Positions 1 to 64,000 of a stretch of 64,000 nt of DNA are shown piece by piece (the stretch's first letter is position 1; each line of letters begins with the position of its first letter). The notes below the pieces were generated by a model. The model did not search any database and was not told where the DNA came from. It saw only the letters and a list, made by a program, of their open reading frames with translations. The stretch covers positions 5,141,001 to 5,205,000 of the forward strand of contig NZ_CP136920.1 in the NCBI RefSeq assembly GCF_033100135.1, read 5' to 3'. Source of the stretch: Rubellicoccus peritrichatus. Its GTDB lineage: Bacteria; Verrucomicrobiota; Verrucomicrobiia; Opitutales; Cerasicoccaceae. A program made the translations under genes and the position numbers.

Positions 1-53
1 TCTTTGGCCAAACCTGGTAATAAACCGCTGGTTCGAGGGCTCCGTACTAAAAG

Positions 54-608
54 CTAGTCGATTCTTTCAACAGGGATGTCCAATATCCTCGCTGCTTCTT
101 CGCGATTACCAGCGACCGCATTCAGGACCGTTTGAATATAAGCACGCTCTTTCTCTTCGAGGTGTTTGGCCAAACTAATGCAATTTTTAGGATTAATGAC
201 ACGTGGTTTTTGTGCGCTACTCGCCTGTTCAACCGATCGCTCAATCACCTGCTTGAGTGATTCCAACTGAAATGGTTTTTCAACCACCGCAAAAGCACCA
301 GCCTTCTTTGCCGCTTCCCGTAGATCATCATCCACGAATCCGCTCATAAGCAGGACGACAGCATCCGGATCACGTGCCAATAGCTCGTGAGTAAGCGTGA
401 GACCGTCCATTGTATCCATCGAGTAATCAACGAGAGCGACATCAAAACGAGTCTGCTCAATACACAGGAGAGCTTCCTCACCACTAGCAGCCCCGGCACA
501 TAGATAACCAGCTGGACCAATCAGATTTTTAATCATTTCGTGAATGGCCGGAAGGTCATCCACAATCAAAAGCGAGGGTGATGTGCCGGTCTGGGGAAGC
601 TGTGTCAT
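54..608 (-). CDS. Response regulator with short Fis-type C-terminus
   Basis: This 184-residue protein has an N-terminal receiver domain (about residues 12-126). The acidic pair D17/D18, the phospho-acceptor D61, S89 and K111 are all in the expected places. After a short linker, residues 151-184 resemble the Fis/NtrC-type helix-turn-helix (EKERAYIQTVL, then GNREEAARILDI). The protein stops just as the recognition helix should begin, so the DNA-binding unit looks about ten residues short. There is no AAA+ domain, so it is not an NtrC-type sigma-54 activator. It lies 123 bp downstream of the PilC/GspF gene on the same strand and may be co-transcribed with it. The receiver call is firm; DNA binding is uncertain. 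Confidence 0.88.
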   Translation of the reverse strand: MTQLPQTGTSPSLLIVDDLPAIHEMIKNLIGPAGYLCAGAASGEEALLCIEQTRFDVALVDYSMDTMDGLTLTHELLARDPDAVVLLMSGFVDDDLREAAKKAGAFAVVEKPFQLESLKQVIERSVEQASSAQKPRVINPKNCISLAKHLEEKERAYIQTVLNAVAGNREEAARILDIPVERID

Positions 609-731
609 ACAAAATAAAGCGATCTATCCTCATCAATCCCTGATGGAAACCCTTCAGACAGACAATAAAATAAGTCCAAAAGGCAGGACAAAATCAAGCC
701 TTAGTCTGAAATACTTCAGGATTACGCCGTC

Positions 732-1886
732 TTAGCCAACTACGGAAGAGAGCTGGAAGATCGGCAAGAACATCGCCATGACGATACCACCGATAACGAC
801 ACCAAGAACACAAATCAAAATCGGCTCCATCAATGAAGTTAGCGATTCAACAATATTATCGACTTCAGTATCGTAGAAGTCAGCGATCTTATTCATCATG
901 CCATCAACATTACCGGTCTGTTCGCCAGCCTTTGCCATGTGCTTGACCATGGATGGAAAATACGGTGTTGCAGCAAGCACTTCTGACAATTGTCCCCCTT
1001 GGGAGATATGCTTGATAATATCGCTACACGCGGTTTCAACATAGGTATTGTTTGACGCACTGGAGCAAATCTCAAGTGCACGCAAAATCGGAACACCTGA
1101 TTTTAGCAGGATGGCGTAAGTGCGGCAAAAGCGTGAAATATTCACCTTCTGAGTTAGGTTCCCGATAATCGGAAGCTTACTGAAGAAAACGTCTTTGGCG
1201 CGTCTACCTTTAGGTGTTGCAGTGATCTTGCCTAATGCCCACCAAGCAGCAACACCTCCAGCTATCAGGAAAATGATGTAACTCTTAAGAAAGTCACTCA
1301 AATCGATCAGCAATTGGGTCGGCTTGGGCAGTTCTGCTCCAAAATCCGCAAACATCTCCGAAAAAACAGGAATAACAAAAATCAGGAGAACATTAACCAG
1401 AATGACAGCCAAACCGATAACGGCGATCGGGTAAGTCATCGCACTCTTCACTTTCTTGATCAGCTTGAGCGAGTCTTCGAAGTAAAGAGCAACCTTTCCC
1501 ATGATATCGGCAAGCGCACCGGATGCCTCACCTGCCTCAACCATGCTGATAAAGAGATTGGGGAAAGCTTTCGGAAATTTTCTAACTGCATCGGAAAACG
1601 CCGTTCCCCCGGCAATGTCGTTACGAACATCACGTATAATAATCTTAAAAACCGGATCTTCCGTCTGATCCTGCAGAGCTTCAAGAGCACCCACCAGTGG
1701 CAAACCTGCCTGCAACATGGATGAGATTTGTTGTGTGAAAACCGTCAACGCATCCAGCTTGATCTTTTTTCGCTTAGCCGACTTTTCATACGATTTCTGT
1801 TTAGCAAGCCGCTGAGACTCTGCGAAACTTGGTTTTTTCTTTCCACCAGCGGTTGGAGCTGGCGCACTCTGTGTCAACATCGACAT
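732..1886 (-). CDS. Type II secretion/type IV pilus inner-membrane platform protein (PilC/GspF family)
   Basis: The protein has 384 residues, close to the usual PilC/GspF length of about 400. It contains two T2SSF domains, roughly residues 48-172 and 250-374. Each carries the family signature G-E-x-[ST]-G (GEASGAL at 119-125, GEQTGNV at 321-327). Membrane segments lie at about 150-176, 202-220 and 353-377. The N-terminus is basic and lysine-rich, as expected for the cytoplasmic part that contacts the assembly ATPase. In the family this protein anchors the pseudopilus or pilus motor in the inner membrane. The usual partners (ATPase, secretin, pilins) are not in this window, so pilus and secretion roles cannot be separated. 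A second in-frame ATG lies two codons downstream of the chosen start. Confidence 0.95.
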   Translation of the reverse strand: MSMLTQSAPAPTAGGKKKPSFAESQRLAKQKSYEKSAKRKKIKLDALTVFTQQISSMLQAGLPLVGALEALQDQTEDPVFKIIIRDVRNDIAGGTAFSDAVRKFPKAFPNLFISMVEAGEASGALADIMGKVALYFEDSLKLIKKVKSAMTYPIAVIGLAVILVNVLLIFVIPVFSEMFADFGAELPKPTQLLIDLSDFLKSYIIFLIAGGVAAWWALGKITATPKGRRAKDVFFSKLPIIGNLTQKVNISRFCRTYAILLKSGVPILRALEICSSASNNTYVETACSDIIKHISQGGQLSEVLAATPYFPSMVKHMAKAGEQTGNVDGMMNKIADFYDTEVDNIVESLTSLMEPILICVLGVVIGGIVMAMFLPIFQLSSVVG

Positions 1887-2024
1887 GATTAAGAAGCTGA
1901 TTTAGGTTGTTCGATTTCCCGACAGCACGACACAGTAAAACAATTAATTAGAGCAAGTAATGAAATTCGTAGAAAAGCTTGACCCAGCTTGAACCTTCCG
2001 TCAAGCATCTACGCCTTCCATTAA

Positions 2025-2098
2025 GCGGGTATAGTTTAGTGGTAAAACCTCAGTCTTCCAAACTGATGATGTCGGTTCGATTCCGTCTACCCGCTCCA
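2025..2098 (+). tRNA. tRNA-Gly (anticodon TCC)
   Basis: The sequence folds into a complete cloverleaf. The acceptor stem GCGGGTA pairs with TACCCGC. The anticodon arm TCAGT-loop-ACTGA has the loop CTTCCAA, giving anticodon TCC. The T-arm contains GGTTCGATTCC, and the 3' CCA is encoded (2096-2098). Length is 74 nt including CCA. Confidence 0.97.
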
Positions 2099-2272
2099 TT
2101 TCATAAAAATGGGCTAATCCCCCTTATTTTTAGTCAATCGATAAGCGCTGGGATTACAATTCGTTGCTTGTTTGAGTGCTTATTCGCATTAAGGGACGTC
2201 TTAGTAGTCTGTCTCAAAATTAATGGGCAGAACAGAATACGGCACTTTTAGAAAAATTTTACTTTTCCATCA

Positions 2273-5200
2273 TTATCCCAAATCCGGTTTTCTCGAACCA
2301 CGAGGATGAACAATGACGTTATCGGATGAACTGGAAATTTCGTGAACAGACTCTTCTCCATCCGGCCAACGCACCTGCACGCGTGCGACAGCCTCCGGGT
2401 CTTGACTGGTAAAGTAAAGAACTCCGTTTTCCTGTGAAAGATAACCACCGCTCGATCGTATTTCAGCCACCTTCGGACTGAGTGTTTCATCGAGGGCAGT
2501 CACTCTTGCTCCAATGGCAGAAGGATTGCCCGCATGATCCTTTAGGGTCACAACAATTATCTCCCTACCACCTTCATTTTCATTAATGAAGCTGTAGGCA
2601 GGGCTATCATTGGCACTAAAGACAAGATCCAGTTGCTTATCCTGATTCAGGTCAATAAGCGCAAGGCCTTTGGCATCGGCTGGAACAACAATGCCACTCT
2701 CATATGGCATGAGAGGCTTAAAAGTGCCATCTCCATTGCCCTTCAGGAAGAGACTAAGGCCACCATCCATGCGACCGGTCTCGGCCTGAGGATTGAAAAA
2801 GTTTTGAGCCAAAACAATATCAGCAAAGCCGTCCGCATCCAAATCCTCTATCACGACTCCGTAAGAAGGAGAAATCTGAGCGAGGCGAGGTAACGGAGTA
2901 AATGAGAAATGCCCTTTACCATCATTGATAAGTATACCGGTCTCGAGGGAATTGGCCTCGAATCGTTCAGCCTTATCAAGCCTGTAATCTCCGTAGATAT
3001 CATTTAAAGTACTAGATGCAAACTGATGAAAAGTTGGAAGGCGGTCCCTGATCGATGGAATCGCTTGACTGGAACAACTAAGGCCACGCCTGGGATAGCA
3101 GATTTCCTTTTCAAACTTCGCCTCGATTATGCGTTTCCTGCCGGAATCATCCATATCGCCATAGAAGAGCAACTCAGGCTTCTTCGGGGTGGCCTTGTAT
3201 TTGCTGTTGAGACCAAAGTTGGTCACGACGTAGTCGATATCTCCATCACCATCGACATCACCACCTGTAATACCGTTGTACCAACCAACGCGGTCTGCGA
3301 GACCAGCAGCTTGTGTGTCTTCTTCAAGTTTACCATTCTGGTTACGGAAAAAGCGAACTGGTCCCCATTCAATTGTCAAAAAAAGATCCACCCATCCATC
3401 GTTATCAGCATCGGACCATAAGGCACCAGTGACCATTCCAGCATTGGCAATTGACTCGCTCCATGGTGTTTTCACTTCAATGAAACGTCCTCCTTCGTTG
3501 AGGAGAAGCCGACTCTTAGGAGCCAATGGATACTCGCCCGGAATCACACGAGACCCCACAAAAAGGTCGAGGTCACCGTCCCGATCAAAATCAGCTGCGG
3601 CAACTGTGCCTCCACTATCACGCAGATCCGGTAATGTGCCTTCAGGAGCTTTTGCAAAAGAGCCTTCTCCATCATTAAGATAAAGACGGTCCTGAAGCTT
3701 CTTACTGTCTGAGCCATGCTCCACGCCACCGCTGACAACATACAAGTCGAGATCGCCATCACCATCAGCATCAAAAAAGAGCGCACCCATGTCTTCATAC
3801 TTACGATCTTTGAGGATCGCCGTAGGGTATGATCGAGTGAATTCACCATTACCCGCATTACGCCCTAGCATGCCAGCCTGTCCTGCTGCTCCTCCGAGAT
3901 AAACGTCATCATCGCCATCACCATCAATATCACCCCAGGCCATACCAGGGCCGAGTTGAGAGAGTTTATTCGGCAGTAGAGGTTGATCCTTGAAATCATC
4001 GTAATCTCTCTCTTCATGGACCATTTTTATCAATGCATCACTTGACCTAAAAGCCATCGTAATCGGCTCAGCTTTTTCAGGCTCGGTGGTTGTCTCAGAT
4101 TCGATGATAGTAAAGAGCCTGTCAGCTGGCAGGTCCTTGAAGACTTGTCTGTTGCCACTTGGCCAGGTGATCTCCAGTTGATCGATCTTCTCCGCATCGC
4201 CCAGGCCGAAATGAATCACTGGATCGCTGCTTGATACGAAACCTGTCATTGGATGAAGGGCACGGATTTGTTGATGCCCTCCTGCAGTAAGGGAAACGTG
4301 GGCTCCAATCCCTTGCTTGTTGCTATCGGTCCCAATCAGTTTGACCAAAACACTATGATCGCCTGATGAATTGTTACGTAGAATGCTGACTGGTTCATCG
4401 ACATTGGTGTAAACGAGATCAAGGTCACCATCGCGGTCGAAATCGGCATAGGCTGCACCATAGCTCATCGACATATGATCCAAGCCCCAAAGCTCACTTG
4501 CGTCTTCGAATTTGTAATCCCCTTTGTTCCAAAAGACCCGATTCTGTTCCGGTCGAGGGTCGGTGTCTTCAAAATGGTCCCACCGGGTTTTACCGATGTT
4601 GTCCTCATACTCGAAACTCATATCCGAGTTCGCATAATCACGAGTCATGCCATTAGTCACGAAAAGATCGATAAGGCCATCGTTGTCCAAATCACCAAAG
4701 TTGGCCGACCAGGACCAGTCTGTGCTGGAGACACCTGCCAGCTTTGCAGCCTCCAGCATCTTGCCATTACCCGCATTAATGAGAAGTGCGTTACGCATGA
4801 CCTGACGAGGAACAGCGGTAAGAAGAAACTCTTTGTTCTTGTCCATATTCCCCATTGAAGCTTTTTCGCGATAATGGGATGTGGCGGCCATATCGAGGAC
4901 AAATATGTCCAGCAGTCCATCATTGTTTACATCTCCTACATCGGAGCCCATGGAAAACCAGGTCGTATGAGGCACGACATCGGCGATTTTATCGGTGAAA
5001 GTACCGTCGCCATTGTTGTGGTAAAGGCGATCGGCATCAGTAAAATCGTTTGCGACATAAAGATCCGGATAACCATCACTGTTATAGTCTACCCAAACTG
5101 CTGATAGGCCATGATCCTCGTCGGCAATACCCGCCTCTTTGGTAACATCGGTAAAGCGTTCGCCATCATTGCGTAAAAGATAGTCGGGCCGCCCGACTGC

Positions 5201-5998
5201 AGTTATGGTGAAAGTGTCTCCAGCGATCTTTCTAAACGTGTAGTATTTCTCATATTCCGGCTTAATCACCCCACGGTCAAAAAAGCCCATATTATACTGA
5301 GATTCAGAAGGAATACCCCCTTCGCGGTAGAAACGATTCGTGACAATATAAACGTCGAGGTCCCCATCTTTATCGTAATCGGCAAAGTAGGCCATCAGGG
5401 AGGCATCGGATATATCCAAGCCGTATTCCGACGCCGCTTCACGGAATTTGCCATCTCCCTCATTGAGGTAAAGCTGGTTTGGGGAATCGTAGTTGGCAAC
5501 GTAGATGTCGAGATCACCATCGTTATCAATGTCGACCATGGCAGCTCCTGTGCCCCATGTATCATCACCGCCACCGACTCCCGCCTGAGCAGTTACGTCT
5601 TCAAACTCGAATGGTTCTCCCTGGAGATAGAGCTTATTCTCGCCCGGGCCACTAACGAGGTAAAGGTCTGGCTTGCCATCCCCATTAACATCTCCAACCG
5701 CAACTCCACCATTAGCGTATCCGGACGGATAGAGTCGTTTTAACGGATGGGTAATATCAATGGAGTTTTCAAAGTCCACGCCAGTGCTTTCAGGAGTCAG
5801 ATGCTCGAAAAGCACAATTTCCTCAGTCTGCGCATGGCGCGGAGCCAGGGGAGACTCGCTAATTGTCTGCTCAGCAGCGTTACTGATGGATGCCGCAATA
5901 AAAATCGCAGACGACCATAAAAGGGAGGTATGAGCTGACTGGATGCGCCGGCTCCGGGATTTCGGAAGATGCATTAACACTCTCATAATAGAATCCAA
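2273..5998 (-). CDS. Secreted double CRTAC1-like FG-GAP/VCBS propeller protein with two ASPIC/UnbV domains
   Basis: The protein has 1241 residues with an N-terminal signal-like segment (about 23-42). I count 14 calcium-binding-loop motifs of the type D-x-[DN]-x-D-G-x-x-D (for example GDVNGDGKPDLYL and ADFDRDGDLDLFV). Seven precede an ASPIC/UnbV domain at about residues 545-628, and seven precede a second ASPIC/UnbV domain at about 1147-1236. The gene therefore reads as two complete CRTAC1-like units in tandem, each a predicted seven-bladed propeller plus UnbV domain, where many family members have one. The family is extracellular and calcium-dependent, with carbohydrate- or matrix-binding roles proposed; I infer a cell-surface or secreted binding protein, with no enzyme activity visible. 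It stands alone, transcribed towards tRNA-Gly. Confidence 0.93.
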   Translation of the reverse strand: MDSIMRVLMHLPKSRSRRIQSAHTSLLWSSAIFIAASISNAAEQTISESPLAPRHAQTEEIVLFEHLTPESTGVDFENSIDITHPLKRLYPSGYANGGVAVGDVNGDGKPDLYLVSGPGENKLYLQGEPFEFEDVTAQAGVGGGDDTWGTGAAMVDIDNDGDLDIYVANYDSPNQLYLNEGDGKFREAASEYGLDISDASLMAYFADYDKDGDLDVYIVTNRFYREGGIPSESQYNMGFFDRGVIKPEYEKYYTFRKIAGDTFTITAVGRPDYLLRNDGERFTDVTKEAGIADEDHGLSAVWVDYNSDGYPDLYVANDFTDADRLYHNNGDGTFTDKIADVVPHTTWFSMGSDVGDVNNDGLLDIFVLDMAATSHYREKASMGNMDKNKEFLLTAVPRQVMRNALLINAGNGKMLEAAKLAGVSSTDWSWSANFGDLDNDGLIDLFVTNGMTRDYANSDMSFEYEDNIGKTRWDHFEDTDPRPEQNRVFWNKGDYKFEDASELWGLDHMSMSYGAAYADFDRDGDLDLVYTNVDEPVSILRNNSSGDHSVLVKLIGTDSNKQGIGAHVSLTAGGHQQIRALHPMTGFVSSSDPVIHFGLGDAEKIDQLEITWPSGNRQVFKDLPADRLFTIIESETTTEPEKAEPITMAFRSSDALIKMVHEERDYDDFKDQPLLPNKLSQLGPGMAWGDIDGDGDDDVYLGGAAGQAGMLGRNAGNGEFTRSYPTAILKDRKYEDMGALFFDADGDGDLDLYVVSGGVEHGSDSKKLQDRLYLNDGEGSFAKAPEGTLPDLRDSGGTVAAADFDRDGDLDLFVGSRVIPGEYPLAPKSRLLLNEGGRFIEVKTPWSESIANAGMVTGALWSDADNDGWVDLFLTIEWGPVRFFRNQNGKLEEDTQAAGLADRVGWYNGITGGDVDGDGDIDYVVTNFGLNSKYKATPKKPELLFYGDMDDSGRKRIIEAKFEKEICYPRRGLSCSSQAIPSIRDRLPTFHQFASSTLNDIYGDYRLDKAERFEANSLETGILINDGKGHFSFTPLPRLAQISPSYGVVIEDLDADGFADIVLAQNFFNPQAETGRMDGGLSLFLKGNGDGTFKPLMPYESGIVVPADAKGLALIDLNQDKQLDLVFSANDSPAYSFINENEGGREIIVVTLKDHAGNPSAIGARVTALDETLSPKVAEIRSSGGYLSQENGVLYFTSQDPEAVARVQVRWPDGEESVHEISSSSDNVIVHPRGSRKPDLG

Positions 5999-6200
5999 GT
6001 CAAGGATCGCAGGGCTAAGTAGAAGGGCAAATCTTGGTTAAGCTATTAAATATCTACCATTACACGATTAAAGGAATGGTCCTAGTAAGAAAGGACATAA
6101 ACAAGAATATGTCAATAATGCAGCCTTTTTGTGAGTTTTTACAAGCATAGTTAATACTGCAGCGTTGGCTCCACAGGTTATGGAAAAGGTCTCACATGAG

Positions 6201-6230
6201 GCATATGCGATCACATATGCGACGTATGCA
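6201..6230. promoter_or_regulatory. Operator-like direct repeats CATATGCGA
   Basis: The nonamer CATATGCGA occurs at 6202-6210 and again at 6214-6222, a 12-bp period, and is followed at once by a related CGTATGC at 6223-6229. The first copy sits inside the perfect palindrome GCATATGC (6201-6208). Clustered short repeats midway between divergent genes resemble a regulator binding array. The regulator and the controlled gene are unknown. Confidence 0.4.
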
Positions 6231-6275
6231 ATGGCAGACAGTCCTAGCCTGATTACATGTCACGCTTTTTAAATT

Positions 6276-6307
6276 GCCCAAATGACATGGATATTCATGT
6301 CTTGGGC
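6276..6307 (+). promoter_or_regulatory. Bulged hairpin in the putative nspC leader
   Basis: The segment GCCCAA (6276-6281) pairs with TTGGGC (6302-6307), and GACATG (6284-6289) pairs with CATGTC (6296-6301). This leaves a two-base bulge (AT) and a six-base loop. The 12-bp stem ends 25 bases before the nspC start codon. It could be a 5'-leader structure affecting translation or a protein-binding dyad. No T-run follows, so it is not a typical terminator. Confidence 0.4.
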
Positions 6308-6332
6308 CGCTCGCTAAAGCAATCGCAGCAAT

Positions 6333-7532
6333 ATGTCGCAAGATCCCACACCTGATTTCACACCACAGCGCCTGAAAGCGTTGGAGGAGATTCCTGTCGA
6401 TGCCTTACCCTCGCCTTGTTATGTCATTCATCTGGGCTGTCTGGAGGATAATGGAAAGCTCCTCGCTTCGATCAAAGAGTGCACCGGAGCCCGAATTCTT
6501 CTCGCCCAAAAGGGCTTTGCCTGCTGGGCAACCTACCCAATCCTCTCAAAATATCTGGACGGTACGACAGCCAGTGGCGTTCACGAAGCCCTGCTGGGAC
6601 TGGAGAAATTCGACGGCGAGGTTCATGTTTACTCCCCGGCATTTACTGAGACTGACATTGAGAAGCTAAGCCACTTCGCCCACACCGTGGTTTTCAACAC
6701 CATCGATCAATTCACCCGCTTTGGACCAGTTCTCGACACAAAGGTGGAACGTGGACTGAGGGTCAATCCCGAGCATTCGACGGTCGATACAGAATTGTAT
6801 GATCCAGCCGCATCAGGCTCTCGGCTCGGTTCAACGCTTGAAGCATTAGAGCGATTTGAAAAAGAAGCCGACCACCCAATCGAAATCGACGGGCTTCATT
6901 TCCATACACTTTGCGAACAAGATTCGGATGCTCTGGAAGAAACGGCTCTAATTTTCGAAGAGAAATTCCAGCCCTGGCTCAAGCGTGTCAAGTGGCTGAA
7001 CTTCGGAGGTGGACATCACATTACCCGTCCTGGCTATGACATAGACCGCCTCTGCCGCGTGATTGATCACTTCAAGAGGAAATACAATGTGGATGTCTAT
7101 CTGGAACCTGGCGAAGCGGTCGCACTCCATACCGGCATCCTGAGCGTAACCGTTCTCGACATCATGCAGGCGGGTGAAATCAAGAACGTCATCGTGGACT
7201 CATCCGCAACCTGCCATATGCCCGATGTTCTGGAAATGCCCTACCGTCCGCGAATCTCAGGAGCAGGCGACGCCGGAGAATTCGCTAACACTTACCGCCT
7301 GGGTGGGATGTCATGTCTGGCTGGGGATATTATCGGAGATTATAGCTTCAAAGAGCCACTGACTATTGGCAGCAAGCTGAGGCTACTCGATATGTCTCAT
7401 TACACCATGGTCAAAAACACAACTTTCAACGGCGTTCCCCTACCCGCAATTGCCCTCTATGATCCAAAAACAAAAAATACCAATCTAATCCGTAAATTCG
7501 GTTATGCAGATTACCGTGATCGGCTTTCATAA
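6333..7532 (+). CDS. nspC: Carboxynorspermidine/carboxyspermidine decarboxylase
   Basis: This 399-residue PLP enzyme of the alanine-racemase-fold decarboxylases matches NspC in length and motifs. The PLP lysine is K60 in LLAQKGFACW. HFHTLCEQ (179-186), the phosphate-binding GGGHHI (225-230), EPGEA (258-262) and the C-terminal GGMSCLAGDIIGDY block (314-327, with the catalytic Cys/Asp) are all recognisable. In the family it makes norspermidine or spermidine by decarboxylating the carboxy-intermediate formed by carboxy(nor)spermidine dehydrogenase. That partner is not in the window. The gene stands alone, followed by a strong hairpin and then mfd. The start is the ATG 25 bp after the leader hairpin. 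Confidence 0.95.
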   Translation: MSQDPTPDFTPQRLKALEEIPVDALPSPCYVIHLGCLEDNGKLLASIKECTGARILLAQKGFACWATYPILSKYLDGTTASGVHEALLGLEKFDGEVHVYSPAFTETDIEKLSHFAHTVVFNTIDQFTRFGPVLDTKVERGLRVNPEHSTVDTELYDPAASGSRLGSTLEALERFEKEADHPIEIDGLHFHTLCEQDSDALEETALIFEEKFQPWLKRVKWLNFGGGHHITRPGYDIDRLCRVIDHFKRKYNVDVYLEPGEAVALHTGILSVTVLDIMQAGEIKNVIVDSSATCHMPDVLEMPYRPRISGAGDAGEFANTYRLGGMSCLAGDIIGDYSFKEPLTIGSKLRLLDMSHYTMVKNTTFNGVPLPAIALYDPKTKNTNLIRKFGYADYRDRLS

Positions 7533-7537
7533 GGCTG

Positions 7538-7612
7538 TATTGGTAGGGCGCCGTCTCCAGACAAGCCGAACGTCAAGGTGGCGGCTTGTCTGGAGACGGC
7601 GCCCTACCAATA
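7538..7612. repeat. Long perfect palindromic intergenic element (31-bp arms)
   Basis: Positions 7538-7568 are the exact reverse complement of 7582-7612, separated by a 13-base loop. The outer ends read TATTGGTAGGGCG and CGCCCTACCAATA. The arms are GC-rich inside. The element starts 6 bp after the nspC stop and ends 63 bp before the mfd start. It has no T-run, so it is more like a dispersed REP/MITE-type palindrome than a canonical terminator, though such a stem would also protect or end the nspC transcript. Confidence 0.85.
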
Positions 7613-7674
7613 GATAGTACTATTCCCTTGACCGTTATTCCTGAATCTGTGGAGTTCGATGATTCAGCTGAACG

Positions 7675-10600
7675 ATGAAACCCGTCGCTCTTCCCAAGCA
7701 AGTAACTTCAAGCCGGTTAACCGGCGTTACAAAGGCGGCTTCTTCGGCCATCTGCTCGTTGCTCCTGCGCAAGAAGGCCGAATCAGTCATTTTGTTCGTG
7801 GGCAAAGACCTAAGGCGATTGGAAGGTTTCGCGGCGGATCTTGAGACCGCCTGGGAAGTGCTGGAGGGAGCTGATGCACCAATCTGTCACGTCTTTCCAG
7901 ACGTCAGCGAACTTGATGAAGACGATCCGCGTGCCTTCGAGATGAACTGCGACCGTCTGACTGCGTTAACGGAACTTCGCGAAGTTGAAAGCAAAAGTTC
8001 GACTAAGCAATTGGTCATCGCCGTCACTCCACGAAGCTTACTCTCATCGGCACCTGCGCCAAACCAACTGGCAAGTCATGAGATCATTCTTTCGACAGGC
8101 GATTCGGTTGACTTCCATGCCCTGCAGGAACGCCTTGCGACTGAACTTGGCTATGATGCTGAAGCAGTCTGCGAAACCCCTGGACAGTTCGCAGTGCGCG
8201 GTGGCCTGATTGACATTTATCCGCTCAATGGTGAAGCCCCCGCCCGGATCGACCTCTTCGGTGAAGAGATCGACGAGATCCGTTTGTTCGATCCCACCAC
8301 ACAACGCTCGAGAGAAAAAATCGAACGACTGGTGATCGCTTCGAATGTCTCACAACAGAAGACTCTCAAAACTACAACCCTCCTCGATTATCTCCCAAAA
8401 TCAATCCGTTGGATTGTCGATGAGCCTTCTGCATTGGAAGACGCCTACAATGAGCATTTCAATGTTCCGGAGAAAATCGCCGCGCCATTTGCCACTTTCG
8501 CAACAGTCATCGAGAAAAGAAAGGACAGCAAAGACACATGGTTCGGACTCAGCGAACTGGACATACCATCCCGATTGTTCAAAGAAAGCCCATCCAAAGC
8601 ATACGATACCGAATCCCTTGAAGCGTATCGGACGTTCGCCGAAGAGGATAAGCTGGGGGTCGTTCGTTTCGACTCGGAACGCGAATCCCGCACACGATTT
8701 CTCCAGCAACTCGCCCTTTGGTCCCGCAAGGGCTATCAGTTATCAATCATTACACGGAATCAGGGTGAACAGGATCGCCTCGCAGACATTATTGCGGAGG
8801 AACTTGATCTTGAAGATTTCAAGCCAAGGTTGATCAGCGGACAAATCGCTGACGGCTTCCGACTGGATTACAAAGCCGGTAAAAACTCACGACGTGAAGT
8901 CGTCGTCAACGCTGACGAGATCTTTGGCCGACATCGGATTCGCGTCACAAAACGCCGTAGGAAACTGCCAGAGCACAAGGCTGTGGATCAGGCACTCGAC
9001 TTTTCCGAGTTGGCTGACGGCGACCACCTTGTTCACCTCCAGAATGGAGTCTGTATTTTCAGAGGCCTGCAAAAGATGGACTTTGGCGGCAAGGCAGAGG
9101 AAGTCATTTCGCTGGAATTCGCGGAAGAGATCACCGTCCACCTACGTCTGCATGAGAGTCATTTACTGAGTCGTTATGTCGGGCTTTCCAAAGTCACACC
9201 AAAGCTTGGAAAGATCGGCACCAATCAATGGGAAAAGACCCGGGCAGCAGCAGAACGCGCAACGCTCGACTTTGCGGCAGAATTACTTCGCCTCCAGGCG
9301 GAGCGCGAAACGGCTCAGGGCCACGCCTTTGCTCCGGACAGTCCCTGGCTGAAGAACTTCGAAGACGCCTTTCCCTTTCAGGAAACCCGCGACCAAAAGA
9401 CCGCTATCGACGAAACCAAACTCGACATGGAGCAGCCGAATCCAATGGACCGGTTGATCTGTGGTGATGTTGGCTTTGGCAAAACCGAGGTCGCAATCCG
9501 CGCTGCCTTCAAGGCAGTCCTCGATGGAAAACAAGTGGCGATGTTGATTCCCACCACCGTGCTCTGTCAGCAGCACTTCAATACCTTCCGCGAGCGTTTT
9601 GTCGAACACCCTGTCGTGGTGGAAATGTTGAGCCGTTTCCGGACGCCCAAGCAGCAAAAGGAGATCAAACTCCAGATGAAGACCGGGCAGATCGATATCA
9701 TCGTCGGCACACACAGCCTGCTCGCACGTGGCGTTGAATTCCAGGACCTCGGCCTGCTCATCATCGACGAAGAACACCGCTTTGGCGTTAAGCAGAAGGA
9801 AAAGATCAAACAACTGCGACGCAACATCGACGTCCTGACCATGAGCGCAACGCCGATTCCGCGAACCCTGCACAGCGCACTCGTTGGCGTTCGCCAGATG
9901 AGCGTGATTGAAACCGCGCCCCGCAACCGTTTGCCGATCCAAACTGTGGTCAAATCCTACGATCCAACCATCGTAAAAGATGCCGTCAAATTTGAATTGA
10001 ATCGCGGCGGCCAGGTTTTCTACCTCCACAACCGGGTGCAAACCATCGAGACAGTCGCAGCCAGGATCCGCGAACTTGTGCCCAATGCAAGGCTGGCTGT
10101 CGGCCATGGACAAATGGAGGAAGGCGACCTTGAAAAGATCATGACCGATTTCGTCGCTGGTCGCTATGACGTGCTGGTCTGCACTACGATCATTGAGAGC
10201 GGGCTGGATATCCCGAATTGCAACACTATCATCATTGAGGGGGCGGACCGCTTTGGATTGGGCCAGCTTTATCAGTTGCGAGGCCGAGTCGGGAGATTCA
10301 ACAAACAGGCCTATGCCTATCTTCTGCTTCATCGTCACACCAAACTGATGGACCTAGCCCGCAAACGTCTCGGCGCGATTCGCCAGTACAATCAACTCGG
10401 AGCCGGTTTTCGTATTGCGATGCGTGACCTGGAGCTGCGTGGCGCTGGAAACCTGCTCGGAGCCCAGCAAAGCGGACACATCGCTGGAGTCGGGTTTGAC
10501 CTCTACTGCCAACTGCTTCGTCAAAGTGTTTCACGGCTCAAAGGTGACATCAATGCAGCCGCCATCCGGGCAAATGTTCGCCTTGATTTTGTTATACTTG

Positions 10601-11070
10601 GAGAAAGCCGAGATAAAAAAGGATCCTCTGGTGCTGGCGACACGGGCTACGACGCCATCAAATCAGCCGAGCTTGGCCGTGAACGGATCAAACCAATCGA
10701 AGCCGCACTTCCGACGGCGTATTTAGGCGAAGCCCGCCTGCGAATTGATTTTTACCGACGTCTCGCCATGGCGGGTAATCTCGATGAAGTTGAAGAAATC
10801 AGCGAAACCCTGGAAGACCGTTTCGGCAAACGGCCGAAGGAAGTGGATGCCCTGCTGATGTTAACCAGAATCAGAGTTTTAGCGGAACGCAGAGGCATTG
10901 TGGCGGTCGAAACCGAAGGAAACCGCCTGAAATGTCAGATCGTTGGAAAGCGTCCTGCCAAGTATGTTCAGAGCGGCGGACGTTTTCCCCGCTTGACCGC
11001 GCGCAAACCCATTCCTAGGTTGCGCGAGATACGGGATTATCTTAAGCGACTCCCGACAACCGATAAATGA
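7675..11070 (+). CDS. mfd: Transcription-repair coupling factor
   Basis: The protein has 1131 residues, typical of Mfd. Order of parts: an N-terminal UvrB-like damage-recognition half; a CarD/RID-type RNA polymerase interaction domain near residue 448 ([10 protein letters not shown]); a RecG-like superfamily 2 translocase with Walker [10 protein letters not shown] near residue 597, DEEHRFG near 699 and [10 protein letters not shown]; a helicase C domain with GRVGR; and the C-terminal TRCF domain. Mfd removes RNA polymerase stalled at lesions and recruits UvrA. No convincing Shine-Dalgarno sequence precedes the ATG; a GGAG lies about 20 bases upstream. The stop overlaps the next gene's start by 4 bp, so the PPIase is probably translationally coupled. 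Confidence 0.97.
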
Positions 11071-12146
11071 AGCACCTGACACTTTTGTTAATCTCCTCGC
11101 TCTTTGCAGCGATCACCGTTTGCGCGCAAAGCGACCCGAACAGCTGGGACGTTAAGTACACCAACGGCATCGCCGCACAGGTGGAAGACCAGATCATCAC
11201 ACTGGAAGAGCTTCGGCGTGAAATCGCACCGTTGATCCCTGAAATCCGCAGCAAGGCAAGAACACGTTTCGAATTCGACCAGTATATTGCCCAGGTCACA
11301 CGGGAAATTCTTCAAAATCTGGTCGACCGTGTCCTGATTGTTCGGGACTTTAACGAAAAGGGTTATCAGATCCCGGAGAGCTACCTCGTCAATGAATACG
11401 ACGATTATGTCATCAAGGAATTCAACGGCGACCGCTCCGAGTTCCTTGAATTCCTCAGGATTCAAGGGAAAAGTGATCTCCAATTCCGCGCTGAGCTGAA
11501 AGAGCGGATCATTGTTAACTTCATGCGCAATGAGATGACCAAGTCTCAGACCGAAGTCAGCCCTCAGAAAATCCGCACCTATTACGAAAAAAACAAAAAC
11601 CGTTTTTATGAAGAGGCCGCAGTCAACGTGAACATGATCACGCTGACTCCCCTGGCCTATGAAAGTGCGGATCTGATGCGTCAACAGGCTGATGCTATCG
11701 TAGCCCAACTGGACGCAGGCGAGGACTTTGCCGAACTGGCCAAGCAGTATAGTCAGGACGACAAGCGTTCAGACGGTGGTGCCTGGGGCTGGATCAACCG
11801 TGATGAAATGCTCCCTGTGCTTGCAGATACAGCCTTTGCCCTGGAAGTTGATCAGCATAGCCAGCCGATTCAACAAGGTGACAATCTCTTCATCATCGAA
11901 GTGATTGAAAAACGCGAAGAAGGAATTCAGGAGCTGGAAAAAGTGCGTAATGAGATCGAGCTCGCCATCACGCAACAGCTGGCACGCCAAGCCGCAGAAC
12001 GCTGGCTTGAGCGAATCCGCAAGAAAGCCTACATCAAGTATTTCCTGGACGAAGCAGCTCCACGACAAAATGACAACTCGCCGGTTGAGATGAAAATCGG
12101 ACGACCTGCTCTTGAAGCAGAGGATGCTGCCGCAGAACCTTCTTGA
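11067..12146 (+). CDS. SurA-like periplasmic peptidyl-prolyl isomerase
   Basis: The 359-residue protein starts with a clear signal peptide (about residues 1-21, ending VCAQ). A SurA N-terminal-like helical region follows, including FDQYIAQVTREILQNLVDRVL. A PpiC/parvulin domain spans about residues 185-285, with the typical FAELAKQYSQDDKRSDGGAWGW block. Family members chaperone outer-membrane proteins across the periplasm. The start codon overlaps the mfd stop (ATGA). The single parvulin domain and general length fit SurA/PrsA-type chaperones; the exact subfamily is not certain. A hairpin follows the stop. Confidence 0.9.
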   Translation: MKHLTLLLISSLFAAITVCAQSDPNSWDVKYTNGIAAQVEDQIITLEELRREIAPLIPEIRSKARTRFEFDQYIAQVTREILQNLVDRVLIVRDFNEKGYQIPESYLVNEYDDYVIKEFNGDRSEFLEFLRIQGKSDLQFRAELKERIIVNFMRNEMTKSQTEVSPQKIRTYYEKNKNRFYEEAAVNVNMITLTPLAYESADLMRQQADAIVAQLDAGEDFAELAKQYSQDDKRSDGGAWGWINRDEMLPVLADTAFALEVDQHSQPIQQGDNLFIIEVIEKREEGIQELEKVRNEIELAITQQLARQAAERWLERIRKKAYIKYFLDEAAPRQNDNSPVEMKIGRPALEAEDAAAEPS

Positions 12147-12158
12147 GGTTGGAAAAGG

Positions 12159-12184
12159 TCTTGTTTTGAGCCGCCAAAACAAGA
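12159..12184. terminator. Hairpin after the PPIase gene, possible terminator
   Basis: TCTTGTTTTG (12159-12168) pairs perfectly with CAAAACAAGA (12175-12184) across a six-base loop, 13 bp after the PPIase stop. The stem is AT-rich and no T-run follows, so termination would be weak. It may instead be an attenuating or processing element before the peptide transporter operon. Confidence 0.4.
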
Positions 12185-12227
12185 TTGCGATTGCGTAAAA
12201 GAGCTTTAGCGGTGAAACCGTAAGGCG

Positions 12228-14051
12228 TTGATTATCTTAAAGGAAAGAACAGTTCGGCTCTGGCTTGGGATCACCCTGGCCGTCTTGTTGGCCGGGTGCT
12301 CGAAACCACCCAAGGTCAAACGAGGTGAGTTCCCTTTACCAGAAGGAGTTGAGGTCGCAGAATGCGAAACGGGGAAATACGGTGGTGCCTTTGTCATTTC
12401 AGAAACCACCGAGCCAAAAACCTTTAATTTCCTCGTTCCAGCAGATCAATCGTCAAACCTTGCTCAAAGCCGCTTCCAGGAAGGATTAGTGGGTTGGGAC
12501 CCAATGGAGACCAAAACCATCCCTGCTCTGGCCACCTCCTGGGAAATCGCTGACGACAAGAAGACTTACACCTTTCATCTGCGTAAGGGAGTCAAATGGA
12601 ACGACGGCGAGCCGTTCACCGCCGATGATGTCATATTTACCTTCGATGCGATCTTCGCTGAGGAGGAAGATCCGGACACGGGTGAGATGAAGCCACGCTT
12701 TCCCAGCCGCTATATCGCCCAATACACGTTTGGCGGCAAAAGGCTGGAGTACCGAAAGGTCGATGATTACACGGTGGAATTTTTCACCCCAAACATCTAT
12801 TCTCCCTTCATCAATGACATTGGTTTTGTTGCCATTTTTCCCAAACACAAACTCTACGATAGCTACCTTGATGGCACGCTACTAGAGCAATGGTCTTCTC
12901 AAACAGCAATCGATCATCCAGAGGAACTCGTTGGGACCGGCCCCTTCAAGGTATTCTCTTACAAGCCGGGCGAACGTATCGTCTTTGAAGCCAATCCGCA
13001 TTACTGGCGTGCCGACCGGGACGGTAACCGACTCCCCTATCTCGACTTCCTCGTTACCAAGTTTGTCAAGGATGCTAACACACAAACCATCCTGTTTGCC
13101 ACTGGAGAACTGGATGCAGCCGCCATTTCAGCAACCGATGAAGCATGGGTCCGCATGGGTGAGGAGACTTATGACTTCACACTCTACAACCGCGGTCCCG
13201 CACCAAGCATAGGATTCATGTGGTTCAACCTCAATCCGGGAGAGAACGACGAAGGCGTGCCCTATGTGAAACCTTACAAATTGAAATGGTTCAAAGACAA
13301 ACGTTTCCGGCAAGCGGTCATGTATGCCTTTGATCGCGAAGGTATCGCAAAAGGCGTTTACTTCGGTCGCGCCGAACCGCTTGACTCGGTTATCAGCCAG
13401 GGTAATCCCAAATGGCATAATCCCAATGTCAGAAAATACAGGCGGGATATGGATAAGGCGCGGGCTCTTTTGAAAGACGCAGGATTCACCTGGGATGCAG
13501 AAGACAATCTTATTGGCCCGAAAGGCAATCCTGTTGAGATCGAGCTTATGCTTTTCGAAGGCAGTCAGCGTATCACAGAAATGGCGACGACACTCAAACA
13601 GGACCTGGCTGAACTAGGCATCAATCTTAGGTTGAGCTATGTAGACTTCGGAGTCGTCATACAGAAGCTGGACAATACTTTTGATTACGAAATGAGTGTC
13701 ATTGGCTGGGGCTCTTCAGCAGGTGCAACGGATCCATCTGGTGGAAAATCACTTTATATCAGCAGTGGAATCTACCACGTCTGGCACCCAAAGCAGGAAA
13801 CTCCGGCCACCGAATGGGAGGCGCGTATCGATGAACTGATGAATGCTCAGGAACAAACATTCGATGAATCCGAACGGATAAAGTTCTTTGGTGAAATCCA
13901 GGAAATCTTTGCCGAAGAAGCTCCTCTCTTTTTTATGATGACTCCTTATGGTTACAGCGGGATTAAAAACAAGTGGAACAACGTCCGTGTCCCACCTTCC
14001 GGCACCTTGATCTGGAACATTGATGAACTCTGGACAGAGGAAGTTGAATAA
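12228..14051 (+). CDS. Peptide/oligopeptide ABC transporter substrate-binding lipoprotein
   Basis: The 607-residue protein is an SBP_bac_5 (OppA/DppA class) solute-binding protein. It begins with a lipoprotein signal whose lipobox is LLAGC (residues 20-24), so it should be anchored by an acylated Cys24. The family blocks are visible, including WKIADDKKTYTFHLRKGVKW-like and FRQAVMYAFDREGIAKG-like segments. The start appears to be a TTG at 12228, because no ATG or GTG upstream of the lipobox is in frame; this start is uncertain. It leads an operon with a fused permease and two ATPases. A GxxExxY cassette lies between it and the permease. Substrate specificity cannot be read from the sequence. 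Confidence 0.93.
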   Translation: MIILKERTVRLWLGITLAVLLAGCSKPPKVKRGEFPLPEGVEVAECETGKYGGAFVISETTEPKTFNFLVPADQSSNLAQSRFQEGLVGWDPMETKTIPALATSWEIADDKKTYTFHLRKGVKWNDGEPFTADDVIFTFDAIFAEEEDPDTGEMKPRFPSRYIAQYTFGGKRLEYRKVDDYTVEFFTPNIYSPFINDIGFVAIFPKHKLYDSYLDGTLLEQWSSQTAIDHPEELVGTGPFKVFSYKPGERIVFEANPHYWRADRDGNRLPYLDFLVTKFVKDANTQTILFATGELDAAAISATDEAWVRMGEETYDFTLYNRGPAPSIGFMWFNLNPGENDEGVPYVKPYKLKWFKDKRFRQAVMYAFDREGIAKGVYFGRAEPLDSVISQGNPKWHNPNVRKYRRDMDKARALLKDAGFTWDAEDNLIGPKGNPVEIELMLFEGSQRITEMATTLKQDLAELGINLRLSYVDFGVVIQKLDNTFDYEMSVIGWGSSAGATDPSGGKSLYISSGIYHVWHPKQETPATEWEARIDELMNAQEQTFDESERIKFFGEIQEIFAEEAPLFFMMTPYGYSGIKNKWNNVRVPPSGTLIWNIDELWTEEVE

Positions 14052-14056
14052 TATGA

Positions 14057-14505
14057 CTCTCGCAAAGGCGCAAAGACCGCAAAGTATGACTGAGAATGAA
14101 CTTGGTCGAGAGGTTATCGATGCAGCGATAATAGTTCACCGCGAACTTGGTCCCGGGCTCCTCGAAAGCGTTTATGAAATCATCCTTCTCGATGAATTAT
14201 GTAAGCGTGGATTAAATGCCAAACGACAAGTGCCGATTTCTTTTGAATGTAGAGGTATCCATTTTGATGAAGCTTTTCGAGCAGATATCATTCTAGAAGA
14301 CAAAGTGATCCTGGAATTAAAGTCAGTCGAAGCATTGAACAATGCCCACAAAAAACAGCTCCTGACATATCTCAAACTCACAGAAATGAAACTAGGTTTC
14401 CTCTTAAACTTTGGCGAAGTATTAATGAAAAATGGGATCGTTAGGACAGTTCATGGTCTTTCAGAATCATAAATTTACTTGGCGCCCTTTGCGCCTTTGC
14501 GAGAG
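14057..14505. mobile_element. GxxExxY cassette bounded by 19-bp perfect inverted repeats
   Basis: The left end CTCTCGCAAAGGCGCAAAG (14057-14075) is the exact reverse complement of 14487-14505. The left repeat continues with a further imperfect CCGCAAAG unit. The 449-bp unit carries one gene, GxxExxY, in the same direction as the surrounding operon. It begins 5 bp after the lipoprotein stop and ends 10 bp before the permease start, so it sits cleanly in an intergenic gap. No transposase is encoded, so movement would need help in trans, and I see no obvious target duplication. Confidence 0.75.
14086..14472 (+). CDS. GxxExxY family protein (PD-(D/E)XK nuclease-like)
   Basis: I chose the ATG at 14086 (128 residues, MTENELGREVIDAAI), because family homology begins there. 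In-frame ATGs at 14053 and 14020 would add residues translated from the inverted repeat. The name motif is present as GLLESVY within HRELGPGLLESVYE. A PD-(D/E)XK-like core is suggested by FRADIIL followed by VILELKSV, and the family is related to the PDDEXK_3 group. No biochemical role is established for this family that I can cite. The gene lies inside a repeat-bounded cassette between the binding-protein and permease genes of a peptide transporter, where it has no obvious functional link to transport. Confidence 0.85.
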   Translation: MTENELGREVIDAAIIVHRELGPGLLESVYEIILLDELCKRGLNAKRQVPISFECRGIHFDEAFRADIILEDKVILELKSVEALNNAHKKQLLTYLKLTEMKLGFLLNFGEVLMKNGIVRTVHGLSES

Positions 14506-14515
14506 AATATATTAA

Positions 14516-16843
14516 ATGACAGCTTTTATCATCAGACGTATACTGGCAATGATTCCGATTCTTTTTGGAGTCAGCGTGCTGGTCTTCTATCTGATGAACC
14601 TTGCTCCTGGTGACTTTCTCGATGAGGCGCGAGCGCGTCCCGATATCTCGGATGAACTGGTAGCCCAATTAGAAAGAGAATACGGGCTGAAGGATTCTGA
14701 GGGTAATCCCACAGCATGGTACGTTCAATATGCCTACTGGTTGAACAGCCTTTCGCCCATCAAGTTCATTAGCGAAGACGGAGATTTCTTTTCAGACATA
14801 CGCACAGGCAAACCAAGTCTCGGACAATCCTGGGCATACAATATTCCGGTCTTCGATCTAATAAAACAACGACTACCTGCGACACTTATCCTCTCATTGA
14901 GTGCTCTCATCTTTGCCTGGATAATTGCTATCCCATTAGGTGTATTGGCTGCGATCAAACGTAACTCATGGTTTGACAAAATTTCGGCATTGTTCGCCTA
15001 TAGCGCGCTTTCGATACCTGAGTTTTTTCTCGCCATTCTCATGGTCTACTTTGCCGCCAAGACCGGATGGTTTCCAACTGGCGGACGCTCCTCGATCTCA
15101 AGTGAATTCATGCCTGCGGTGGGAAGTTTCTTTGATCACATTTATCACCTGATCCTGCCAACCTTTGTTTTGGGAGTCGGAGGCATTGCCGGGATGATGC
15201 GTATCATGCGTGCGAACTTCCTCGATTACCTGCACGCCGAGTTTGTCAAAACCGCACGCGCCAAAGGTCTTAAAGAGAAGGTCGTGATGTTCCGTCATGT
15301 GCTGCGCAATGCCATCAACCCCCTGCTGACAGCTTTGGGCTTTGCATTCGCCAGCTTACTGAGTGGCGCCATTCTGGTGGAGAAGGTTATGAACTACCCT
15401 GGGCTCGGCCTGTTGGTCTTCGAAGCATTCTTTCGCAAAGATCAGGCAGTCGTCCTTGCAGCTGTTCTGATGGGGGTCACTATGTTGATGTTCGGCAATC
15501 TCTTCGCAGACCTGCTTCTGGCCTGGAGCGATCCGCGTATCCGTCTCGAGAACCCAAGCGAAGCCGGCCAAAGAAAAGGCCAATGGCGCCCAGCTTCGAT
15601 CCTGATTGCGGTGGTCGTTCTACTCTTGCTTAGTTTTTCATTAGTTCCCTGGGATAGCCGCGAAGCCATGCAAACGATGCTTCTATGGGTCAAGTGGATC
15701 GGCCTCGCTGGAATCATAATCTGTATTGGCATTATTGGCAAAATCGCCTGGCCAACACTGAGCAATATTTTTTCTGAATTGATAAAACGGCCACTCGGCG
15801 TTGCCGTCTCAGCAATTCTTCTTGCCCTTTATGGCTGTGCCCTCTTTGCCCCATTCCTCGCCACGCAAGAGGCATCCACACAAAACCTGACTCAAACCTT
15901 TCATCCACCAAGTGCCTTTACCTGGGATAGCGGCCTGGCAGTAAAAGCTTATGAGAACGTCGATCCGACAATCGCCAAATATGTTCCAGTTGAAGACATA
16001 ACGATCCCTGTTAAACTCTTTGGGAAAGGATTCGAATACAAACTATTTGGTTTCATTCCAACCAGTCGGCATCTGGTTCTCCCCGATTACGAAGCACTCG
16101 AAGCCAAACTTGGTGACACAATTGATCCGGCAAAGTATCCAGTTTATCTTCTCGGCAGCGATTCAACTGGTCGCGATGTTTTCTCCCGACTCCTTTTTGG
16201 CTCACAGATATCACTGACCATTGGGCTGATTGGCATATCCATCACCATGACCATTGGGTTCCTCATTGGTGGACTTGCTGGTTACTTCGGTGGGCGCTTT
16301 GACTTCCTGGCCATGCGACTGGTCGAGTTCCTCATGGCAATCCCTGGTTTGTACCTCCTTCTTGCTCTGCGGTCTGCACTGGCCCCTCATTTTGAGTCGG
16401 CCCAGATGTTCATTGTCATTATCATTATTTTATCACTTGTCGGCTGGGCTGGAACTGCCCGCGTTCTTCGTGGAATGAGCCTGTCGATTCGCAACCGGCA
16501 ATTCATTACCGCCGCCGAAAGCATGGGCCAAAGCACAGGGCAAATTCTGGTAAAGCATCTCCTGCCGAACCTTGCCAGTTATCTTCTGGTGGCAGCAACA
16601 CTCAGCATCCCCGGATACATTCTCGGTGAGGCAGCACTCAGTTTCCTGGGACTCGGTATTCAAGAACCATCGGCTTCATGGGGTCTGATGCTTCAACAAC
16701 CTCAACGCGATTTGAAGGTCTTCTTTCTAAACTTCTGGTGGCTGTTGACGCCTGGCGTCGCTATTTTCATCACAGTCATTGCCTTCAACCTCCTCGGCGA
16801 CGTCTTGCGCGACATCGTTGACCCAAAGATGAAACGCCAGTAG
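14516..16843 (+). CDS. Fused OppB-OppC peptide ABC transporter permease
   Basis: This 775-residue protein joins two permeases that are normally separate. Residues 1 to about 345 are an OppB/DppB-type permease: it opens with RRILAMIPILFGVSVLVF and has an EAA-like loop near 241-271 (FVKTARAKGLKEKVVMFRHV). Residues about 430-775 are an OppC/DppC-type permease: GSDSTGRDVFSRLLFGSQIS, then a second EAA-like loop near 661-691. A linker with about two extra hydrophobic segments (about 365-425) connects them, which may restore topology. The fusion would supply the whole membrane channel as one chain. It follows the GxxExxY cassette and precedes two ATPase genes. Confidence 0.95.
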   Translation: MTAFIIRRILAMIPILFGVSVLVFYLMNLAPGDFLDEARARPDISDELVAQLEREYGLKDSEGNPTAWYVQYAYWLNSLSPIKFISEDGDFFSDIRTGKPSLGQSWAYNIPVFDLIKQRLPATLILSLSALIFAWIIAIPLGVLAAIKRNSWFDKISALFAYSALSIPEFFLAILMVYFAAKTGWFPTGGRSSISSEFMPAVGSFFDHIYHLILPTFVLGVGGIAGMMRIMRANFLDYLHAEFVKTARAKGLKEKVVMFRHVLRNAINPLLTALGFAFASLLSGAILVEKVMNYPGLGLLVFEAFFRKDQAVVLAAVLMGVTMLMFGNLFADLLLAWSDPRIRLENPSEAGQRKGQWRPASILIAVVVLLLLSFSLVPWDSREAMQTMLLWVKWIGLAGIIICIGIIGKIAWPTLSNIFSELIKRPLGVAVSAILLALYGCALFAPFLATQEASTQNLTQTFHPPSAFTWDSGLAVKAYENVDPTIAKYVPVEDITIPVKLFGKGFEYKLFGFIPTSRHLVLPDYEALEAKLGDTIDPAKYPVYLLGSDSTGRDVFSRLLFGSQISLTIGLIGISITMTIGFLIGGLAGYFGGRFDFLAMRLVEFLMAIPGLYLLLALRSALAPHFESAQMFIVIIIILSLVGWAGTARVLRGMSLSIRNRQFITAAESMGQSTGQILVKHLLPNLASYLLVAATLSIPGYILGEAALSFLGLGIQEPSASWGLMLQQPQRDLKVFFLNFWWLLTPGVAIFITVIAFNLLGDVLRDIVDPKMKRQ

Positions 16844-16901
16844 ACTTTTCAAATATACGGATTCCCCAAGACCCAAAAAAGAAACAATCAATAAATTCGA
16901 C

Positions 16902-17729
16902 ATGCCACTACTTGAAGTAAACAATCTCACCATCACTTTTAGTAGCCGCGAACGAGAAACGCAGGCAGTCAAGGGGATCTCTTTCCAAGTTGATACTGGA
17001 AAAACAATCGCCGTTGTCGGTGAGAGTGGCAGTGGAAAATCAGTCACTGCCTTATCTCTGACACGATTGCTTCCGGAACCACCGGGATGCAAAGTCGGAG
17101 GTAGTATTAAATTTGATGGAAACGATGTCCTGACAATGGAAAGCGAACGGCTCCGCAAACTACGCGGAAAGGACATTGCTTATATTTTTCAGGAACCTTC
17201 CACATCACTGAATCCTGTCTTTACGGTTGGATTTCAAATTGCCGAAGCCGTCAAACTGCATCTTCCACAAGTGACAGATGTCAAAAAACGCGTCGTTGAT
17301 GCATTAAAGCAGGTTGGTATTCGTGATGCCGATAAACGCTATAGCGCTTATCCCCATGAGATGAGCGGTGGCATGCAACAGCGCGTTATGATCGCAATGG
17401 CCCTGGCCTGCGAGCCACGCATCCTGGTTGCTGATGAACCAACCACTGCACTTGATGTTACGATCCAAAAACAAATCATGGATCTACTACGCGAGCTTCG
17501 CAAAAGCCTCAGTATGTCAATCATACTCATCACGCACAATTTCGCCCTACTTCCTGGCTTTGCTGATGAGGTCATTGTGATGTTCCGCGGAGAAGTCGTC
17601 GAACGAGGTCCAACAGAAGAAGTGCTTCGCAACCCGCAGCACGCTTACACCAAGGCATTGATCGCCTGTATTCCGAAACTAGGCAGTAACCAGAAACGAT
17701 TGGCCACTATCGACCACAGCACTCTGTAA
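16902..17729 (+). CDS. Peptide ABC transporter ATPase (OppD/DppD type), short C-terminus
   Basis: The 275-residue ATPase has Walker A GESGSGKS (40-47), signature MSGGMQQRV and Walker [13 protein letters not shown], all intact. OppD-type proteins usually run to about 320-330 residues with a C-terminal oligo_HPY region. Here the chain ends at [10 protein letters not shown], where the usual RLxTIPG segment would continue. The stop codon lies one base before the repeat that starts the four-helix-bundle cassette. This is consistent with, but does not prove, truncation of the original C-terminus by that insertion. The downstream ATPase is also short, so an ancestral short form is possible. Confidence 0.93.
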
Positions 17730-17730
17730 T

Positions 17731-18224
17731 GCGGATTACGAAATGTGGATTGCGGATTAAAAAATGAAATAAATCATTGAAGAATGAATTCTGACAGTTT
17801 CAAGCAACGCACTTTCGAATTTGCCAGTGTAATCATTGATATCGCTGAGGCATTTCCAAACAACATGAGCTCGAACGTTGTGAGGAGACAAATGATCCGA
17901 TCAGCCACTTCAGTTGGCGCAAACTACAGAGCTGCATGCCTCGCCAAATCTACAGCAGACTTCATCCATAAAATGGGGACTGTCGAAGAAGAAGCTGACG
18001 AAACAGCATTCTGGTTGGAAATGTCTATTGCTAAGAATTTTGCTGAAACTTCGAAACTGGAAAAGTATCTTCGTGAAGCAGAGGAGCTTGTGGCTATAAC
18101 TGTAGCGTCTATTAAGACTGCTCGCAATCGGACTAAAAACAAATGACTCAATCAACACACAAGGAAGAGCGTAATAGTTCGGAACTTTCAAAATCCGAAA
18201 TCCGAAATTCGAATTCCGAAATCC
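17731..18224. mobile_element. Four-helix-bundle gene cassette bounded by GGATT-type inverted repeats
   Basis: The left end (17731-17758) contains tandem GCGGATT/GGATT units and reads GGATTGCGGATT towards the gene. The right end (18192-18224) reads AATCCGAAATCC and related units, that is, the same motif in the opposite orientation, GGATTTCGGATT. The inverted repeats are imperfect. The unit of about 494 bp lies between the two ATPase genes and carries one four-helix-bundle gene in the operon direction. The left repeat starts one base after the OppD-like stop. The right repeat is translated as part of the OppF-like N-terminus. Confidence 0.65.
17784..18146 (+). CDS. Four helix bundle protein (S23/23S rRNA intervening-sequence protein family)
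   Basis: This 120-residue all-helical protein has the family core [14 protein letters not shown] followed by [17 protein letters not shown]. The family was first noted as open frames in intervening sequences of 23S rRNA genes and is widespread as small intergenic genes; its function is unclear. The stop overlaps the ATG of the OppF-like gene (ATGA at 18143-18146), so translation of the downstream ATPase may now be coupled to this gene. It has no evident role in peptide transport. Confidence 0.88.
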
Positions 18225-19000
18225 TAACTGTTTCCGGTCTTCGTGTTTACTTTCCGATATACAGTCCTTTTCTTCGAACGGTTACGGATCATGTGAAGGC
18301 AGTGGATGATGTTTCGTTTTCCGTAAAGGCTGGCACCACCGTCGGTTTGGTTGGCGAAAGCGGCAGCGGGAAAACGACGATTGGGCGTTCGATTATCAAG
18401 CTGGCGCCGATCACCGGTGGACAGATCAAGTATCGCGGCGTTGATATTGCTTCGATGCCAAATCGACCGTTTTTCCCATACCGGAAAAAGATCCAGATGG
18501 TATTTCAGGATCCGTTCAACTCGCTTAATCCGCGAATGACGATTTATCAAGTCATCTCCGAGCCACTGGAAATTCATTTCAAGGATTGGAATGCGTCCAA
18601 GCGCCGCGAACGTGTGGCTGAACTGTTGAAAACGGTTGGCCTGGAAGCTGATCACATGGAGCGCTACCCGCATGAGTTCTCCGGTGGACAACGTCAGCGT
18701 ATCGGCATTGCGCGCGCGCTTGCGGTGGAGCCGGAGTTTATTATTTGCGACGAGCCGGTTAGTGCACTTGACGTTTCTGTTCAGGCGCAAATCGTTAATT
18801 TGCTGCAAGATCTCCAGGCACAACTTGGTCTGACGTATCTCTTCATCGCACATGACCTCGCTGTCGTTGAGCATATCAGCGACGAAGTTCTGGTCATGAC
18901 GGGTGGGAAGATCGTTGAACAAGCTTCAGCGGATGAGATCTACTCAAATCCACAACACGAGTATACTCGGAAACTACTCGACGCTGTTCCCCAATTTTAA
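18143..19000 (+). CDS. Peptide ABC transporter ATPase (OppF/DppF type) with cassette-derived N-terminus
   Basis: The 285-residue ATPase has Walker A GESGSGKT (71-78), signature [16 protein letters not shown] and Walker [15 protein letters not shown]. Residues 1-27 are not ATPase-like: [12 protein letters not shown] is the direct translation of the right repeat of the four-helix-bundle cassette. The ATPase fold begins at [11 protein letters not shown], and I find no in-frame ATG, GTG or TTG between the repeat and that first strand. The start at 18143 inside the cassette is therefore the only plausible one. The C-terminus ends at LLDAVPQF without the oligo_HPY extension common in OppF. It closes the transporter operon. 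Confidence 0.93.
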
Positions 19001-19036
19001 TTCTTCCATCGAATATCGTCCTAACGGCACCGGGCT

Positions 19037-21625
19037 ATGAGTCGAGTGAATCAAAGCGGTTCGAGAGATCACTTCAAATTTTGCTCCAACGAACGTGACG
19101 AAACATCGGGTCAACGTGGTAAAAAACGTTCGGACTATGATCGTTGCATGTCGGCCATCAACGAGCTGACACCATCGGAGCTTCAACTACGGCAAACCCG
19201 GATTGACCGGGCAGCAGTTGAACTTGGTCTGCATTTCGACCTCTACGATCAGGCGCCCAAAGACAAGCATATGGCACAGCTTGATCTATTTCCCCGTATT
19301 ATTTCGACCCAGGAATGGAAGAAGCTATCGGCCGGAGTGATTCAGCGTGCTCAAGCTTTCGATTCTTTCATCGCGGATATTTACAACGAACAGTCGATTC
19401 TAAAGGACCGTGTCATACCGCATGATGTGGTGTTGACCGATCCAGCTTTCCAAAGGCAGTTCAGCGGTTTTGTGGAAAAGGAGAAACACCACTGCACCTG
19501 TGGTGCCATCGATCTTGTGCGGGCTGAAAAAGGTGAATGGTATGCCCTTGAGAATCACCTCGCGACGCCATTCGGGCTCTCATTCGTGGTTCAGAATCGA
19601 CGTATGCTGGCACAGGCTTTTCCTGAGATTTTTGAGACAATGTCGGTCTCTCCTGTTGTTTCGTTCACAACGCAGTTGCTCGAAACACTTCGCGCTCAAA
19701 CGAGTCAAAAGAAACCTCGAATCGTCCTCTTAACACGAGGTGAATCTAATCAGGCTTTCTTTGAAGAGAGTTTTCTCGCGCGGCATATGGGAATAGCACT
19801 AACCCGTCCCGGTGACTTACTGGTCCGTGAGAGCCAGGTTTTTTTGAAAACCATTCGTGGACTGGAACGTGTAGATGTAATTTACCGCCGGTTGGAAAGC
19901 TCATCCATCGACCCGGTGGCATTGCCGCAGAATGAATTCAATGGTGTTCCAGGTTTGGTCAATTGCGTTCGCAAGGGCACTGTAAGTATCGTCAATGCAC
20001 TTGGTACTGGTGTCGCCGACAATCGCGCTATGTTGCGTTATTCCGATCGCATCACTTCCTATTATTTACAGCAGACGCCTTTGCTCAAAACAGTTCCGAC
20101 CTTCCATCTAAGTGACCGCGATCAAGCCGAACACGTGCGTCAGTATGCCAAAGATATGGTCTTTAAGCCCATCCAGGACCATTATACGATGAGCAGGTAT
20201 TTTGGTGGAAATCCCCTTCCAACTGATAAGTCCAAATTGCAACGTTTGATAAAAAAGCAACCAGAGCTCTTTGTCGCACAACCATATATTCACCCCACAC
20301 GCTTACCGCATTACGGGAAAAATGGATTTAAGAGCCGAAGCATTTTCATGCGTGTATTTTTTCTTTTGGGCGAACGACCTGTTGTGCTTCCCGGTGGCCT
20401 TACCACACAGGAAATCACACCTCAGGAAAGTAACCGTGTAACCACAGTCGCCGGAGGAATGAAAGACACGTGGATTCCTCTTAAAAAGGAAACGGCACCC
20501 AAACAAAATACTCCCCGTAAACGGCGTGAAGCTCATGGCGATTTCTCCATTAGCAGTCGAGTTGCAGAGGCGTTGTATTGGATTGGGCGTTACCTCGACC
20601 GGACAGAAAGCACGTCACGCCAACTCAATATTCTGGAAGACATTCGTTGGGACCAATTGCCCCAGAAAACAAAGCAAAGCTTCTGGCCATTGTGGAGAGC
20701 AGTTGCCGCAGCCACCGGACAGGAAACCATCGCAGCGCGTAAGACACCACCAAAGAACACACTGCTTATTGCGCGTCAGCTCCTTCTTGATAGCGATGAG
20801 CCGGCATCCGTATTTTCATGCATACGTGCAGCGCTCCACAATGCGGAATCAATACGCGACTTTGTTAATCCTGAGATGTGGCAGGCACTGGTTGAGCTCT
20901 TGCTCTACCTGGAGGAGGAAAGCAAAAGCCACCGCCTGTCGCGATCACGACTCAACACAATTACAGCAAAAGTCGTTGGTGAAATCGCACGCATTTGGGG
21001 AACCGCCGAAAGAACGCTGCTTCATGATGATGGCTGGCAGTTTTTGAGAATCGGTTCCTTTGCCGAGCGTGCCTTCAGCAATATGACTCTGACCGGTGAT
21101 ACACTCGAACGCACACTGAAGACATTCACCGATGCCGACGAAGAAGATACCGATCTCGCTGCCTTGCTGCAACTGCTCGGCTCACTCGATGCCTATCGCC
21201 GTGAGTACAGTTCAAGGGCCTATATTGACCGTGTGGCACATATACTGATTCAAAGTCCAAACAATCCGAGCTCAATTACCTACTGCCTGAAAAACATAAG
21301 CTACGCCTTGGGGACTTTAACGATTCAAGGGGAAAACCCGCTGACTTTAACGCTAAAGGAAGAAGTCGACGCACTTACCGCTTATATTCAAAAGCTACCT
21401 TTAGACGACTTCTTTCCCGCCCCCGCTGAAATGCTGGATGCAGGGAAAGATGCCCCAAAGAGTGCCATGTCTGGACGACCCAAAGCTGCATCGAAAGCAT
21501 TTTCCACAATCACGGCTGAACTCGAGAAGCTCCATCAGAAAATAGAAGACGCCTACTTCAGTCACCAGAATGCTTTCGGCGACCATGGCCAAATGGGACT
21601 ATTCCAGGAGACTTCTCGGAAGTAA
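19037..21625 (+). CDS. Circularly permuted ATP-grasp / alpha-E fusion protein
   Basis: The protein has 862 residues. The N-terminal two thirds match the circularly permuted type 2 ATP-grasp family (CPATPgrasp, former DUF404/DUF407): SELQLRQTRIDRAAVELG, DLFPRIISTQEW, and FGLSFVVQNRRML are recognisable. The C-terminal part (from about residue 500, RVAEALYWIGRYLDRTES) is an alpha-E (DUF403) domain. Family resemblance extends upstream of the internal ATG at 19148 (RDETSGQRGKKRSDYDRC resembles the usual FDEM...RPHY region), which supports the start at 19037. These domains are usually neighbours and are often found with a transglutaminase, which is absent here. The family is predicted to make peptide-like bonds. 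It lies 36 bp after the peptide transporter genes and may be in their operon. Confidence 0.9.
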   Translation: MSRVNQSGSRDHFKFCSNERDETSGQRGKKRSDYDRCMSAINELTPSELQLRQTRIDRAAVELGLHFDLYDQAPKDKHMAQLDLFPRIISTQEWKKLSAGVIQRAQAFDSFIADIYNEQSILKDRVIPHDVVLTDPAFQRQFSGFVEKEKHHCTCGAIDLVRAEKGEWYALENHLATPFGLSFVVQNRRMLAQAFPEIFETMSVSPVVSFTTQLLETLRAQTSQKKPRIVLLTRGESNQAFFEESFLARHMGIALTRPGDLLVRESQVFLKTIRGLERVDVIYRRLESSSIDPVALPQNEFNGVPGLVNCVRKGTVSIVNALGTGVADNRAMLRYSDRITSYYLQQTPLLKTVPTFHLSDRDQAEHVRQYAKDMVFKPIQDHYTMSRYFGGNPLPTDKSKLQRLIKKQPELFVAQPYIHPTRLPHYGKNGFKSRSIFMRVFFLLGERPVVLPGGLTTQEITPQESNRVTTVAGGMKDTWIPLKKETAPKQNTPRKRREAHGDFSISSRVAEALYWIGRYLDRTESTSRQLNILEDIRWDQLPQKTKQSFWPLWRAVAAATGQETIAARKTPPKNTLLIARQLLLDSDEPASVFSCIRAALHNAESIRDFVNPEMWQALVELLLYLEEESKSHRLSRSRLNTITAKVVGEIARIWGTAERTLLHDDGWQFLRIGSFAERAFSNMTLTGDTLERTLKTFTDADEEDTDLAALLQLLGSLDAYRREYSSRAYIDRVAHILIQSPNNPSSITYCLKNISYALGTLTIQGENPLTLTLKEEVDALTAYIQKLPLDDFFPAPAEMLDAGKDAPKSAMSGRPKAASKAFSTITAELEKLHQKIEDAYFSHQNAFGDHGQMGLFQETSRK

Positions 21626-21706
21626 ACCATTTCGATTATAGTTTGGCCTAGAGAAAGCAGGGCTTTCTTACCTTGTTTGGAGTCAATGCAATGACACCCG
21701 CGATTG

Positions 21707-21728
21707 GGGCGGACAAGCGTGTCCGCCC
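21707..21728. repeat. GGGCGGACA/TGTCCGCCC hairpin
   Basis: Perfect 9-bp arms, GGGCGGACA (21707-21715) and TGTCCGCCC (21720-21728), are separated by four bases. The unit lies between convergent genes. It could act as a bidirectional transcription barrier or be a copy of a dispersed palindrome; no T-run follows it. Confidence 0.5.
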
Positions 21729-21783
21729 TCCTTTGGATCTACTCAGGTCCCATGTATCTTATGAGTGAGGGATGAAACAGCCG

Positions 21784-21819
21784 AAACAAAAAGCTCCCGG
21801 CAATCAATTACCAGGAGCC
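21784..21819 (-). terminator. Rho-independent terminator for the Gfo/Idh gene
   Basis: Read on the minus strand, GCTCCTGG pairs with CCGGGAGC (one G-T pair) across a ten-base loop and is followed by TTTTTGTTT. It lies 35 bp after the stop of the minus-strand oxidoreductase gene. This is the clearest stem-plus-T-run terminator in the window. Confidence 0.75.
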
Positions 21820-21853
21820 TTGGAATAAATGTTAAATGGACCGCAGAATGCGA

Positions 21854-22957
21854 CTAGACAAACAGCTTGTCCAGCTCTGGAGTCATCGGCATGGCAGCCG
21901 GACGTTCACAAGTGCTGGCTATATCGATATGCTTGCGCTCATTGGATGAGTCATGGATCGCATGCATGATATCGAGCACATGATAGGCAATTTCACCTCC
22001 GCAACGTGCTGGTCGTCCATTCGCCGCCGCGTCAGCCAGATCAGCCACACCAATACCGCGTGAATTTTCACTGTGTGGATGAAGCAAAGGAACGTCCTTC
22101 CAGTCACTGAAGCCGTCACGATAAATCGCATTACGACCATCAAAGCAATTCGGGTCCGGAACCTTCAGGCTGCCCGCGGTCCCATGAATCTCGATTGGAT
22201 AATGATCCGCCTGCCAGACATCGAAGCTGGTCACAATCGTGACAATAGCTCCTGAATGAAACTCAAGGATTCCGGCAACATGGGTTTCAATCTCAACCGG
22301 AAGGATCTCACCAGCACGGGATTCATGTCCGGCAACGCGTTCATTGAAGCCACGGTTGGTACTACCAGATACACTTTTAACCGGTCCGAGTAGATTGACC
22401 AAAGTCGTCAGATAATAAGGCCCCATGTCAAACATCGGGCCACCACCCTTGGTGTAATAAAAGCCAGGATTCGGATGCCAGCTTTCCGGACCATGTCCCA
22501 TCATGAAAGCCGTTCCGGAAAGCGGTTTGCCGATTGCGCCATCGTCAATCAGCTTGCGGGCCGTTTGTTGCCCGGCACTGAGGAAAGTATCAGGAGCGCA
22601 ACCAACAAGCAGTCCCTTACTCTTGGCCAAGGCCAAAACCTTCTGGCCTTCTTCTCTTTCGAGGGAAAAGGGCTTTTCGCAATAAGCATGTTTACCAGCC
22701 TCAAGGATGCGGGTGTTTACCTCGGCATGGGCGGCCGGAATGGTTAAGTTGAGAACCACCTCAATCTCGTCCGAAGCAAGCAGCTCATCCACCGTCATGG
22801 CCTTCATCCCCCACTCTTCAGCAGCGGCCTCAGCAGCAGCATTATTCAGGTCAGCACAAGCATGTGCCACGACTCCAGGCAACCTGGCAAAAGTTGAAAA
22901 ATAGGCCGAGCTGATCTTACCGCAGCCAATAACTCCAATGCGTGTTTCTTTCTTCAT
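21854..22957 (-). CDS. Gfo/Idh/MocA family oxidoreductase
   Basis: The 367-residue protein has the N-terminal Rossmann NAD(P) motif GVIGCGKIS (residues 8-16) and the family signature EAGKHAYCEKPFSL, in which the EKP lysine is the usual catalytic residue. A C-terminal alpha/beta substrate domain follows. Family members oxidise or reduce sugars, inositols and related polyols. The substrate cannot be inferred here. It appears monocistronic, with its own terminator (21784-21819) and about 98 bp between it and the rsmE stop upstream. Confidence 0.93.
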   Translation of the reverse strand: MKKETRIGVIGCGKISSAYFSTFARLPGVVAHACADLNNAAAEAAAEEWGMKAMTVDELLASDEIEVVLNLTIPAAHAEVNTRILEAGKHAYCEKPFSLEREEGQKVLALAKSKGLLVGCAPDTFLSAGQQTARKLIDDGAIGKPLSGTAFMMGHGPESWHPNPGFYYTKGGGPMFDMGPYYLTTLVNLLGPVKSVSGSTNRGFNERVAGHESRAGEILPVEIETHVAGILEFHSGAIVTIVTSFDVWQADHYPIEIHGTAGSLKVPDPNCFDGRNAIYRDGFSDWKDVPLLHPHSENSRGIGVADLADAAANGRPARCGGEIAYHVLDIMHAIHDSSNERKHIDIASTCERPAAMPMTPELDKLFV

Positions 22958-23055
22958 AAATTCAAATGTTGGGGCACTTGCTGTGCGTAAAGGAAAGTCA
23001 TCGAACTGAAAGCCATCTCAATGCAATCCTATTTCCGAAAAAAATATCAGAAAGG

Positions 23056-23799
23056 TTACATTCGCTTAAGAGCAGCGCAGGTCACAGACATCGCGGCTAC
23101 ACAGGCAGTCTCTGTTTTGAGCACACGTTCTCCCAGTGAAGCGAGACGAAATCCCGCATCTCTCAACAGAATGCGTTCCCGGGCCGACCATCCACGTTCC
23201 GAGCCCAAGGCAAGCATCGCGCCTGGGATATTTTTCAAAAACGAAGACAAAGGCCCCTCTCCTTCATAAACATCCAGCGCACAAAGGCTCCTCTTTGAGT
23301 TTAACGGAATGCGAGCCAAAGCCGCCTCAAGAGACTCACAATGGACCACTTCCGGAATTGTGGTCGAAAAGGCCTGGGCAGCTCCCTCCCGCAAATGACG
23401 TTGCCACTCATCCCCTGACCAAAGCGTACTTTGAGCATAAGAAGGCTCTCCCTTGTCGCTTTGGAAGAAAATCAATTGCTCAACACCGAATACGGCAGAC
23501 TCGAAGAGGACCCGGCGCGAGGTTTGAGGCCGAGGCAGCCCAACCAGGAGCTGAATAGGATTCGCAGCCGGTGTCTCATCCTCCCAGGTGATCTCCAATC
23601 GCATCCCAACGTGATCTTCTATTGTGTCAATAAGAGCCTTTCCTCTGGGGCCGTTGACAACTCCAACAAAGAACTCATCGCCGGAAGTCATCCGCAGGAC
23701 CTTCAGGACATGCTTCGTTTTGGAATCATCAAGAGGCCAGACGACTTCGCTATCTGCCTCCTCCAGCAGGATAAGATTCACTTGAAACGATCCTTCCAA
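23056..23799 (-). CDS. rsmE: 16S rRNA (uracil-1498-N3)-methyltransferase
   Basis: The 247-residue SPOUT-class methyltransferase matches RsmE. HVLKVLRM is near residue 30 in the N-terminal RNA-binding PUA-like part. The C-terminal knot motifs LALGSERGWS (196-205) and LGERVLKTETA (222-232) form the SAM-binding region. RsmE methylates U1498 of 16S rRNA near the decoding centre. The start overlaps the end of the upstream gene by 22 bp, so the pair is probably co-translated. Confidence 0.95.
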   Translation of the reverse strand: MEGSFQVNLILLEEADSEVVWPLDDSKTKHVLKVLRMTSGDEFFVGVVNGPRGKALIDTIEDHVGMRLEITWEDETPAANPIQLLVGLPRPQTSRRVLFESAVFGVEQLIFFQSDKGEPSYAQSTLWSGDEWQRHLREGAAQAFSTTIPEVVHCESLEAALARIPLNSKRSLCALDVYEGEGPLSSFLKNIPGAMLALGSERGWSARERILLRDAGFRLASLGERVLKTETACVAAMSVTCAALKRM

Positions 23800-24503
23800 A
23801 CTCGAAAACCAGGCACAACCACCGCCACTTGCTCTGGTGGTGTCTCCTCTACATCGAGGCTTCCATTATCACCCATGAAAGATCTCAATGGAGCATGCAA
23901 TGTTCTCCCCGCCACGATCTCTTCATCCCACAGGTAGCGATAGGTATCATTAATGATAAGCTCACAACTGGGCCATGACTCCTCAGAGAGATTGGAAACA
24001 AAAACGATGCGCCCGGATGTCCCCACAGAGACCTTCAGTGATGGCATACTGTCCGTTTCGATCCCCTCCTCAGCACGTTGTGTCCGCACTGTCTCTAGTT
24101 TTGTGATCATTCTCTCCATTGGATCTTCTGGAGCTGTCTCAATCTCCTCTTCCGGCCAAAAGACATAGGCCAAAGCACCTCCAAGAATGATGAAGACCAC
24201 AACGACCTGAATCAAAAAAGCCCAGTGAAACGACGCTTCACCTTCCTTTTTCGCCAGTTCAAAGCGCTCACGCTGGGACTCGGACATCTTTGAAGCAATC
24301 TCCATACGGACCCAGGGTGGTTCTGCATGCCCGACCTTGCTCTTATGAAGCAGTTGCAAATCCGCTCCCTTTATCACCTCTGGCAGCTCAAAGATCGCTT
24401 CCAGACTATACATGCCATCAATGATGGTTCCATTGACTGCAACCGACCAGCTGTCCTCGGCATTTTCCTGAGCCAACCATCTTCTTAGCGCTTTTTCAGT
24501 CAT
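23778..24503 (-). CDS. Unrecognised single-pass membrane protein upstream of rsmE
   Basis: I do not recognise a firm family for this 241-residue protein. Residues 17-66 (SWSVAVNGTIIDGMYSLEAI and following) faintly resemble a GYF_2-like module. A charged helical stretch (70-90) leads to one transmembrane helix at about 93-116, and the remaining 120 residues would be on the far side. The last part is rich in beta-prone segments with no catalytic motif that I can see. It overlaps rsmE by 22 bp and is divergent from the capsule export genes. Confidence 0.75.
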   Translation of the reverse strand: MTEKALRRWLAQENAEDSWSVAVNGTIIDGMYSLEAIFELPEVIKGADLQLLHKSKVGHAEPPWVRMEIASKMSESQRERFELAKKEGEASFHWAFLIQVVVVFIILGGALAYVFWPEEEIETAPEDPMERMITKLETVRTQRAEEGIETDSMPSLKVSVGTSGRIVFVSNLSEESWPSCELIINDTYRYLWDEEIVAGRTLHAPLRSFMGDNGSLDVEETPPEQVAVVVPGFRVWKDRFK

Positions 24504-24624
24504 TTCGGGTGAGATGAGAGATTAAATACTACTGAAGATGCACAGTAAAGATTGGACAGACGTCAATAAATTCTTATCGATCAACCTCTTTTGCAGGTCA
24601 GAAAACCTGCTCTGAATATCTGAA

Positions 24625-25422
24625 ATGGCAGTTTCCATAGAAAAGTCCTGGGCTATCCAAAAGTCCGTCATCTACGCTCTTTTCGTGCGTGAGCTGAACA
24701 GTCGGTTTGGCCGATATCGCCTTGGTTATTTATGGGCAGTGCTGGAGCCACTAGCACTCGTCGGAGTTCTTTCTGCTGTTCGACTGATATTCGGCTCAAA
24801 AGACATTGCAGGATTGCCCTATCCGATATTTTTCGCGGCCGGCATCATACCGTTTTATCTATTCCAGCACATTGTTAACCAATCACTCAGCGCAGTGGAA
24901 TCCAATCTCGCATTGATGAACTATCAGAGAGTGAAACCCTCTGATGCAGTCGTCTCTCGAGTGCTACTGGAAAGCGTCATAGCCCTGGCGGTAGGCGTTA
25001 TCTTCTTTGCTGGATTCTATAAGATGGGATTCACCTTTGAATGGAACAGCACTCTGGGGACGATAGCGGTCGTCCTCCTGCTGATTGCCTTTTCAACAGG
25101 GATTGGCCTTATTGTTGCGGTCATTGCTCCACTCTATCAGGAAACGAAGAAAGTCATCCCTGTTCTTATTCGGCCATTTTTCTTTATATCCGGAATCTTC
25201 TTTGCTGCAGATTCACTCCCATCCCAATATCGGGAACTGGCTCTCTACAATCCGCTCATGCAAATGACTGAGCTGATACGAATGCAGATGTTTCAGAACT
25301 ACACTTCTCAATATGGAAGCATGAGTTATTTTGCCATCTGCAGCATGATTAGTTTATTTATCGGGCTTGCTGTCTATCGCATCAATCGTATCAAGCTCGC
25401 CACCTCAGGGAGTATCCGCTAA
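24625..25422 (+). CDS. Polysaccharide export ABC transporter permease (KpsM/Wzm-like)
   Basis: The 265-residue ABC-2 type permease starts with an amphipathic segment and FVRELNSRFGRYRLGYLWAV, which is typical of KpsM-class capsule exporters. Six hydrophobic segments are visible. KpsM forms the inner-membrane channel that moves completed polysaccharide to the periplasm. It is followed after two bases by the cognate ATPase gene, which leaves little doubt about the pairing. Confidence 0.93.
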   Translation: MAVSIEKSWAIQKSVIYALFVRELNSRFGRYRLGYLWAVLEPLALVGVLSAVRLIFGSKDIAGLPYPIFFAAGIIPFYLFQHIVNQSLSAVESNLALMNYQRVKPSDAVVSRVLLESVIALAVGVIFFAGFYKMGFTFEWNSTLGTIAVVLLLIAFSTGIGLIVAVIAPLYQETKKVIPVLIRPFFFISGIFFAADSLPSQYRELALYNPLMQMTELIRMQMFQNYTSQYGSMSYFAICSMISLFIGLAVYRINRIKLATSGSIR

Positions 25423-25424
25423 CC

Positions 25425-26846
25425 ATGCTTCGGGTAGATCATCTGACCAAGTCCTACCGCGTAGGCAAGGGGCGTCATTACGTTTTTAAAGACGTCTCCA
25501 TGACCTTTCCAGAGAATGCCAACATTGGCATTATCGGACCCAATGGAGCCGGTAAATCAACTTTGCTGCGAATCCTCGGCGGCATTGACTACCCGGACAA
25601 TGGGCAAATCATAACCGACCATACGTTCTCCTGGCCACTTGGATTACGCGGCGGCTTTGTCGCCCACCTCTCCGGACGCGATAATTGCAGGATGATTTGC
25701 CAGCTCTACGGGATACCCCATGGAGAACTTCAGAAAAAACTGGAGTACATTAAAGAGCTCACTCAGATCGGTAAGTACTTCGAGGAGCCCGTGATGTATT
25801 ATTCATCGGGTATGTCCAGTCGACTTGGTTTCGGCCTGAGCATGGCCTTTGAATTCGACTACTTCCTGATTGATGAAATCACGGCAGTGGGCGATGCCAA
25901 GTTCGGGCAACTTGCAAAACAAACCCTTCAGGAAAAAGCACAAAGAAGCCGTGTCATCATGGTGTCCCACAACATGTCGGACATTCGATCCTTTTGCGAT
26001 GTTGGCATATTAATCAAGGATGGCAAAATCCAGGTGTTCCAGAACCTGGATGATGCCATCGAGTCCTACCTCCCGAAAACAAAGGAGGATCCCAAAGCAA
26101 AGCAAATGCTTGAGCGCAAAGCTGGTTTAAAAGACCTGGCCAAAATCCAGCAGAGCAATGACAAGGCATCCAGAATCAAAAAGCAAATAGCCCAATCACT
26201 TGAAGAGATTCACGATAAGCTGAAGAATGAGAATTTGCAGATTGATGGCGATATTGGTGACTTTTTCAAACAGCTCGGCACTGCATTCCAAAATTTGAAT
26301 GATACCCAGCAAGCGATAGAGTGCTTTGAGAAATCGCTTGAGTACGATTCCTTCCAGTTCCACTCACGCATCCAACTGGCGACACTCTACAATCAAAAAG
26401 AGAACTACGAAAGAGCGAATGAAATCCTTGATGAAGCCATCATCCTGGATCCGAATCATCTGGGCTTAAATACACAGCTCGCCAAGCGTTATCTGCGGGA
26501 AGGCAATACGAAATTGGCTGAGGAGCATCAATTGAGGGCAATTAAAGCATCTCCCACAAACCCAAACAGCTGGTTTTTATTGGCCCGCGTTTATCTCACA
26601 GCGGAAAATCTTGATGCCGCAATTGATGCAATCATCAAGGCGATAGAGATTAATGACAAGAACCCCAGTTATCACCTACTCCTCAGTCAAGCGCTGTATC
26701 AGATAGGTGCTTACCTCCCCGCCATTGAAGCCAAAAGCCGTTCAAATATTGCCTCACAGGGCGAGAAGGCCGAAGAATCCAACCTTCAGCTGTTCGAACA
26801 TCTTTTAAACCAAGTAGAAAATCTTAACGCTAAATTAAATTGTTAA
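25425..26846 (+). CDS. Polysaccharide export ATPase (KpsT-like) with C-terminal TPR domain
   Basis: The protein has 473 residues, about twice the length of KpsT. Residues 1-217 form the ATPase: Walker A GPNGAGKST (38-46), a YYSSGMSSRLGFGLS signature and Walker B YFLIDEITAVGD, characteristic of capsule exporters. A charged helical linker (about 225-275) leads to about five tetratricopeptide repeats from residue 278 to 450. TPR tails are not part of classical KpsT and may recruit cytoplasmic synthesis enzymes to the exporter. It is tightly coupled to the permease gene. Confidence 0.92.
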   Translation: MLRVDHLTKSYRVGKGRHYVFKDVSMTFPENANIGIIGPNGAGKSTLLRILGGIDYPDNGQIITDHTFSWPLGLRGGFVAHLSGRDNCRMICQLYGIPHGELQKKLEYIKELTQIGKYFEEPVMYYSSGMSSRLGFGLSMAFEFDYFLIDEITAVGDAKFGQLAKQTLQEKAQRSRVIMVSHNMSDIRSFCDVGILIKDGKIQVFQNLDDAIESYLPKTKEDPKAKQMLERKAGLKDLAKIQQSNDKASRIKKQIAQSLEEIHDKLKNENLQIDGDIGDFFKQLGTAFQNLNDTQQAIECFEKSLEYDSFQFHSRIQLATLYNQKENYERANEILDEAIILDPNHLGLNTQLAKRYLREGNTKLAEEHQLRAIKASPTNPNSWFLLARVYLTAENLDAAIDAIIKAIEINDKNPSYHLLLSQALYQIGAYLPAIEAKSRSNIASQGEKAEESNLQLFEHLLNQVENLNAKLNC

Positions 26847-26881
26847 AGGAGCTCCTTCCCAAACAATCTTTATGAACTCAC

Positions 26882-27946
26882 ATGGTTGAGGAAATCGCAC
26901 TGGAAACACATCCCCTAAAGCCGTATTCGGGGGAAAACATCGATGAAGATACCGACACTTGTTATACGCTTGGCGAAGATGAAGTTCGTAAAACTTCAAA
27001 AGGAACCCATCTTTATAAAGCCAGCGCTTTGTTGATAACGAATTCTGCCACTGTTCATGGAGGCATATTTTCAATAAAGAACAAAGACTCCAAATTCGTC
27101 ACGGAGTCGATCACGCTGAATGCCAAAAGCAATATCGATCAGCATTACAAAAAAGCGCTAACCTTCGAATCTCAAAAGACATTAGAAATAGATGAGCCAT
27201 GCATTCTCATTGCGAATAGAGCTCATGAAAATTATTATCACTGGCATATCAATTGCCTTCCAGCCGTCACCATAGCTACAGAATTGCAACTGCCTTGGCG
27301 TTTTATCGTCCCGAAGCTAAACAACTGGCAAAGAGACAGTCTCACAATCCTCAAAATCCCCCCGGAAAAGCTGATTGAGCTGGATCATCACACATCTCTT
27401 CATTGCCAAAGACTCTACACCCCGACTTCGGTATTTAACGAACTGAGGCATGTTGGCATTGAAATTCTTGATTCACTTCGAAGTCTGGCTCTGGAAAGCA
27501 TAGGCAAGGTAACACCACGCCGGAAGGTATATCTGGAAAGGAGCGATTCGAAAGCCCGTACCCTGCTCAATGAAGAGGAGCTGGCAAATGCACTGCAAGC
27601 TGTTGGCTTCGAGATCGTTACCGCATCCAATTTGAGCTATAGAGAGCAAGTAAAGCTGTTTTTAGAGACAGAATTTCTGGTTACTTGCCATGGCGCTGGC
27701 TTGACCAATATTGCCTGGCTCCCGCCCAACGCATCCATTTACGAAATTCGTCCGGAATTCTGGAATATGAAGATGTACAGACATCTGGCTTACATTCGCG
27801 AACTGGATTATCACAGTTACGTAGAAGAAGGTGAGCCTGTCAGAGGCAGCAGATGGACGATTAATGACGTCCCGGCAATGGTTTATCGAATAACCGAGCA
27901 ATTCGCGACCAGCAACCCGTCTTTGTGGCAGAAATCAAGTGGATGA
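26882..27946 (+). CDS. Glycosyltransferase family 61 protein
   Basis: The 354-residue protein matches GT61. It has NYYHWHINCLPA in the N-terminal half, RKVYLERSDSKARTLLNEEE in the middle and FLVTCHGAGLTNIAWLPP near residue 270-287, the GT61 core. It lacks a signal peptide and is likely cytoplasmic. Position between the exporter ATPase and the periplasmic KpsE-like gene indicates a role in building the exported polysaccharide. The sugar donor is unknown. Confidence 0.88.
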   Translation: MVEEIALETHPLKPYSGENIDEDTDTCYTLGEDEVRKTSKGTHLYKASALLITNSATVHGGIFSIKNKDSKFVTESITLNAKSNIDQHYKKALTFESQKTLEIDEPCILIANRAHENYYHWHINCLPAVTIATELQLPWRFIVPKLNNWQRDSLTILKIPPEKLIELDHHTSLHCQRLYTPTSVFNELRHVGIEILDSLRSLALESIGKVTPRRKVYLERSDSKARTLLNEEELANALQAVGFEIVTASNLSYREQVKLFLETEFLVTCHGAGLTNIAWLPPNASIYEIRPEFWNMKMYRHLAYIRELDYHSYVEEGEPVRGSRWTINDVPAMVYRITEQFATSNPSLWQKSSG

Positions 27947-28183
27947 AGCCCTAAGCAGACTCTCAACACCACAATTTAAGGCAATCTTTTCGATCGAGCT
28001 GTAGACTAAAGCAATATTTTTTGACTCGACGCGACATCAGGACCTGAAGATACATCTACGGTTTCAATTCCAATTCCACAAACGTCAGAACCAAGGAAAT
28101 GCCATTCCTTATGATCATAACGGAGAGCGGAATCTGGTTTTTGAATTGCGGCAATCACTTAATAGACATCATCAAATTATTCA

Positions 28184-29287
28184 ATGAATTGGCTTTTCAA
28201 CCGTTTTGACAAATACGGCCTTATCATCGTTGTCGTCATCCCAACGGTCCTGACTCTGCTCTACAGCTTGTTTGTGGCTCAAGAACGCTATACTGTTGAA
28301 AGTCAGGTCATCGTCCGAGAAAGCGATTCTGGAGGCATGCCGCTTCTCTCAGGAATGGCTCTGGGTTTGTTTGGTGCCAACTCAGCGTCACTTGAAGATG
28401 CCTATATCCTGAGAGGTTATCTCTACAGTGGTTCATTTCTCAATCAATTGAACGGAGAATTCGATTTGAGAGAGCACTACGGCAATGTGGGCTTCGATTT
28501 CATGCATGGACTCTCGCAAAGTGCCTCACAAGAGGACTTTCTGGAATATTTCAGGAACGCTCTGAGGATCGAGATCGATCCGGAAGCAAGTATTATAACG
28601 ATAGCAACCACTGCATTTTCACCAGAAATGGCGTTGGAAATGAATAAATTCATGGTGGCATCAAGCGAGGATGAAATTAATCGCCTCAACCGAATTATCG
28701 CTGAATCCCAGACCAGATTTGCCCAGAAGGAGCTGGATACCGCTGAGGCATTTTTAATCAAAGCCGAGAGCAAGCTTTTAGCTTTTCAACATGAGCATGG
28801 CATCGCCGATGCTAATAGCGAGGCAGTCTCTTTGTTCACTCGTATTTCGGAGCTGGAGGGAGTTTTGACCACGAAGGAAACAGAGTTGAAAGGAATGCTA
28901 AAGTACATTCGGGAGGATGCCATTCCCGTTCGAGCACTCCAGCAGGAAATTGAAGCTGTCAAACAGCAGCTTGAGGAAGAAGATGCTGAACTAAGTGGCT
29001 CAGCAGAAGGTGGAATGCTTCCAATAATTCAAACATTTCAACATTTACGAATGGAAGTCAATTTTGCCGCCAAAGCTTATGCATCTTCATTTGCTGCTCT
29101 GGAATCTGCCAAACTGGAAATAACACGACAGGAAAAATTCCTGCTTCTCGTCGCTCCACCGCAAATTCCTGATGCTCCATCCGCGCCAGAACCAATATGG
29201 GAGACGCTTACGGTTCTCGTTGTTTCACTACTGTTACTCGGCATCATAAAACTCATCATCGCAACCATACGCGATCACACGATTTAA
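28184..29287 (+). CDS. Capsule polysaccharide export inner-membrane protein (KpsE/Wzz-like)
   Basis: The 367-residue protein has the polysaccharide co-polymerase layout: an N-terminal transmembrane helix (about 11-31), a long periplasmic part with coiled coil at about 165-260, and a C-terminal helix (about 341-361). KpsE links the ABC exporter to the outer-membrane KpsD channel. A 237-bp gap with no gene precedes it, and the outer-membrane gene follows after 15 bp. Confidence 0.88.
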   Translation: MNWLFNRFDKYGLIIVVVIPTVLTLLYSLFVAQERYTVESQVIVRESDSGGMPLLSGMALGLFGANSASLEDAYILRGYLYSGSFLNQLNGEFDLREHYGNVGFDFMHGLSQSASQEDFLEYFRNALRIEIDPEASIITIATTAFSPEMALEMNKFMVASSEDEINRLNRIIAESQTRFAQKELDTAEAFLIKAESKLLAFQHEHGIADANSEAVSLFTRISELEGVLTTKETELKGMLKYIREDAIPVRALQQEIEAVKQQLEEEDAELSGSAEGGMLPIIQTFQHLRMEVNFAAKAYASSFAALESAKLEITRQEKFLLLVAPPQIPDAPSAPEPIWETLTVLVVSLLLLGIIKLIIATIRDHTI

Positions 29288-29302
29288 AAACGATCTCGAC
29301 CC

Positions 29303-30967
29303 ATGAAAGATCTTTGGAAAACCATATTTCTAGTCAGCGCTTCTTCTCTTTTTATGCTGAGCTTGGCGGCACAGTCGTCAGTCGCGATAGATACCACCTC
29401 TATCGACGATCTCAAAGAAGCTGAAAGAAACGAAGAAATCAGCGCAATCAGTGAAAGCTTTGGCCTATCTTCAGATGGAGAGCCCGTTTTCGGAGCCCAA
29501 TTGTTTCAAGGTGACTTTAAAGATTTATCATTCAGCGGCTTTAACCCGGAGTATCAGGTAGGGATTGGCGATAAGATACAGGCTATGGTCTGGGGGGCAC
29601 TGCAATTAGAATTGGATCTGACTGTAGACCCTCAAGGCAACATCTTCATACCTGAAGTCGGCCCAATTAAAGTATTAGGAGTAAGAAACGCCGACCTCAA
29701 TGAGGTCATCAGCGAAAAGGTGAAACGCGTATTCTCCCAGAATGTTGAAATTTATGCCAACCTGGCCAGTGCTCAGGATGTAAAGGTCTTCGTCAGCGGC
29801 TACGTAACACGGCCCGGCCTCTACCAGGGTTTTGCTTCAGATTCAGTTCTCTACTACCTGGACCGTGCAGGAGGCATTGATCTCAATCGAGGCAGCTTTA
29901 TCGATATCACCGTAAAGCGCGGCGGAAAGATACTTCAAAAACTCGATCTTTATGAATTCCTTGGTTCAGGAACCCTTCCACTGACTCAGTTCCAGGATGG
30001 AGACTCGATTTTCGTCGGCTCCATACGCAACACTGCAACCGTTATGGGACAAGTTTCCAACCCTGCCCGCTTTGAGTTCATTGATGACCAGGTCCCTCTT
30101 TATCAATTACTTGAGTTAGCCACCCCTGAGGCCACGGCTACACACGTCAGTATCAAGCGACAGCTACGAGGCCGCCAGGAAGCATTCTTCTTTCCTTTGG
30201 ATGAAGCACGCGAGATTCCAATTGAAGCTGAAGATGAGGTGACAGTGACATCACGCCACGTACCGGAGACAATCCTCGTCACCATTACCGGAGAACATGA
30301 AGGAGAAGGCCAGCAAGTCCTGACCTATGGAGCAATACTCGCTGATGCGATTGCCCGCATACGCCCAAGCTCGCGTTCTGATATCAACTCTGCTCAACTC
30401 TTCCGTGAATCTGTAGCAGAACGACAAAAGCAGTTACTGAATCAGATGCTGGATAATCTGGAGCGCACCACTCTCAATGCGCGCTCACACACACTTGAGG
30501 AAGCCCAGCTCCGCTTACAGGAGTCAGAAATGATCATTCGCTTTATTGAGCGTGGTCGTCAGGTTCAGCCCAAGGGACAAGTCCTTCTCGATAATCCACA
30601 AGCTGCAAAAGATATATTCCTTGAAGACGGAGATGTCATTTACATCCCCCAAAAAACCAAACTCGTCACTGTTTATGGAGAAGTTAAGTTTCCCAATACA
30701 CAGATTTTCAATCCTGAGTATTACATCAAAGAGTATATTGAAAAAGCAGGTGGTTATACTGATAACGCAGAAACCGATGAAATCATCCTGATTCGCAAAA
30801 ACGGTTTGGTTGAGAACGTGGGAACCGGTCGCTGGGTTGAGCCACTTCCAGGCGATGAGATTTTTGTCCTACCAAAGCCAGACGACAAGACCCTCCAATT
30901 TGCTAAGGATATCTCTACGATTCTATACCAAATTGCATTGTCTGCTAGAGTCGTCATTGGCCTCTAA
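29303..30967 (+). CDS. Polysaccharide export outer-membrane protein (KpsD/Wza-like)
   Basis: The 554-residue protein has an N-terminal signal peptide (about 1-24) and a Poly_export domain (about 80-170, YQVGIGDKIQAMVWG). SLBB-type domains follow (VKVFVSGYVTRPGLYQG near 175, further copies near 245 and 450). It lacks an obvious lipobox and resembles KpsD more than Wza. In the family it forms the periplasmic/outer-membrane conduit for capsule. It follows the KpsE-like gene directly. Confidence 0.92.
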   Translation: MKDLWKTIFLVSASSLFMLSLAAQSSVAIDTTSIDDLKEAERNEEISAISESFGLSSDGEPVFGAQLFQGDFKDLSFSGFNPEYQVGIGDKIQAMVWGALQLELDLTVDPQGNIFIPEVGPIKVLGVRNADLNEVISEKVKRVFSQNVEIYANLASAQDVKVFVSGYVTRPGLYQGFASDSVLYYLDRAGGIDLNRGSFIDITVKRGGKILQKLDLYEFLGSGTLPLTQFQDGDSIFVGSIRNTATVMGQVSNPARFEFIDDQVPLYQLLELATPEATATHVSIKRQLRGRQEAFFFPLDEAREIPIEAEDEVTVTSRHVPETILVTITGEHEGEGQQVLTYGAILADAIARIRPSSRSDINSAQLFRESVAERQKQLLNQMLDNLERTTLNARSHTLEEAQLRLQESEMIIRFIERGRQVQPKGQVLLDNPQAAKDIFLEDGDVIYIPQKTKLVTVYGEVKFPNTQIFNPEYYIKEYIEKAGGYTDNAETDEIILIRKNGLVENVGTGRWVEPLPGDEIFVLPKPDDKTLQFAKDISTILYQIALSARVVIGL

Positions 30968-31009
30968 ACTCGACTTCTCAGATAAGAATCAAACTACGAA
31001 CTGCACTTC

Positions 31010-31792
31010 ATGACTTCACCACGCCAAAAGCTCAAATCAGGTAAGCCACTCATTGGCAGCTGGATTAATACAGGTTCGCCAATCGTCGCCGAACTGATGG
31101 CTCAATTCGGATTCGATTTCCTATGTGTCGATGCTGAGCACTCGGCTGTCGACCTGCCTCAAGCGCAGCAAATCTTCCAGGCAATCCAGTCAGGCAATCC
31201 GAACTGCGCCCAATTTGTCCGCCTGCATGGTGTTGATTATGCCTTCGCTAAGCGCTACCTGGATGCGGGCGCACGAGGAATCATAGGACCACTGGTTACC
31301 ACACGTGAAGAAGCTGAGTTATTGGTTCAAGCAACAAAGTATCCCCCTCTCGGCAAACGAGGGGTCGGCTTTTGCCGGGCAAATCAATACGGTACCAATC
31401 TACAAACGGAATTTGATCGCGCAAACGAAGAAGGTGTTGTCGCAGTCCAAATCGAAGATATCAAGGCAGTCGAAAACATTGATAATATTCTTTCCGTTAA
31501 AGGAATCGATGCTGCTTTTATTGGCCCCTATGACCTGAGCGCATCGATGGGATTAACCGCCCAGTTTGATCATCCCGATTACATTGAAGCCAGAGATCGA
31601 ATTCTTGAAGCCTGTAAAAGCAACAACGTTGCGGCGGGCATCCATGTAGTCAAACCAGACTCTGATGAGCTCTTAGCTCGAATTTCCGAAGGATATCGCT
31701 TGGTTGCGTTCAGTCTAGACATAACGATTTTAACTGATAGTTTACAAAAAAACATGTCTAAGATTCATAACGCGATAGACTCACTCGCCTGA
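31010..31792 (+). CDS. HpcH/HpaI family aldolase
   Basis: The 260-residue TIM-barrel aldolase has FLCVDAEHSAVD, QIEDIKAVENI (metal-ligand Glu) and AAFIGPYDLSASMG (metal-ligand Asp), as in 2-keto-3-deoxy-glucarate and 4-hydroxy-2-oxo-heptanedioate aldolases. These use a divalent metal and pyruvate-type donors. It lies between the KpsD-like and GT2 genes in the capsule locus, so an inferred role is making or degrading a keto-sugar acid for the polymer. A catabolic role is equally possible. Confidence 0.9.
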   Translation: MTSPRQKLKSGKPLIGSWINTGSPIVAELMAQFGFDFLCVDAEHSAVDLPQAQQIFQAIQSGNPNCAQFVRLHGVDYAFAKRYLDAGARGIIGPLVTTREEAELLVQATKYPPLGKRGVGFCRANQYGTNLQTEFDRANEEGVVAVQIEDIKAVENIDNILSVKGIDAAFIGPYDLSASMGLTAQFDHPDYIEARDRILEACKSNNVAAGIHVVKPDSDELLARISEGYRLVAFSLDITILTDSLQKNMSKIHNAIDSLA

Positions 31793-31806
31793 TCCTTCCA
31801 ACTCGA

Positions 31807-32685
31807 ATGATCGAGTTCACTTTCATCATTCCATCCTATCAGCAAGGTCGTTTCATACGGCGTTGCTTGGATAGTATTTGGGATCAAGGACTGCCGCGAG
31901 AATCCTATGAAGTCATGATCATGGATGGGGGGAGTAAAGATGAAACTGCCTCTATCGTCAGCAATCATCCACTGCAACCTACTTTCATTAGCGAACCTGA
32001 TCGTGGACAGGCTCATGCCGTCAACAAGGGACTAGCCCAGGCAAAAGGCCAGTATATCGCATGGATTAACTCAGACGATTATTATCACCCGAAGGCTTTT
32101 TTCTTTCTCCGTGAATATCTTCTAAAGCACCCCGAGGCGAAGGTTGTATATGGAGATGGAGATATTGTGGATGAAAACGAGCGCTATGTTTGCCCATACC
32201 CAACCGAAGACTGGAATCATAATCGCCTGGCAGACAAATGCTTTCTGTGCCAACCATCGGTAATTTTTCATCGAGATGTTTTTGAAACAGTAGGCATGCT
32301 TGATGAAGATCTCCATCTTGCTCTTGATCTCGAATACTGGATGCGAGCCGGACGAGAGTTTTCATTCACACGCTTACCGATCAAAGTAGCCTGCTCAAGG
32401 CACTATGAAGGTACAAAGTCGAACACACGCCCTCTACAAATGCAAATTGAAGCCCTTCTCGTCGGGCATAAGCATATTGGACGCTGGTCACGGCGAAGAC
32501 TCTGGTCAGTAACCGAGAATCGATTGATTATTAAAAAGCCTAAGCTTGCTCCAGAAATGATTCATTCCAATCGTGAACACCTTCTTTTTTGGACATATAA
32601 AATCGCTGGTTATCTTCGCCTCAGGTCGCGACCATCACTATCCAAGTATCTGGAAAAACTTCTTCAGGAAAGTCCGTCGCGATAA
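31807..32685 (+). CDS. Family 2 glycosyltransferase
   Basis: The 292-residue GT-A fold enzyme has IIPSYQQGRFIRRCLDSI at the N-terminus, MDGGSKDET near residue 40, and INSDDYYHP near residue 80, which holds the metal/nucleotide-binding acidic residues. No transmembrane segment is visible. It follows the aldolase gene after 14 bp and ends the plus-strand capsule operon, facing a convergent minus-strand gene 10 bp away. Confidence 0.92.
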   Translation: MIEFTFIIPSYQQGRFIRRCLDSIWDQGLPRESYEVMIMDGGSKDETASIVSNHPLQPTFISEPDRGQAHAVNKGLAQAKGQYIAWINSDDYYHPKAFFFLREYLLKHPEAKVVYGDGDIVDENERYVCPYPTEDWNHNRLADKCFLCQPSVIFHRDVFETVGMLDEDLHLALDLEYWMRAGREFSFTRLPIKVACSRHYEGTKSNTRPLQMQIEALLVGHKHIGRWSRRRLWSVTENRLIIKKPKLAPEMIHSNREHLLFWTYKIAGYLRLRSRPSLSKYLEKLLQESPSR

Positions 32686-32695
32686 ATACTTTTCT

Positions 32696-34075
32696 CTAAA
32701 ACAGAGTATTAAAATCAACTCGTGGAAAAGCTTCTAATGCACCGCCAACAGTTGCATTAAAAACACGCTTACCATTCGGATCTACTTGAGCACGGAACCG
32801 TTCATAAAAATCAATCATCTTTTCAGCCTGTGGCTCATGCCACACTTTTCCCTTACCAAAGTACGAGGCGGAAAAATGGTTCGGATCAGAATCATCATCG
32901 AGAATAACACGCTCGGTTCCCCCAATACGCGCAGGCTTCAACCGCCTGGCTACCTCCGGCACCGTATAAGCAGTATCACAGCCAATGATATAGATAGGTG
33001 AGCATCCCATTAAAATAGCCAATTGCAATAAAGCTCCAGTCACTGTCGGGACACGGCACAGGTGTTTTGCTAAGGAATTAGAACAAGGCTGCTCTAAAGA
33101 AATTGGCGATTTCTCTTCGAAGTAGCAAACATTGGAACTCTGACTTAAAAAGGAAGATGAGTCCCATTTAACATCATTTAGATCGTCATCCCCCAACCAA
33201 TCCGGAAAGAAGAAACTCGTCTCGGGCAATTCAGAAATCAGGCGACAGAAATCATCAGCAGAATCAGGCAGCACAACACTGTCGATACAGGAATAAACGC
33301 TTGGACGCCATTGAATGCGGTCAAACATAAGATGGAATGCATTCGAAACAAAGGTAATTTCATCCTCAAGTAATCCGAGATCCATCTGATTTAACGAAGG
33401 TCCATTGCCAATTACAAAGCAGCGCTTCCCTTCATATTGGTTACGAAAATCAGATAATGAATTGAGACTTGGTTTTTGCTGTTTCAGTCGACGCTGTAAT
33501 CGACTCTTAAAGCGTCTAGAATTGTTTTCAGCAAGAACAGCATAAATTCCATCGGAAAAATAAACATCTTGAATCTTTTCAATGCTTAGCGATTTCGAAA
33601 GCTTCTCCAGATTGCCAAACACTTCCTGTAAAAAATCATTGCGCACTGCAACAGTGCTGAGTGGACAATCATTTGCGTCAAAACATGCTTTTTTAGAAAT
33701 CCATAACTTTCTTTTAAATCCGCCATACTCACCCGTATAAAACTGATGAGCCAAAACCGAAAAGTTTGATTTTCTAAAGGCATCTCCCAGCATGTCTGCT
33801 TTGCCTTTCAACCACAAATCCCCAGCGACCAAAAAGCCCATAAATGATGAGCCTGATTCGGTCGAAAAACGAATGAGTGTATCAAATAAATCTTTAGATA
33901 AATCGACATTCTCGACTCGATAGCCTTCAACTCCGGCAGCTTCCATGACGCCCTTCCCAATAACACAAATGGCCTCTTTCGCAATTCCGTCCGATTCCAA
34001 ACTTTGCAAGGAGAAGGAAAGGTCACTCGCCTGCCTATCGTTCCAAAGAATGACCGCTATGCTTAACTTGCTCAC
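32696..34075 (-). CDS. MptE-like (DUF115) domain protein
   Basis: In this 459-residue protein the central and C-terminal part matches the DUF115/MptE-like fold: RCFVIGNGPSLNQMDL near residue 214 and IYIIGCDTAYTVPE near 365. This domain is shared by archaeal MptE and bacterial Maf-type motility accessory/glycosylation proteins. The first 200 residues have no clear assignment. The start overlaps the stop of the upstream gene by 4 bp. Paralogy with that upstream gene's MptE-like part and the capsule context favour a glycan-modifying role, by inference. Confidence 0.8.
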   Translation of the reverse strand: MSKLSIAVILWNDRQASDLSFSLQSLESDGIAKEAICVIGKGVMEAAGVEGYRVENVDLSKDLFDTLIRFSTESGSSFMGFLVAGDLWLKGKADMLGDAFRKSNFSVLAHQFYTGEYGGFKRKLWISKKACFDANDCPLSTVAVRNDFLQEVFGNLEKLSKSLSIEKIQDVYFSDGIYAVLAENNSRRFKSRLQRRLKQQKPSLNSLSDFRNQYEGKRCFVIGNGPSLNQMDLGLLEDEITFVSNAFHLMFDRIQWRPSVYSCIDSVVLPDSADDFCRLISELPETSFFFPDWLGDDDLNDVKWDSSSFLSQSSNVCYFEEKSPISLEQPCSNSLAKHLCRVPTVTGALLQLAILMGCSPIYIIGCDTAYTVPEVARRLKPARIGGTERVILDDDSDPNHFSASYFGKGKVWHEPQAEKMIDFYERFRAQVDPNGKRVFNATVGGALEAFPRVDFNTLF

Positions 34076-36621
34076 TTTTCAGATATTGACTGCATCCAGC
34101 CGCGAAAACGTGCAATAGCAATTTCAAGAAATCGAGCAGAGCCCTGCTTTGGAGAAGCATCCATGCGAACCTTGATCTCATTCGCTAATGCGAGCTTTTC
34201 AGATCTTTTCTCCACCCCTTCATAATCTGAAAGCTCTTCCAGCAAAAGTGAAATCACTTTTTCCGGTGTGTTTTCCGCCAACCATTCCTCAGCCGCTTTT
34301 CGGCACCCATTGCGATAAGATTCCAGATTCTGAACGACTTTGACTACGGCATCAGCCATTTCTTCTACCGAGCCATCACTAAAGGTCTCACCATATCCAG
34401 TCATCTCCACGATTCGTCCGGACCAAGTTTCGCGCGTAGCAACCATTGGAATCCCAAGGGTTAGGGCATCAACCAACTGACCCGACGTTCGCGCATAGAA
34501 TGCTTCTGCACGATAAGGCAACAGCAGCACATTCGTGGATGTCAGTAACTCCCGATAGTCCTTCTCGTCGAGTACTCCATCAATCTGCGTGACACTCTTA
34601 GGGATGGACTGAGTCAGCTCTGCCATTTCATCCTGCTCACGTCCAATAGGAGCGTGCGTGCGCAGAATAATTTGACATGCTCCTGGTATGCGCTCTTCGA
34701 CTTTACGGGCAACTTCAGGCAGTAAACTATAACCTTTGAGACTCTGCGCATTGCTAGGATACAAGACTCTTGGTTTCTTTACCTCACTGGCATTAACAGC
34801 ATCAGTCTCCAGCTCTGTAATTCCAAACATCGGCAAAACCGGAAGTTTTTCGGAAGAAAACCCCAAGAGTTTTCGCAACTCGTCTGTATCCGTAATAAGA
34901 CGAATTCGATAAAGCCGCTCCAGGCTCGGCGCCATTGTAACCAAATAACGCATCAATCCAATACGAGCATCCTTCAATGCAGCTTCCATTGGATAAGTTT
35001 TAGGATAAATCGATGTAAGGTTAAATATCCATTCGACGTGTGGCAGATCCACGTTGGACAAAGCATTGATAAACTCGCCTACTGCACGAGGCGTACTCAT
35101 GTAGAGAAAAACCCTGATCGTTTTTTTCTTATCAGATCTCTTCAGAACATCGATGAGTATCTCAATCTCACGACAAAATCCAGTAGCCCACTCCCTGTAT
35201 GGTTTATTGTGATTGTTCGATTTATTCGAATGAAAAATAGGTAAACTAAAAAACGGTATGACAGGCCAATCTGCATCTTCGGCCTTCAGATCAACATCAC
35301 GCGAAGCGAGAGTCAACAGATCGACATCACATTGCTGAGCCGCATTGCGCAACTTTCGGTCAAAGTGCAGGTAATGGCCAAAACGACCTTTTAAGTCCGG
35401 ATTCAGAGAAAGCAGAATTGAATTCGCTGAAGATTCGTGAATAAGTTGCTCAAGCGCTGACTGACCGGGAGGAGGAGAACGTCGCTGTAAAACCGGAATA
35501 TGAGATGGAGTAAGCGACACCACTTCATGACCGGATGCCTCAGCGCTATGAACCAGTGTCTCCAGAGTCTCACAATGATCGGTATAGTAATCATTGTAAT
35601 CTATCTTAAAAAAAGATGGATGGACTTCCTTAATATTGTCCATCTGGTCGTTGATCTGAGTCGAGCGATTAAAGCTCCAGAAGTATTGATTCTCTGCCAA
35701 TGGACGACCATCACATCCAATTAATTCAACCCTGCGTGCAAAAGTCGAAGCAATGGGCAAGAGCAAGTAGGTAAGGATATTGGCGGTTACCTTCAGCTCA
35801 GGGTCTTTGACAATATCGAGGTTAAAGTCTTTACGTTTTGCGAAAGGAAGGGCTATTACCCGGTCTGCGATTTCTGGCACATGCGCTATGAGGGTCTGAT
35901 AATATTTTATCGGAATAAAGACCCACATGCTCCTTTCTTCGACAACTTTGCGCATACGCTGTCGAAAAACATGACTGTATAAAGAAGGGCCAAAATGAAA
36001 CAGTGGATCTGCAAAGCAAAGAATACGCGCATTCACGTAGTCAAGCATCGCCCCATCCATCACCACGCTATTGCAAACAATCGAAAGCGAATCTTCATAG
36101 GAAAAGTCGCGATATGCAGCGACACTCGGACCGCTGGCAAAAATGGTGGCCCGATCAAAATGTCGCAGCTCATCTGAACATTGCTGCAGCTTTTCTTTTG
36201 ACTGGGCAATGATCGCATCGCGATCATTTAATAGCGACAGATTGGCCTCTATCCAAAATGACCCCTCCATCCGAGTCGCCAGCTTATCTACTCGCCAGAC
36301 GCGGACTCCTGCTGCCTGAGCCTTAAGAAAGGCTTGATGCTCAGGAGCCTCATCCCAGAGTAAAAAGGTATCGCAGATCTTAGGCAAAGTTTCAGGACTT
36401 GTATCAAGCACCTCAATCCTGGCTCTGAACTGCTCAAAAAGAGAGTCAATTGAAGGGTCGAGATTATCCGGTTGTTGAAAAGCATCCAATGACCAATCGC
36501 CTTGTCGCAATATGACCAGACGTTCAAGTGAGGTTCCAGTAAAAGCCCAAACCGCACGGGCGATCAGATCATTGGCTGTCTCCTGACTGGAAACCACTGG
36601 ATATAGGCAAAACTCTGACAT
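34072..36621 (-). CDS. MptE-like (DUF115) domain fused to GT4-type glycosyltransferase
   Basis: The protein has 849 residues. Residues about 150-385 carry an MptE-like domain (TIFASGPSVAAY near 156; VELIGCDGRPLAENQYFW near 298). Residues about 440-810 look like a GT-B glycosyltransferase: PRVLYPSNAQSLKGYSLLPE near 617, and VDALTLGIPMVATRE with nearby acidic residues near 725, typical of GT4. The family of Maf/DUF115 proteins transfers nonulosonic acids in some bacteria; whether that holds here is unknown. It is the promoter-proximal gene of a two-gene minus-strand operon and diverges from the CstA-like gene. Confidence 0.82.
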   Translation of the reverse strand: MSEFCLYPVVSSQETANDLIARAVWAFTGTSLERLVILRQGDWSLDAFQQPDNLDPSIDSLFEQFRARIEVLDTSPETLPKICDTFLLWDEAPEHQAFLKAQAAGVRVWRVDKLATRMEGSFWIEANLSLLNDRDAIIAQSKEKLQQCSDELRHFDRATIFASGPSVAAYRDFSYEDSLSIVCNSVVMDGAMLDYVNARILCFADPLFHFGPSLYSHVFRQRMRKVVEERSMWVFIPIKYYQTLIAHVPEIADRVIALPFAKRKDFNLDIVKDPELKVTANILTYLLLPIASTFARRVELIGCDGRPLAENQYFWSFNRSTQINDQMDNIKEVHPSFFKIDYNDYYTDHCETLETLVHSAEASGHEVVSLTPSHIPVLQRRSPPPGQSALEQLIHESSANSILLSLNPDLKGRFGHYLHFDRKLRNAAQQCDVDLLTLASRDVDLKAEDADWPVIPFFSLPIFHSNKSNNHNKPYREWATGFCREIEILIDVLKRSDKKKTIRVFLYMSTPRAVGEFINALSNVDLPHVEWIFNLTSIYPKTYPMEAALKDARIGLMRYLVTMAPSLERLYRIRLITDTDELRKLLGFSSEKLPVLPMFGITELETDAVNASEVKKPRVLYPSNAQSLKGYSLLPEVARKVEERIPGACQIILRTHAPIGREQDEMAELTQSIPKSVTQIDGVLDEKDYRELLTSTNVLLLPYRAEAFYARTSGQLVDALTLGIPMVATRETWSGRIVEMTGYGETFSDGSVEEMADAVVKVVQNLESYRNGCRKAAEEWLAENTPEKVISLLLEELSDYEGVEKRSEKLALANEIKVRMDASPKQGSARFLEIAIARFRGWMQSISEK

Positions 36622-36800
36622 AAAACTCTGAATTTGCGCATTCGGTTTTGGCGAACGTACAAACCTTAAGTGTTGAATTCGGTCTGCCTAATAGGGCAAG
36701 AGAAAACGACCCAGATTCATCCGAGAACCACTTTCAGGCCATTGACAGCAGTCATAAGTCGCACATGATGAGAATTTTGTCTCAGGAATAGATTAAGGCA

Positions 36801-38414
36801 ATGCTCCCTATAATTTTAATTTTATCAGCCTTTGTTCTGGTCATTGCTTATCGCTTTTATGGGCGTTTTCTCTCCCAGCGTTGCCAGCTCGATGACTCAC
36901 GACCAACTCCAGCGAAATCCAATAATGACGGTGTTGATTTTGTACCAACTCATCACGCCATGCTTTTCGGTCATCACTTCTCGTCTATTGCGGGCGCCGG
37001 TCCCATTGTCGGCCCAATCCTGGCCACAATGTATTTCGGTTGGGGGCCAACCCTGATATGGATTTTACTTGGTGCCATCTTCGTTGGTGGAGTCCATGAC
37101 TTTGGCAGCACATTAATGTCGATTCGCAATCAGGGCCGTACGATCAGCCAAGTGACAAAAGATCTTATCAGCCCTAGAACAGCCAAGTTTTTTCGTATTT
37201 TCCTATTCCTGGCCCTTGTCTATGTCATCATTGTTTTCCTCGACCTGACAGCAACGACCTTTGTCTCATCACCAGCAGTTGCAACGGCGTCAGGTTGGTT
37301 CATTGCCTTCGCTTTGCTTTTTGGACTCGCTTTGCGCATGATGCGATTGCCCATCTGGGCGACTCTTTTGTTCTTCGTTCCAGTCACCTTTGCCGGCTTA
37401 TGGGTTGGACATCTCTTCCCTGCAGGTGGACCATCAAAGGAATTTTGGATTCTGGCCATTGTTATCTACTGCTTCGTCGCTGCGGTCTTACCAGTCAATG
37501 TATTGCTCCAGCCGAGAGACTTTCTCAGCTCCATGTTTCTATATGTTATGATGGGACTGGGAGTCGTCGGACTTCTTTTCTCTGGCGAAGCAATGCAGGT
37601 GCCGGTTTTCCATGGCTTTACAACAGACCATGTAAATCCAGGCTACCTTTTCCCTGTGCTTTTCATTACCGTAGCTTGCGGTGCCTGTAGTGGATTCCAC
37701 AGCATGGTCTCAAGCGGAACAACATCCAAGCAAATCAAACGTGAGTCGGACACCAGACGGGTTGCCTACGGGTCCATGCTGGTAGAAGGACTACTCGCTG
37801 TTTTTGCCCTGGCGACAATCGCGATCTTATCCGAATCGGATGTACAAGGTAAGAGCCCTGTTGCGATTTTCTCGATCGGCGCGGCTGTTTTCATGAAAAC
37901 CCTTGGAATTCCTCAAGAGTTGGGGATGGAATTCACTGCTTTAACGGTCAGCACTTTTTTGCTTACGACACTCGACACCTGCACGCGACTGGCCCGTTTC
38001 CTGATTGAGGAATTTTTCGAATGGAGAAATGAATCCAGCCGTTATGCCGGAACATTTATCGTATTGCTGATTCCGGCGGTATTTGCATTTCAGACCTTTA
38101 ACGGACTGCCAGCATGGAAGGCGATCTGGCCACTCTTTGGGGCAACCAATCAACTCATGGCTGCGCTCGCACTGGTCACCTTTGTCGTTTATTTAAAGCA
38201 TAATGCAGTCCGCTATCGGTTTGCCCTCATTCCAGCAGCATTCATGCTTGTTACACCATTGGTAGCCCTTGGATTTATGGTAATCGACTCTGAGCTAGGC
38301 CTTACTCTACAAGGCATCAGCCTCGCCATGCTTGTACTTGGTCTTTACGTATCCGGCATGTCCCTGAAATTTGTTTTCAACCCAAACACGTTAACCGCTC
38401 CAGCATCTCCCTGA
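36801..38414 (+). CDS. CstA-family carbon starvation/peptide-pyruvate transporter
   Basis: The 537-residue polytopic membrane protein begins with the CstA signature region FVPTHHAMLFGHHFSSIAGAGPIVGP. It also contains VGGVHDFGS and SGFHSMVSSGTTSKQI. About 14 hydrophobic segments are visible. E. coli CstA is about 700 residues, so this is a short-form member. The family imports peptides or pyruvate with a coupling ion. The next gene starts one base after the stop, so the two are probably one operon. Confidence 0.92.
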   Translation: MLPIILILSAFVLVIAYRFYGRFLSQRCQLDDSRPTPAKSNNDGVDFVPTHHAMLFGHHFSSIAGAGPIVGPILATMYFGWGPTLIWILLGAIFVGGVHDFGSTLMSIRNQGRTISQVTKDLISPRTAKFFRIFLFLALVYVIIVFLDLTATTFVSSPAVATASGWFIAFALLFGLALRMMRLPIWATLLFFVPVTFAGLWVGHLFPAGGPSKEFWILAIVIYCFVAAVLPVNVLLQPRDFLSSMFLYVMMGLGVVGLLFSGEAMQVPVFHGFTTDHVNPGYLFPVLFITVACGACSGFHSMVSSGTTSKQIKRESDTRRVAYGSMLVEGLLAVFALATIAILSESDVQGKSPVAIFSIGAAVFMKTLGIPQELGMEFTALTVSTFLLTTLDTCTRLARFLIEEFFEWRNESSRYAGTFIVLLIPAVFAFQTFNGLPAWKAIWPLFGATNQLMAALALVTFVVYLKHNAVRYRFALIPAAFMLVTPLVALGFMVIDSELGLTLQGISLAMLVLGLYVSGMSLKFVFNPNTLTAPASP

Positions 38415-38415
38415 C

Positions 38416-39459
38416 ATGTCTCAACTACTACCTGAACGTCGAGAAGAGCTCTCAAAAGAATTCCCGGAAATCATACTTTTGGATGTGGATGATCCGGAAG
38501 GCCTATCCGCATACCTTAATTCCCGAGGCATGCTGGGAGACGATGAAGTAATCCGGTCAGCCGGCCTGGCCGGCGAGGGAAACATGAATCTCACACTCCG
38601 GGTAAAGACCGACCGGCAGCGATTGATTCTCAAACAATCTTTTCCCTGGGTTCAGAAATATCCGCAAATCGACGCTCCCTGGGATCGTATCATCCGCGAA
38701 GCCCGCTTTTATGGACTCACTTCAGAAAATGCGAGCGTATCATCAAGAACGCCAAAGCTGTTCGATCTCGATATTCAATCGCGTATCGCTATCCTGGAGG
38801 ACTTGGGTGAAGCCGCTGATTTCACCACTGTTTACTCGGGTGAAGCAATCAATCCGAAGGATGCCGCAACTCTGGGAGACTGGCTTGCCTCCCTTCATCT
38901 AGGAGACTTCGATCCGAATAATCGCTCTGCTCTAACCAATCGTGACATGCGTGAATTAAATCACGCACATATCTTTGAAATCCCCCTTCAATCTGATAAC
39001 GGATTGAACTTGGACACAATCACTCCTGGTCTCGCCGATGCAGCCAAAGACCTGAAATCGAATGAAGACTATGTCAAAACGGTCCAAAACCTTGGGCAAA
39101 CTGCATATCTTGAGGATGGCCCTACCCTACTCCATGGAGATTATTTTCCAGGCAGCTGGCTTATCACAGATCAAGGCATTCGTATCATTGATCCGGAGTT
39201 CTGCTTTTTTGGAAAATCAGAGTTTGATGTTGGTGTTGCCCTTGCACATTTCGCAATGTCCGGGCAATCAGGCAATGTCGCCGAAGCATTTATGCTGTCA
39301 TACAACGCTGGCGAAGCTTTCGACATGAAATTAGCTAACCAACTTGCAGGCGTTGAAATCATGCGTCGTCTGATTGGTTATGGTCAACTACCGCTCACAG
39401 CTGATCTCGAAAATAAAAAGGCGTTATTGAAACGCTCTCTGGAGCTTGTTTTGAAATAA
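38416..39459 (+). CDS. MtnK/aminoglycoside-phosphotransferase-like kinase
   Basis: The 347-residue protein has the APH fold: an N-terminal lobe with AGEGNMNLTLRV (residues 53-64), the catalytic loop LLHGDYFPGSWL near 238, and the metal-binding IDPEFCFFGKSEFDVG near 258. The sequence HGD...GS...IDPEF is closest in my recall to 5-methylthioribose kinase (MtnK) and its relatives. The substrate is probably a small sugar alcohol or nucleoside-derived sugar rather than an aminoglycoside. The gene is coupled to the CstA-like transporter, so a salvage role is an inference only. Confidence 0.82.
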   Translation: MSQLLPERREELSKEFPEIILLDVDDPEGLSAYLNSRGMLGDDEVIRSAGLAGEGNMNLTLRVKTDRQRLILKQSFPWVQKYPQIDAPWDRIIREARFYGLTSENASVSSRTPKLFDLDIQSRIAILEDLGEAADFTTVYSGEAINPKDAATLGDWLASLHLGDFDPNNRSALTNRDMRELNHAHIFEIPLQSDNGLNLDTITPGLADAAKDLKSNEDYVKTVQNLGQTAYLEDGPTLLHGDYFPGSWLITDQGIRIIDPEFCFFGKSEFDVGVALAHFAMSGQSGNVAEAFMLSYNAGEAFDMKLANQLAGVEIMRRLIGYGQLPLTADLENKKALLKRSLELVLK

Positions 39460-39599
39460 GCCAAGGAACAATCGGGCTTCCCGAAATTAACTATCAGTTG
39501 AAAGCAGGTGTCAGGTTTTGCTTTCAGGGACGTCTATACGAAATCAACTGGTTTCGAGAGATTTAAAACGTCTCTTTCAAGTCACGATAAGGATAGAAT

Positions 39600-39989
39600 A
39601 TGGATACAACAGTCAATGACCTGCATTCAAGCCCAGCAAAACATGCCTCATTTTGGAAATTCTGGTCTTTCAGCCTTTTTCTCATCCCACTTTACCTGAT
39701 CAGTTTCCACCTTTGGCTGGTCTTAGGACCCCGAGGAATAATGATGGTAGGCATTATTGCTACTGTCGTTGGAATCATCGCCTTCCTTGAAGCCTCAAAA
39801 CAAAAATACTTCCTGAATCGATGGGACGCCTTCTTTCACTCCACCGTGATCTTCGACATCTTCATGGAAGGTGTCTTCATTCCGCTTCACATAGGCTACA
39901 GCTTTTATTTATGCGCTATCTCCTTTGTGATCATCGTCGGCGGCTATCGCTGGTGGCTATCAAAAAAGAAATCACGCGAAGCAGTCTAA
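39600..39989 (+). CDS. Small polytopic membrane protein, function unknown
   Basis: The 129-residue protein has about four hydrophobic segments (22-42, 45-65, 82-100 and 101-120) and a basic C-terminal tail (KKKSREAV). I recognise no family. It sits 140 bp after the kinase gene and 11 bp before the convergent Gfo/Idh gene. The composition and codon use look like a real gene. Confidence 0.7.
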   Translation: MDTTVNDLHSSPAKHASFWKFWSFSLFLIPLYLISFHLWLVLGPRGIMMVGIIATVVGIIAFLEASKQKYFLNRWDAFFHSTVIFDIFMEGVFIPLHIGYSFYLCAISFVIIVGGYRWWLSKKKSREAV

Positions 39990-40000
39990 GGAAACTCGAG

Positions 40001-41044
40001 TTAAGCGTATTTAGCTGAGAGCGCCTTTCCGGTGGCAGCGCTTTGATCGGCGAGGTCAAGGATATGGATAGGACGGCGTGACCACTCCGGTGTGATAATC
40101 AAGTCAGCTTTGCCTGTTAGATAGGCGGCAACATTTTCGTAGTATCGATGACCAACTGTCTCCAATTGCTTGCCCTCGGTGGTAGTGCGATTGCCATCCT
40201 TCCACTGGATAAGACGATAGTCATTGTGCGGGTCACCAAAAACAATGCTGCCTTCAGTCCCGCTGATCTCTACAATTCCTTGTTTGGGATCAGAATCCAG
40301 CGTGCTGATTGTAAGCGTCAACCAAACTCCATTGGCAAAGCGGACCACAGCTCTTGCCTCATCTTCGTTGGAATCTTCCGCCCATTTGATCTGAGGTGCC
40401 CAAAATCCTTTTTTGGCATAACCTGACACCTCGGTAATCTCAGAGTCTATGACCTGGAGAGCATACTCCAAAAGGTGAACGCCCCAATCATACATCACAC
40501 CTCCGGAAATCGTTTTACTGCTACGCCACCAATCTCCTGGAAGATGCCGACTGCCCATCCGGCAATCGATCTTATAAACATCACCAATTGCCCCCTGTTC
40601 CTTAACCAAATCGACAGCCGTCCGTGGAAGTCCGTCCCAATGGCGGTTATGGTAAGTTGACAGCATAACGCCGCTCTTCTCTGCGGCTGCAATCATCGCG
40701 TCACACTCTGCTGTCGTGATAGCTAATGGCTTTTCACAAACCACATGCCGGCCGGCTTCCAGTGCCTGAACTCCCAACGGAGCATGGGTATTATGCGGAG
40801 TAATCAAAGTGATGAGGTTGACATCAGACTCTGCCAACATGGCGTCAATGCTGTCGAAAGTCCCGATTCCAGGGTAATCCTTAGTCGCCACAGCCAGGCG
40901 CTCAGGATCCATCTCGGTAACAGCCACGGGCGTCATCCCGGCAGCTTCCATCTCTTTCAAGTGATGTTTGCCCATGTTAAATGCACCGCCGTAACCGACA
41001 ACACCCACTCGAATCTCTTTCGCCTCTTTAAATTGCTGGACCAT
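40001..41044 (-). CDS. Gfo/Idh/MocA family oxidoreductase
   Basis: The 347-residue protein has the Rossmann motif VGVVGYGGAFNMG near residue 13 and EAGRHVVCEKPLAI near 93, with the catalytic-type EKP lysine. The YHNRHWDG block near 140 and a C-terminal substrate domain follow. It is only distantly similar to the first Gfo/Idh protein in this window. The substrate is unknown; sugar dehydrogenases are common in the family. It appears monocistronic. Confidence 0.93.
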   Translation of the reverse strand: MVQQFKEAKEIRVGVVGYGGAFNMGKHHLKEMEAAGMTPVAVTEMDPERLAVATKDYPGIGTFDSIDAMLAESDVNLITLITPHNTHAPLGVQALEAGRHVVCEKPLAITTAECDAMIAAAEKSGVMLSTYHNRHWDGLPRTAVDLVKEQGAIGDVYKIDCRMGSRHLPGDWWRSSKTISGGVMYDWGVHLLEYALQVIDSEITEVSGYAKKGFWAPQIKWAEDSNEDEARAVVRFANGVWLTLTISTLDSDPKQGIVEISGTEGSIVFGDPHNDYRLIQWKDGNRTTTEGKQLETVGHRYYENVAAYLTGKADLIITPEWSRRPIHILDLADQSAATGKALSAKYA

Positions 41045-41246
41045 GATTAATATAGTTTTTTATATGCTTTGGCCTGTATAGAAGGCTGGATCAATGAAAA
41101 AAGAAGCCCATCTGGTTGACTCTTTCCTGCTGCGTTACCAATAAGCAGCGAAAGCAGTCTTCAAATAGAAGTGAAGTCGTCTTTTCGTATCGAACCGATT
41201 CTGCTTGTCTCAAACCAAGATTCGATTTTCATCAGCCCCTTTGAAT

Positions 41247-41321
41247 GCTCCTGTAGTTCAATGGATAGAACAACGGCCTCCGGAGCCGTAGATTTGGGTT
41301 CGACTCCCAACGGGAGTACCA
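41247..41321 (+). tRNA. tRNA-Arg (anticodon CCG)
   Basis: Acceptor GCTCCTG pairs with CGGGAGT (two wobbles). D-arm GTTC/GAAC, anticodon arm ACGGC/GCCGT with loop CTCCGGA gives anticodon CCG, and T-arm TTGGG/CCCAA has loop TTCGACT. The CCA end is encoded (41319-41321). Length is 75 nt with CCA. Confidence 0.96.
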
Positions 41322-41483
41322 TACGAAACCGTAAGCCTGAGGAGCTTGACGATACGCATGCTGTCAGCAATTCGGCAGACAGCGAAGATCGCGCACTGTA
41401 TGAAATGGCCAAGGCTGTCAGGTAGTTCTGTTTTTTCTCACAAAGGAGCCAAAGATGATGTCTGCGCAAAACGTAGCCTTTGA

Positions 41484-41568
41484 TGGTACTCGGGACAGGG
41501 GTCGAACCTGCACGTCGTAAGACACTGGAACCTAAACCCAGCGCGTCTGCCAATTCCGCCACCCGAGC
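41484..41568 (-). tRNA. tRNA-Leu (anticodon TAG)
   Basis: On the minus strand the sequence begins GCTCGGGTGGCGGAATTGG, the class II leucine form, with a long variable arm. The anticodon loop TTTAGGT gives TAG. The T-arm contains GGTTCGACCCC and the CCA end is encoded (41484-41486). It faces tRNA-Arg convergently. Length is 85 nt. Confidence 0.96.
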
Positions 41569-41671
41569 ATTTGAAGATCCGAAAAGATACGGCTGTTGCT
41601 CAGTCACACAAGCTAAAAACAGCGATAGATTTCACCTTGCGAGGGTGGCGGTAAATTGAGTAGTAAAGAGC

Positions 41672-41974
41672 ATGCCAGTTTATGTTTATGAAGTCATCCT
41701 GGAAGACGGCAGCGGCGGCCAAGTCTTTGAGATTGAACAGTCTATGAAAGATCCTGCCTTGGAAACCCACCCCCAGACGGGTGAGCCTGTGCGTCGCGTC
41801 TACCAGCCACCCAATCTGGGCACCCGCTACACGCCTGGCTCAACTAAATCTAAACTTGAGACCAAAAATGTCGAGAAAGCGGGTTTCACGAAATACGAGA
41901 AAGATAAATTGACTGGAAAATACCATAAAACCGCCGGCCAGGACAAACGCGCACCAGATGTCTTGCAGCCATAG
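41672..41974 (+). CDS. FmdB-like small protein that has lost its zinc-ribbon cysteines
   Basis: The 100-residue protein follows the FmdB/CxxC_CxxC zinc-ribbon pattern: MPVYVYE at the start, FEIEQSMKDPALETHP, then GEPVRRVYQPPNLG. In usual members two CxxC pairs flank these segments (YRCxxCG and CPxCG). Here no cysteine is present at all, with E/L/D and H/Q/T in their place. The C-terminal 45 residues are lysine-rich and unassigned. It must fold without zinc or be supported by another ligand. The function of the family is poorly known. Confidence 0.78.
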   Translation: MPVYVYEVILEDGSGGQVFEIEQSMKDPALETHPQTGEPVRRVYQPPNLGTRYTPGSTKSKLETKNVEKAGFTKYEKDKLTGKYHKTAGQDKRAPDVLQP

Positions 41975-42015
41975 AGAAATTCTGTATTTCGTCACCACCT
42001 AATGAACTCGTCTGA

Positions 42016-45000
42016 ATGAGCGACGGCGACAAGCAACCAGCCCAGAAACCGCCCCCCGGAAGAGCCTACGAGGTCCTGACCCCCGGGGAAAAGTTTGGCG
42101 ACTACCAGATACTTAAGTGCCTTTCCTATGACCTGATGGGGAGCTTTTACCGGGTGCGCCGCGCTCGCGAAACAGAGGAGAGAACGATATTTGTCCTCCC
42201 ACCACTGGTTGGCGATGATGCAAGTTTCCGAGGGCGCTTTGACTGGACCTGCGCCCAGTTGAAGGAGATGGAGCATGAGAGCATCTTCGCAGTTCGAGAT
42301 GCTGGCGTCGTAAAAGAGCGATTCACCCTCTTCTCCGATGACTTTGATGGTCAGAATATTGCTGACTACCTTGAAGCCCACGCTCGTGAGAAAGCCAAGG
42401 CGAATTCCAATGAGCACGACGACGAATTACTTGCCGACCAGCAGGTTGGGCTACCACAGGAGGAAGTTAAACAGATCGTTCGATCCGTGGTGGAAGCCCT
42501 TGTCTATGCTCACGAGCATAAAGTGCTTCATCTCAATCTAAATCCGACCAATATTTTACGAGCCAAGGACGGCACCATCAAAGTGACCGGATTTGGGCTC
42601 ATGAATATGGCTGGCAAGACCCTTTTCGAGGCTCTGGTATCTGCCGGAATTCCACCCATTTCCTTAGGGCCTCGCCGTATTCGGATCAACACCGTCGATA
42701 TCCTCTCGCCAGAAACGCGATTAGGAAAAAAAGGCGATCAGCGTTCCGATATTTATGCCCTTGGACTGACCGCTTACTGGCTATTGACCGGTAGAAAACC
42801 TGTCTTCGACTATGAGCCGCCTTCCAATTTTGTAGAAGGTCTCGAACCGGGGTGGGACATGCTGATTGCAAAATGTCTCGAGCGCGACCCCAATAAGCGT
42901 TACCAAAGTGCGGCCGCGGTTGTTCGAGACCTGAATCGCCTCAGCCAGCTACATCTGAGTCCGGTTCCCGAGGAAGCCGGAACCAAAGAAACCCGGAACA
43001 TCCTTAAACACATTGATTTCATCCCGGTCCCCAAGAAAATCAAGGCGAAGGGAACGGTCTATGCCAGAGCTTTCCGCTTAGGGGTTATCGGCGTCTTCAG
43101 CATCGTGCTGTCGTCAATCATTACCTCCTTCTATAACGTCGTCTTTTCTGATGAACTGGGTGGAGAAGGGCCTGTCGCAGTTAAGGTCGAAGGTGATAAA
43201 ACACCTAGGCTTAGCATAATGGTCGCACCTAAAAATGCGAGTATTCAGTTTGCGAAGGAAAACCTCACTTTCATTACCCGGGACGGCAAACTCCCACTCA
43301 ACGTCCTACCCGGCAACTATCGCTTGGTAATCAAATCTCCCAAGCATGTGACGACCAAAAAACTGATTGAAGTCGGTGACGAACCGCAAACCCTCGCTAT
43401 CAAACTGAAACCCGACTGGGCGACGGTGGACATCACCACGGTGCCTGGAGCGATTGTAACCGCGACGGATAAAGAAGGCGTGAGCTACAACCTTGGAGCG
43501 GCAGATGCGGAAGGCAAATTGCGTATTACCGAACAGCTTTACAGTGGCGTCTACACATTGAACCTGACGAAAGACGCCTACAAACCATTCATTCAGGAAG
43601 GCTTTGAAATCACTGGAGGTCAGGATGTGATCGAAGCCAATTTCCCCCTGGAACCAATCCCTGGCACTCTGCGAGTCCGGTCCAAACCGACTGGTGCCGA
43701 CATCATAGTGGATGGAGAAATTATTGGTCAGACCAACTTCACCGCTGAAGATCTTCCAGTGATGGAAGAATTCTTCGTTGCCCTGCAGAAGCCAGGCTAC
43801 CGAAAGAAGATCCTTGCCGTTGAACTCAAACCAAGCACCAGGACCATTCTCGACTTTGGAGACTTGGTTCAAATGTCCGGCACCCTCATCCCAGCCCTCA
43901 CTTTTGATGGCCAACCGGCTACAAAGGAACAGATGGATGAGACTCAGTTCGTCGTCGAAGCCAAGAGCGAATGGTGGGATGAAAAAATGGCCTACAGCGG
44001 TGCCATGGCAAAGGGCAATACGATGACATTTGAAAATGTCCCCATTGGTAAAATCACTCTAACGATAAAGCACCCTGAGTATTCCACGCTTGAGCGCCAG
44101 TTTGATTTGCCGGACCAGGCACGTTTCAAGTTGCCACTCAACATGACGGCAAAGCCAGCAGTCATTACGATCAGCCCACATCCAGCCAACCTTGCCCTGA
44201 GGTTAATCGTCAACGGACGTAACCGCGAACTAACTGACAAACGTCAGTTTGCGGTAAAACCAAACCAGACCTACGAGCTTCAACTGGAAGCCCCGGAACA
44301 TATACCAGTTAAGCGAACGGTAAAACTGGAGCCCAATGAAAAGTTCACCTGGGACGCAACATTACAACCGTTTCCAGGGCCGGCCGAAGGCGAGTCTTTT
44401 ACCATCCCTTATACCGGGGAGGTTCGAATTAATCCGGTCCCAGCCGGTAGCTTCACCATGGGCAGCCCACTTCAGGAACCTTCAAGACTTCCGGAAGAAG
44501 GTCCCCAAACCCAAGTGGAGATCAGCAAACCATTTTGGATCAGTACGCATGAAATCACGCAGGCCCAATACAAAGCAGTAACCAAGGATAATCCATCAAA
44601 TTTCAAGAGTGATGACCGCCCCGTTGACTCTGTTACCTGGCGGGACGCCATGAAATTTGCAAAGGCGATCAATCAAAGAGAAGCCAAGGGCGGACGTGTA
44701 CCTGAAGGCTACGAGTACCGCTTACCAACAGAGGCAGAATGGGAGTACGCCGCACGAGCAGGAAGCGATAGCCCTTTCCATTGGGGAGATACTGCCAACA
44801 ACACCAGGGCGAATTTCAAAGGCGAGTATCCGCGCGACTTCACTTCCAGTGAATTGGATGAATCTGAAGTCTACGGCAGTGTGCCTGTTGGTAACTTCGA
44901 ACCCAATGCATATGGTCTCTATGACATGCATGGTAATGTCCGCGAATGGACTCTGGACTATTTCAACGGGCGCTTGCCCGGTGGCATTCAAACAGACTGG

Positions 45001-45168
45001 CTCCAACCAATGAGCAATAGCCGGCGCGTAGTCCGTGGTGGTGGCTGGGAAGACTTTGCCATCCGCAGCCGATCCGCGTCACGTGGTGATGGCCAAAGGG
45101 AGAACACTAAGTCTTCGGCCACCGGTATACGGCTCGTCCTCGCTCCAAAACTGAATCTACCAAAGTGA
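42016..45168 (+). CDS. Membrane pseudokinase with PEGA repeats and C-terminal FGE-sulfatase domain
   Basis: The protein has 1050 residues. Residues about 28-315 are a Ser/Thr-kinase fold. The catalytic set is degraded: the HRDxxxxN loop reads HLNLNPTN (172-179), DFG is GFG (192-194), and the VAIK lysine is not evident (RTIFVLPP). A transmembrane helix lies at about 355-378. Residues about 395-790 hold PEGA-like domains (for example PGNYRLVIKSPKH and PGTLRVRSKPTGADIIVDGE). Residues about 800-1045 are an FGE/SUMF1-like domain (GSFTMGSP, RLPTEAEWEYAARAG, DMHGNVREWT, VRGGGWEDF) without the two active-site cysteines of true FGE. It is probably a signalling or scaffold protein. The stop overlaps the CPBP gene start. 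Confidence 0.88.
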   Translation: MSDGDKQPAQKPPPGRAYEVLTPGEKFGDYQILKCLSYDLMGSFYRVRRARETEERTIFVLPPLVGDDASFRGRFDWTCAQLKEMEHESIFAVRDAGVVKERFTLFSDDFDGQNIADYLEAHAREKAKANSNEHDDELLADQQVGLPQEEVKQIVRSVVEALVYAHEHKVLHLNLNPTNILRAKDGTIKVTGFGLMNMAGKTLFEALVSAGIPPISLGPRRIRINTVDILSPETRLGKKGDQRSDIYALGLTAYWLLTGRKPVFDYEPPSNFVEGLEPGWDMLIAKCLERDPNKRYQSAAAVVRDLNRLSQLHLSPVPEEAGTKETRNILKHIDFIPVPKKIKAKGTVYARAFRLGVIGVFSIVLSSIITSFYNVVFSDELGGEGPVAVKVEGDKTPRLSIMVAPKNASIQFAKENLTFITRDGKLPLNVLPGNYRLVIKSPKHVTTKKLIEVGDEPQTLAIKLKPDWATVDITTVPGAIVTATDKEGVSYNLGAADAEGKLRITEQLYSGVYTLNLTKDAYKPFIQEGFEITGGQDVIEANFPLEPIPGTLRVRSKPTGADIIVDGEIIGQTNFTAEDLPVMEEFFVALQKPGYRKKILAVELKPSTRTILDFGDLVQMSGTLIPALTFDGQPATKEQMDETQFVVEAKSEWWDEKMAYSGAMAKGNTMTFENVPIGKITLTIKHPEYSTLERQFDLPDQARFKLPLNMTAKPAVITISPHPANLALRLIVNGRNRELTDKRQFAVKPNQTYELQLEAPEHIPVKRTVKLEPNEKFTWDATLQPFPGPAEGESFTIPYTGEVRINPVPAGSFTMGSPLQEPSRLPEEGPQTQVEISKPFWISTHEITQAQYKAVTKDNPSNFKSDDRPVDSVTWRDAMKFAKAINQREAKGGRVPEGYEYRLPTEAEWEYAARAGSDSPFHWGDTANNTRANFKGEYPRDFTSSELDESEVYGSVPVGNFEPNAYGLYDMHGNVREWTLDYFNGRLPGGIQTDWLQPMSNSRRVVRGGGWEDFAIRSRSASRGDGQRENTKSSATGIRLVLAPKLNLPK

Positions 45169-45905
45169 ACACGAACCGCTGGACATGGCAGACCTCTGGA
45201 CTGCTTGTCCTGATCGTGATTGAGCTGCTTTATATTGCTGCGACTCGGTATCTCCTGGTTATCTTCAACAATGTAAACGACATCGAGCTTGAGGCAATCC
45301 GGACCGTTCTTCGCTTGACCTCTGCACTGGTCACCTGGCTGCTATTCAAAGATGTCGCCTTGGATGCAATCCGGAAGGGTAAGCTTTCATTGAAAGGCTT
45401 AGCATGGCAATCCAGTCTCCCCTTGCTTGCGATCATTCTCTTTCTCAGCATTCCTGTAATCATAGGCAACTGGAACCTCAATCAGGATGGAACGCGTCTA
45501 TTCTTTGCGTTAAGCAGTTTCCCGGTCGGACTTCGTGAAGAATTAGTTTACCGGGGAGTTCTATTAACGATTCTCACAAAACGTTTTGGCTTCATTACCG
45601 GACTGATCATCTCAACAATTGCATTCACATTTTACCACTATGGAGCCCTCCCCTGGACGGTATTCAATATCGTTCAATACGTCACTGCGGGAGTACTCCT
45701 CAGCGCATTATTTTGGGCAACGAAAAGCCTATGGCTCGTCATTTGGATTCATACAATTTATGACGCAATATGGTGCTACACACCATTTCTCTCGCCTCCA
45801 ATGCACATATCAACAGGATTCTTAATCCTCTATATCACCACCGGCTTAGCCACTGTATGGATTTTTCTGGGATACATAAAGAATCGTCAATTTGGTAAAA
45901 TTTAG
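45165..45905 (+). CDS. CPBP family intramembrane metalloprotease
   Basis: The 246-residue, multi-helix membrane protein carries the CPBP/ABI motifs: REELVYRG (motif 1, near residue 126), FTFYHYG (motif 2) and IHTIYDA (motif 3). The Glu and His residues are the presumed zinc ligands. The start is a GTG that overlaps the stop of the pseudokinase gene by 4 bp. Members act as intramembrane proteases or in bacteriocin self-protection. Coupling to the pseudokinase gene suggests co-regulation. Confidence 0.9.
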   Translation: MNTNRWTWQTSGLLVLIVIELLYIAATRYLLVIFNNVNDIELEAIRTVLRLTSALVTWLLFKDVALDAIRKGKLSLKGLAWQSSLPLLAIILFLSIPVIIGNWNLNQDGTRLFFALSSFPVGLREELVYRGVLLTILTKRFGFITGLIISTIAFTFYHYGALPWTVFNIVQYVTAGVLLSALFWATKSLWLVIWIHTIYDAIWCYTPFLSPPMHISTGFLILYITTGLATVWIFLGYIKNRQFGKI

Positions 45906-47298
45906 TCAATTTATTCTCAAAACCCAAAAGCATCACAGCGCCTTGCCTCTAATCACTGACAACAACAGAAAATGGTGGGTTCTCGCATCGGTTGGCGGAG
46001 TCCTTGGGATGGTGATTCTGGATCAAACCGTAGTTGGTGTTGCGCTCCCCAGAATGCAGGAAGACCTCGGCATGACTCAGGTATCCTCGCACTGGATCGT
46101 CAATGCCTACTTGATCATCTTTGCTGCAGTGGCGGTAGCAGGTGGAAGACTCGGCGATTACATCGGCCTTAAGCTGGCCTTTGTGATCGGCCTCTCAGTT
46201 TTTGGCCTGACTTCGCTTGCGGCAGGCTTTGCCCAAGACGGGACAACCATCATTATCGCACGAAGCCTGCAAGGCATCGGAGCTGCCATTATATTCCCGA
46301 CTTCTGTCTCGATGATAACCAAAGTGTTCCCACCAGAACAGCGTGGCTTGGCTTATGGAATCCAGACTGCAACAGGTGGTATATTCATGTCACTCGGCCC
46401 GTTCGTTGGCGGGCTCTTTACAGACCTGCTTTCGTGGAGATGGATCTTCTGGATTAATTTGCCACTGGTCTTATTCGTGATCTTCGTTACCCTGAAAGTA
46501 TGGGGCAAAACCCCACGCGACACTCAGTTGCCACGCTTTGATTTTGCCGGACTCATTCTAATTACACTTGGTCTCGCAACCCTTGTTCTTGGACTGATGC
46601 AAAGCGCTGTATGGGGTTGGACAAATGTCGCGACCATCACGGCATTTGCATCAAGTGCGATTCTGCTGTTGGCATTTATAGTTTTCGAAACACGCATCGC
46701 ATCACCACTGATTGATCTCTCTTTGTTCAGAGTTCCACAATTCACTGGCAGCGACCTCGTTGTCTTCACAGGAAACTATAACCAGATTTGTGTCATCATT
46801 TTCGTCGCCCTCTTTTTCCAGGAAGTGCTCGGGATGGACCCGCTCATCGCTGGAACATGCCTTCTTGTTGCCGTGGTGCCGACACTTTTCACTTCGATTC
46901 TTTCTGGGAAACTGGCAGATCGCTTTCCCATCAAATGGGTTGCCCTGAGTGGGCTCTTTATCAACTCATCTGCAGTACTTTGGATTGGCTTTGTTTCTCG
47001 ATCTGATAGCTACGCTCTCATAATTGCACCGCTCATACTCTGGGGGCTCTCCCTACCCTTTCAATTTGCACCAACCAGACGCGCAGCCATGAGTGCTGTC
47101 CCGGAAGACAAACGTGGTCAGGCCAGCGGCATAAATCTAACATCTCAGCTCCTTGGTGGAGCCATCGGCGTTGCCGTTAGCAGTACGATACTTGCAGGCA
47201 CAGGCCGATATGATGTTCTCTTTTGGACAGCAGGCAGTTTCTCCATGCTGATCCTTGCAATTGGCTGGTTTACCCTGAAAAAAGAATCGCCAACATAA
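45892..47298 (+). CDS. MFS transporter, DHA2 drug:H+ antiporter type
   Basis: The 468-residue protein has about 14 hydrophobic segments and the DHA2 (EmrB/QacA) signatures: LDQTVVGVALP (motif D-type), GGRLGDYIGLK (motif A) and SLQGIGAAIIFP. Members export drugs or metabolites by proton antiport. The predicted start is a TTG at 45892 that overlaps the previous gene. There is no ATG before the first helix, and a second in-frame TTG at 45943 is an equally good choice. The substrate is unknown. Confidence 0.9.
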   Translation: MVKFSQFILKTQKHHSALPLITDNNRKWWVLASVGGVLGMVILDQTVVGVALPRMQEDLGMTQVSSHWIVNAYLIIFAAVAVAGGRLGDYIGLKLAFVIGLSVFGLTSLAAGFAQDGTTIIIARSLQGIGAAIIFPTSVSMITKVFPPEQRGLAYGIQTATGGIFMSLGPFVGGLFTDLLSWRWIFWINLPLVLFVIFVTLKVWGKTPRDTQLPRFDFAGLILITLGLATLVLGLMQSAVWGWTNVATITAFASSAILLLAFIVFETRIASPLIDLSLFRVPQFTGSDLVVFTGNYNQICVIIFVALFFQEVLGMDPLIAGTCLLVAVVPTLFTSILSGKLADRFPIKWVALSGLFINSSAVLWIGFVSRSDSYALIIAPLILWGLSLPFQFAPTRRAAMSAVPEDKRGQASGINLTSQLLGGAIGVAVSSTILAGTGRYDVLFWTAGSFSMLILAIGWFTLKKESPT

Positions 47299-47337
47299 TT
47301 TGTTTTCAATCACGGCGATCAGGCATAATCTATTAGT

Positions 47338-48048
47338 ATGATGAGCAGCTATCGTCCTTACATCATCTTTTGTCTGACTTTCCTGGCCAGCGTTTCGTTT
47401 GGTAAAACAACGGCTCAATACCTCCCGCCAGGAGCTGTTGATGGAATTGCAATCGTTGGCCCTCCACCCAAGGCCGACTCGGCAGAGCAAGCAGAGGATA
47501 TGGCGATCGTCCTCTGGATTCAAAAAACCAGAACACCAGAACAAATACGCATGGCACAAGACGGTGTCATTCTCAATTTAGACAACTTTACAGATGCCCT
47601 TGCCCTCGAACTCACCAACGTGAATGGAGCGTTGCTCAAAAAGACTCTGGATGACGTCTTTGTCGAGGTACGCGCAGATTACAATGCCTTAAAGAAACAC
47701 TTTAACCGGCAGCGGCCTTACACAGTGAATCCCAAAGTTCATCCATGCATTCAAAAAGAACCATCGACCAGCTACCCTAGCGGCCATACGACACGTGGTC
47801 TGGTTTACGCCTATCTTTTAGCCGATATTTTTCCTCATAAAAAGGCTGAGTTATTTGAACTAGGGTATCAGGAAGGATATAACCGGGTGGTTGGAGGTGT
47901 CCATTTCCCCAGCGATGTCAGAGCCGGCGAAAAGCTTGGGAAAGCTTATGCCGAAGCAATCCTAGCCCAGCCAGCATGGAAGAAGGCTACCGAAGTAATC
48001 AAAGCAGGACAGCCAGCAAAGGCATCCTCACTTGAGGAGAAGATGTAA
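47338..48048 (+). CDS. Class A acid phosphatase (PAP2 superfamily)
   Basis: The 236-residue protein begins with a signal peptide (about 1-28). The phosphatase signature is complete: KKHFNRQRPY (K-x6-RP, near residue 119), YPSGHTT (near 145) and NRVVGGVHFPSD (near 181). This matches PhoN-type, non-specific periplasmic acid phosphatases rather than the membrane PAP2 group. It follows the MFS gene after 39 bp. Confidence 0.92.
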   Translation: MMSSYRPYIIFCLTFLASVSFGKTTAQYLPPGAVDGIAIVGPPPKADSAEQAEDMAIVLWIQKTRTPEQIRMAQDGVILNLDNFTDALALELTNVNGALLKKTLDDVFVEVRADYNALKKHFNRQRPYTVNPKVHPCIQKEPSTSYPSGHTTRGLVYAYLLADIFPHKKAELFELGYQEGYNRVVGGVHFPSDVRAGEKLGKAYAEAILAQPAWKKATEVIKAGQPAKASSLEEKM

Positions 48049-48244
48049 TAAATCCCGCTCAGATAGGCTTTGATGCGATCTGAGTAAACTCAGGCCGCAA
48101 GCACCAATCCGATTATCGGAAAATGGGCCGCTTGCGCTTAACCAAGAAGCATGAGCTTTGAGTCAATTCCGCTCTCCATAATCAAAGGGAGTAACGACAC
48201 CTCAATAGTGCTAATAATCGATTTTCGCACATCAAAAGAGCATT

Positions 48245-48270
48245 CGTTATAGTATTTAACGAAAACGTTA
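48245..48270. promoter_or_regulatory. Alternating CGTTA/TAACG half-sites
   Basis: The half-sites CGTTA (48245-48249), TAACG (48257-48261) and CGTTA (48266-48270) form two overlapping dyads; the second is TAACG-AAAA-CGTTA. This resembles a transcription-factor operator, but the regulator is unknown. It lies about 400 bp upstream of the first esterase paralogue. Confidence 0.35.
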
Positions 48271-48417
48271 CAGCTATATAGGCATTTATATCAAAGAGAT
48301 CCATACAAGCCATAATCCCTTTAATTAAAAGGATAAAACAAATAAAGAGATCTTAAAATATTGCTCACTAAGAATTCAAGAAAAGCATCACCTACATTAA
48401 ATAGTATTTTTTCTATA

Positions 48418-48433
48418 ACGTAATACTTGACAT
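48418..48433 (+). promoter_or_regulatory. Element shared by both esterase paralogues (upstream copy 1)
   Basis: The 16-mer ACGTAATACTTGACAT occurs here and, identically, at 53719-53734, 237 and 214 bp from the respective start codons. It contains TTGACA, the consensus -35 hexamer, but neither copy has a convincing -10 box at 16-18 bp spacing. It may be a promoter half or an activator site. Conservation in otherwise diverged upstream regions makes chance unlikely. Confidence 0.5.
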
Positions 48434-48669
48434 CTGACACAACTCTTAGTTTCCTAAACACAATCCTGCCTCCCCATGGCAGATAAGCTTGGCAGCCCCA
48501 AACCAACCTTCTTCTCAATCCCACATCCTAATCGCACTGCCCCTCTAGGCCAGGAAGCGAGCAAAGAAAAGACACCCTTCTACAGCAAAAACAACTGAGC
48601 ACCTATAACGAGAAAAGCTCCACATCCTATCCAATCAATTGCTTACAATCCACCAACAATCCCTCGCAC

Positions 48670-51600
48670 ATGAATAAATCGTTACTGACGACCGACCCCT
48701 CACTGCAGACACACCCCTACATTAGTAAACCCAGATACCTGGCGCCCACGATAGCCGTTCGATATCTATCGATTCTACTACCAGTCCTGCTACTGAGCAT
48801 TTTTCAAACAAAGGCTGAAGCTGCCTCTACCTGGGAAGCAAAAGCCCTTGGAACCACTACTGCACCCAATGGCTACTGGGAATACCTTCCAGACGCTTAC
48901 CATACCGATCCAACTGGGGATTTTCCAATGATCATCTTCCTCCACGGCGCAAACAACGGCCTGACCAAACACGGCAGCTTAGACAGAATTAAAAATCATG
49001 GTTTGAACAAAGTGCTAAACACCGCGTCGCACAGCCTCCACAATTACTTTGATCAAGGGGATGTATTCGTTCTCTCACCACAAGCACCAGGCGACGGCTG
49101 GAGCGCGACTCAAGTAAGGTCATTCCTGGACTTCGCCGTCTCTGAATACCGAGTGGACGAGCAGCGAATTTACATAACCGGGCTTAGCGCGGGTTCAGCA
49201 GGAATCCATCGTTTTATTAATGAAGATCCAAATGCTGTAGAAATAACTGCATTCCTAACAACCGCTGTAGTTGGTGTGATCGAAAACCCGGGAGCCGCAA
49301 TAGTTAGCCCTGTGTCTCCGCTTTGGGCCGTAACAGCATATAATGATAGCGGTGGCTCAGCAAATACAACAGTAAACCTAATGGCAGGGCACATCGCAGG
49401 CACTGGACCAACAAATGTGCAAAGCACATATCCTGGCAATAACGGAGACGCAGACTACACGGCTTCTTTTGATGCAAGCACTGGATGGACCTGGGAGTCA
49501 GGACGAGTTCCCAGCATCGCAGGCAACCCAAGGGTTACGCTGCTCGCAGGAGACAACCACAACAGCTGGGATCGCGCATACTCCACGCAGGGCATCTTCG
49601 ATTGGCTATTTTCCCACACAAAACCAACCACAACCATCAGCTCACCAGTCGACAATACAGTCTCCACATTAGGAGCAAACATTACCTTGACCGGCTCCTC
49701 AATTGACTCTGACAACAACGCGATCGCAGGCAGTTCAATACATTGGAGCAGCAGCATTGATGGTGACCTTGGCACTGGCTCCAGCATTACCATCAACAAC
49801 CTGAGCACTGGCGTACACAAGATCTATTGCACCGGCATTGATAGCGGGAATCGCGGCGGTCGGGCATCAGTGACCGTTATTGTGCCAAATGACCAAGCCT
49901 TTACTGCCAATATTGATTTTGGAACACTTGGAGGCACCGCAGGATGGAATGCTTTCGACGATCATATCAATGGCAGCATTGCAAACTTAGAGGACTCAAA
50001 CAGTGCACCAACCGGATTGCGAATCGATGTCCAAACACCATTTGCCAGCCGAGGCACCAATGGCTCCTTTTCAGTAGACGCAGCAGAGAATATATATCCG
50101 GAAGACGTCCAGAAAGACCACTTTTACACATCCTCATCTACTCAGGTTGGTGAACTACTAATACGAGGACTAAACCCAGGGCAGGCATACAATTTCACCT
50201 TTTTCGGATCACGAGCTCAAGGTGGTAGCAGCAACTTACTTGCACGCTATACACTCGGCAGCCAGTACGCAACCCTGCAAACTCGCAACAACACAAATCA
50301 AACGGCTTCCATCAACAACTACGTCGCTAACGCCTCCGGACAAGTCGTCCTGCATGTAGAGCGAGACCAGAGCGTATCCAGCTCAATAAAAGCCTATTTA
50401 AGCTCTTTAATAATCACAACTCAGGGAGCAGGTGGCAGCACCCCAAACATTGTCCCAGTAGCAAACAATGATACTGCGGCAACAAACGAGGGAATCGCCA
50501 CCACAATCGATGTTCTGGCAAACGATTCCGACCCAGATGGCGGTCCAAACCCATTATCGATTGCGAACTTTACGAGCGCAACCAACGGAGGCATCACAAA
50601 TGTTAACGATGAGCTTGTTTACACCCCCAATGCAGGATTCTCCGGAACGGATACATTTGATTACACAATCACGGACGGCGAAGACAACGCAACAGCAACG
50701 GTAACAATTACTGTCAATGCAGCACCCCCACCAAACATTGCACCCGTTGCAATCAATGACACTGCCATTACCGATGAAGATGTAGCAGTCGATATCGATG
50801 TGCTTGCAAATGATTCTGACTCCGATGCAGGCCCATCCGTATTAAGCATCTCAAGCGCAGGCACACCGGCAAACGGAACAACGATCATCCAGGGAAGTAT
50901 TATCTCCTACACACCAGCTGCAGGATTCTTCGGATCAGATAGCTTTACCTACACAATCACGGATGGTGAAGATAGCGCGACCGCAACAGTCAGTATCACA
51001 GTCAATGAAGCCACCACACCACCAGCTCACGGCACCCTCTTCAGTCAGGATTTTGAAGCATCAACCACTCTCACCGACTACATCTCAGCAACACCAGATA
51101 GCGGACAATTCGACGACATCAGCGCCGAAACCAGCGCAGGAACATGGAGTATCTCAAACGGCCAACTCCAAATCACGCGCACTGGATCATCCAACGATGC
51201 TGGTATAAGCCGAGTAAACGACGCACTGCTCGGCAATCCCGATGTCCTGAAACTATCCATGGAAATGGCGATCAGCAATGTCCCATCAACATGGAGTGAA
51301 TTGTTTGTCATTGAGCTCGGAGACTGGTCCGGTGTTGCCGACTACGGCAGTGGAGGAGCAGCCACTCAACGCTATTGCCGTATGGAGGTGAAAGGTGACG
51401 GTGCTGGAGAATTCAAAATTGTGATCAATGGCGAAAGGTCCACAATCCATCTAGCTGATGGCTCTGTTAAACGACTCACATGGTATATCAACAATGGCAC
51501 CTCGACAACGAGCTACACAGGCCTGGAATCCATCAATCCGGCATCACATGACCTTGTCGCGAACTCAGCAGACGTATGGATCAATGATACCCTGGTGCTC

Positions 51601-53265
51601 ACAGCAACTTCTCTTGGATCAACGGCAGCAATCAATGACTTCCGCCTTCGATTCTCATCCAACGTGGCTTACACCGTCGGCATTGAAAGTATTGCGATCA
51701 GTAATGCACTAGATGAGGCGACTAACATAGCCCCTACTCCAGTTGACGATACAGCCGCCACCGATGAAGGTCAGCCTGTTACGATTAATGTCCTGAACAA
51801 CGACACAGATCCGGATGGCGGCCCAAGCGCATTAGCACTTGCTTCAGCCGACACAACTTCCAGCGGCACTGCAGTCGTGAACGGAAATCAAGTCGATTAT
51901 ACACCGAATCCTGGATTCTACGGAACGGATTCATTCAACTACACCGTGAGTGACGGTGACGCAACCGCGAGCGCCCAGGTTACAGTAACAGTCAACGATA
52001 CATCGATTGCCAGTAACTTGAGCTCTGCAAACCTGAGTGGAACAAACGTTGGGCAAGGCTTGGGTTCCAGCCGCATACTTGCTGGTGGCGAGTGGGAGCT
52101 CAATGCACTGGGAAAGGGCTCCTCAGGAACACTTGATGCAAGCTACGGTGAACTTGAAACCGTGGACGGTGACTTCTCTGTCGTTGTAAAAGTTCAGGAT
52201 CTAGGGCCTTACGGCATCGCTCCTGTTGCCGGTCTAACCATACGTGAGTCAACTGCTGCTGATTCCGTCATGCTTAAATTCGGAATCAACGCAGATAGCT
52301 CTTACTATCAGGCAAACCGCACATCAACTGGAGCCAATGCATCGACTTCGACTCCTGCCGGGACGGCAAGCCTACCCAACGGCTGGCTGATGATCGAACG
52401 TGTTGGTGATACACTAAGCCTGGCAACTTCGACCGATGGCACAAGCTACTCTGTAATTCATACGGTCATATTTTCCGATCTGGCCAATAGTCTACAAGTC
52501 GGGCTTTTCGCACAAAGCGGAGACAACACTGATTATGCACGTGTGCTGCTAAGTGACTACGCCCTAGAGGCAGCTTATGCGGTATTCGTTCAGGACTTCT
52601 CCACTTCAACACTCCTGGCAGATTACAGCTCAACAACTCCGGCCGCCAACATCTTTGATGATATTAGCGCGGAAAGCGCTGGAGGCAACTGGAGCATTTC
52701 CAATGGGGCCCTCAGCATTGATCGCACCGGCGCCAGTGCCGGAGGAACCAATGATGCGGGGTTCAGTCGTATTACCGACACCATTGGCGACCCTGCGCTG
52801 ATAAAAGTCTCTTTCGACATTGGCATCAATAATGTGCCCAAAACCTGGAGTCAGTTGATGCATATCGAGGTAGGCGCCTGGAGCACATTAGGAGATTACG
52901 GCAGCGGCGGCAACCTGTCCTATCTCTATGACCGATTAGACATTTCTGGAAATGACACAGGCAACTTCCGTGTTCGGTTTGGGAGCATATCATCATCAAC
53001 TTATGTTGCAAATGGAGTACCGCATACGGTCACATGGTATATGAATCGCTCATCTGCCTCTGCAAACTATGTCGGCCCTGACTCAATGACATACAGTCTT
53101 GCCGCCGGAACCTTTGATGTCTGGGTCGACACAACTGCCGAAATCACAGGACAAACTTCCGGAAACTATTCTGGCAATACTGTTGAAGACTTCAGAGTGC
53201 GCATACCATCAGCTTTCGATATAAACATAACCTTCGATAACATCGTCGTCGAAGACCAATTCTAA
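48670..53265 (+). CDS. Large secreted esterase with cadherin-like and carbohydrate-binding-type modules (paralogue 1)
   Basis: The protein has 1531 residues and a signal peptide-like segment at about 31-52 behind a 30-residue leader. Residues 70-325 form an alpha/beta-hydrolase of the PHB depolymerase/CE1-type: nucleophile Ser173 in GLSAGS, probable Asp226 and His297 in DNHNSW. After an Ig-like part (about 316-407) and a beta-rich module (415-587) come two cadherin-like domains (596-684, 692-780), a jelly-roll-like module (790-1014), a third cadherin-like domain (1021-1110), a DUF1349-like module (1116-1304) and a second jelly-roll-like copy (1307-1531). Substrate is unknown; polysaccharide ester or polyester hydrolysis is inferred. 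Confidence 0.85.
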   Translation: MNKSLLTTDPSLQTHPYISKPRYLAPTIAVRYLSILLPVLLLSIFQTKAEAASTWEAKALGTTTAPNGYWEYLPDAYHTDPTGDFPMIIFLHGANNGLTKHGSLDRIKNHGLNKVLNTASHSLHNYFDQGDVFVLSPQAPGDGWSATQVRSFLDFAVSEYRVDEQRIYITGLSAGSAGIHRFINEDPNAVEITAFLTTAVVGVIENPGAAIVSPVSPLWAVTAYNDSGGSANTTVNLMAGHIAGTGPTNVQSTYPGNNGDADYTASFDASTGWTWESGRVPSIAGNPRVTLLAGDNHNSWDRAYSTQGIFDWLFSHTKPTTTISSPVDNTVSTLGANITLTGSSIDSDNNAIAGSSIHWSSSIDGDLGTGSSITINNLSTGVHKIYCTGIDSGNRGGRASVTVIVPNDQAFTANIDFGTLGGTAGWNAFDDHINGSIANLEDSNSAPTGLRIDVQTPFASRGTNGSFSVDAAENIYPEDVQKDHFYTSSSTQVGELLIRGLNPGQAYNFTFFGSRAQGGSSNLLARYTLGSQYATLQTRNNTNQTASINNYVANASGQVVLHVERDQSVSSSIKAYLSSLIITTQGAGGSTPNIVPVANNDTAATNEGIATTIDVLANDSDPDGGPNPLSIANFTSATNGGITNVNDELVYTPNAGFSGTDTFDYTITDGEDNATATVTITVNAAPPPNIAPVAINDTAITDEDVAVDIDVLANDSDSDAGPSVLSISSAGTPANGTTIIQGSIISYTPAAGFFGSDSFTYTITDGEDSATATVSITVNEATTPPAHGTLFSQDFEASTTLTDYISATPDSGQFDDISAETSAGTWSISNGQLQITRTGSSNDAGISRVNDALLGNPDVLKLSMEMAISNVPSTWSELFVIELGDWSGVADYGSGGAATQRYCRMEVKGDGAGEFKIVINGERSTIHLADGSVKRLTWYINNGTSTTSYTGLESINPASHDLVANSADVWINDTLVLTATSLGSTAAINDFRLRFSSNVAYTVGIESIAISNALDEATNIAPTPVDDTAATDEGQPVTINVLNNDTDPDGGPSALALASADTTSSGTAVVNGNQVDYTPNPGFYGTDSFNYTVSDGDATASAQVTVTVNDTSIASNLSSANLSGTNVGQGLGSSRILAGGEWELNALGKGSSGTLDASYGELETVDGDFSVVVKVQDLGPYGIAPVAGLTIRESTAADSVMLKFGINADSSYYQANRTSTGANASTSTPAGTASLPNGWLMIERVGDTLSLATSTDGTSYSVIHTVIFSDLANSLQVGLFAQSGDNTDYARVLLSDYALEAAYAVFVQDFSTSTLLADYSSTTPAANIFDDISAESAGGNWSISNGALSIDRTGASAGGTNDAGFSRITDTIGDPALIKVSFDIGINNVPKTWSQLMHIEVGAWSTLGDYGSGGNLSYLYDRLDISGNDTGNFRVRFGSISSSTYVANGVPHTVTWYMNRSSASANYVGPDSMTYSLAAGTFDVWVDTTAEITGQTSGNYSGNTVEDFRVRIPSAFDINITFDNIVVEDQF

Positions 53266-53280
53266 TCAAAGTCGGGCCGA

Positions 53281-53303
53281 GCCAGGGCCATTCTCGCCCT
53301 GGC
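53281..53303. terminator. First hairpin after paralogue 1
   Basis: GCCAGGGC (53281-53288) pairs perfectly with GCCCTGGC (53296-53303) across seven bases, 15 bp after the stop. It is GC-rich but followed by AAATCTT rather than a T-run. It could be a terminator stem with weak tail, backed by the next hairpin. Confidence 0.45.
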
Positions 53304-53341
53304 AAATCTTGATTGAGATATAGTCGCTAAAAAATGGGGTC

Positions 53342-53369
53342 CCAGGGGTTGTTTCAAAACAACCCCTGG
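53342..53369 (+). terminator. Second hairpin after paralogue 1, likely terminator
   Basis: CCAGGGGTTGTT (53342-53353) pairs perfectly with AACAACCCCTGG (53358-53369), with a four-base loop, followed by TTTGCG. The matching position after paralogue 2 has a homologous hairpin (58613-58640), so the duplication includes the 3' flank. Confidence 0.65.
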
Positions 53370-53680
53370 TTTGCGTACAATACTCTCGATCAACCACGGG
53401 AGCTCACAACTCAAACAATGTCGAAAAACAGGGACATTGAGGCACTAAGATGTATTGACGAAACGATGCCTCCATTCAACACATCGCATAAAGATAAAGC
53501 GTTCAGATCACGAAATTATTAAATAAAAGCCCATTTTAGCGCATTCGTAATATCTATAAAATGAATATCCAAGCTATACTTTAAATCCTCTCACATGACA
53601 TCAAATCCATATAAATACTACTTTTAATCGTAATAAAGCCTTTGTCATCTAATTCATCAAAGCCATTTCTTGAGAATCAA

Positions 53681-53702
53681 TTTTATGATTCAAATCATAA
53701 AA
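53681..53702. promoter_or_regulatory. 22-bp near-perfect dyad upstream of paralogue 2
   Basis: TTTTATGATT (53681-53690) and AATCATAAAA (53693-53702) are perfect 10-bp arms around a CA centre. The dyad ends 16 bp before the shared 16-mer. It has no equivalent at the same place upstream of paralogue 1. This looks like an operator for a dimeric regulator. Confidence 0.5.
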
Positions 53703-53718
53703 TCCAAAATTTGCGCAT

Positions 53719-53734
53719 ACGTAATACTTGACAT
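53719..53734 (+). promoter_or_regulatory. Element shared by both esterase paralogues (upstream copy 2)
   Basis: This is the second copy of ACGTAATACTTGACAT, identical to 48418-48433, 214 bp before the start of paralogue 2. A weak TTTATA lies 19 bases after TTGACA, so it is not a good sigma-70 promoter on spacing alone. Confidence 0.5.
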
Positions 53735-53947
53735 ATATCGACAGAACTGCTGTTTATAGAAACGAAATCCCCCTGTTCGGACTCCCCCTCTGAACTTTTC
53801 TTCAGCGACCCTGCAATGGTACGGCAGTAGGAAAGGCTTGGCTGTGCGAAGCGTTGAAAATCAAAACGCTACGCACTCAAAAGCCACGTTATCCACTCAG
53901 CGCCATTCGATTGCTTAAAAACTCAATCACAGATCCCTCCTGCACAC

Positions 53948-56900
53948 ATGAATAAAAAGATATCGGCGATTATCGCCAGCTTCCGCATGCGCTCATGCAT
54001 CCAAAGAACCAATTGGTCACTATCCGTAGTTGCTCTGCGTCAGTGGTCGATTTTACTACCGCTTCTGCTGTTATCTGCCTTTCAAACGAAAGAACTGGCT
54101 GGCGGGACATTTGAATCAGTAGATATTGGAACCAATGGAGCTCCAAACGGTTACTGGAGATTCACTCCAAATGCCTATGACATAAATCCAACAGAAGATT
54201 TTGCAGTAATGCTCTTTTTCCACGGCAACGGCTTGGGTGGAAATGGGACGACAGACTTAAGTGTTCTGCAGAACTATGCCTTAAACGGAGGGATAAATAC
54301 TCCATCCAAGTCTTTCCACCAGTATTTTGATACCAATGAAGTCCTTATTTTCACTCCGCAGTCAACTGGTGACGGCTGGGGCCAAGCAATGGTTCGAGAA
54401 TTCCTGGATTATGTCGTCTCCGAATACCGTGTGGACCGAAGTCGCATTTATATGACCGGTCTCAGCGGAGGTGCTGGAGGAATTCATTCTTTCATCAATA
54501 ATGATCCAGATGCTGTCGAAGTAACAGCATTCTTCACCACTGCAACTGTGGGTACAGTAGAAGAACCGGCGGCCGCATTCGTCGGAACGCTTTGCCCCTA
54601 CATGATTATTAACAATCACGGTGACAGCTATGGTGGAATAGGCGCGGCAACAAGCATAGCCAGTCGAATCGCAGGGCATATAGCAGGCACTCCACCAGCA
54701 GCATTAAGGGATGCCTATCCAGGTGATGGAGTCAGTGGGGACTACACAGCTTCTTTTGATGTCAACACTGGTTGGACCTGGACTCCCGGTCTCGTAACAA
54801 CACAGACAGGCAACCCAATAGTCACCATCTATCCAGGATCGCATCACAACAGCTGGAACACAGCTTATACGACACAGGGAAATTTTGACTGGCTTCTGTC
54901 ACACGTTAAACCCGTGACAATAATCAACGCTCCCGCTGGCGATATCATTTCTCCCAAAGGAGCAAGCATCACGTTCAGTGGCTCATCAACAGCACCCGAT
55001 GGAACACCAATTCCCGGAAGTTCAATCTACTGGAACAGCAGCATTGATGGTGATCTTGGTACGGGTTCCAGTATTACTGTGAATAATCTGAGCTACGGCA
55101 TACACCGTATTCGATGCATGGGAGTCGATAGCGATAACTATGGAGGACCAACATCAATAACAGTCACAGTCCCCTATGACCAATCGTTTACAGCAAATAT
55201 TGATTTCGGACACCTGGATACAACCGCCACAGGGTGGAATAACTTTGATGACCAAACGAATGGCATTATTCAGGACATACAAGGTACTAATAATGAATCA
55301 ACAAGTGTGCGTATCGAGATCCAAACTCCTTTTGCAGGTAGAGGTACGAATGGAGTTGACTCAACAGTACTCTATCCAGCCCTCGTCCAGAAGGATCACT
55401 TCTATACGACTTCGACATCGCCAAGAGGTGAACTCTTGATTCAAGGGCTGAATCCCGGACAATCCTATGACTTTACTTTCTTTGGATCACGTAACCAGGG
55501 CGGAAGCAGTAACTTGATTACGCGCTACACACTTGGCAGCCAGTACGTAACCTTGGAAACCCGCCAGAACACAGATCAGACCGCTTCGATCAACGGTTAC
55601 ATTGCAGATTCTTCAGGAAAAGTGATTCTGGAAGTCGAACGCGATCAGAGTGTATCCAGTTCAACCAAGGCTTACCTCAGTTCTCTCGTCATCACAACCC
55701 AAGGAGCAGGCGGAGGCACAGGCAACATTGCCCCAGTAGCCAACAACGATGCTGCGACAACAGATGAAGGCGTCGCAGTTACCGTTGATGTATTAAGTAA
55801 TGACTCCGATTTCGATGGTGGCCCAAATCCCTTATCAATCTTGACCTTTAGCAGCACCGCAAATGGAGGTATTGCAAACGTCAACGAAACGCTCGTTTAC
55901 ACACCTAATGCTGGGTTCTCAGGAACGGAGACATTTGATTACACAATCACTGACGGTGAAGACAGCGCAACCGCAACAGTGACGATTACTGTTAACGGGG
56001 CTCCTCCACCAAACATTGCGCCAGTCGCAGTCAATGATACGGCAATCACTGACGAAGATGTCGCAATCAACATCGCCGTCCTGGCCAATGATTCCGATGC
56101 CGATGGAGGACCATCTGCGCTAAGTATCTCAATTGTTACCACTCCGACAAATGGAACCGCCGCAATCCAAGGAAGTGAGATCACTTACACTCCTGTCGCA
56201 GGATACTTTGGCACTGACAGTTTCAACTATACCATCACTGATGGAGAAGACAGTGCAACTGCCACAGTCAATGTGACTATCAATGAAGTCGTTGCACCAC
56301 CAATTGGAGGTACTCTTTTCAGTCAGGACTTTGAAGGCTCAACCACCGTCGGTGATTATGTTTCGACAACGCCTGACAGCGGACAGTTCGACGATATCAG
56401 TGCCGAAGCAAGCGCAGGAACTTGGAGCATTGCAAATGGACAACTGCAAATCACGCGTTTGGGTTCCAGCAACGATGCAGGACTCAGTCGGGTAAACGAC
56501 GCACTACTCGACGATCCTGACTTACTGAAATTCTCAATGGAACTGGTGATCAGCAATGTGCCCAGCACGTGGAGCGAATTACTCGTCATCGAGCTTGGAG
56601 ACTGGTCCGGTGTTGCCGACTACGGCAGTGGCGGGAATGTCAGTTACCTTTTCGAACGCATGCAAATAAAAGGTGATGACACTGGAGAATACAAGATCCT
56701 GATTGATGGCCAGGCATCTTCCGTCATCACAGCTGACGGCTCTGTAAAGCAACTGAACTGGTACATCAACAATGGTGCATCAACAACAAGCTATACCGGA
56801 CTGGAATCCGTAAATCCAATTTTGCACAACCTCGCCGCAGGCACTGCCGATGTGTGGATGGATGATGTTCTCGTTCTTTCTGCTATTCCTGTTGGATCGG

Positions 56901-58543
56901 CAGCAGCAATCAACGACTTCCGGATACGCTTATCTTCAAACGTGGCTTACACTGTTGGTTTTGAAAGTATCGCAGTCAGTGATACGCTGGATGAGGCTAC
57001 GAACGTAGCCCCTACTCCAGTCGATGATACAATATTAACCGATGAAGGCCAATTGGTTGCCATCGATGCCCTGGTCAATGATACTGATCCAGACGGAGGG
57101 CCAAGCGCGCTTACGTTAATCTCTGTCGATTCAGCGTCCTATGGCTTGGCGGTTGTGAATGGAAATCAAATTGATTACACACCGAACCCTGGATTCTACG
57201 GAACGGATTCATTTAATTACACTGTGAGTGATGGTGACGCAACAGCGAGCGCCCTGATCACAGTGACAGTCAATGATACATCGACTGCGGGCAATTTGAG
57301 TTCTGCAAACCTGAGTGGAATCAACATCGGGCAAGGCTTGGGTTCCAGCCGTATACTTGCTGGTGGCGAGTGGGAGCTCAATGCACTGGGAACCGGCACC
57401 TCGGGAACACTTGATGCAAGCTACGGTGAACTTGAAACCGTGGACGGTGACTTCTCTGTCGTTGTAAAAGTTCAGGATCTAGGGCCTTACGGCATCGCTT
57501 CTGTTGCCGGCCTGACCGTACGCGAATCAACTGCTGCTGACTCCGTCATGCTTCAGTTTGGCATCAATGCAGATAGCTCTTACTATCAGGCAAATCGCAC
57601 ATCAACCGGAGCCAATGCATCGACTTCGACTCCTACCGGGACAGCAAGTCTGCCGAATGGCTGGCTGATGATCGAACGTGTTGGTGATACGCTAAGCCTG
57701 GCGACCTCAACCGATGGCAACAGCTACTCTGTAATTGATACGGTTATACTTGCCGGCCTGGCCAACAGTCTGCAAGTCGGGCTTTTTGCACACAGTGGTG
57801 ATAATACCGATTACGCCAGAGTGTTGGTGAGTGACTATGCCGTGGAAGCCGCCTATGCCGTCTTCCTGCAGGACTTCTCCGCTTCCACTCTTCTGGCAGA
57901 TTATGTATCGGCAACTCCAGGCGATGCCATATTTGACGATATCAGTGCGGAAAGCGCTGGAGGCAACTGGAGTATCGTCAACGGTACTTTAAGCATTGAT
58001 CGCACTGGAGCCAGTGCCGGGGGAACCAATGATGCGGGATTCAGTCGTATCACCAACGTCATCGGCGACCCTGATTTACTGAAAGTCTCCTTTGACCTAA
58101 GTCTCAACAACATACCTGAAACCTGGAGTGAACTCATGCATTTTGAGTTAGGTGCATGGAGCGTGGTTGGGGATTATGGCAGCGGCGGCAATCTGTCCTA
58201 TCTTTATGACCGTATGTCGATCGCAGGCAGTAACATCGGAAACTTCCGCCTCAGGATCAATGGAATCAATTCTGCAGTATTCTCAGCAGATGGCAGTACT
58301 TATACTGTGACCTGGTGCATGAATCGTTCAGCTGCTTCTGTAAATTACATCGGCCCGGATGCATCTACATACAGCCTCGCCGCTGGAACATGTGACCTAT
58401 GGCTCGGTACAACTGCTGTGCTTACCGGAGTCAATTCCGGAAACTATTCGGGCAACACTGTAGAAGATTTCCGTGTCCGCATCCCATCCGCCTTTGATCT
58501 CAATATCACGTTTGATAATATTCTTATTGAAGATCAGTTCTAA
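53948..58543 (+). CDS. Large secreted esterase with cadherin-like and carbohydrate-binding-type modules (paralogue 2)
   Basis: The protein has 1531 residues and the same domain order as paralogue 1: signal-like segment, hydrolase with Ser173 (GLSGGA), probable Asp226 (HGDSYGG) and His300 (HHNSW), Ig-like part, beta-rich module, two cadherin-like domains, jelly-roll-like module, third cadherin-like domain, DUF1349-like module and second jelly-roll-like module. The hydrolase part is clearly diverged from paralogue 1, while the DUF1349-like part is nearly identical. The equal length is reached by compensating indels. It is followed by a terminator. The two genes probably act on related substrates. 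Confidence 0.85.
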   Translation: MNKKISAIIASFRMRSCIQRTNWSLSVVALRQWSILLPLLLLSAFQTKELAGGTFESVDIGTNGAPNGYWRFTPNAYDINPTEDFAVMLFFHGNGLGGNGTTDLSVLQNYALNGGINTPSKSFHQYFDTNEVLIFTPQSTGDGWGQAMVREFLDYVVSEYRVDRSRIYMTGLSGGAGGIHSFINNDPDAVEVTAFFTTATVGTVEEPAAAFVGTLCPYMIINNHGDSYGGIGAATSIASRIAGHIAGTPPAALRDAYPGDGVSGDYTASFDVNTGWTWTPGLVTTQTGNPIVTIYPGSHHNSWNTAYTTQGNFDWLLSHVKPVTIINAPAGDIISPKGASITFSGSSTAPDGTPIPGSSIYWNSSIDGDLGTGSSITVNNLSYGIHRIRCMGVDSDNYGGPTSITVTVPYDQSFTANIDFGHLDTTATGWNNFDDQTNGIIQDIQGTNNESTSVRIEIQTPFAGRGTNGVDSTVLYPALVQKDHFYTTSTSPRGELLIQGLNPGQSYDFTFFGSRNQGGSSNLITRYTLGSQYVTLETRQNTDQTASINGYIADSSGKVILEVERDQSVSSSTKAYLSSLVITTQGAGGGTGNIAPVANNDAATTDEGVAVTVDVLSNDSDFDGGPNPLSILTFSSTANGGIANVNETLVYTPNAGFSGTETFDYTITDGEDSATATVTITVNGAPPPNIAPVAVNDTAITDEDVAINIAVLANDSDADGGPSALSISIVTTPTNGTAAIQGSEITYTPVAGYFGTDSFNYTITDGEDSATATVNVTINEVVAPPIGGTLFSQDFEGSTTVGDYVSTTPDSGQFDDISAEASAGTWSIANGQLQITRLGSSNDAGLSRVNDALLDDPDLLKFSMELVISNVPSTWSELLVIELGDWSGVADYGSGGNVSYLFERMQIKGDDTGEYKILIDGQASSVITADGSVKQLNWYINNGASTTSYTGLESVNPILHNLAAGTADVWMDDVLVLSAIPVGSAAAINDFRIRLSSNVAYTVGFESIAVSDTLDEATNVAPTPVDDTILTDEGQLVAIDALVNDTDPDGGPSALTLISVDSASYGLAVVNGNQIDYTPNPGFYGTDSFNYTVSDGDATASALITVTVNDTSTAGNLSSANLSGINIGQGLGSSRILAGGEWELNALGTGTSGTLDASYGELETVDGDFSVVVKVQDLGPYGIASVAGLTVRESTAADSVMLQFGINADSSYYQANRTSTGANASTSTPTGTASLPNGWLMIERVGDTLSLATSTDGNSYSVIDTVILAGLANSLQVGLFAHSGDNTDYARVLVSDYAVEAAYAVFLQDFSASTLLADYVSATPGDAIFDDISAESAGGNWSIVNGTLSIDRTGASAGGTNDAGFSRITNVIGDPDLLKVSFDLSLNNIPETWSELMHFELGAWSVVGDYGSGGNLSYLYDRMSIAGSNIGNFRLRINGINSAVFSADGSTYTVTWCMNRSAASVNYIGPDASTYSLAAGTCDLWLGTTAVLTGVNSGNYSGNTVEDFRVRIPSAFDLNITFDNILIEDQF

Positions 58544-58612
58544 GTCGAAGGACTCGGGTCTGATTGCGTAAGCACACGCCCGTTTCAAATATAGTCACAT
58601 AAGGTAAACGAG

Positions 58613-58640
58613 CCTGGGGTTGCTTCCATGCAATCCCAGG
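58613..58640 (+). terminator. Terminator after paralogue 2
   Basis: CCTGGGGTTGC (58613-58623) pairs with GCAATCCCAGG (58630-58640) with one G-T pair and a six-base loop. It is followed by TTTGTTGCTT. It is homologous in position and sequence to the hairpin at 53342-53369. Confidence 0.65.
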
Positions 58641-58801
58641 TTTGTTGCTTACTAAGAAGTCTTACCCATCGCCGAAGATGTCATACATCGAACCAATAAT
58701 CATACTGACTGGCGAAAGTGTCTGTTTAGAGCCCTTTACAATGCTCAATTGGCAGATAACAGGCGGCGTCACTCTGGACGAGCAGCTCTATAGAAAATAC
58801 G

Positions 58802-59797
58802 TTATCGCTTAAAAGGACGATCCTGAGATAGTGGCTCCATGGGGCCTCCACTCAGGACGGCACCAATTGACAACTCGTAGCCTCTCAGGAAATCAATCGC
58901 GGGAAGCATCCTGCCTCCCGGCCGTTGCAGGCAAGCTATTCGCAACACTCCATCGCCGGTTGCGATGCAAACTTTTCCTTCCTCAAATCCAATAACGGTT
59001 CCCACATCAGCCAATGCCTTCGTTTTGACGAAACTGGCTTCTCGGAGCTTAATGCGTGTCTCCCTATGGTCGCAAAAACAACCCGGCCACGGATCGAGGC
59101 CATTGATCCGAGCGGCCAGTGTTTCAGCCGGAACTGAAAAATCAAGCAAGCCATCAGTTTTAGATAGCTTTCGACAGTAGGTCGCATCAGACTCAGTCTG
59201 TTCAACAAACGAAGCAGATCCATTCAGCAATGCTTCAAGATTACGAGCAATTAGGGGTACGCAGGCAGTCGCCAATTTTCCCCGGGTCGAATGTCCCGTA
59301 TCACTCGCATTAATGGATACGCGTTCCACATCACATACCGGCCCCGCATCCATGGCCGGAATGATCTCCATAAGGCTGACACCCGTCTCATGTTCACCAC
59401 TGGCGACGGCAGATTCTACCGGGGATGCCCCACGATACTTTGGCAAAAGCGAGGCATGAAAGTTCACAAAACCGCGCGGAGGTGTAGCAAGGAGAGCTCG
59501 CCTCAGTAGATGTCCATAGGCCATGACCAATGCGAGTTGAATGTCATTGGATTTAAAATATTCAATCGTATCCGCATCCGGTTTCTCCGGACGATGCAGA
59601 TCGACCCCCTTTTCCAAAGCCCAGGCTGAAATCGGATTGGGTTGCAACTTACGACCACGTCCTTTCGGACGGTCCGGCTGACTGAAAACACTAACCAGCT
59701 CCGCATCGAACTCTACTGCGTGCTTGTGTAACCAATCGAGTAACGGAAGCGCAATGGCGTCCGACCCCATGAAAACGAATTTGCGTGATGCGACCAT
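58802..59797 (-). CDS. fmt: Methionyl-tRNA formyltransferase
   Basis: The 331-residue protein matches Fmt: FVFMGSDAIALPLLDWL at the N-terminus, NFHASLLPKYRGASP (catalytic Asn/His block), SLMEIIPAMDAGP and a C-terminal oligonucleotide-binding-like domain with LDPWPGCF. Fmt formylates initiator Met-tRNA with 10-formyl-THF. Peptide deformylase is not adjacent. The gene is preceded on its strand by a solo repeat hairpin (59819-59901), starting 21 bp upstream. Confidence 0.96.
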   Translation of the reverse strand: MVASRKFVFMGSDAIALPLLDWLHKHAVEFDAELVSVFSQPDRPKGRGRKLQPNPISAWALEKGVDLHRPEKPDADTIEYFKSNDIQLALVMAYGHLLRRALLATPPRGFVNFHASLLPKYRGASPVESAVASGEHETGVSLMEIIPAMDAGPVCDVERVSINASDTGHSTRGKLATACVPLIARNLEALLNGSASFVEQTESDATYCRKLSKTDGLLDFSVPAETLAARINGLDPWPGCFCDHRETRIKLREASFVKTKALADVGTVIGFEEGKVCIATGDGVLRIACLQRPGGRMLPAIDFLRGYELSIGAVLSGGPMEPLSQDRPFKR

Positions 59798-59818
59798 CTC
59801 TTAATAGGACGAAGTTGA

Positions 59819-59901
59819 CCACAGAGGCACAGAGAGCACAGAGTTTCTCTAATCGATTAGTAGATATTATTCCTAAATCTGTATTCTCTGTGCCTCTGTG
59901 G
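59819..59901. repeat. Solo hairpin of CACAGAGGCACAGAG repeats (MITE-like)
   Basis: CCACAGAGGCACAGAGA (59819-59835) is the exact reverse complement of 59885-59901. A further GCACAGAG follows the left arm. The 83-bp unit fills most of the 121-bp gap between the fmt start and the stop of the upstream co-directional gene. Translated on the plus strand, the left arm gives TTEAQRAQ, a phrase that I recognise from mis-started GxxExxY proteins. I read it as an empty relative of the GxxExxY cassette. Confidence 0.65.
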
Positions 59902-59918
59902 CTAGAAATTCAATCAAT

Positions 59919-60830
59919 CTACAGCGACGACATCCAATCATCAACAACGGCGCCAACGCCTTCGGCAAAAGATTCGTCGGAATCCGGCTTTGGTAAATCC
60001 GCGACGATCTTCCACTCCTCGATGTGTTCGACTGTTTCACCGCACTCGAGTGTTCGCAAGGCGCCGAGTGTTTCCAGCTCGATCATAAAATCATTACAAA
60101 ACGCCTCAAAGCAGCATCCAAAATCCGGATAAGTGGCATCAGGATCTACCTCAGCGGATTTGATGAAAGTACCACCCTCCTGCCAGTAAGCCGACCATTC
60201 AGGATAGCCGGTCAGACCGATTTTCTGAGGAACGAAAGCCTGTGAAGTATCGATACCAATGAAATGTTTGTTGAAGCTCCAACATGGCAGGCTGAAGTCC
60301 GTATAAGTCCAGGGCACGATGGAATAGCTCGGCAGTAGCTCAGTCTCATGTGAGCCTTTGGGCAAAAGTGGAATCGCGGCCTGACCGCCTCGTTCCAACA
60401 CGGTAAGCGCCCATGGCGCAAATGTCACAGGCCATTGGTTTTCACTACGAATAGTATGGGTAAGGCGAAATTGCTGCTCACCAATTGCATCGACTCTGAT
60501 GCTCTTAAAAAGACCTGAAGCATCAGCCTTGGGAGCCTCCAGAGTGACTCCGCCATCAGAAGCATCAGTAACCACAATGGCATGATTATCCGGATCATAA
60601 GTCCTTGGTTTTTGCTCAGGTGAATGCCAGAGTCGATGCCCGCCACGCAAGTGCCATTCATCATCTCCTTTTGTGCCAAGCTCTTCAGCAACATTGTGAA
60701 AGAGATTCGGTCCATCTCCCAAGCGACAGGACACAATACGTGGTCCGATCTCCAATGGGATAACAATCTCGGCTTCGCCGGAGTTCAAAACGATGGATTT
60801 CCATCCATGATAATCAATTTCTTCAGGCAT
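59919..60830 (-). CDS. Galactose-mutarotase-like superfamily protein, function unknown
   Basis: The 303-residue protein is beta-rich. The N-terminal segment IGPRIVSCRLGDGPNLFHNV followed by LRGGHRLWHSPE is typical of aldose-epimerase-fold (galactose mutarotase-like) proteins. I cannot identify the specific family; DUF4380-type proteins look closest. No signal peptide is visible. It lies upstream of fmt on the same strand, separated by the solo hairpin. Confidence 0.72.
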   Translation of the reverse strand: MPEEIDYHGWKSIVLNSGEAEIVIPLEIGPRIVSCRLGDGPNLFHNVAEELGTKGDDEWHLRGGHRLWHSPEQKPRTYDPDNHAIVVTDASDGGVTLEAPKADASGLFKSIRVDAIGEQQFRLTHTIRSENQWPVTFAPWALTVLERGGQAAIPLLPKGSHETELLPSYSIVPWTYTDFSLPCWSFNKHFIGIDTSQAFVPQKIGLTGYPEWSAYWQEGGTFIKSAEVDPDATYPDFGCCFEAFCNDFMIELETLGALRTLECGETVEHIEEWKIVADLPKPDSDESFAEGVGAVVDDWMSSL

Positions 60831-60979
60831 TACAGGTATAATATGAAATGTATGATTTATAAAAGAGCTGGCCAGTAGACCCTAGAGCCCCTGAAGAAAC
60901 AAGCTTTTCCGTGCCTTCTGATGATCCAGAGCATCAAGACAGAATCAGATAAAAACGATTTGGATGACTTGAAGGCTGT

Positions 60980-61714
60980 CTAAGAAGACTTTTGGGACAG
61001 CATATCCTCAAGGTCATTCATGACTTTGGTTGGACCAAGGTATTTTGTACCGTCGTAGCTGTGCGAGAGAACATTTCCGTCCTTATCCACAACAACAAGA
61101 CAGGGAATCCCCTTTCCACTGAATTGGGTCAGATCGCGGGCTCTCTTTTTCTTATCATAATCAAGAGCAAACCAACGCATTGAAGTTTCCTCCATATATT
61201 CTTCCATCGCTTCCTCGCTCCTGTCACTGCTGACAAAAATGATCTCAAAGTCATCATGCTTTCGCTTCTGCTTTTTGTAGAAATTTACCAGTTTTGGAGT
61301 GAACTTGCGACATGGCGGACACCAATGAGCCGAATAATATATGGCATAATACTCTTTTGGCTCCATGGCATCCGATGAAACTCCCTTAAGACGACGACCA
61401 TCCAATTGCACGAGATTGCTTGATATCGCCTCTTCGAAGCTGGTCTTGTCTCGAAGTTTAGGGGTTGTCGGCTCTTCCACCTTTTTGACACCACCTTCTT
61501 TGATTAATTTCTGGTCCTCGGCACTTAGCTTTGAAAGTGGAAACTGATAACGCATTCCATCGTCTTTTCGAAAAACCACCATGGTTCCGTCAGCAGTTTG
61601 CTGGGTCTGAACAAAATCGGCCTCCATCGATCGACCTTCGGAATCCGTCCAGACTCGTGCTTGAACCGATACGTTGATAATGAAAATGAGAGAGAGACAG
61701 GCTATTTTTTTCAT
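60980..61714 (-). CDS. SHD1 domain protein with thioredoxin/nucleoredoxin-like domain
   Basis: In this 244-residue protein the signal peptide is about 1-19. Residues 20-72 (RVWTDSEGRSMEADFV to LSKLSAEDQKLI) match the SHD1 (SLA1 homology) domain that is common in PVC bacteria. Residues about 100-240 are a thioredoxin-like fold with the CxxC site WCPPC at 131-135, plus the cis-proline region KGIPCLVVVDKDGN. It is predicted to be a periplasmic or surface thiol-disulfide protein; the redox direction is unknown. Confidence 0.88.
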   Translation of the reverse strand: MKKIACLSLIFIINVSVQARVWTDSEGRSMEADFVQTQQTADGTMVVFRKDDGMRYQFPLSKLSAEDQKLIKEGGVKKVEEPTTPKLRDKTSFEEAISSNLVQLDGRRLKGVSSDAMEPKEYYAIYYSAHWCPPCRKFTPKLVNFYKKQKRKHDDFEIIFVSSDRSEEAMEEYMEETSMRWFALDYDKKKRARDLTQFSGKGIPCLVVVDKDGNVLSHSYDGTKYLGPTKVMNDLEDMLSQKSS

Positions 61715-61791
61715 GATGCAGTATGATTATCGCAAACTGTCGTGAAATTCAAGATCAGCCTGGAACAAGTTTTCAGGCAATTGCGTGATGT

Positions 61792-64000
61792 CTACTTGCT
61801 TAAAGCCCCTTGAAGCGTATCCTCTCCAGTGGCAGTTTTCAGAGGCAGCTTTACCCTGAAAGTCGTCCCCTTCCCTACTTCGCTTGAGTATGCGATACTT
61901 CCCTTCATCGCATGGGCCAATCTGCGGCAAATGGATAATCCCAGGCCCGTCCCGCCAAACCGCCTTGTGCTCGAATCATCGGCTTGTGAAAAAGGAGCGA
62001 AGAGTTTCTCTCTCGCCTCTATTGGAATCCCGATACCGGTATCCTTGACTTTGAATGTTACAATCTCATGAGCCGCAGAGATAGAAAAACTGACATTACC
62101 TGCGGGAGTGAACTTCACTGCATTGCTGAGTAAGTTAAAAATGATCTGTCGAAGCCTGATCGGGTCTCCCTCAACTTCTTTCGGAACGGAATCGGCAATC
62201 TGCAACTCGAAATCCAGATTTTTAGTCTTCGCCTCCATTAAAAACAGATTTGCTGCATCAGTGAGCAATTCATGCAGATCAAATCGCTCATAATGCAGTG
62301 ACAGCTTGCCTGCTTCAATTTTTGCGAGATCCAATACGTCATTGATCAGGGCACGTAGCATTTCTGAACACTTCACAAGCTGCTCAAGGGAATCCTCCTG
62401 ATCATCATCAAGTTCCGTGTCTCCAATCAGTGAAGCGTAACCCAGGACACCATTTAGCGGCGTGTTCAGCTCGTGTGACATATTGGCCAGGAATTGAGTC
62501 TTGGCATCATTAGCCGCCTCGGCTTTTTCCAATGCTTCATTGATTGCATGAGTCTTCTGCTCAATCAACTGCTCAAGCTTATCCTGACGACGCTTGAGCG
62601 TAAGCATCCGGGCCCGGTGGACCAAATAAACAACCAACGCCAGTAATAGGACACAGAGTAGCCAAAAAAGAGGATGCTCATAAAACCTGTGCGGCAGGCG
62701 AAATGCATATGACGCTCCTTTAAGGTTCCAGACACCATCATCATTGGCTGCACGCACGCGAAAAGTATAATCTCCCGGAGATAAGTCTTCATAATTGATC
62801 TCCCGGCGATTACCCATCTCACGCCATTCCTCATCGTATCCCTCCAACATTGCCTGGACGCGTAATTCTTCAGGATTGCTCAGGCTTGGAACGGCAAAGT
62901 TAAAACTGATATCACGAACACCTGTTGGAAAAATAACAACCCCGGATTCTATTTTATCAGACTCCGGCTCAACTGAATCCACAAAAACTGGTGGTGGATT
63001 TTGATTTACTTCCATTTTGTCTGGATCCACTTGAACGATCCCGGCCAAAGTGGGTATCCACATCTTACCATCACTGTCGGTCAAGGCTACAGAAGGTGCA
63101 GAAACCTCACGAGTCCTCATACCGTCATCTTCTGAAAACAAATGTGGACGCAGATCCACGACCTCACCATTTGCAACACTATCAAGACCGGATTGATCAA
63201 TAGAGTACAGACCGATATTGGAACCGATCCACACTCGCTCATAACGATCTTTGAGCATAAAGAAAACGGGTTCTCCGGGTAATCCATGGCGCGAAGTAAC
63301 AACATCAATCTTTCCATTTCTAAGACGTGCCAAGCCATTGCCCGTAGCCAGCCATGTAGCATTCGGTCCATCATGATAGACATCAAAGACCAAACCGGAT
63401 GGTAAACCATCTTCAGGAGTGATGCCTTTCCACTCTCCATTGGCATACATGACCGCACCGGAACCATTTGTTCCCACCCATAAAATGCCATCCGGGGTTT
63501 CTTCAATGAACAGAATCGTATGGGCCAAAAGTGAATGCTCACTGGCAAGTGTTATGATCTCATCATCTACGATCACTGCCAGTCCTTCTTGAGTTCCTAT
63601 AAGTACGCGACCAGACGAATCGACATAGATTGCCCGAACCCGATTGCTGGGAAGCCCATCCGCCTCGGTGAATACAGTAAACTTCTCTCCATCCCAACGG
63701 GCAATTCCATTGTTAAATTCACCAACCCATACATTTCCATCGTCATCTACGGCTACAGCTCGAAGTTCAGCCCCAGGCAAGCCATCTTTAAGCCCCCAAA
63801 AACGCGGTTCCTTTGTTTTATTGAGCAACCAAAGTCCGCCTTTTCCAGCCACCCAATAATTGTTACCATCCTGAGCAACAGAGAAGATTTGAGTCTCCAG
63901 GGGTTCATCATCCAAATCAACCATGTCGAACTTGCCGCGCTTTAGACGATGTAAACCATCGCTATATGTTCCAATCCAAAGGCCATCTTCTCGTCCAAAG
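61792..64000 (-). CDS. Reg_prop sensor histidine kinase, incomplete at the window edge
   Basis: The reading frame is open to the right edge. Beyond the internal ATG at 63924 it continues with propeller-like sequence (REDGLWIGTYSDGLHRL), so the true start is outside the window. The order is Reg_prop beta-propeller blades (WIGT/WVGE-type), a Y_Y_Y domain, one transmembrane helix, a HisKA domain with the phospho-acceptor His in NMSHELNTPLNG (codon at 62473-62475), and a HATPase_c domain with DTGIGIP and GGTGLGLSICRRLA. No receiver or AraC domain follows, so it signals to a separate response regulator. Ligands of this class are often glycans, but the signal here is unknown. Confidence 0.92.
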   Translation of the reverse strand, partial: FGREDGLWIGTYSDGLHRLKRGKFDMVDLDDEPLETQIFSVAQDGNNYWVAGKGGLWLLNKTKEPRFWGLKDGLPGAELRAVAVDDDGNVWVGEFNNGIARWDGEKFTVFTEADGLPSNRVRAIYVDSSGRVLIGTQEGLAVIVDDEIITLASEHSLLAHTILFIEETPDGILWVGTNGSGAVMYANGEWKGITPEDGLPSGLVFDVYHDGPNATWLATGNGLARLRNGKIDVVTSRHGLPGEPVFFMLKDRYERVWIGSNIGLYSIDQSGLDSVANGEVVDLRPHLFSEDDGMRTREVSAPSVALTDSDGKMWIPTLAGIVQVDPDKMEVNQNPPPVFVDSVEPESDKIESGVVIFPTGVRDISFNFAVPSLSNPEELRVQAMLEGYDEEWREMGNRREINYEDLSPGDYTFRVRAANDDGVWNLKGASYAFRLPHRFYEHPLFWLLCVLLLALVVYLVHRARMLTLKRRQDKLEQLIEQKTHAINEALEKAEAANDAKTQFLANMSHELNTPLNGVLGYASLIGDTELDDDQEDSLEQLVKCSEMLRALINDVLDLAKIEAGKLSLHYERFDLHELLTDAANLFLMEAKTKNLDFELQIADSVPKEVEGDPIRLRQIIFNLLSNAVKFTPAGNVSFSISAAHEIVTFKVKDTGIGIPIEAREKLFAPFSQADDSSTRRFGGTGLGLSICRRLAHAMKGSIAYSSEVGKGTTFRVKLPLKTATGEDTLQGALSK

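Follow-up and report, generated by a model that had tools for sequence, protein, structure and literature searches.

What is a single small gene of the GxxExxY family, enclosed by inverted repeats, doing in the middle of a transporter operon? The locus lies between oppA and oppB in a 64-kb stretch of DNA (hereafter the window) from a 5.8-Mb genome assembled as one contig. The initial annotation of this stretch suggested that a nuclease-fold gene within terminal repeats could be a self-targeting element that cuts repeat sites or copies itself into them, rather than a passive gene.

Inspection bore out the underlying description of the repeats (Table 1): the termini at 14057-14075 and 14487-14505, said to be exact reverse complements, are perfect over the outer 19 nt, and the CGCAAAG units, said to recur imperfectly inward, form three CGCAAAG-like heptamers in each of two 30-nt inverted arms that are 90% complementary overall. 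Within the 64-kb window the arm word GCAAAGGCGCAAAG, allowing at most one mismatch, has two matches, both of them in these arms, compared with a mean of 0.06 and a maximum of 1 in 100 shuffles. The enclosed gene, read from its ATG to its stop codon, is a clear member of Pfam PF13366 PDDEXK_3 (E 1.2e-38; 132.5 bits against a cut-off of 22) and of NCBIfam TIGR04256 GxxExxY (E 1.5e-38; 131.7 bits against 35). It is flanked on the same strand by oppA (12228-14051) and by oppBC (14516-16843), the latter a single 775-aa ORF in which OppB and OppC are fused. Searched with Rfam at the gathering threshold, the whole window yielded three tRNAs and nothing else. Two further palindromes were recorded in the window: a perfect, terminator-like one of 28 nt (53342-53369), and a strong one beginning AGACAAGCCGAACGTC (7538-7612) that is probably an ordinary REP element, since it resembles the flank of a Y1-transposase-like place (L178).

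Table 1. Features of the window, with positions counted from its first nucleotide.
Feature	Position	Strand	Description
Whole insertion	14052..14515		From oppA stop (14051) to oppBC start (14516); 464 nt
Left arm	14057..14086	+	CTCT followed by heptamers CGCAAAG, CGCAAAG, CGCAAAG; spacers of 1 and 2 nt
GxxExxY (PDDEXK_3) gene	14086..14472	+	128 aa; predicted RecB/Cas4-like PD-(D/E)XK fold; E27, D67, E77, K79 and Q91 present
Right arm	14476..14505	+	Reverse complement of left arm; units on other strand CGCAAAG, CGCAAAG, CGCCAAG
Four-helix IVP gene (PF05635/TIGR02436)	17784..18146	+	Between oppD-like and oppF-like genes
Gene-less hairpin	59819..59901		Left arm of three CACAGAG units; right arm of two plus a third, changed unit

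The occupied junction was compared with those of relatives by using the OppB start as a query in 54 related genomes. Twenty junctions were read, one of which (L058) was dropped for an upstream gene unlike oppA; distances were measured up to where the OppB alignment begins (from a second alignment piece for L048, L051, L052, L053 and L057), and OppA was identified by eye from its C-terminus. In all 19 relatives with oppA upstream, nine of them belonging to the window's own family, the distance is -4 to +15 nt, compared with 464 nt in the window genome; the GxxExxY unit is therefore an insertion into a compact opp operon, and the empty sites that the initial annotation had thought worth seeking exist in 19 genomes. 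The arms are predicted to pair in the opp mRNA, which may make the insertion tolerable.

The encoded protein had been credited with a PD-(D/E)XK-like pattern, and the two segments named, FRADIIL and ELKSV, do hold D67 and E77-x-K79, respectively. An AlphaFold2 model built from 74 sequences (pLDDT 95.5) contains the corresponding core, and this predicted fold, together with the D-(E)xK-QxxxY residues, is that of a RecB/Cas4-like nuclease. With a structural aligner the best match was SSO0001 (4ic1_G; Z 9.6, rmsd 3.3, 99 aligned), which we take to be Cas4-like, followed by 3ijm, a restriction-endonuclease-like protein (Z 8.6); Cas4, Hjc, AddAB and restriction enzymes fell below Z 8, where a match may mean a common arrangement only. 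Foldseek returned no match at E <= 0.001, its best being SSO0001 (1.4e-3) and then lambda exonuclease, and a PDB sequence search with the protein gave nothing better than E 0.27. In PHROGs a single CRISPR/Cas-associated family matched, weakly (E 1e-4). Among 184 homologues, in which at least two genes are counted twice through their presence in both of the sets described below, E27, Y30, K79 and Q91 occur in all, D67 in 183, E or D at position 77 in 184 and Y95 in 177. Of 18 orthologous pairs, the nine with a computable value (synonymous sites unsaturated) gave dN/dS of 0.05-0.20, three of these with dS >1. The modelled fold, the conserved active site and these ratios together argue that the gene is maintained as a working nuclease-like protein under purifying selection. 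The nuclease label itself already existed in the Pfam family name.

Purifying selection would also suit a defence or toxin-antitoxin unit with the hairpin repeats as its regulator, and in PADLOC the protein weakly matched profiles for Cas4 and for RT-associated PDDEXK proteins (E 0.0009-0.003). Those matches, however, are the ones that the fold family itself would bring, and the unit is a lone insertion in a transporter operon with no partner gene; we attach very little probability to such a role.

Whether the arms belong to the gene can be judged from other members of the family. The window genome contains six full PF13366 genes and one fragment, and a wider set of 116 loci was drawn from the 29 of the 54 related genomes that carry the family. 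For each gene the upstream 250 nt were aligned with the reverse complement of the downstream 250 nt, and the largest score among 560 shuffles, 26, was taken as the threshold. The window element scores 45. Arms above threshold flank five of the six full genes of its genome, each pair built from a different word (CGCAAAG in the window element, then CACAAAG, CACGGAG, CACAAAA and CGGGAAG); the sixth gene (L002) has weak arms scoring 22. Among the relatives as a whole, 101 of the 112 full genes with both flanks exceeded the threshold, and the median score of a gene's own arms was 44, as against 17 for cross pairs; the true downstream partner ranked first of 112 for 56 genes and within the top five for 99. 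From 119 gene matches, seven had been left out of this test (short match, flank <200 nt, or duplicate upstream), and at least four near-full matches (G038:C2, G029:C10, G022:C18, G012:C45), besides short or frameshifted ones, lie outside the 116-locus set. Control comparisons of two 250-nt stretches 350 nt apart, taken at fixed steps, never exceeded 26 (0/181; 75 positions in the window and 106 in relatives' loci).

The same anatomy was found well beyond these relatives. A separate collection, comprising the best-scoring 80 of at least 578 loci and so favouring nearer relatives, included 79 with a gene match, of which 72 were testable; 64 of these passed (median 41.5, compared with 20 for cross pairs). 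Here the threshold was carried over from the relatives' set, and 24% of cross pairs also exceed it because CGCAAAG-like words are common between loci. Judged by record titles, the passing loci come from Verrucomicrobia, Planctomycetota, Lentisphaerae, Bacteroidetes, Cyanobacteria (Nostoc and others), Proteobacteria, Acidobacteria and more. At least two genes are present in both sets (L108/L250 and L132/L231). Thus the repeats that the initial annotation noted at one locus recur around most genes of the family, with no arms at the threshold for 11 of 112 genes among the relatives (L002 included) and 8 of 72 in the other collection.

When individual arms were parsed, the predominant architecture was that of the window element: 98 of 165 parsed elements carry exactly three heptamers in each arm, and 131 carry at least three in both, compared with 48 of 165 when letters were shuffled with the palindrome kept. 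The heptamer is common to both arms of an element and differs between elements; frequent versions are CGCAAAG, CACGGAG, CGCAGAG, CACAGAG, CGCGGAT, CACAAAA and CGGGAAG, with others seen less often (CGCTTAA among the rarer ones, and CACGGAT as a further example). End to end, the elements have a median size of 469 bp (139 elements), and by eye their outer edge is often TTTAAC or TCTCA/TCTCT.

The type of arm follows the type of protein, so that the proposed co-variation of repeats and gene is borne out. Over 146 elements heptamer distance fell from 2.60 for protein pairs below 30% identity to 0.80 for pairs above 70%; with the latter excluded, the Mantel correlation was -0.40 (0/999 permutations), and the trend also held within genomes (r -0.42, 168 pairs). 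On a protein tree of 121 sequences, built from only 112 columns and with many open forks, the last heptamer base (G, T or A) required 11 changes, compared with a mean of 34.6 for shuffled assignments (0/200 as low). This co-variation fits recognition of the arms by the protein; it also fits the plain common descent of gene and arms.

At one insertion site occupied in five genomes (L001, L070, L072, L107, L078), GxxExxY elements of four heptamer types are found (CACAAAG, CACAGAG, CACGAAG and CGCAAAG), the change being present in both arms; L078 may represent a re-insertion. Concerted evolution within orthologous groups was weak, differences among units within an arm being smaller than those between orthologues in only 3 of 12 pairs, and the contrast of 0.69 with 3.05 obtained for 98 elements is overstated through the parser's preference for similar words. 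Over 18 gap-free ortholog pairs (4 of 22 were skipped), which are not independent of one another, compensatory double changes between arms numbered 35 and other changes 81; without the misaligned pair L123/L117 (identity 0.35), which supplied 15 and 8 of these, the counts are 20 and 73 over 17 pairs.

Double changes that preserve pairing, such as the five to six separating L070 from L001 and L107, raise the question of whether the hairpin matters as RNA. Pairing of the arms in transcripts might let RNase III excise the insert, as happens with intervening sequences (IVS) of 23S rRNA. The element RNA is predicted to fold end to end (z -3.75, 0/100 shuffles as good), and the published precedent is close in form: the IVS of Coxiella, in the available passages of PMC4990558, measures 428-444 nt, has a 28-bp terminal stem and contains an S23p gene, and rRNA intervening sequences are described there as taking the place of helix tetraloops. 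Pairing alone, however, needs no repetition of one heptamer within an arm, and the modelled PD-(D/E)XK fold finds its best structural matches mostly among DNA nucleases, even if tRNA-splicing endonucleases are listed too. We consider removal by RNase III decidedly improbable for these units, and hold in equally low esteem the accompanying proposal that they spread by retro-copying or recombination, with the protein acting on the nucleic acid of that process.

The gene-bearing copies are of two ages. Only one recent duplication was seen, a pair in one contig of a single genome (L085/L122, G016) that is 95.5% identical over 465 bp, lies 2.3 kb apart and has unlike flanks, with no target-site duplication visible by eye. 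Many others are old and have been retained by vertical descent: 35 loci make up 14 groups, each at the same site in at least two genomes, one of these groups sharing one flank only. A presumed clean empty site for a further locus (L102) was rejected, three congeners having an unrelated ORF there and no exact ends being obtained. Terminal inverted repeats and a small median size might suggest an ordinary composite transposon or MITE. Against this, target-site duplications, as expected of a DDE insertion sequence or MITE, were absent over 139 elements, own flanks matching no better than cross pairs, the PDDEXK_3 gene is the only gene of the unit, and the arms vary from element to element; we regard such an identity as very unlikely. 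The sequence ATGAC, present before the left arm and again at the oppB start, was at one stage read as a 5-bp duplication and dropped, the 139-element statistic lending no support to duplications generally.

Hairpins of the same construction also occur with no gene. One lies in the window itself (59819-59901), between an unnamed gene and a neighbour that we take from its translation to be fmt-like; a 115-aa ORF runs through it on the opposite strand. With one mismatch allowed, GCAAAGGCGCAAAG has 28 matches in the window genome (the two element arms included), compared with 4 for the same pattern written backwards. The 29 genomes with the gene hold 384 matches against 93 for the backwards pattern, and the 25 without it 46 against 17. 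Family membership confounds this surplus of the gene-carrying genomes: the excess is almost entirely that of the window's own family (with counts such as 78 against 1 and 54 against 1), with G053 (14 against 1) an instance outside it. Within the family, gene-bearing arms included, eight of ten genomes have 15-78 matches against 1-5 backwards, and the other two 6-7 against 1. Many of the matches listed form facing pairs some 15-200 nt apart with no GxxExxY gene between them. Twenty such sites were chosen by hand from the matches, mostly where two face each other, and most of these have arms of this anatomy to left and right (L325 and L337 to one side only); inner sequence is common to some copies. 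By eye, six of the 20 (L319, L322, L323, L324, L328 and L336) consist of a hairpin inside a hairpin of a different heptamer, L322 and L323 being copies of each other.

A comparable situation was noted for a rarer word. In one genome (G041), a region of contig 116 at about 9-13 kb has a GxxExxY gene (L130) between CGCTTAA arms and, on either side of it, gene-less CGCTTAA hairpins. This is the only genome parsed with CGCTTAA genes (L130 and L135), and among the places listed intact CGCTTAA pairs are concentrated in it, mostly on one contig; the raw count at three mismatches is weak (29, compared with 18 for the control). The window genome's own Y1 transposases were considered as a source of the hairpins and rejected: by eye, the printed flanks of its three PF01797 places hold other palindromes and lack such heptamer arms.

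A different gene family also occupies repeats of this general kind. The window contains, separate from the GxxExxY unit but in the same opp operon, an IVP gene whose inverted repeats, of GGATT type, are weak (score 24, below 26); the right-hand one is read as part of the N-terminus of the protein that follows. Genes of the IVP (S23p) family are familiar from the intervening sequences of 23S rRNA (PMC4990558). Thirty of 31 IVP genes could be tested in the same way, and 20 exceeded 26 (median 34 against 17); the ten that did not include the window copy and the other IVP gene of its genome (L009, 17). Across the 54 related genomes, PF13366 and PF05635 are both present in 24, singly in 5 and 2, respectively, and both absent from 23 (Fisher p 2e-8, with genome size and kinship as confounders).

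These observations bear on whether the nuclease is the agent or the cargo. The hairpins could be independent miniature elements moved in trans by another enzyme, with GxxExxY and IVP genes as passengers in their loops and the nuclease serving a separate function. The arms around IVP genes, which have an unrelated fold, their occurrence in the same genomes and the nesting of hairpins seen by eye all speak for it. By contrast, the tracking of the nuclease tree by arm type across genomes and phyla would be unexpected unless arms and gene always travel together, and IVP arms, by eye, are mostly contiguous units of 7-8 nt of other sequence. We judge the passenger explanation unlikely; it remains our main doubt, because unrelated IVP genes so often lie in similar arms.

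We incline, with limited confidence, to a hairpin element of REPIN/RAYT-like or IVS-like kind whose nuclease acts on its own arms. The unit itself is a discrete element of about 450 bp, with inverted arms of three element-specific heptamers and a gene for a predicted RecB/Cas4-like nuclease in its loop. The nuclease would recognize the heptamers of its own arms, which probably present themselves folded into a hairpin or cruciform, and nick or cut there; host repair or replication could then copy hairpins, with or without the gene, to new sites, often the loops of existing hairpins. The pair would thus work as a RAYT does with its REPIN, through another class of enzyme. A gene-in-hairpin unit found in many phyla, alongside gene-less hairpins, has the appearance of a type of small mobile DNA that has so far escaped notice.

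A broader proposal can be put forward as a tentative one, of which we are more doubtful than persuaded: that GxxExxY nucleases mobilize a large, unrecognized class of hairpin DNA across phyla, using a code of recognition between protein and heptamer (three copies per arm), that insertion into loops generates the nesting, and that the IVP genes and 23S rRNA intervening sequences are a parallel branch. Activity of the nuclease on its own arms would assign both a role and a genomic setting to a widespread nuclease family, seemingly unstudied in the literature searched, and would account for the heptamer palindromes that are common between genes in many phyla. If the link between protein and heptamer reflects recognition, the family offers a ready-made set of small nucleases whose natural targets differ, and the same framework would allow the origin of rRNA intervening sequences to be tested.

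How do these units compare with systems already described? Neither the names nor the descriptions returned for PF13366 and TIGR04256 mention flanking arms or a mobile unit. GxxExxY is mentioned in PMC8934634. Within the open-licence literature no papers were found on PDDEXK_3 by name, none by title on bacterial elements with these repeat strings, and none linking GxxExxY genes to element-specific heptamer hairpins, a link that may have been published outside it. Both the family and the nuclease label were known beforehand, and the association with heptamer hairpins appears new within that literature. Cas4, Hjc and other small PD-(D/E)XK nucleases share the predicted fold, SSO0001 being the nearest in structure; the GxxExxY unit differs from them in having no CRISPR, intron or intein context. 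Short 7-nt intergenic units are also familiar from the STRR repeats of cyanobacteria. In Beggiatoaceae and others, heptamers such as TAACTGA are likewise repeated intergenically in unrelated genomes, but mostly as direct arrays before start codons, and the available passages describe no link to GxxExxY or IVP genes (PMC4679880).

Two systems come closer. With the 23S rRNA intervening sequences, as far as the accessible sections of PMC4990558 describe them, the window element shares a length of about 430-470 bp, one small gene enclosed by a terminal stem of about 28-30 bp and, for such inserts generally, a position at hairpin loops; it differs in encoding another protein family in place of PF05635, in lying between oppA and oppB instead of in 23S rRNA, and in arms made of three spaced heptamers. 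REPIN/RAYT systems, in the portion of PMC3116915 available, pair an enzyme gene with extragenic, dispersed hairpins of two inverted short repeats, and GxxExxY elements too are inverted short-repeat hairpins with dispersed gene-less copies. Their arms, by comparison, are triple heptamers specific to each element, with several types per genome, and their enzyme is predicted to be a PD-(D/E)XK nuclease, not a Y1/HUH transposase. RAYTs, for their part, are kept mostly vertically. Because its enzyme belongs to another class, the GxxExxY element is filed as a variant of REP-like hairpin elements and not as a member of REPIN/RAYT, and it would add a second enzyme class to elements of that kind.
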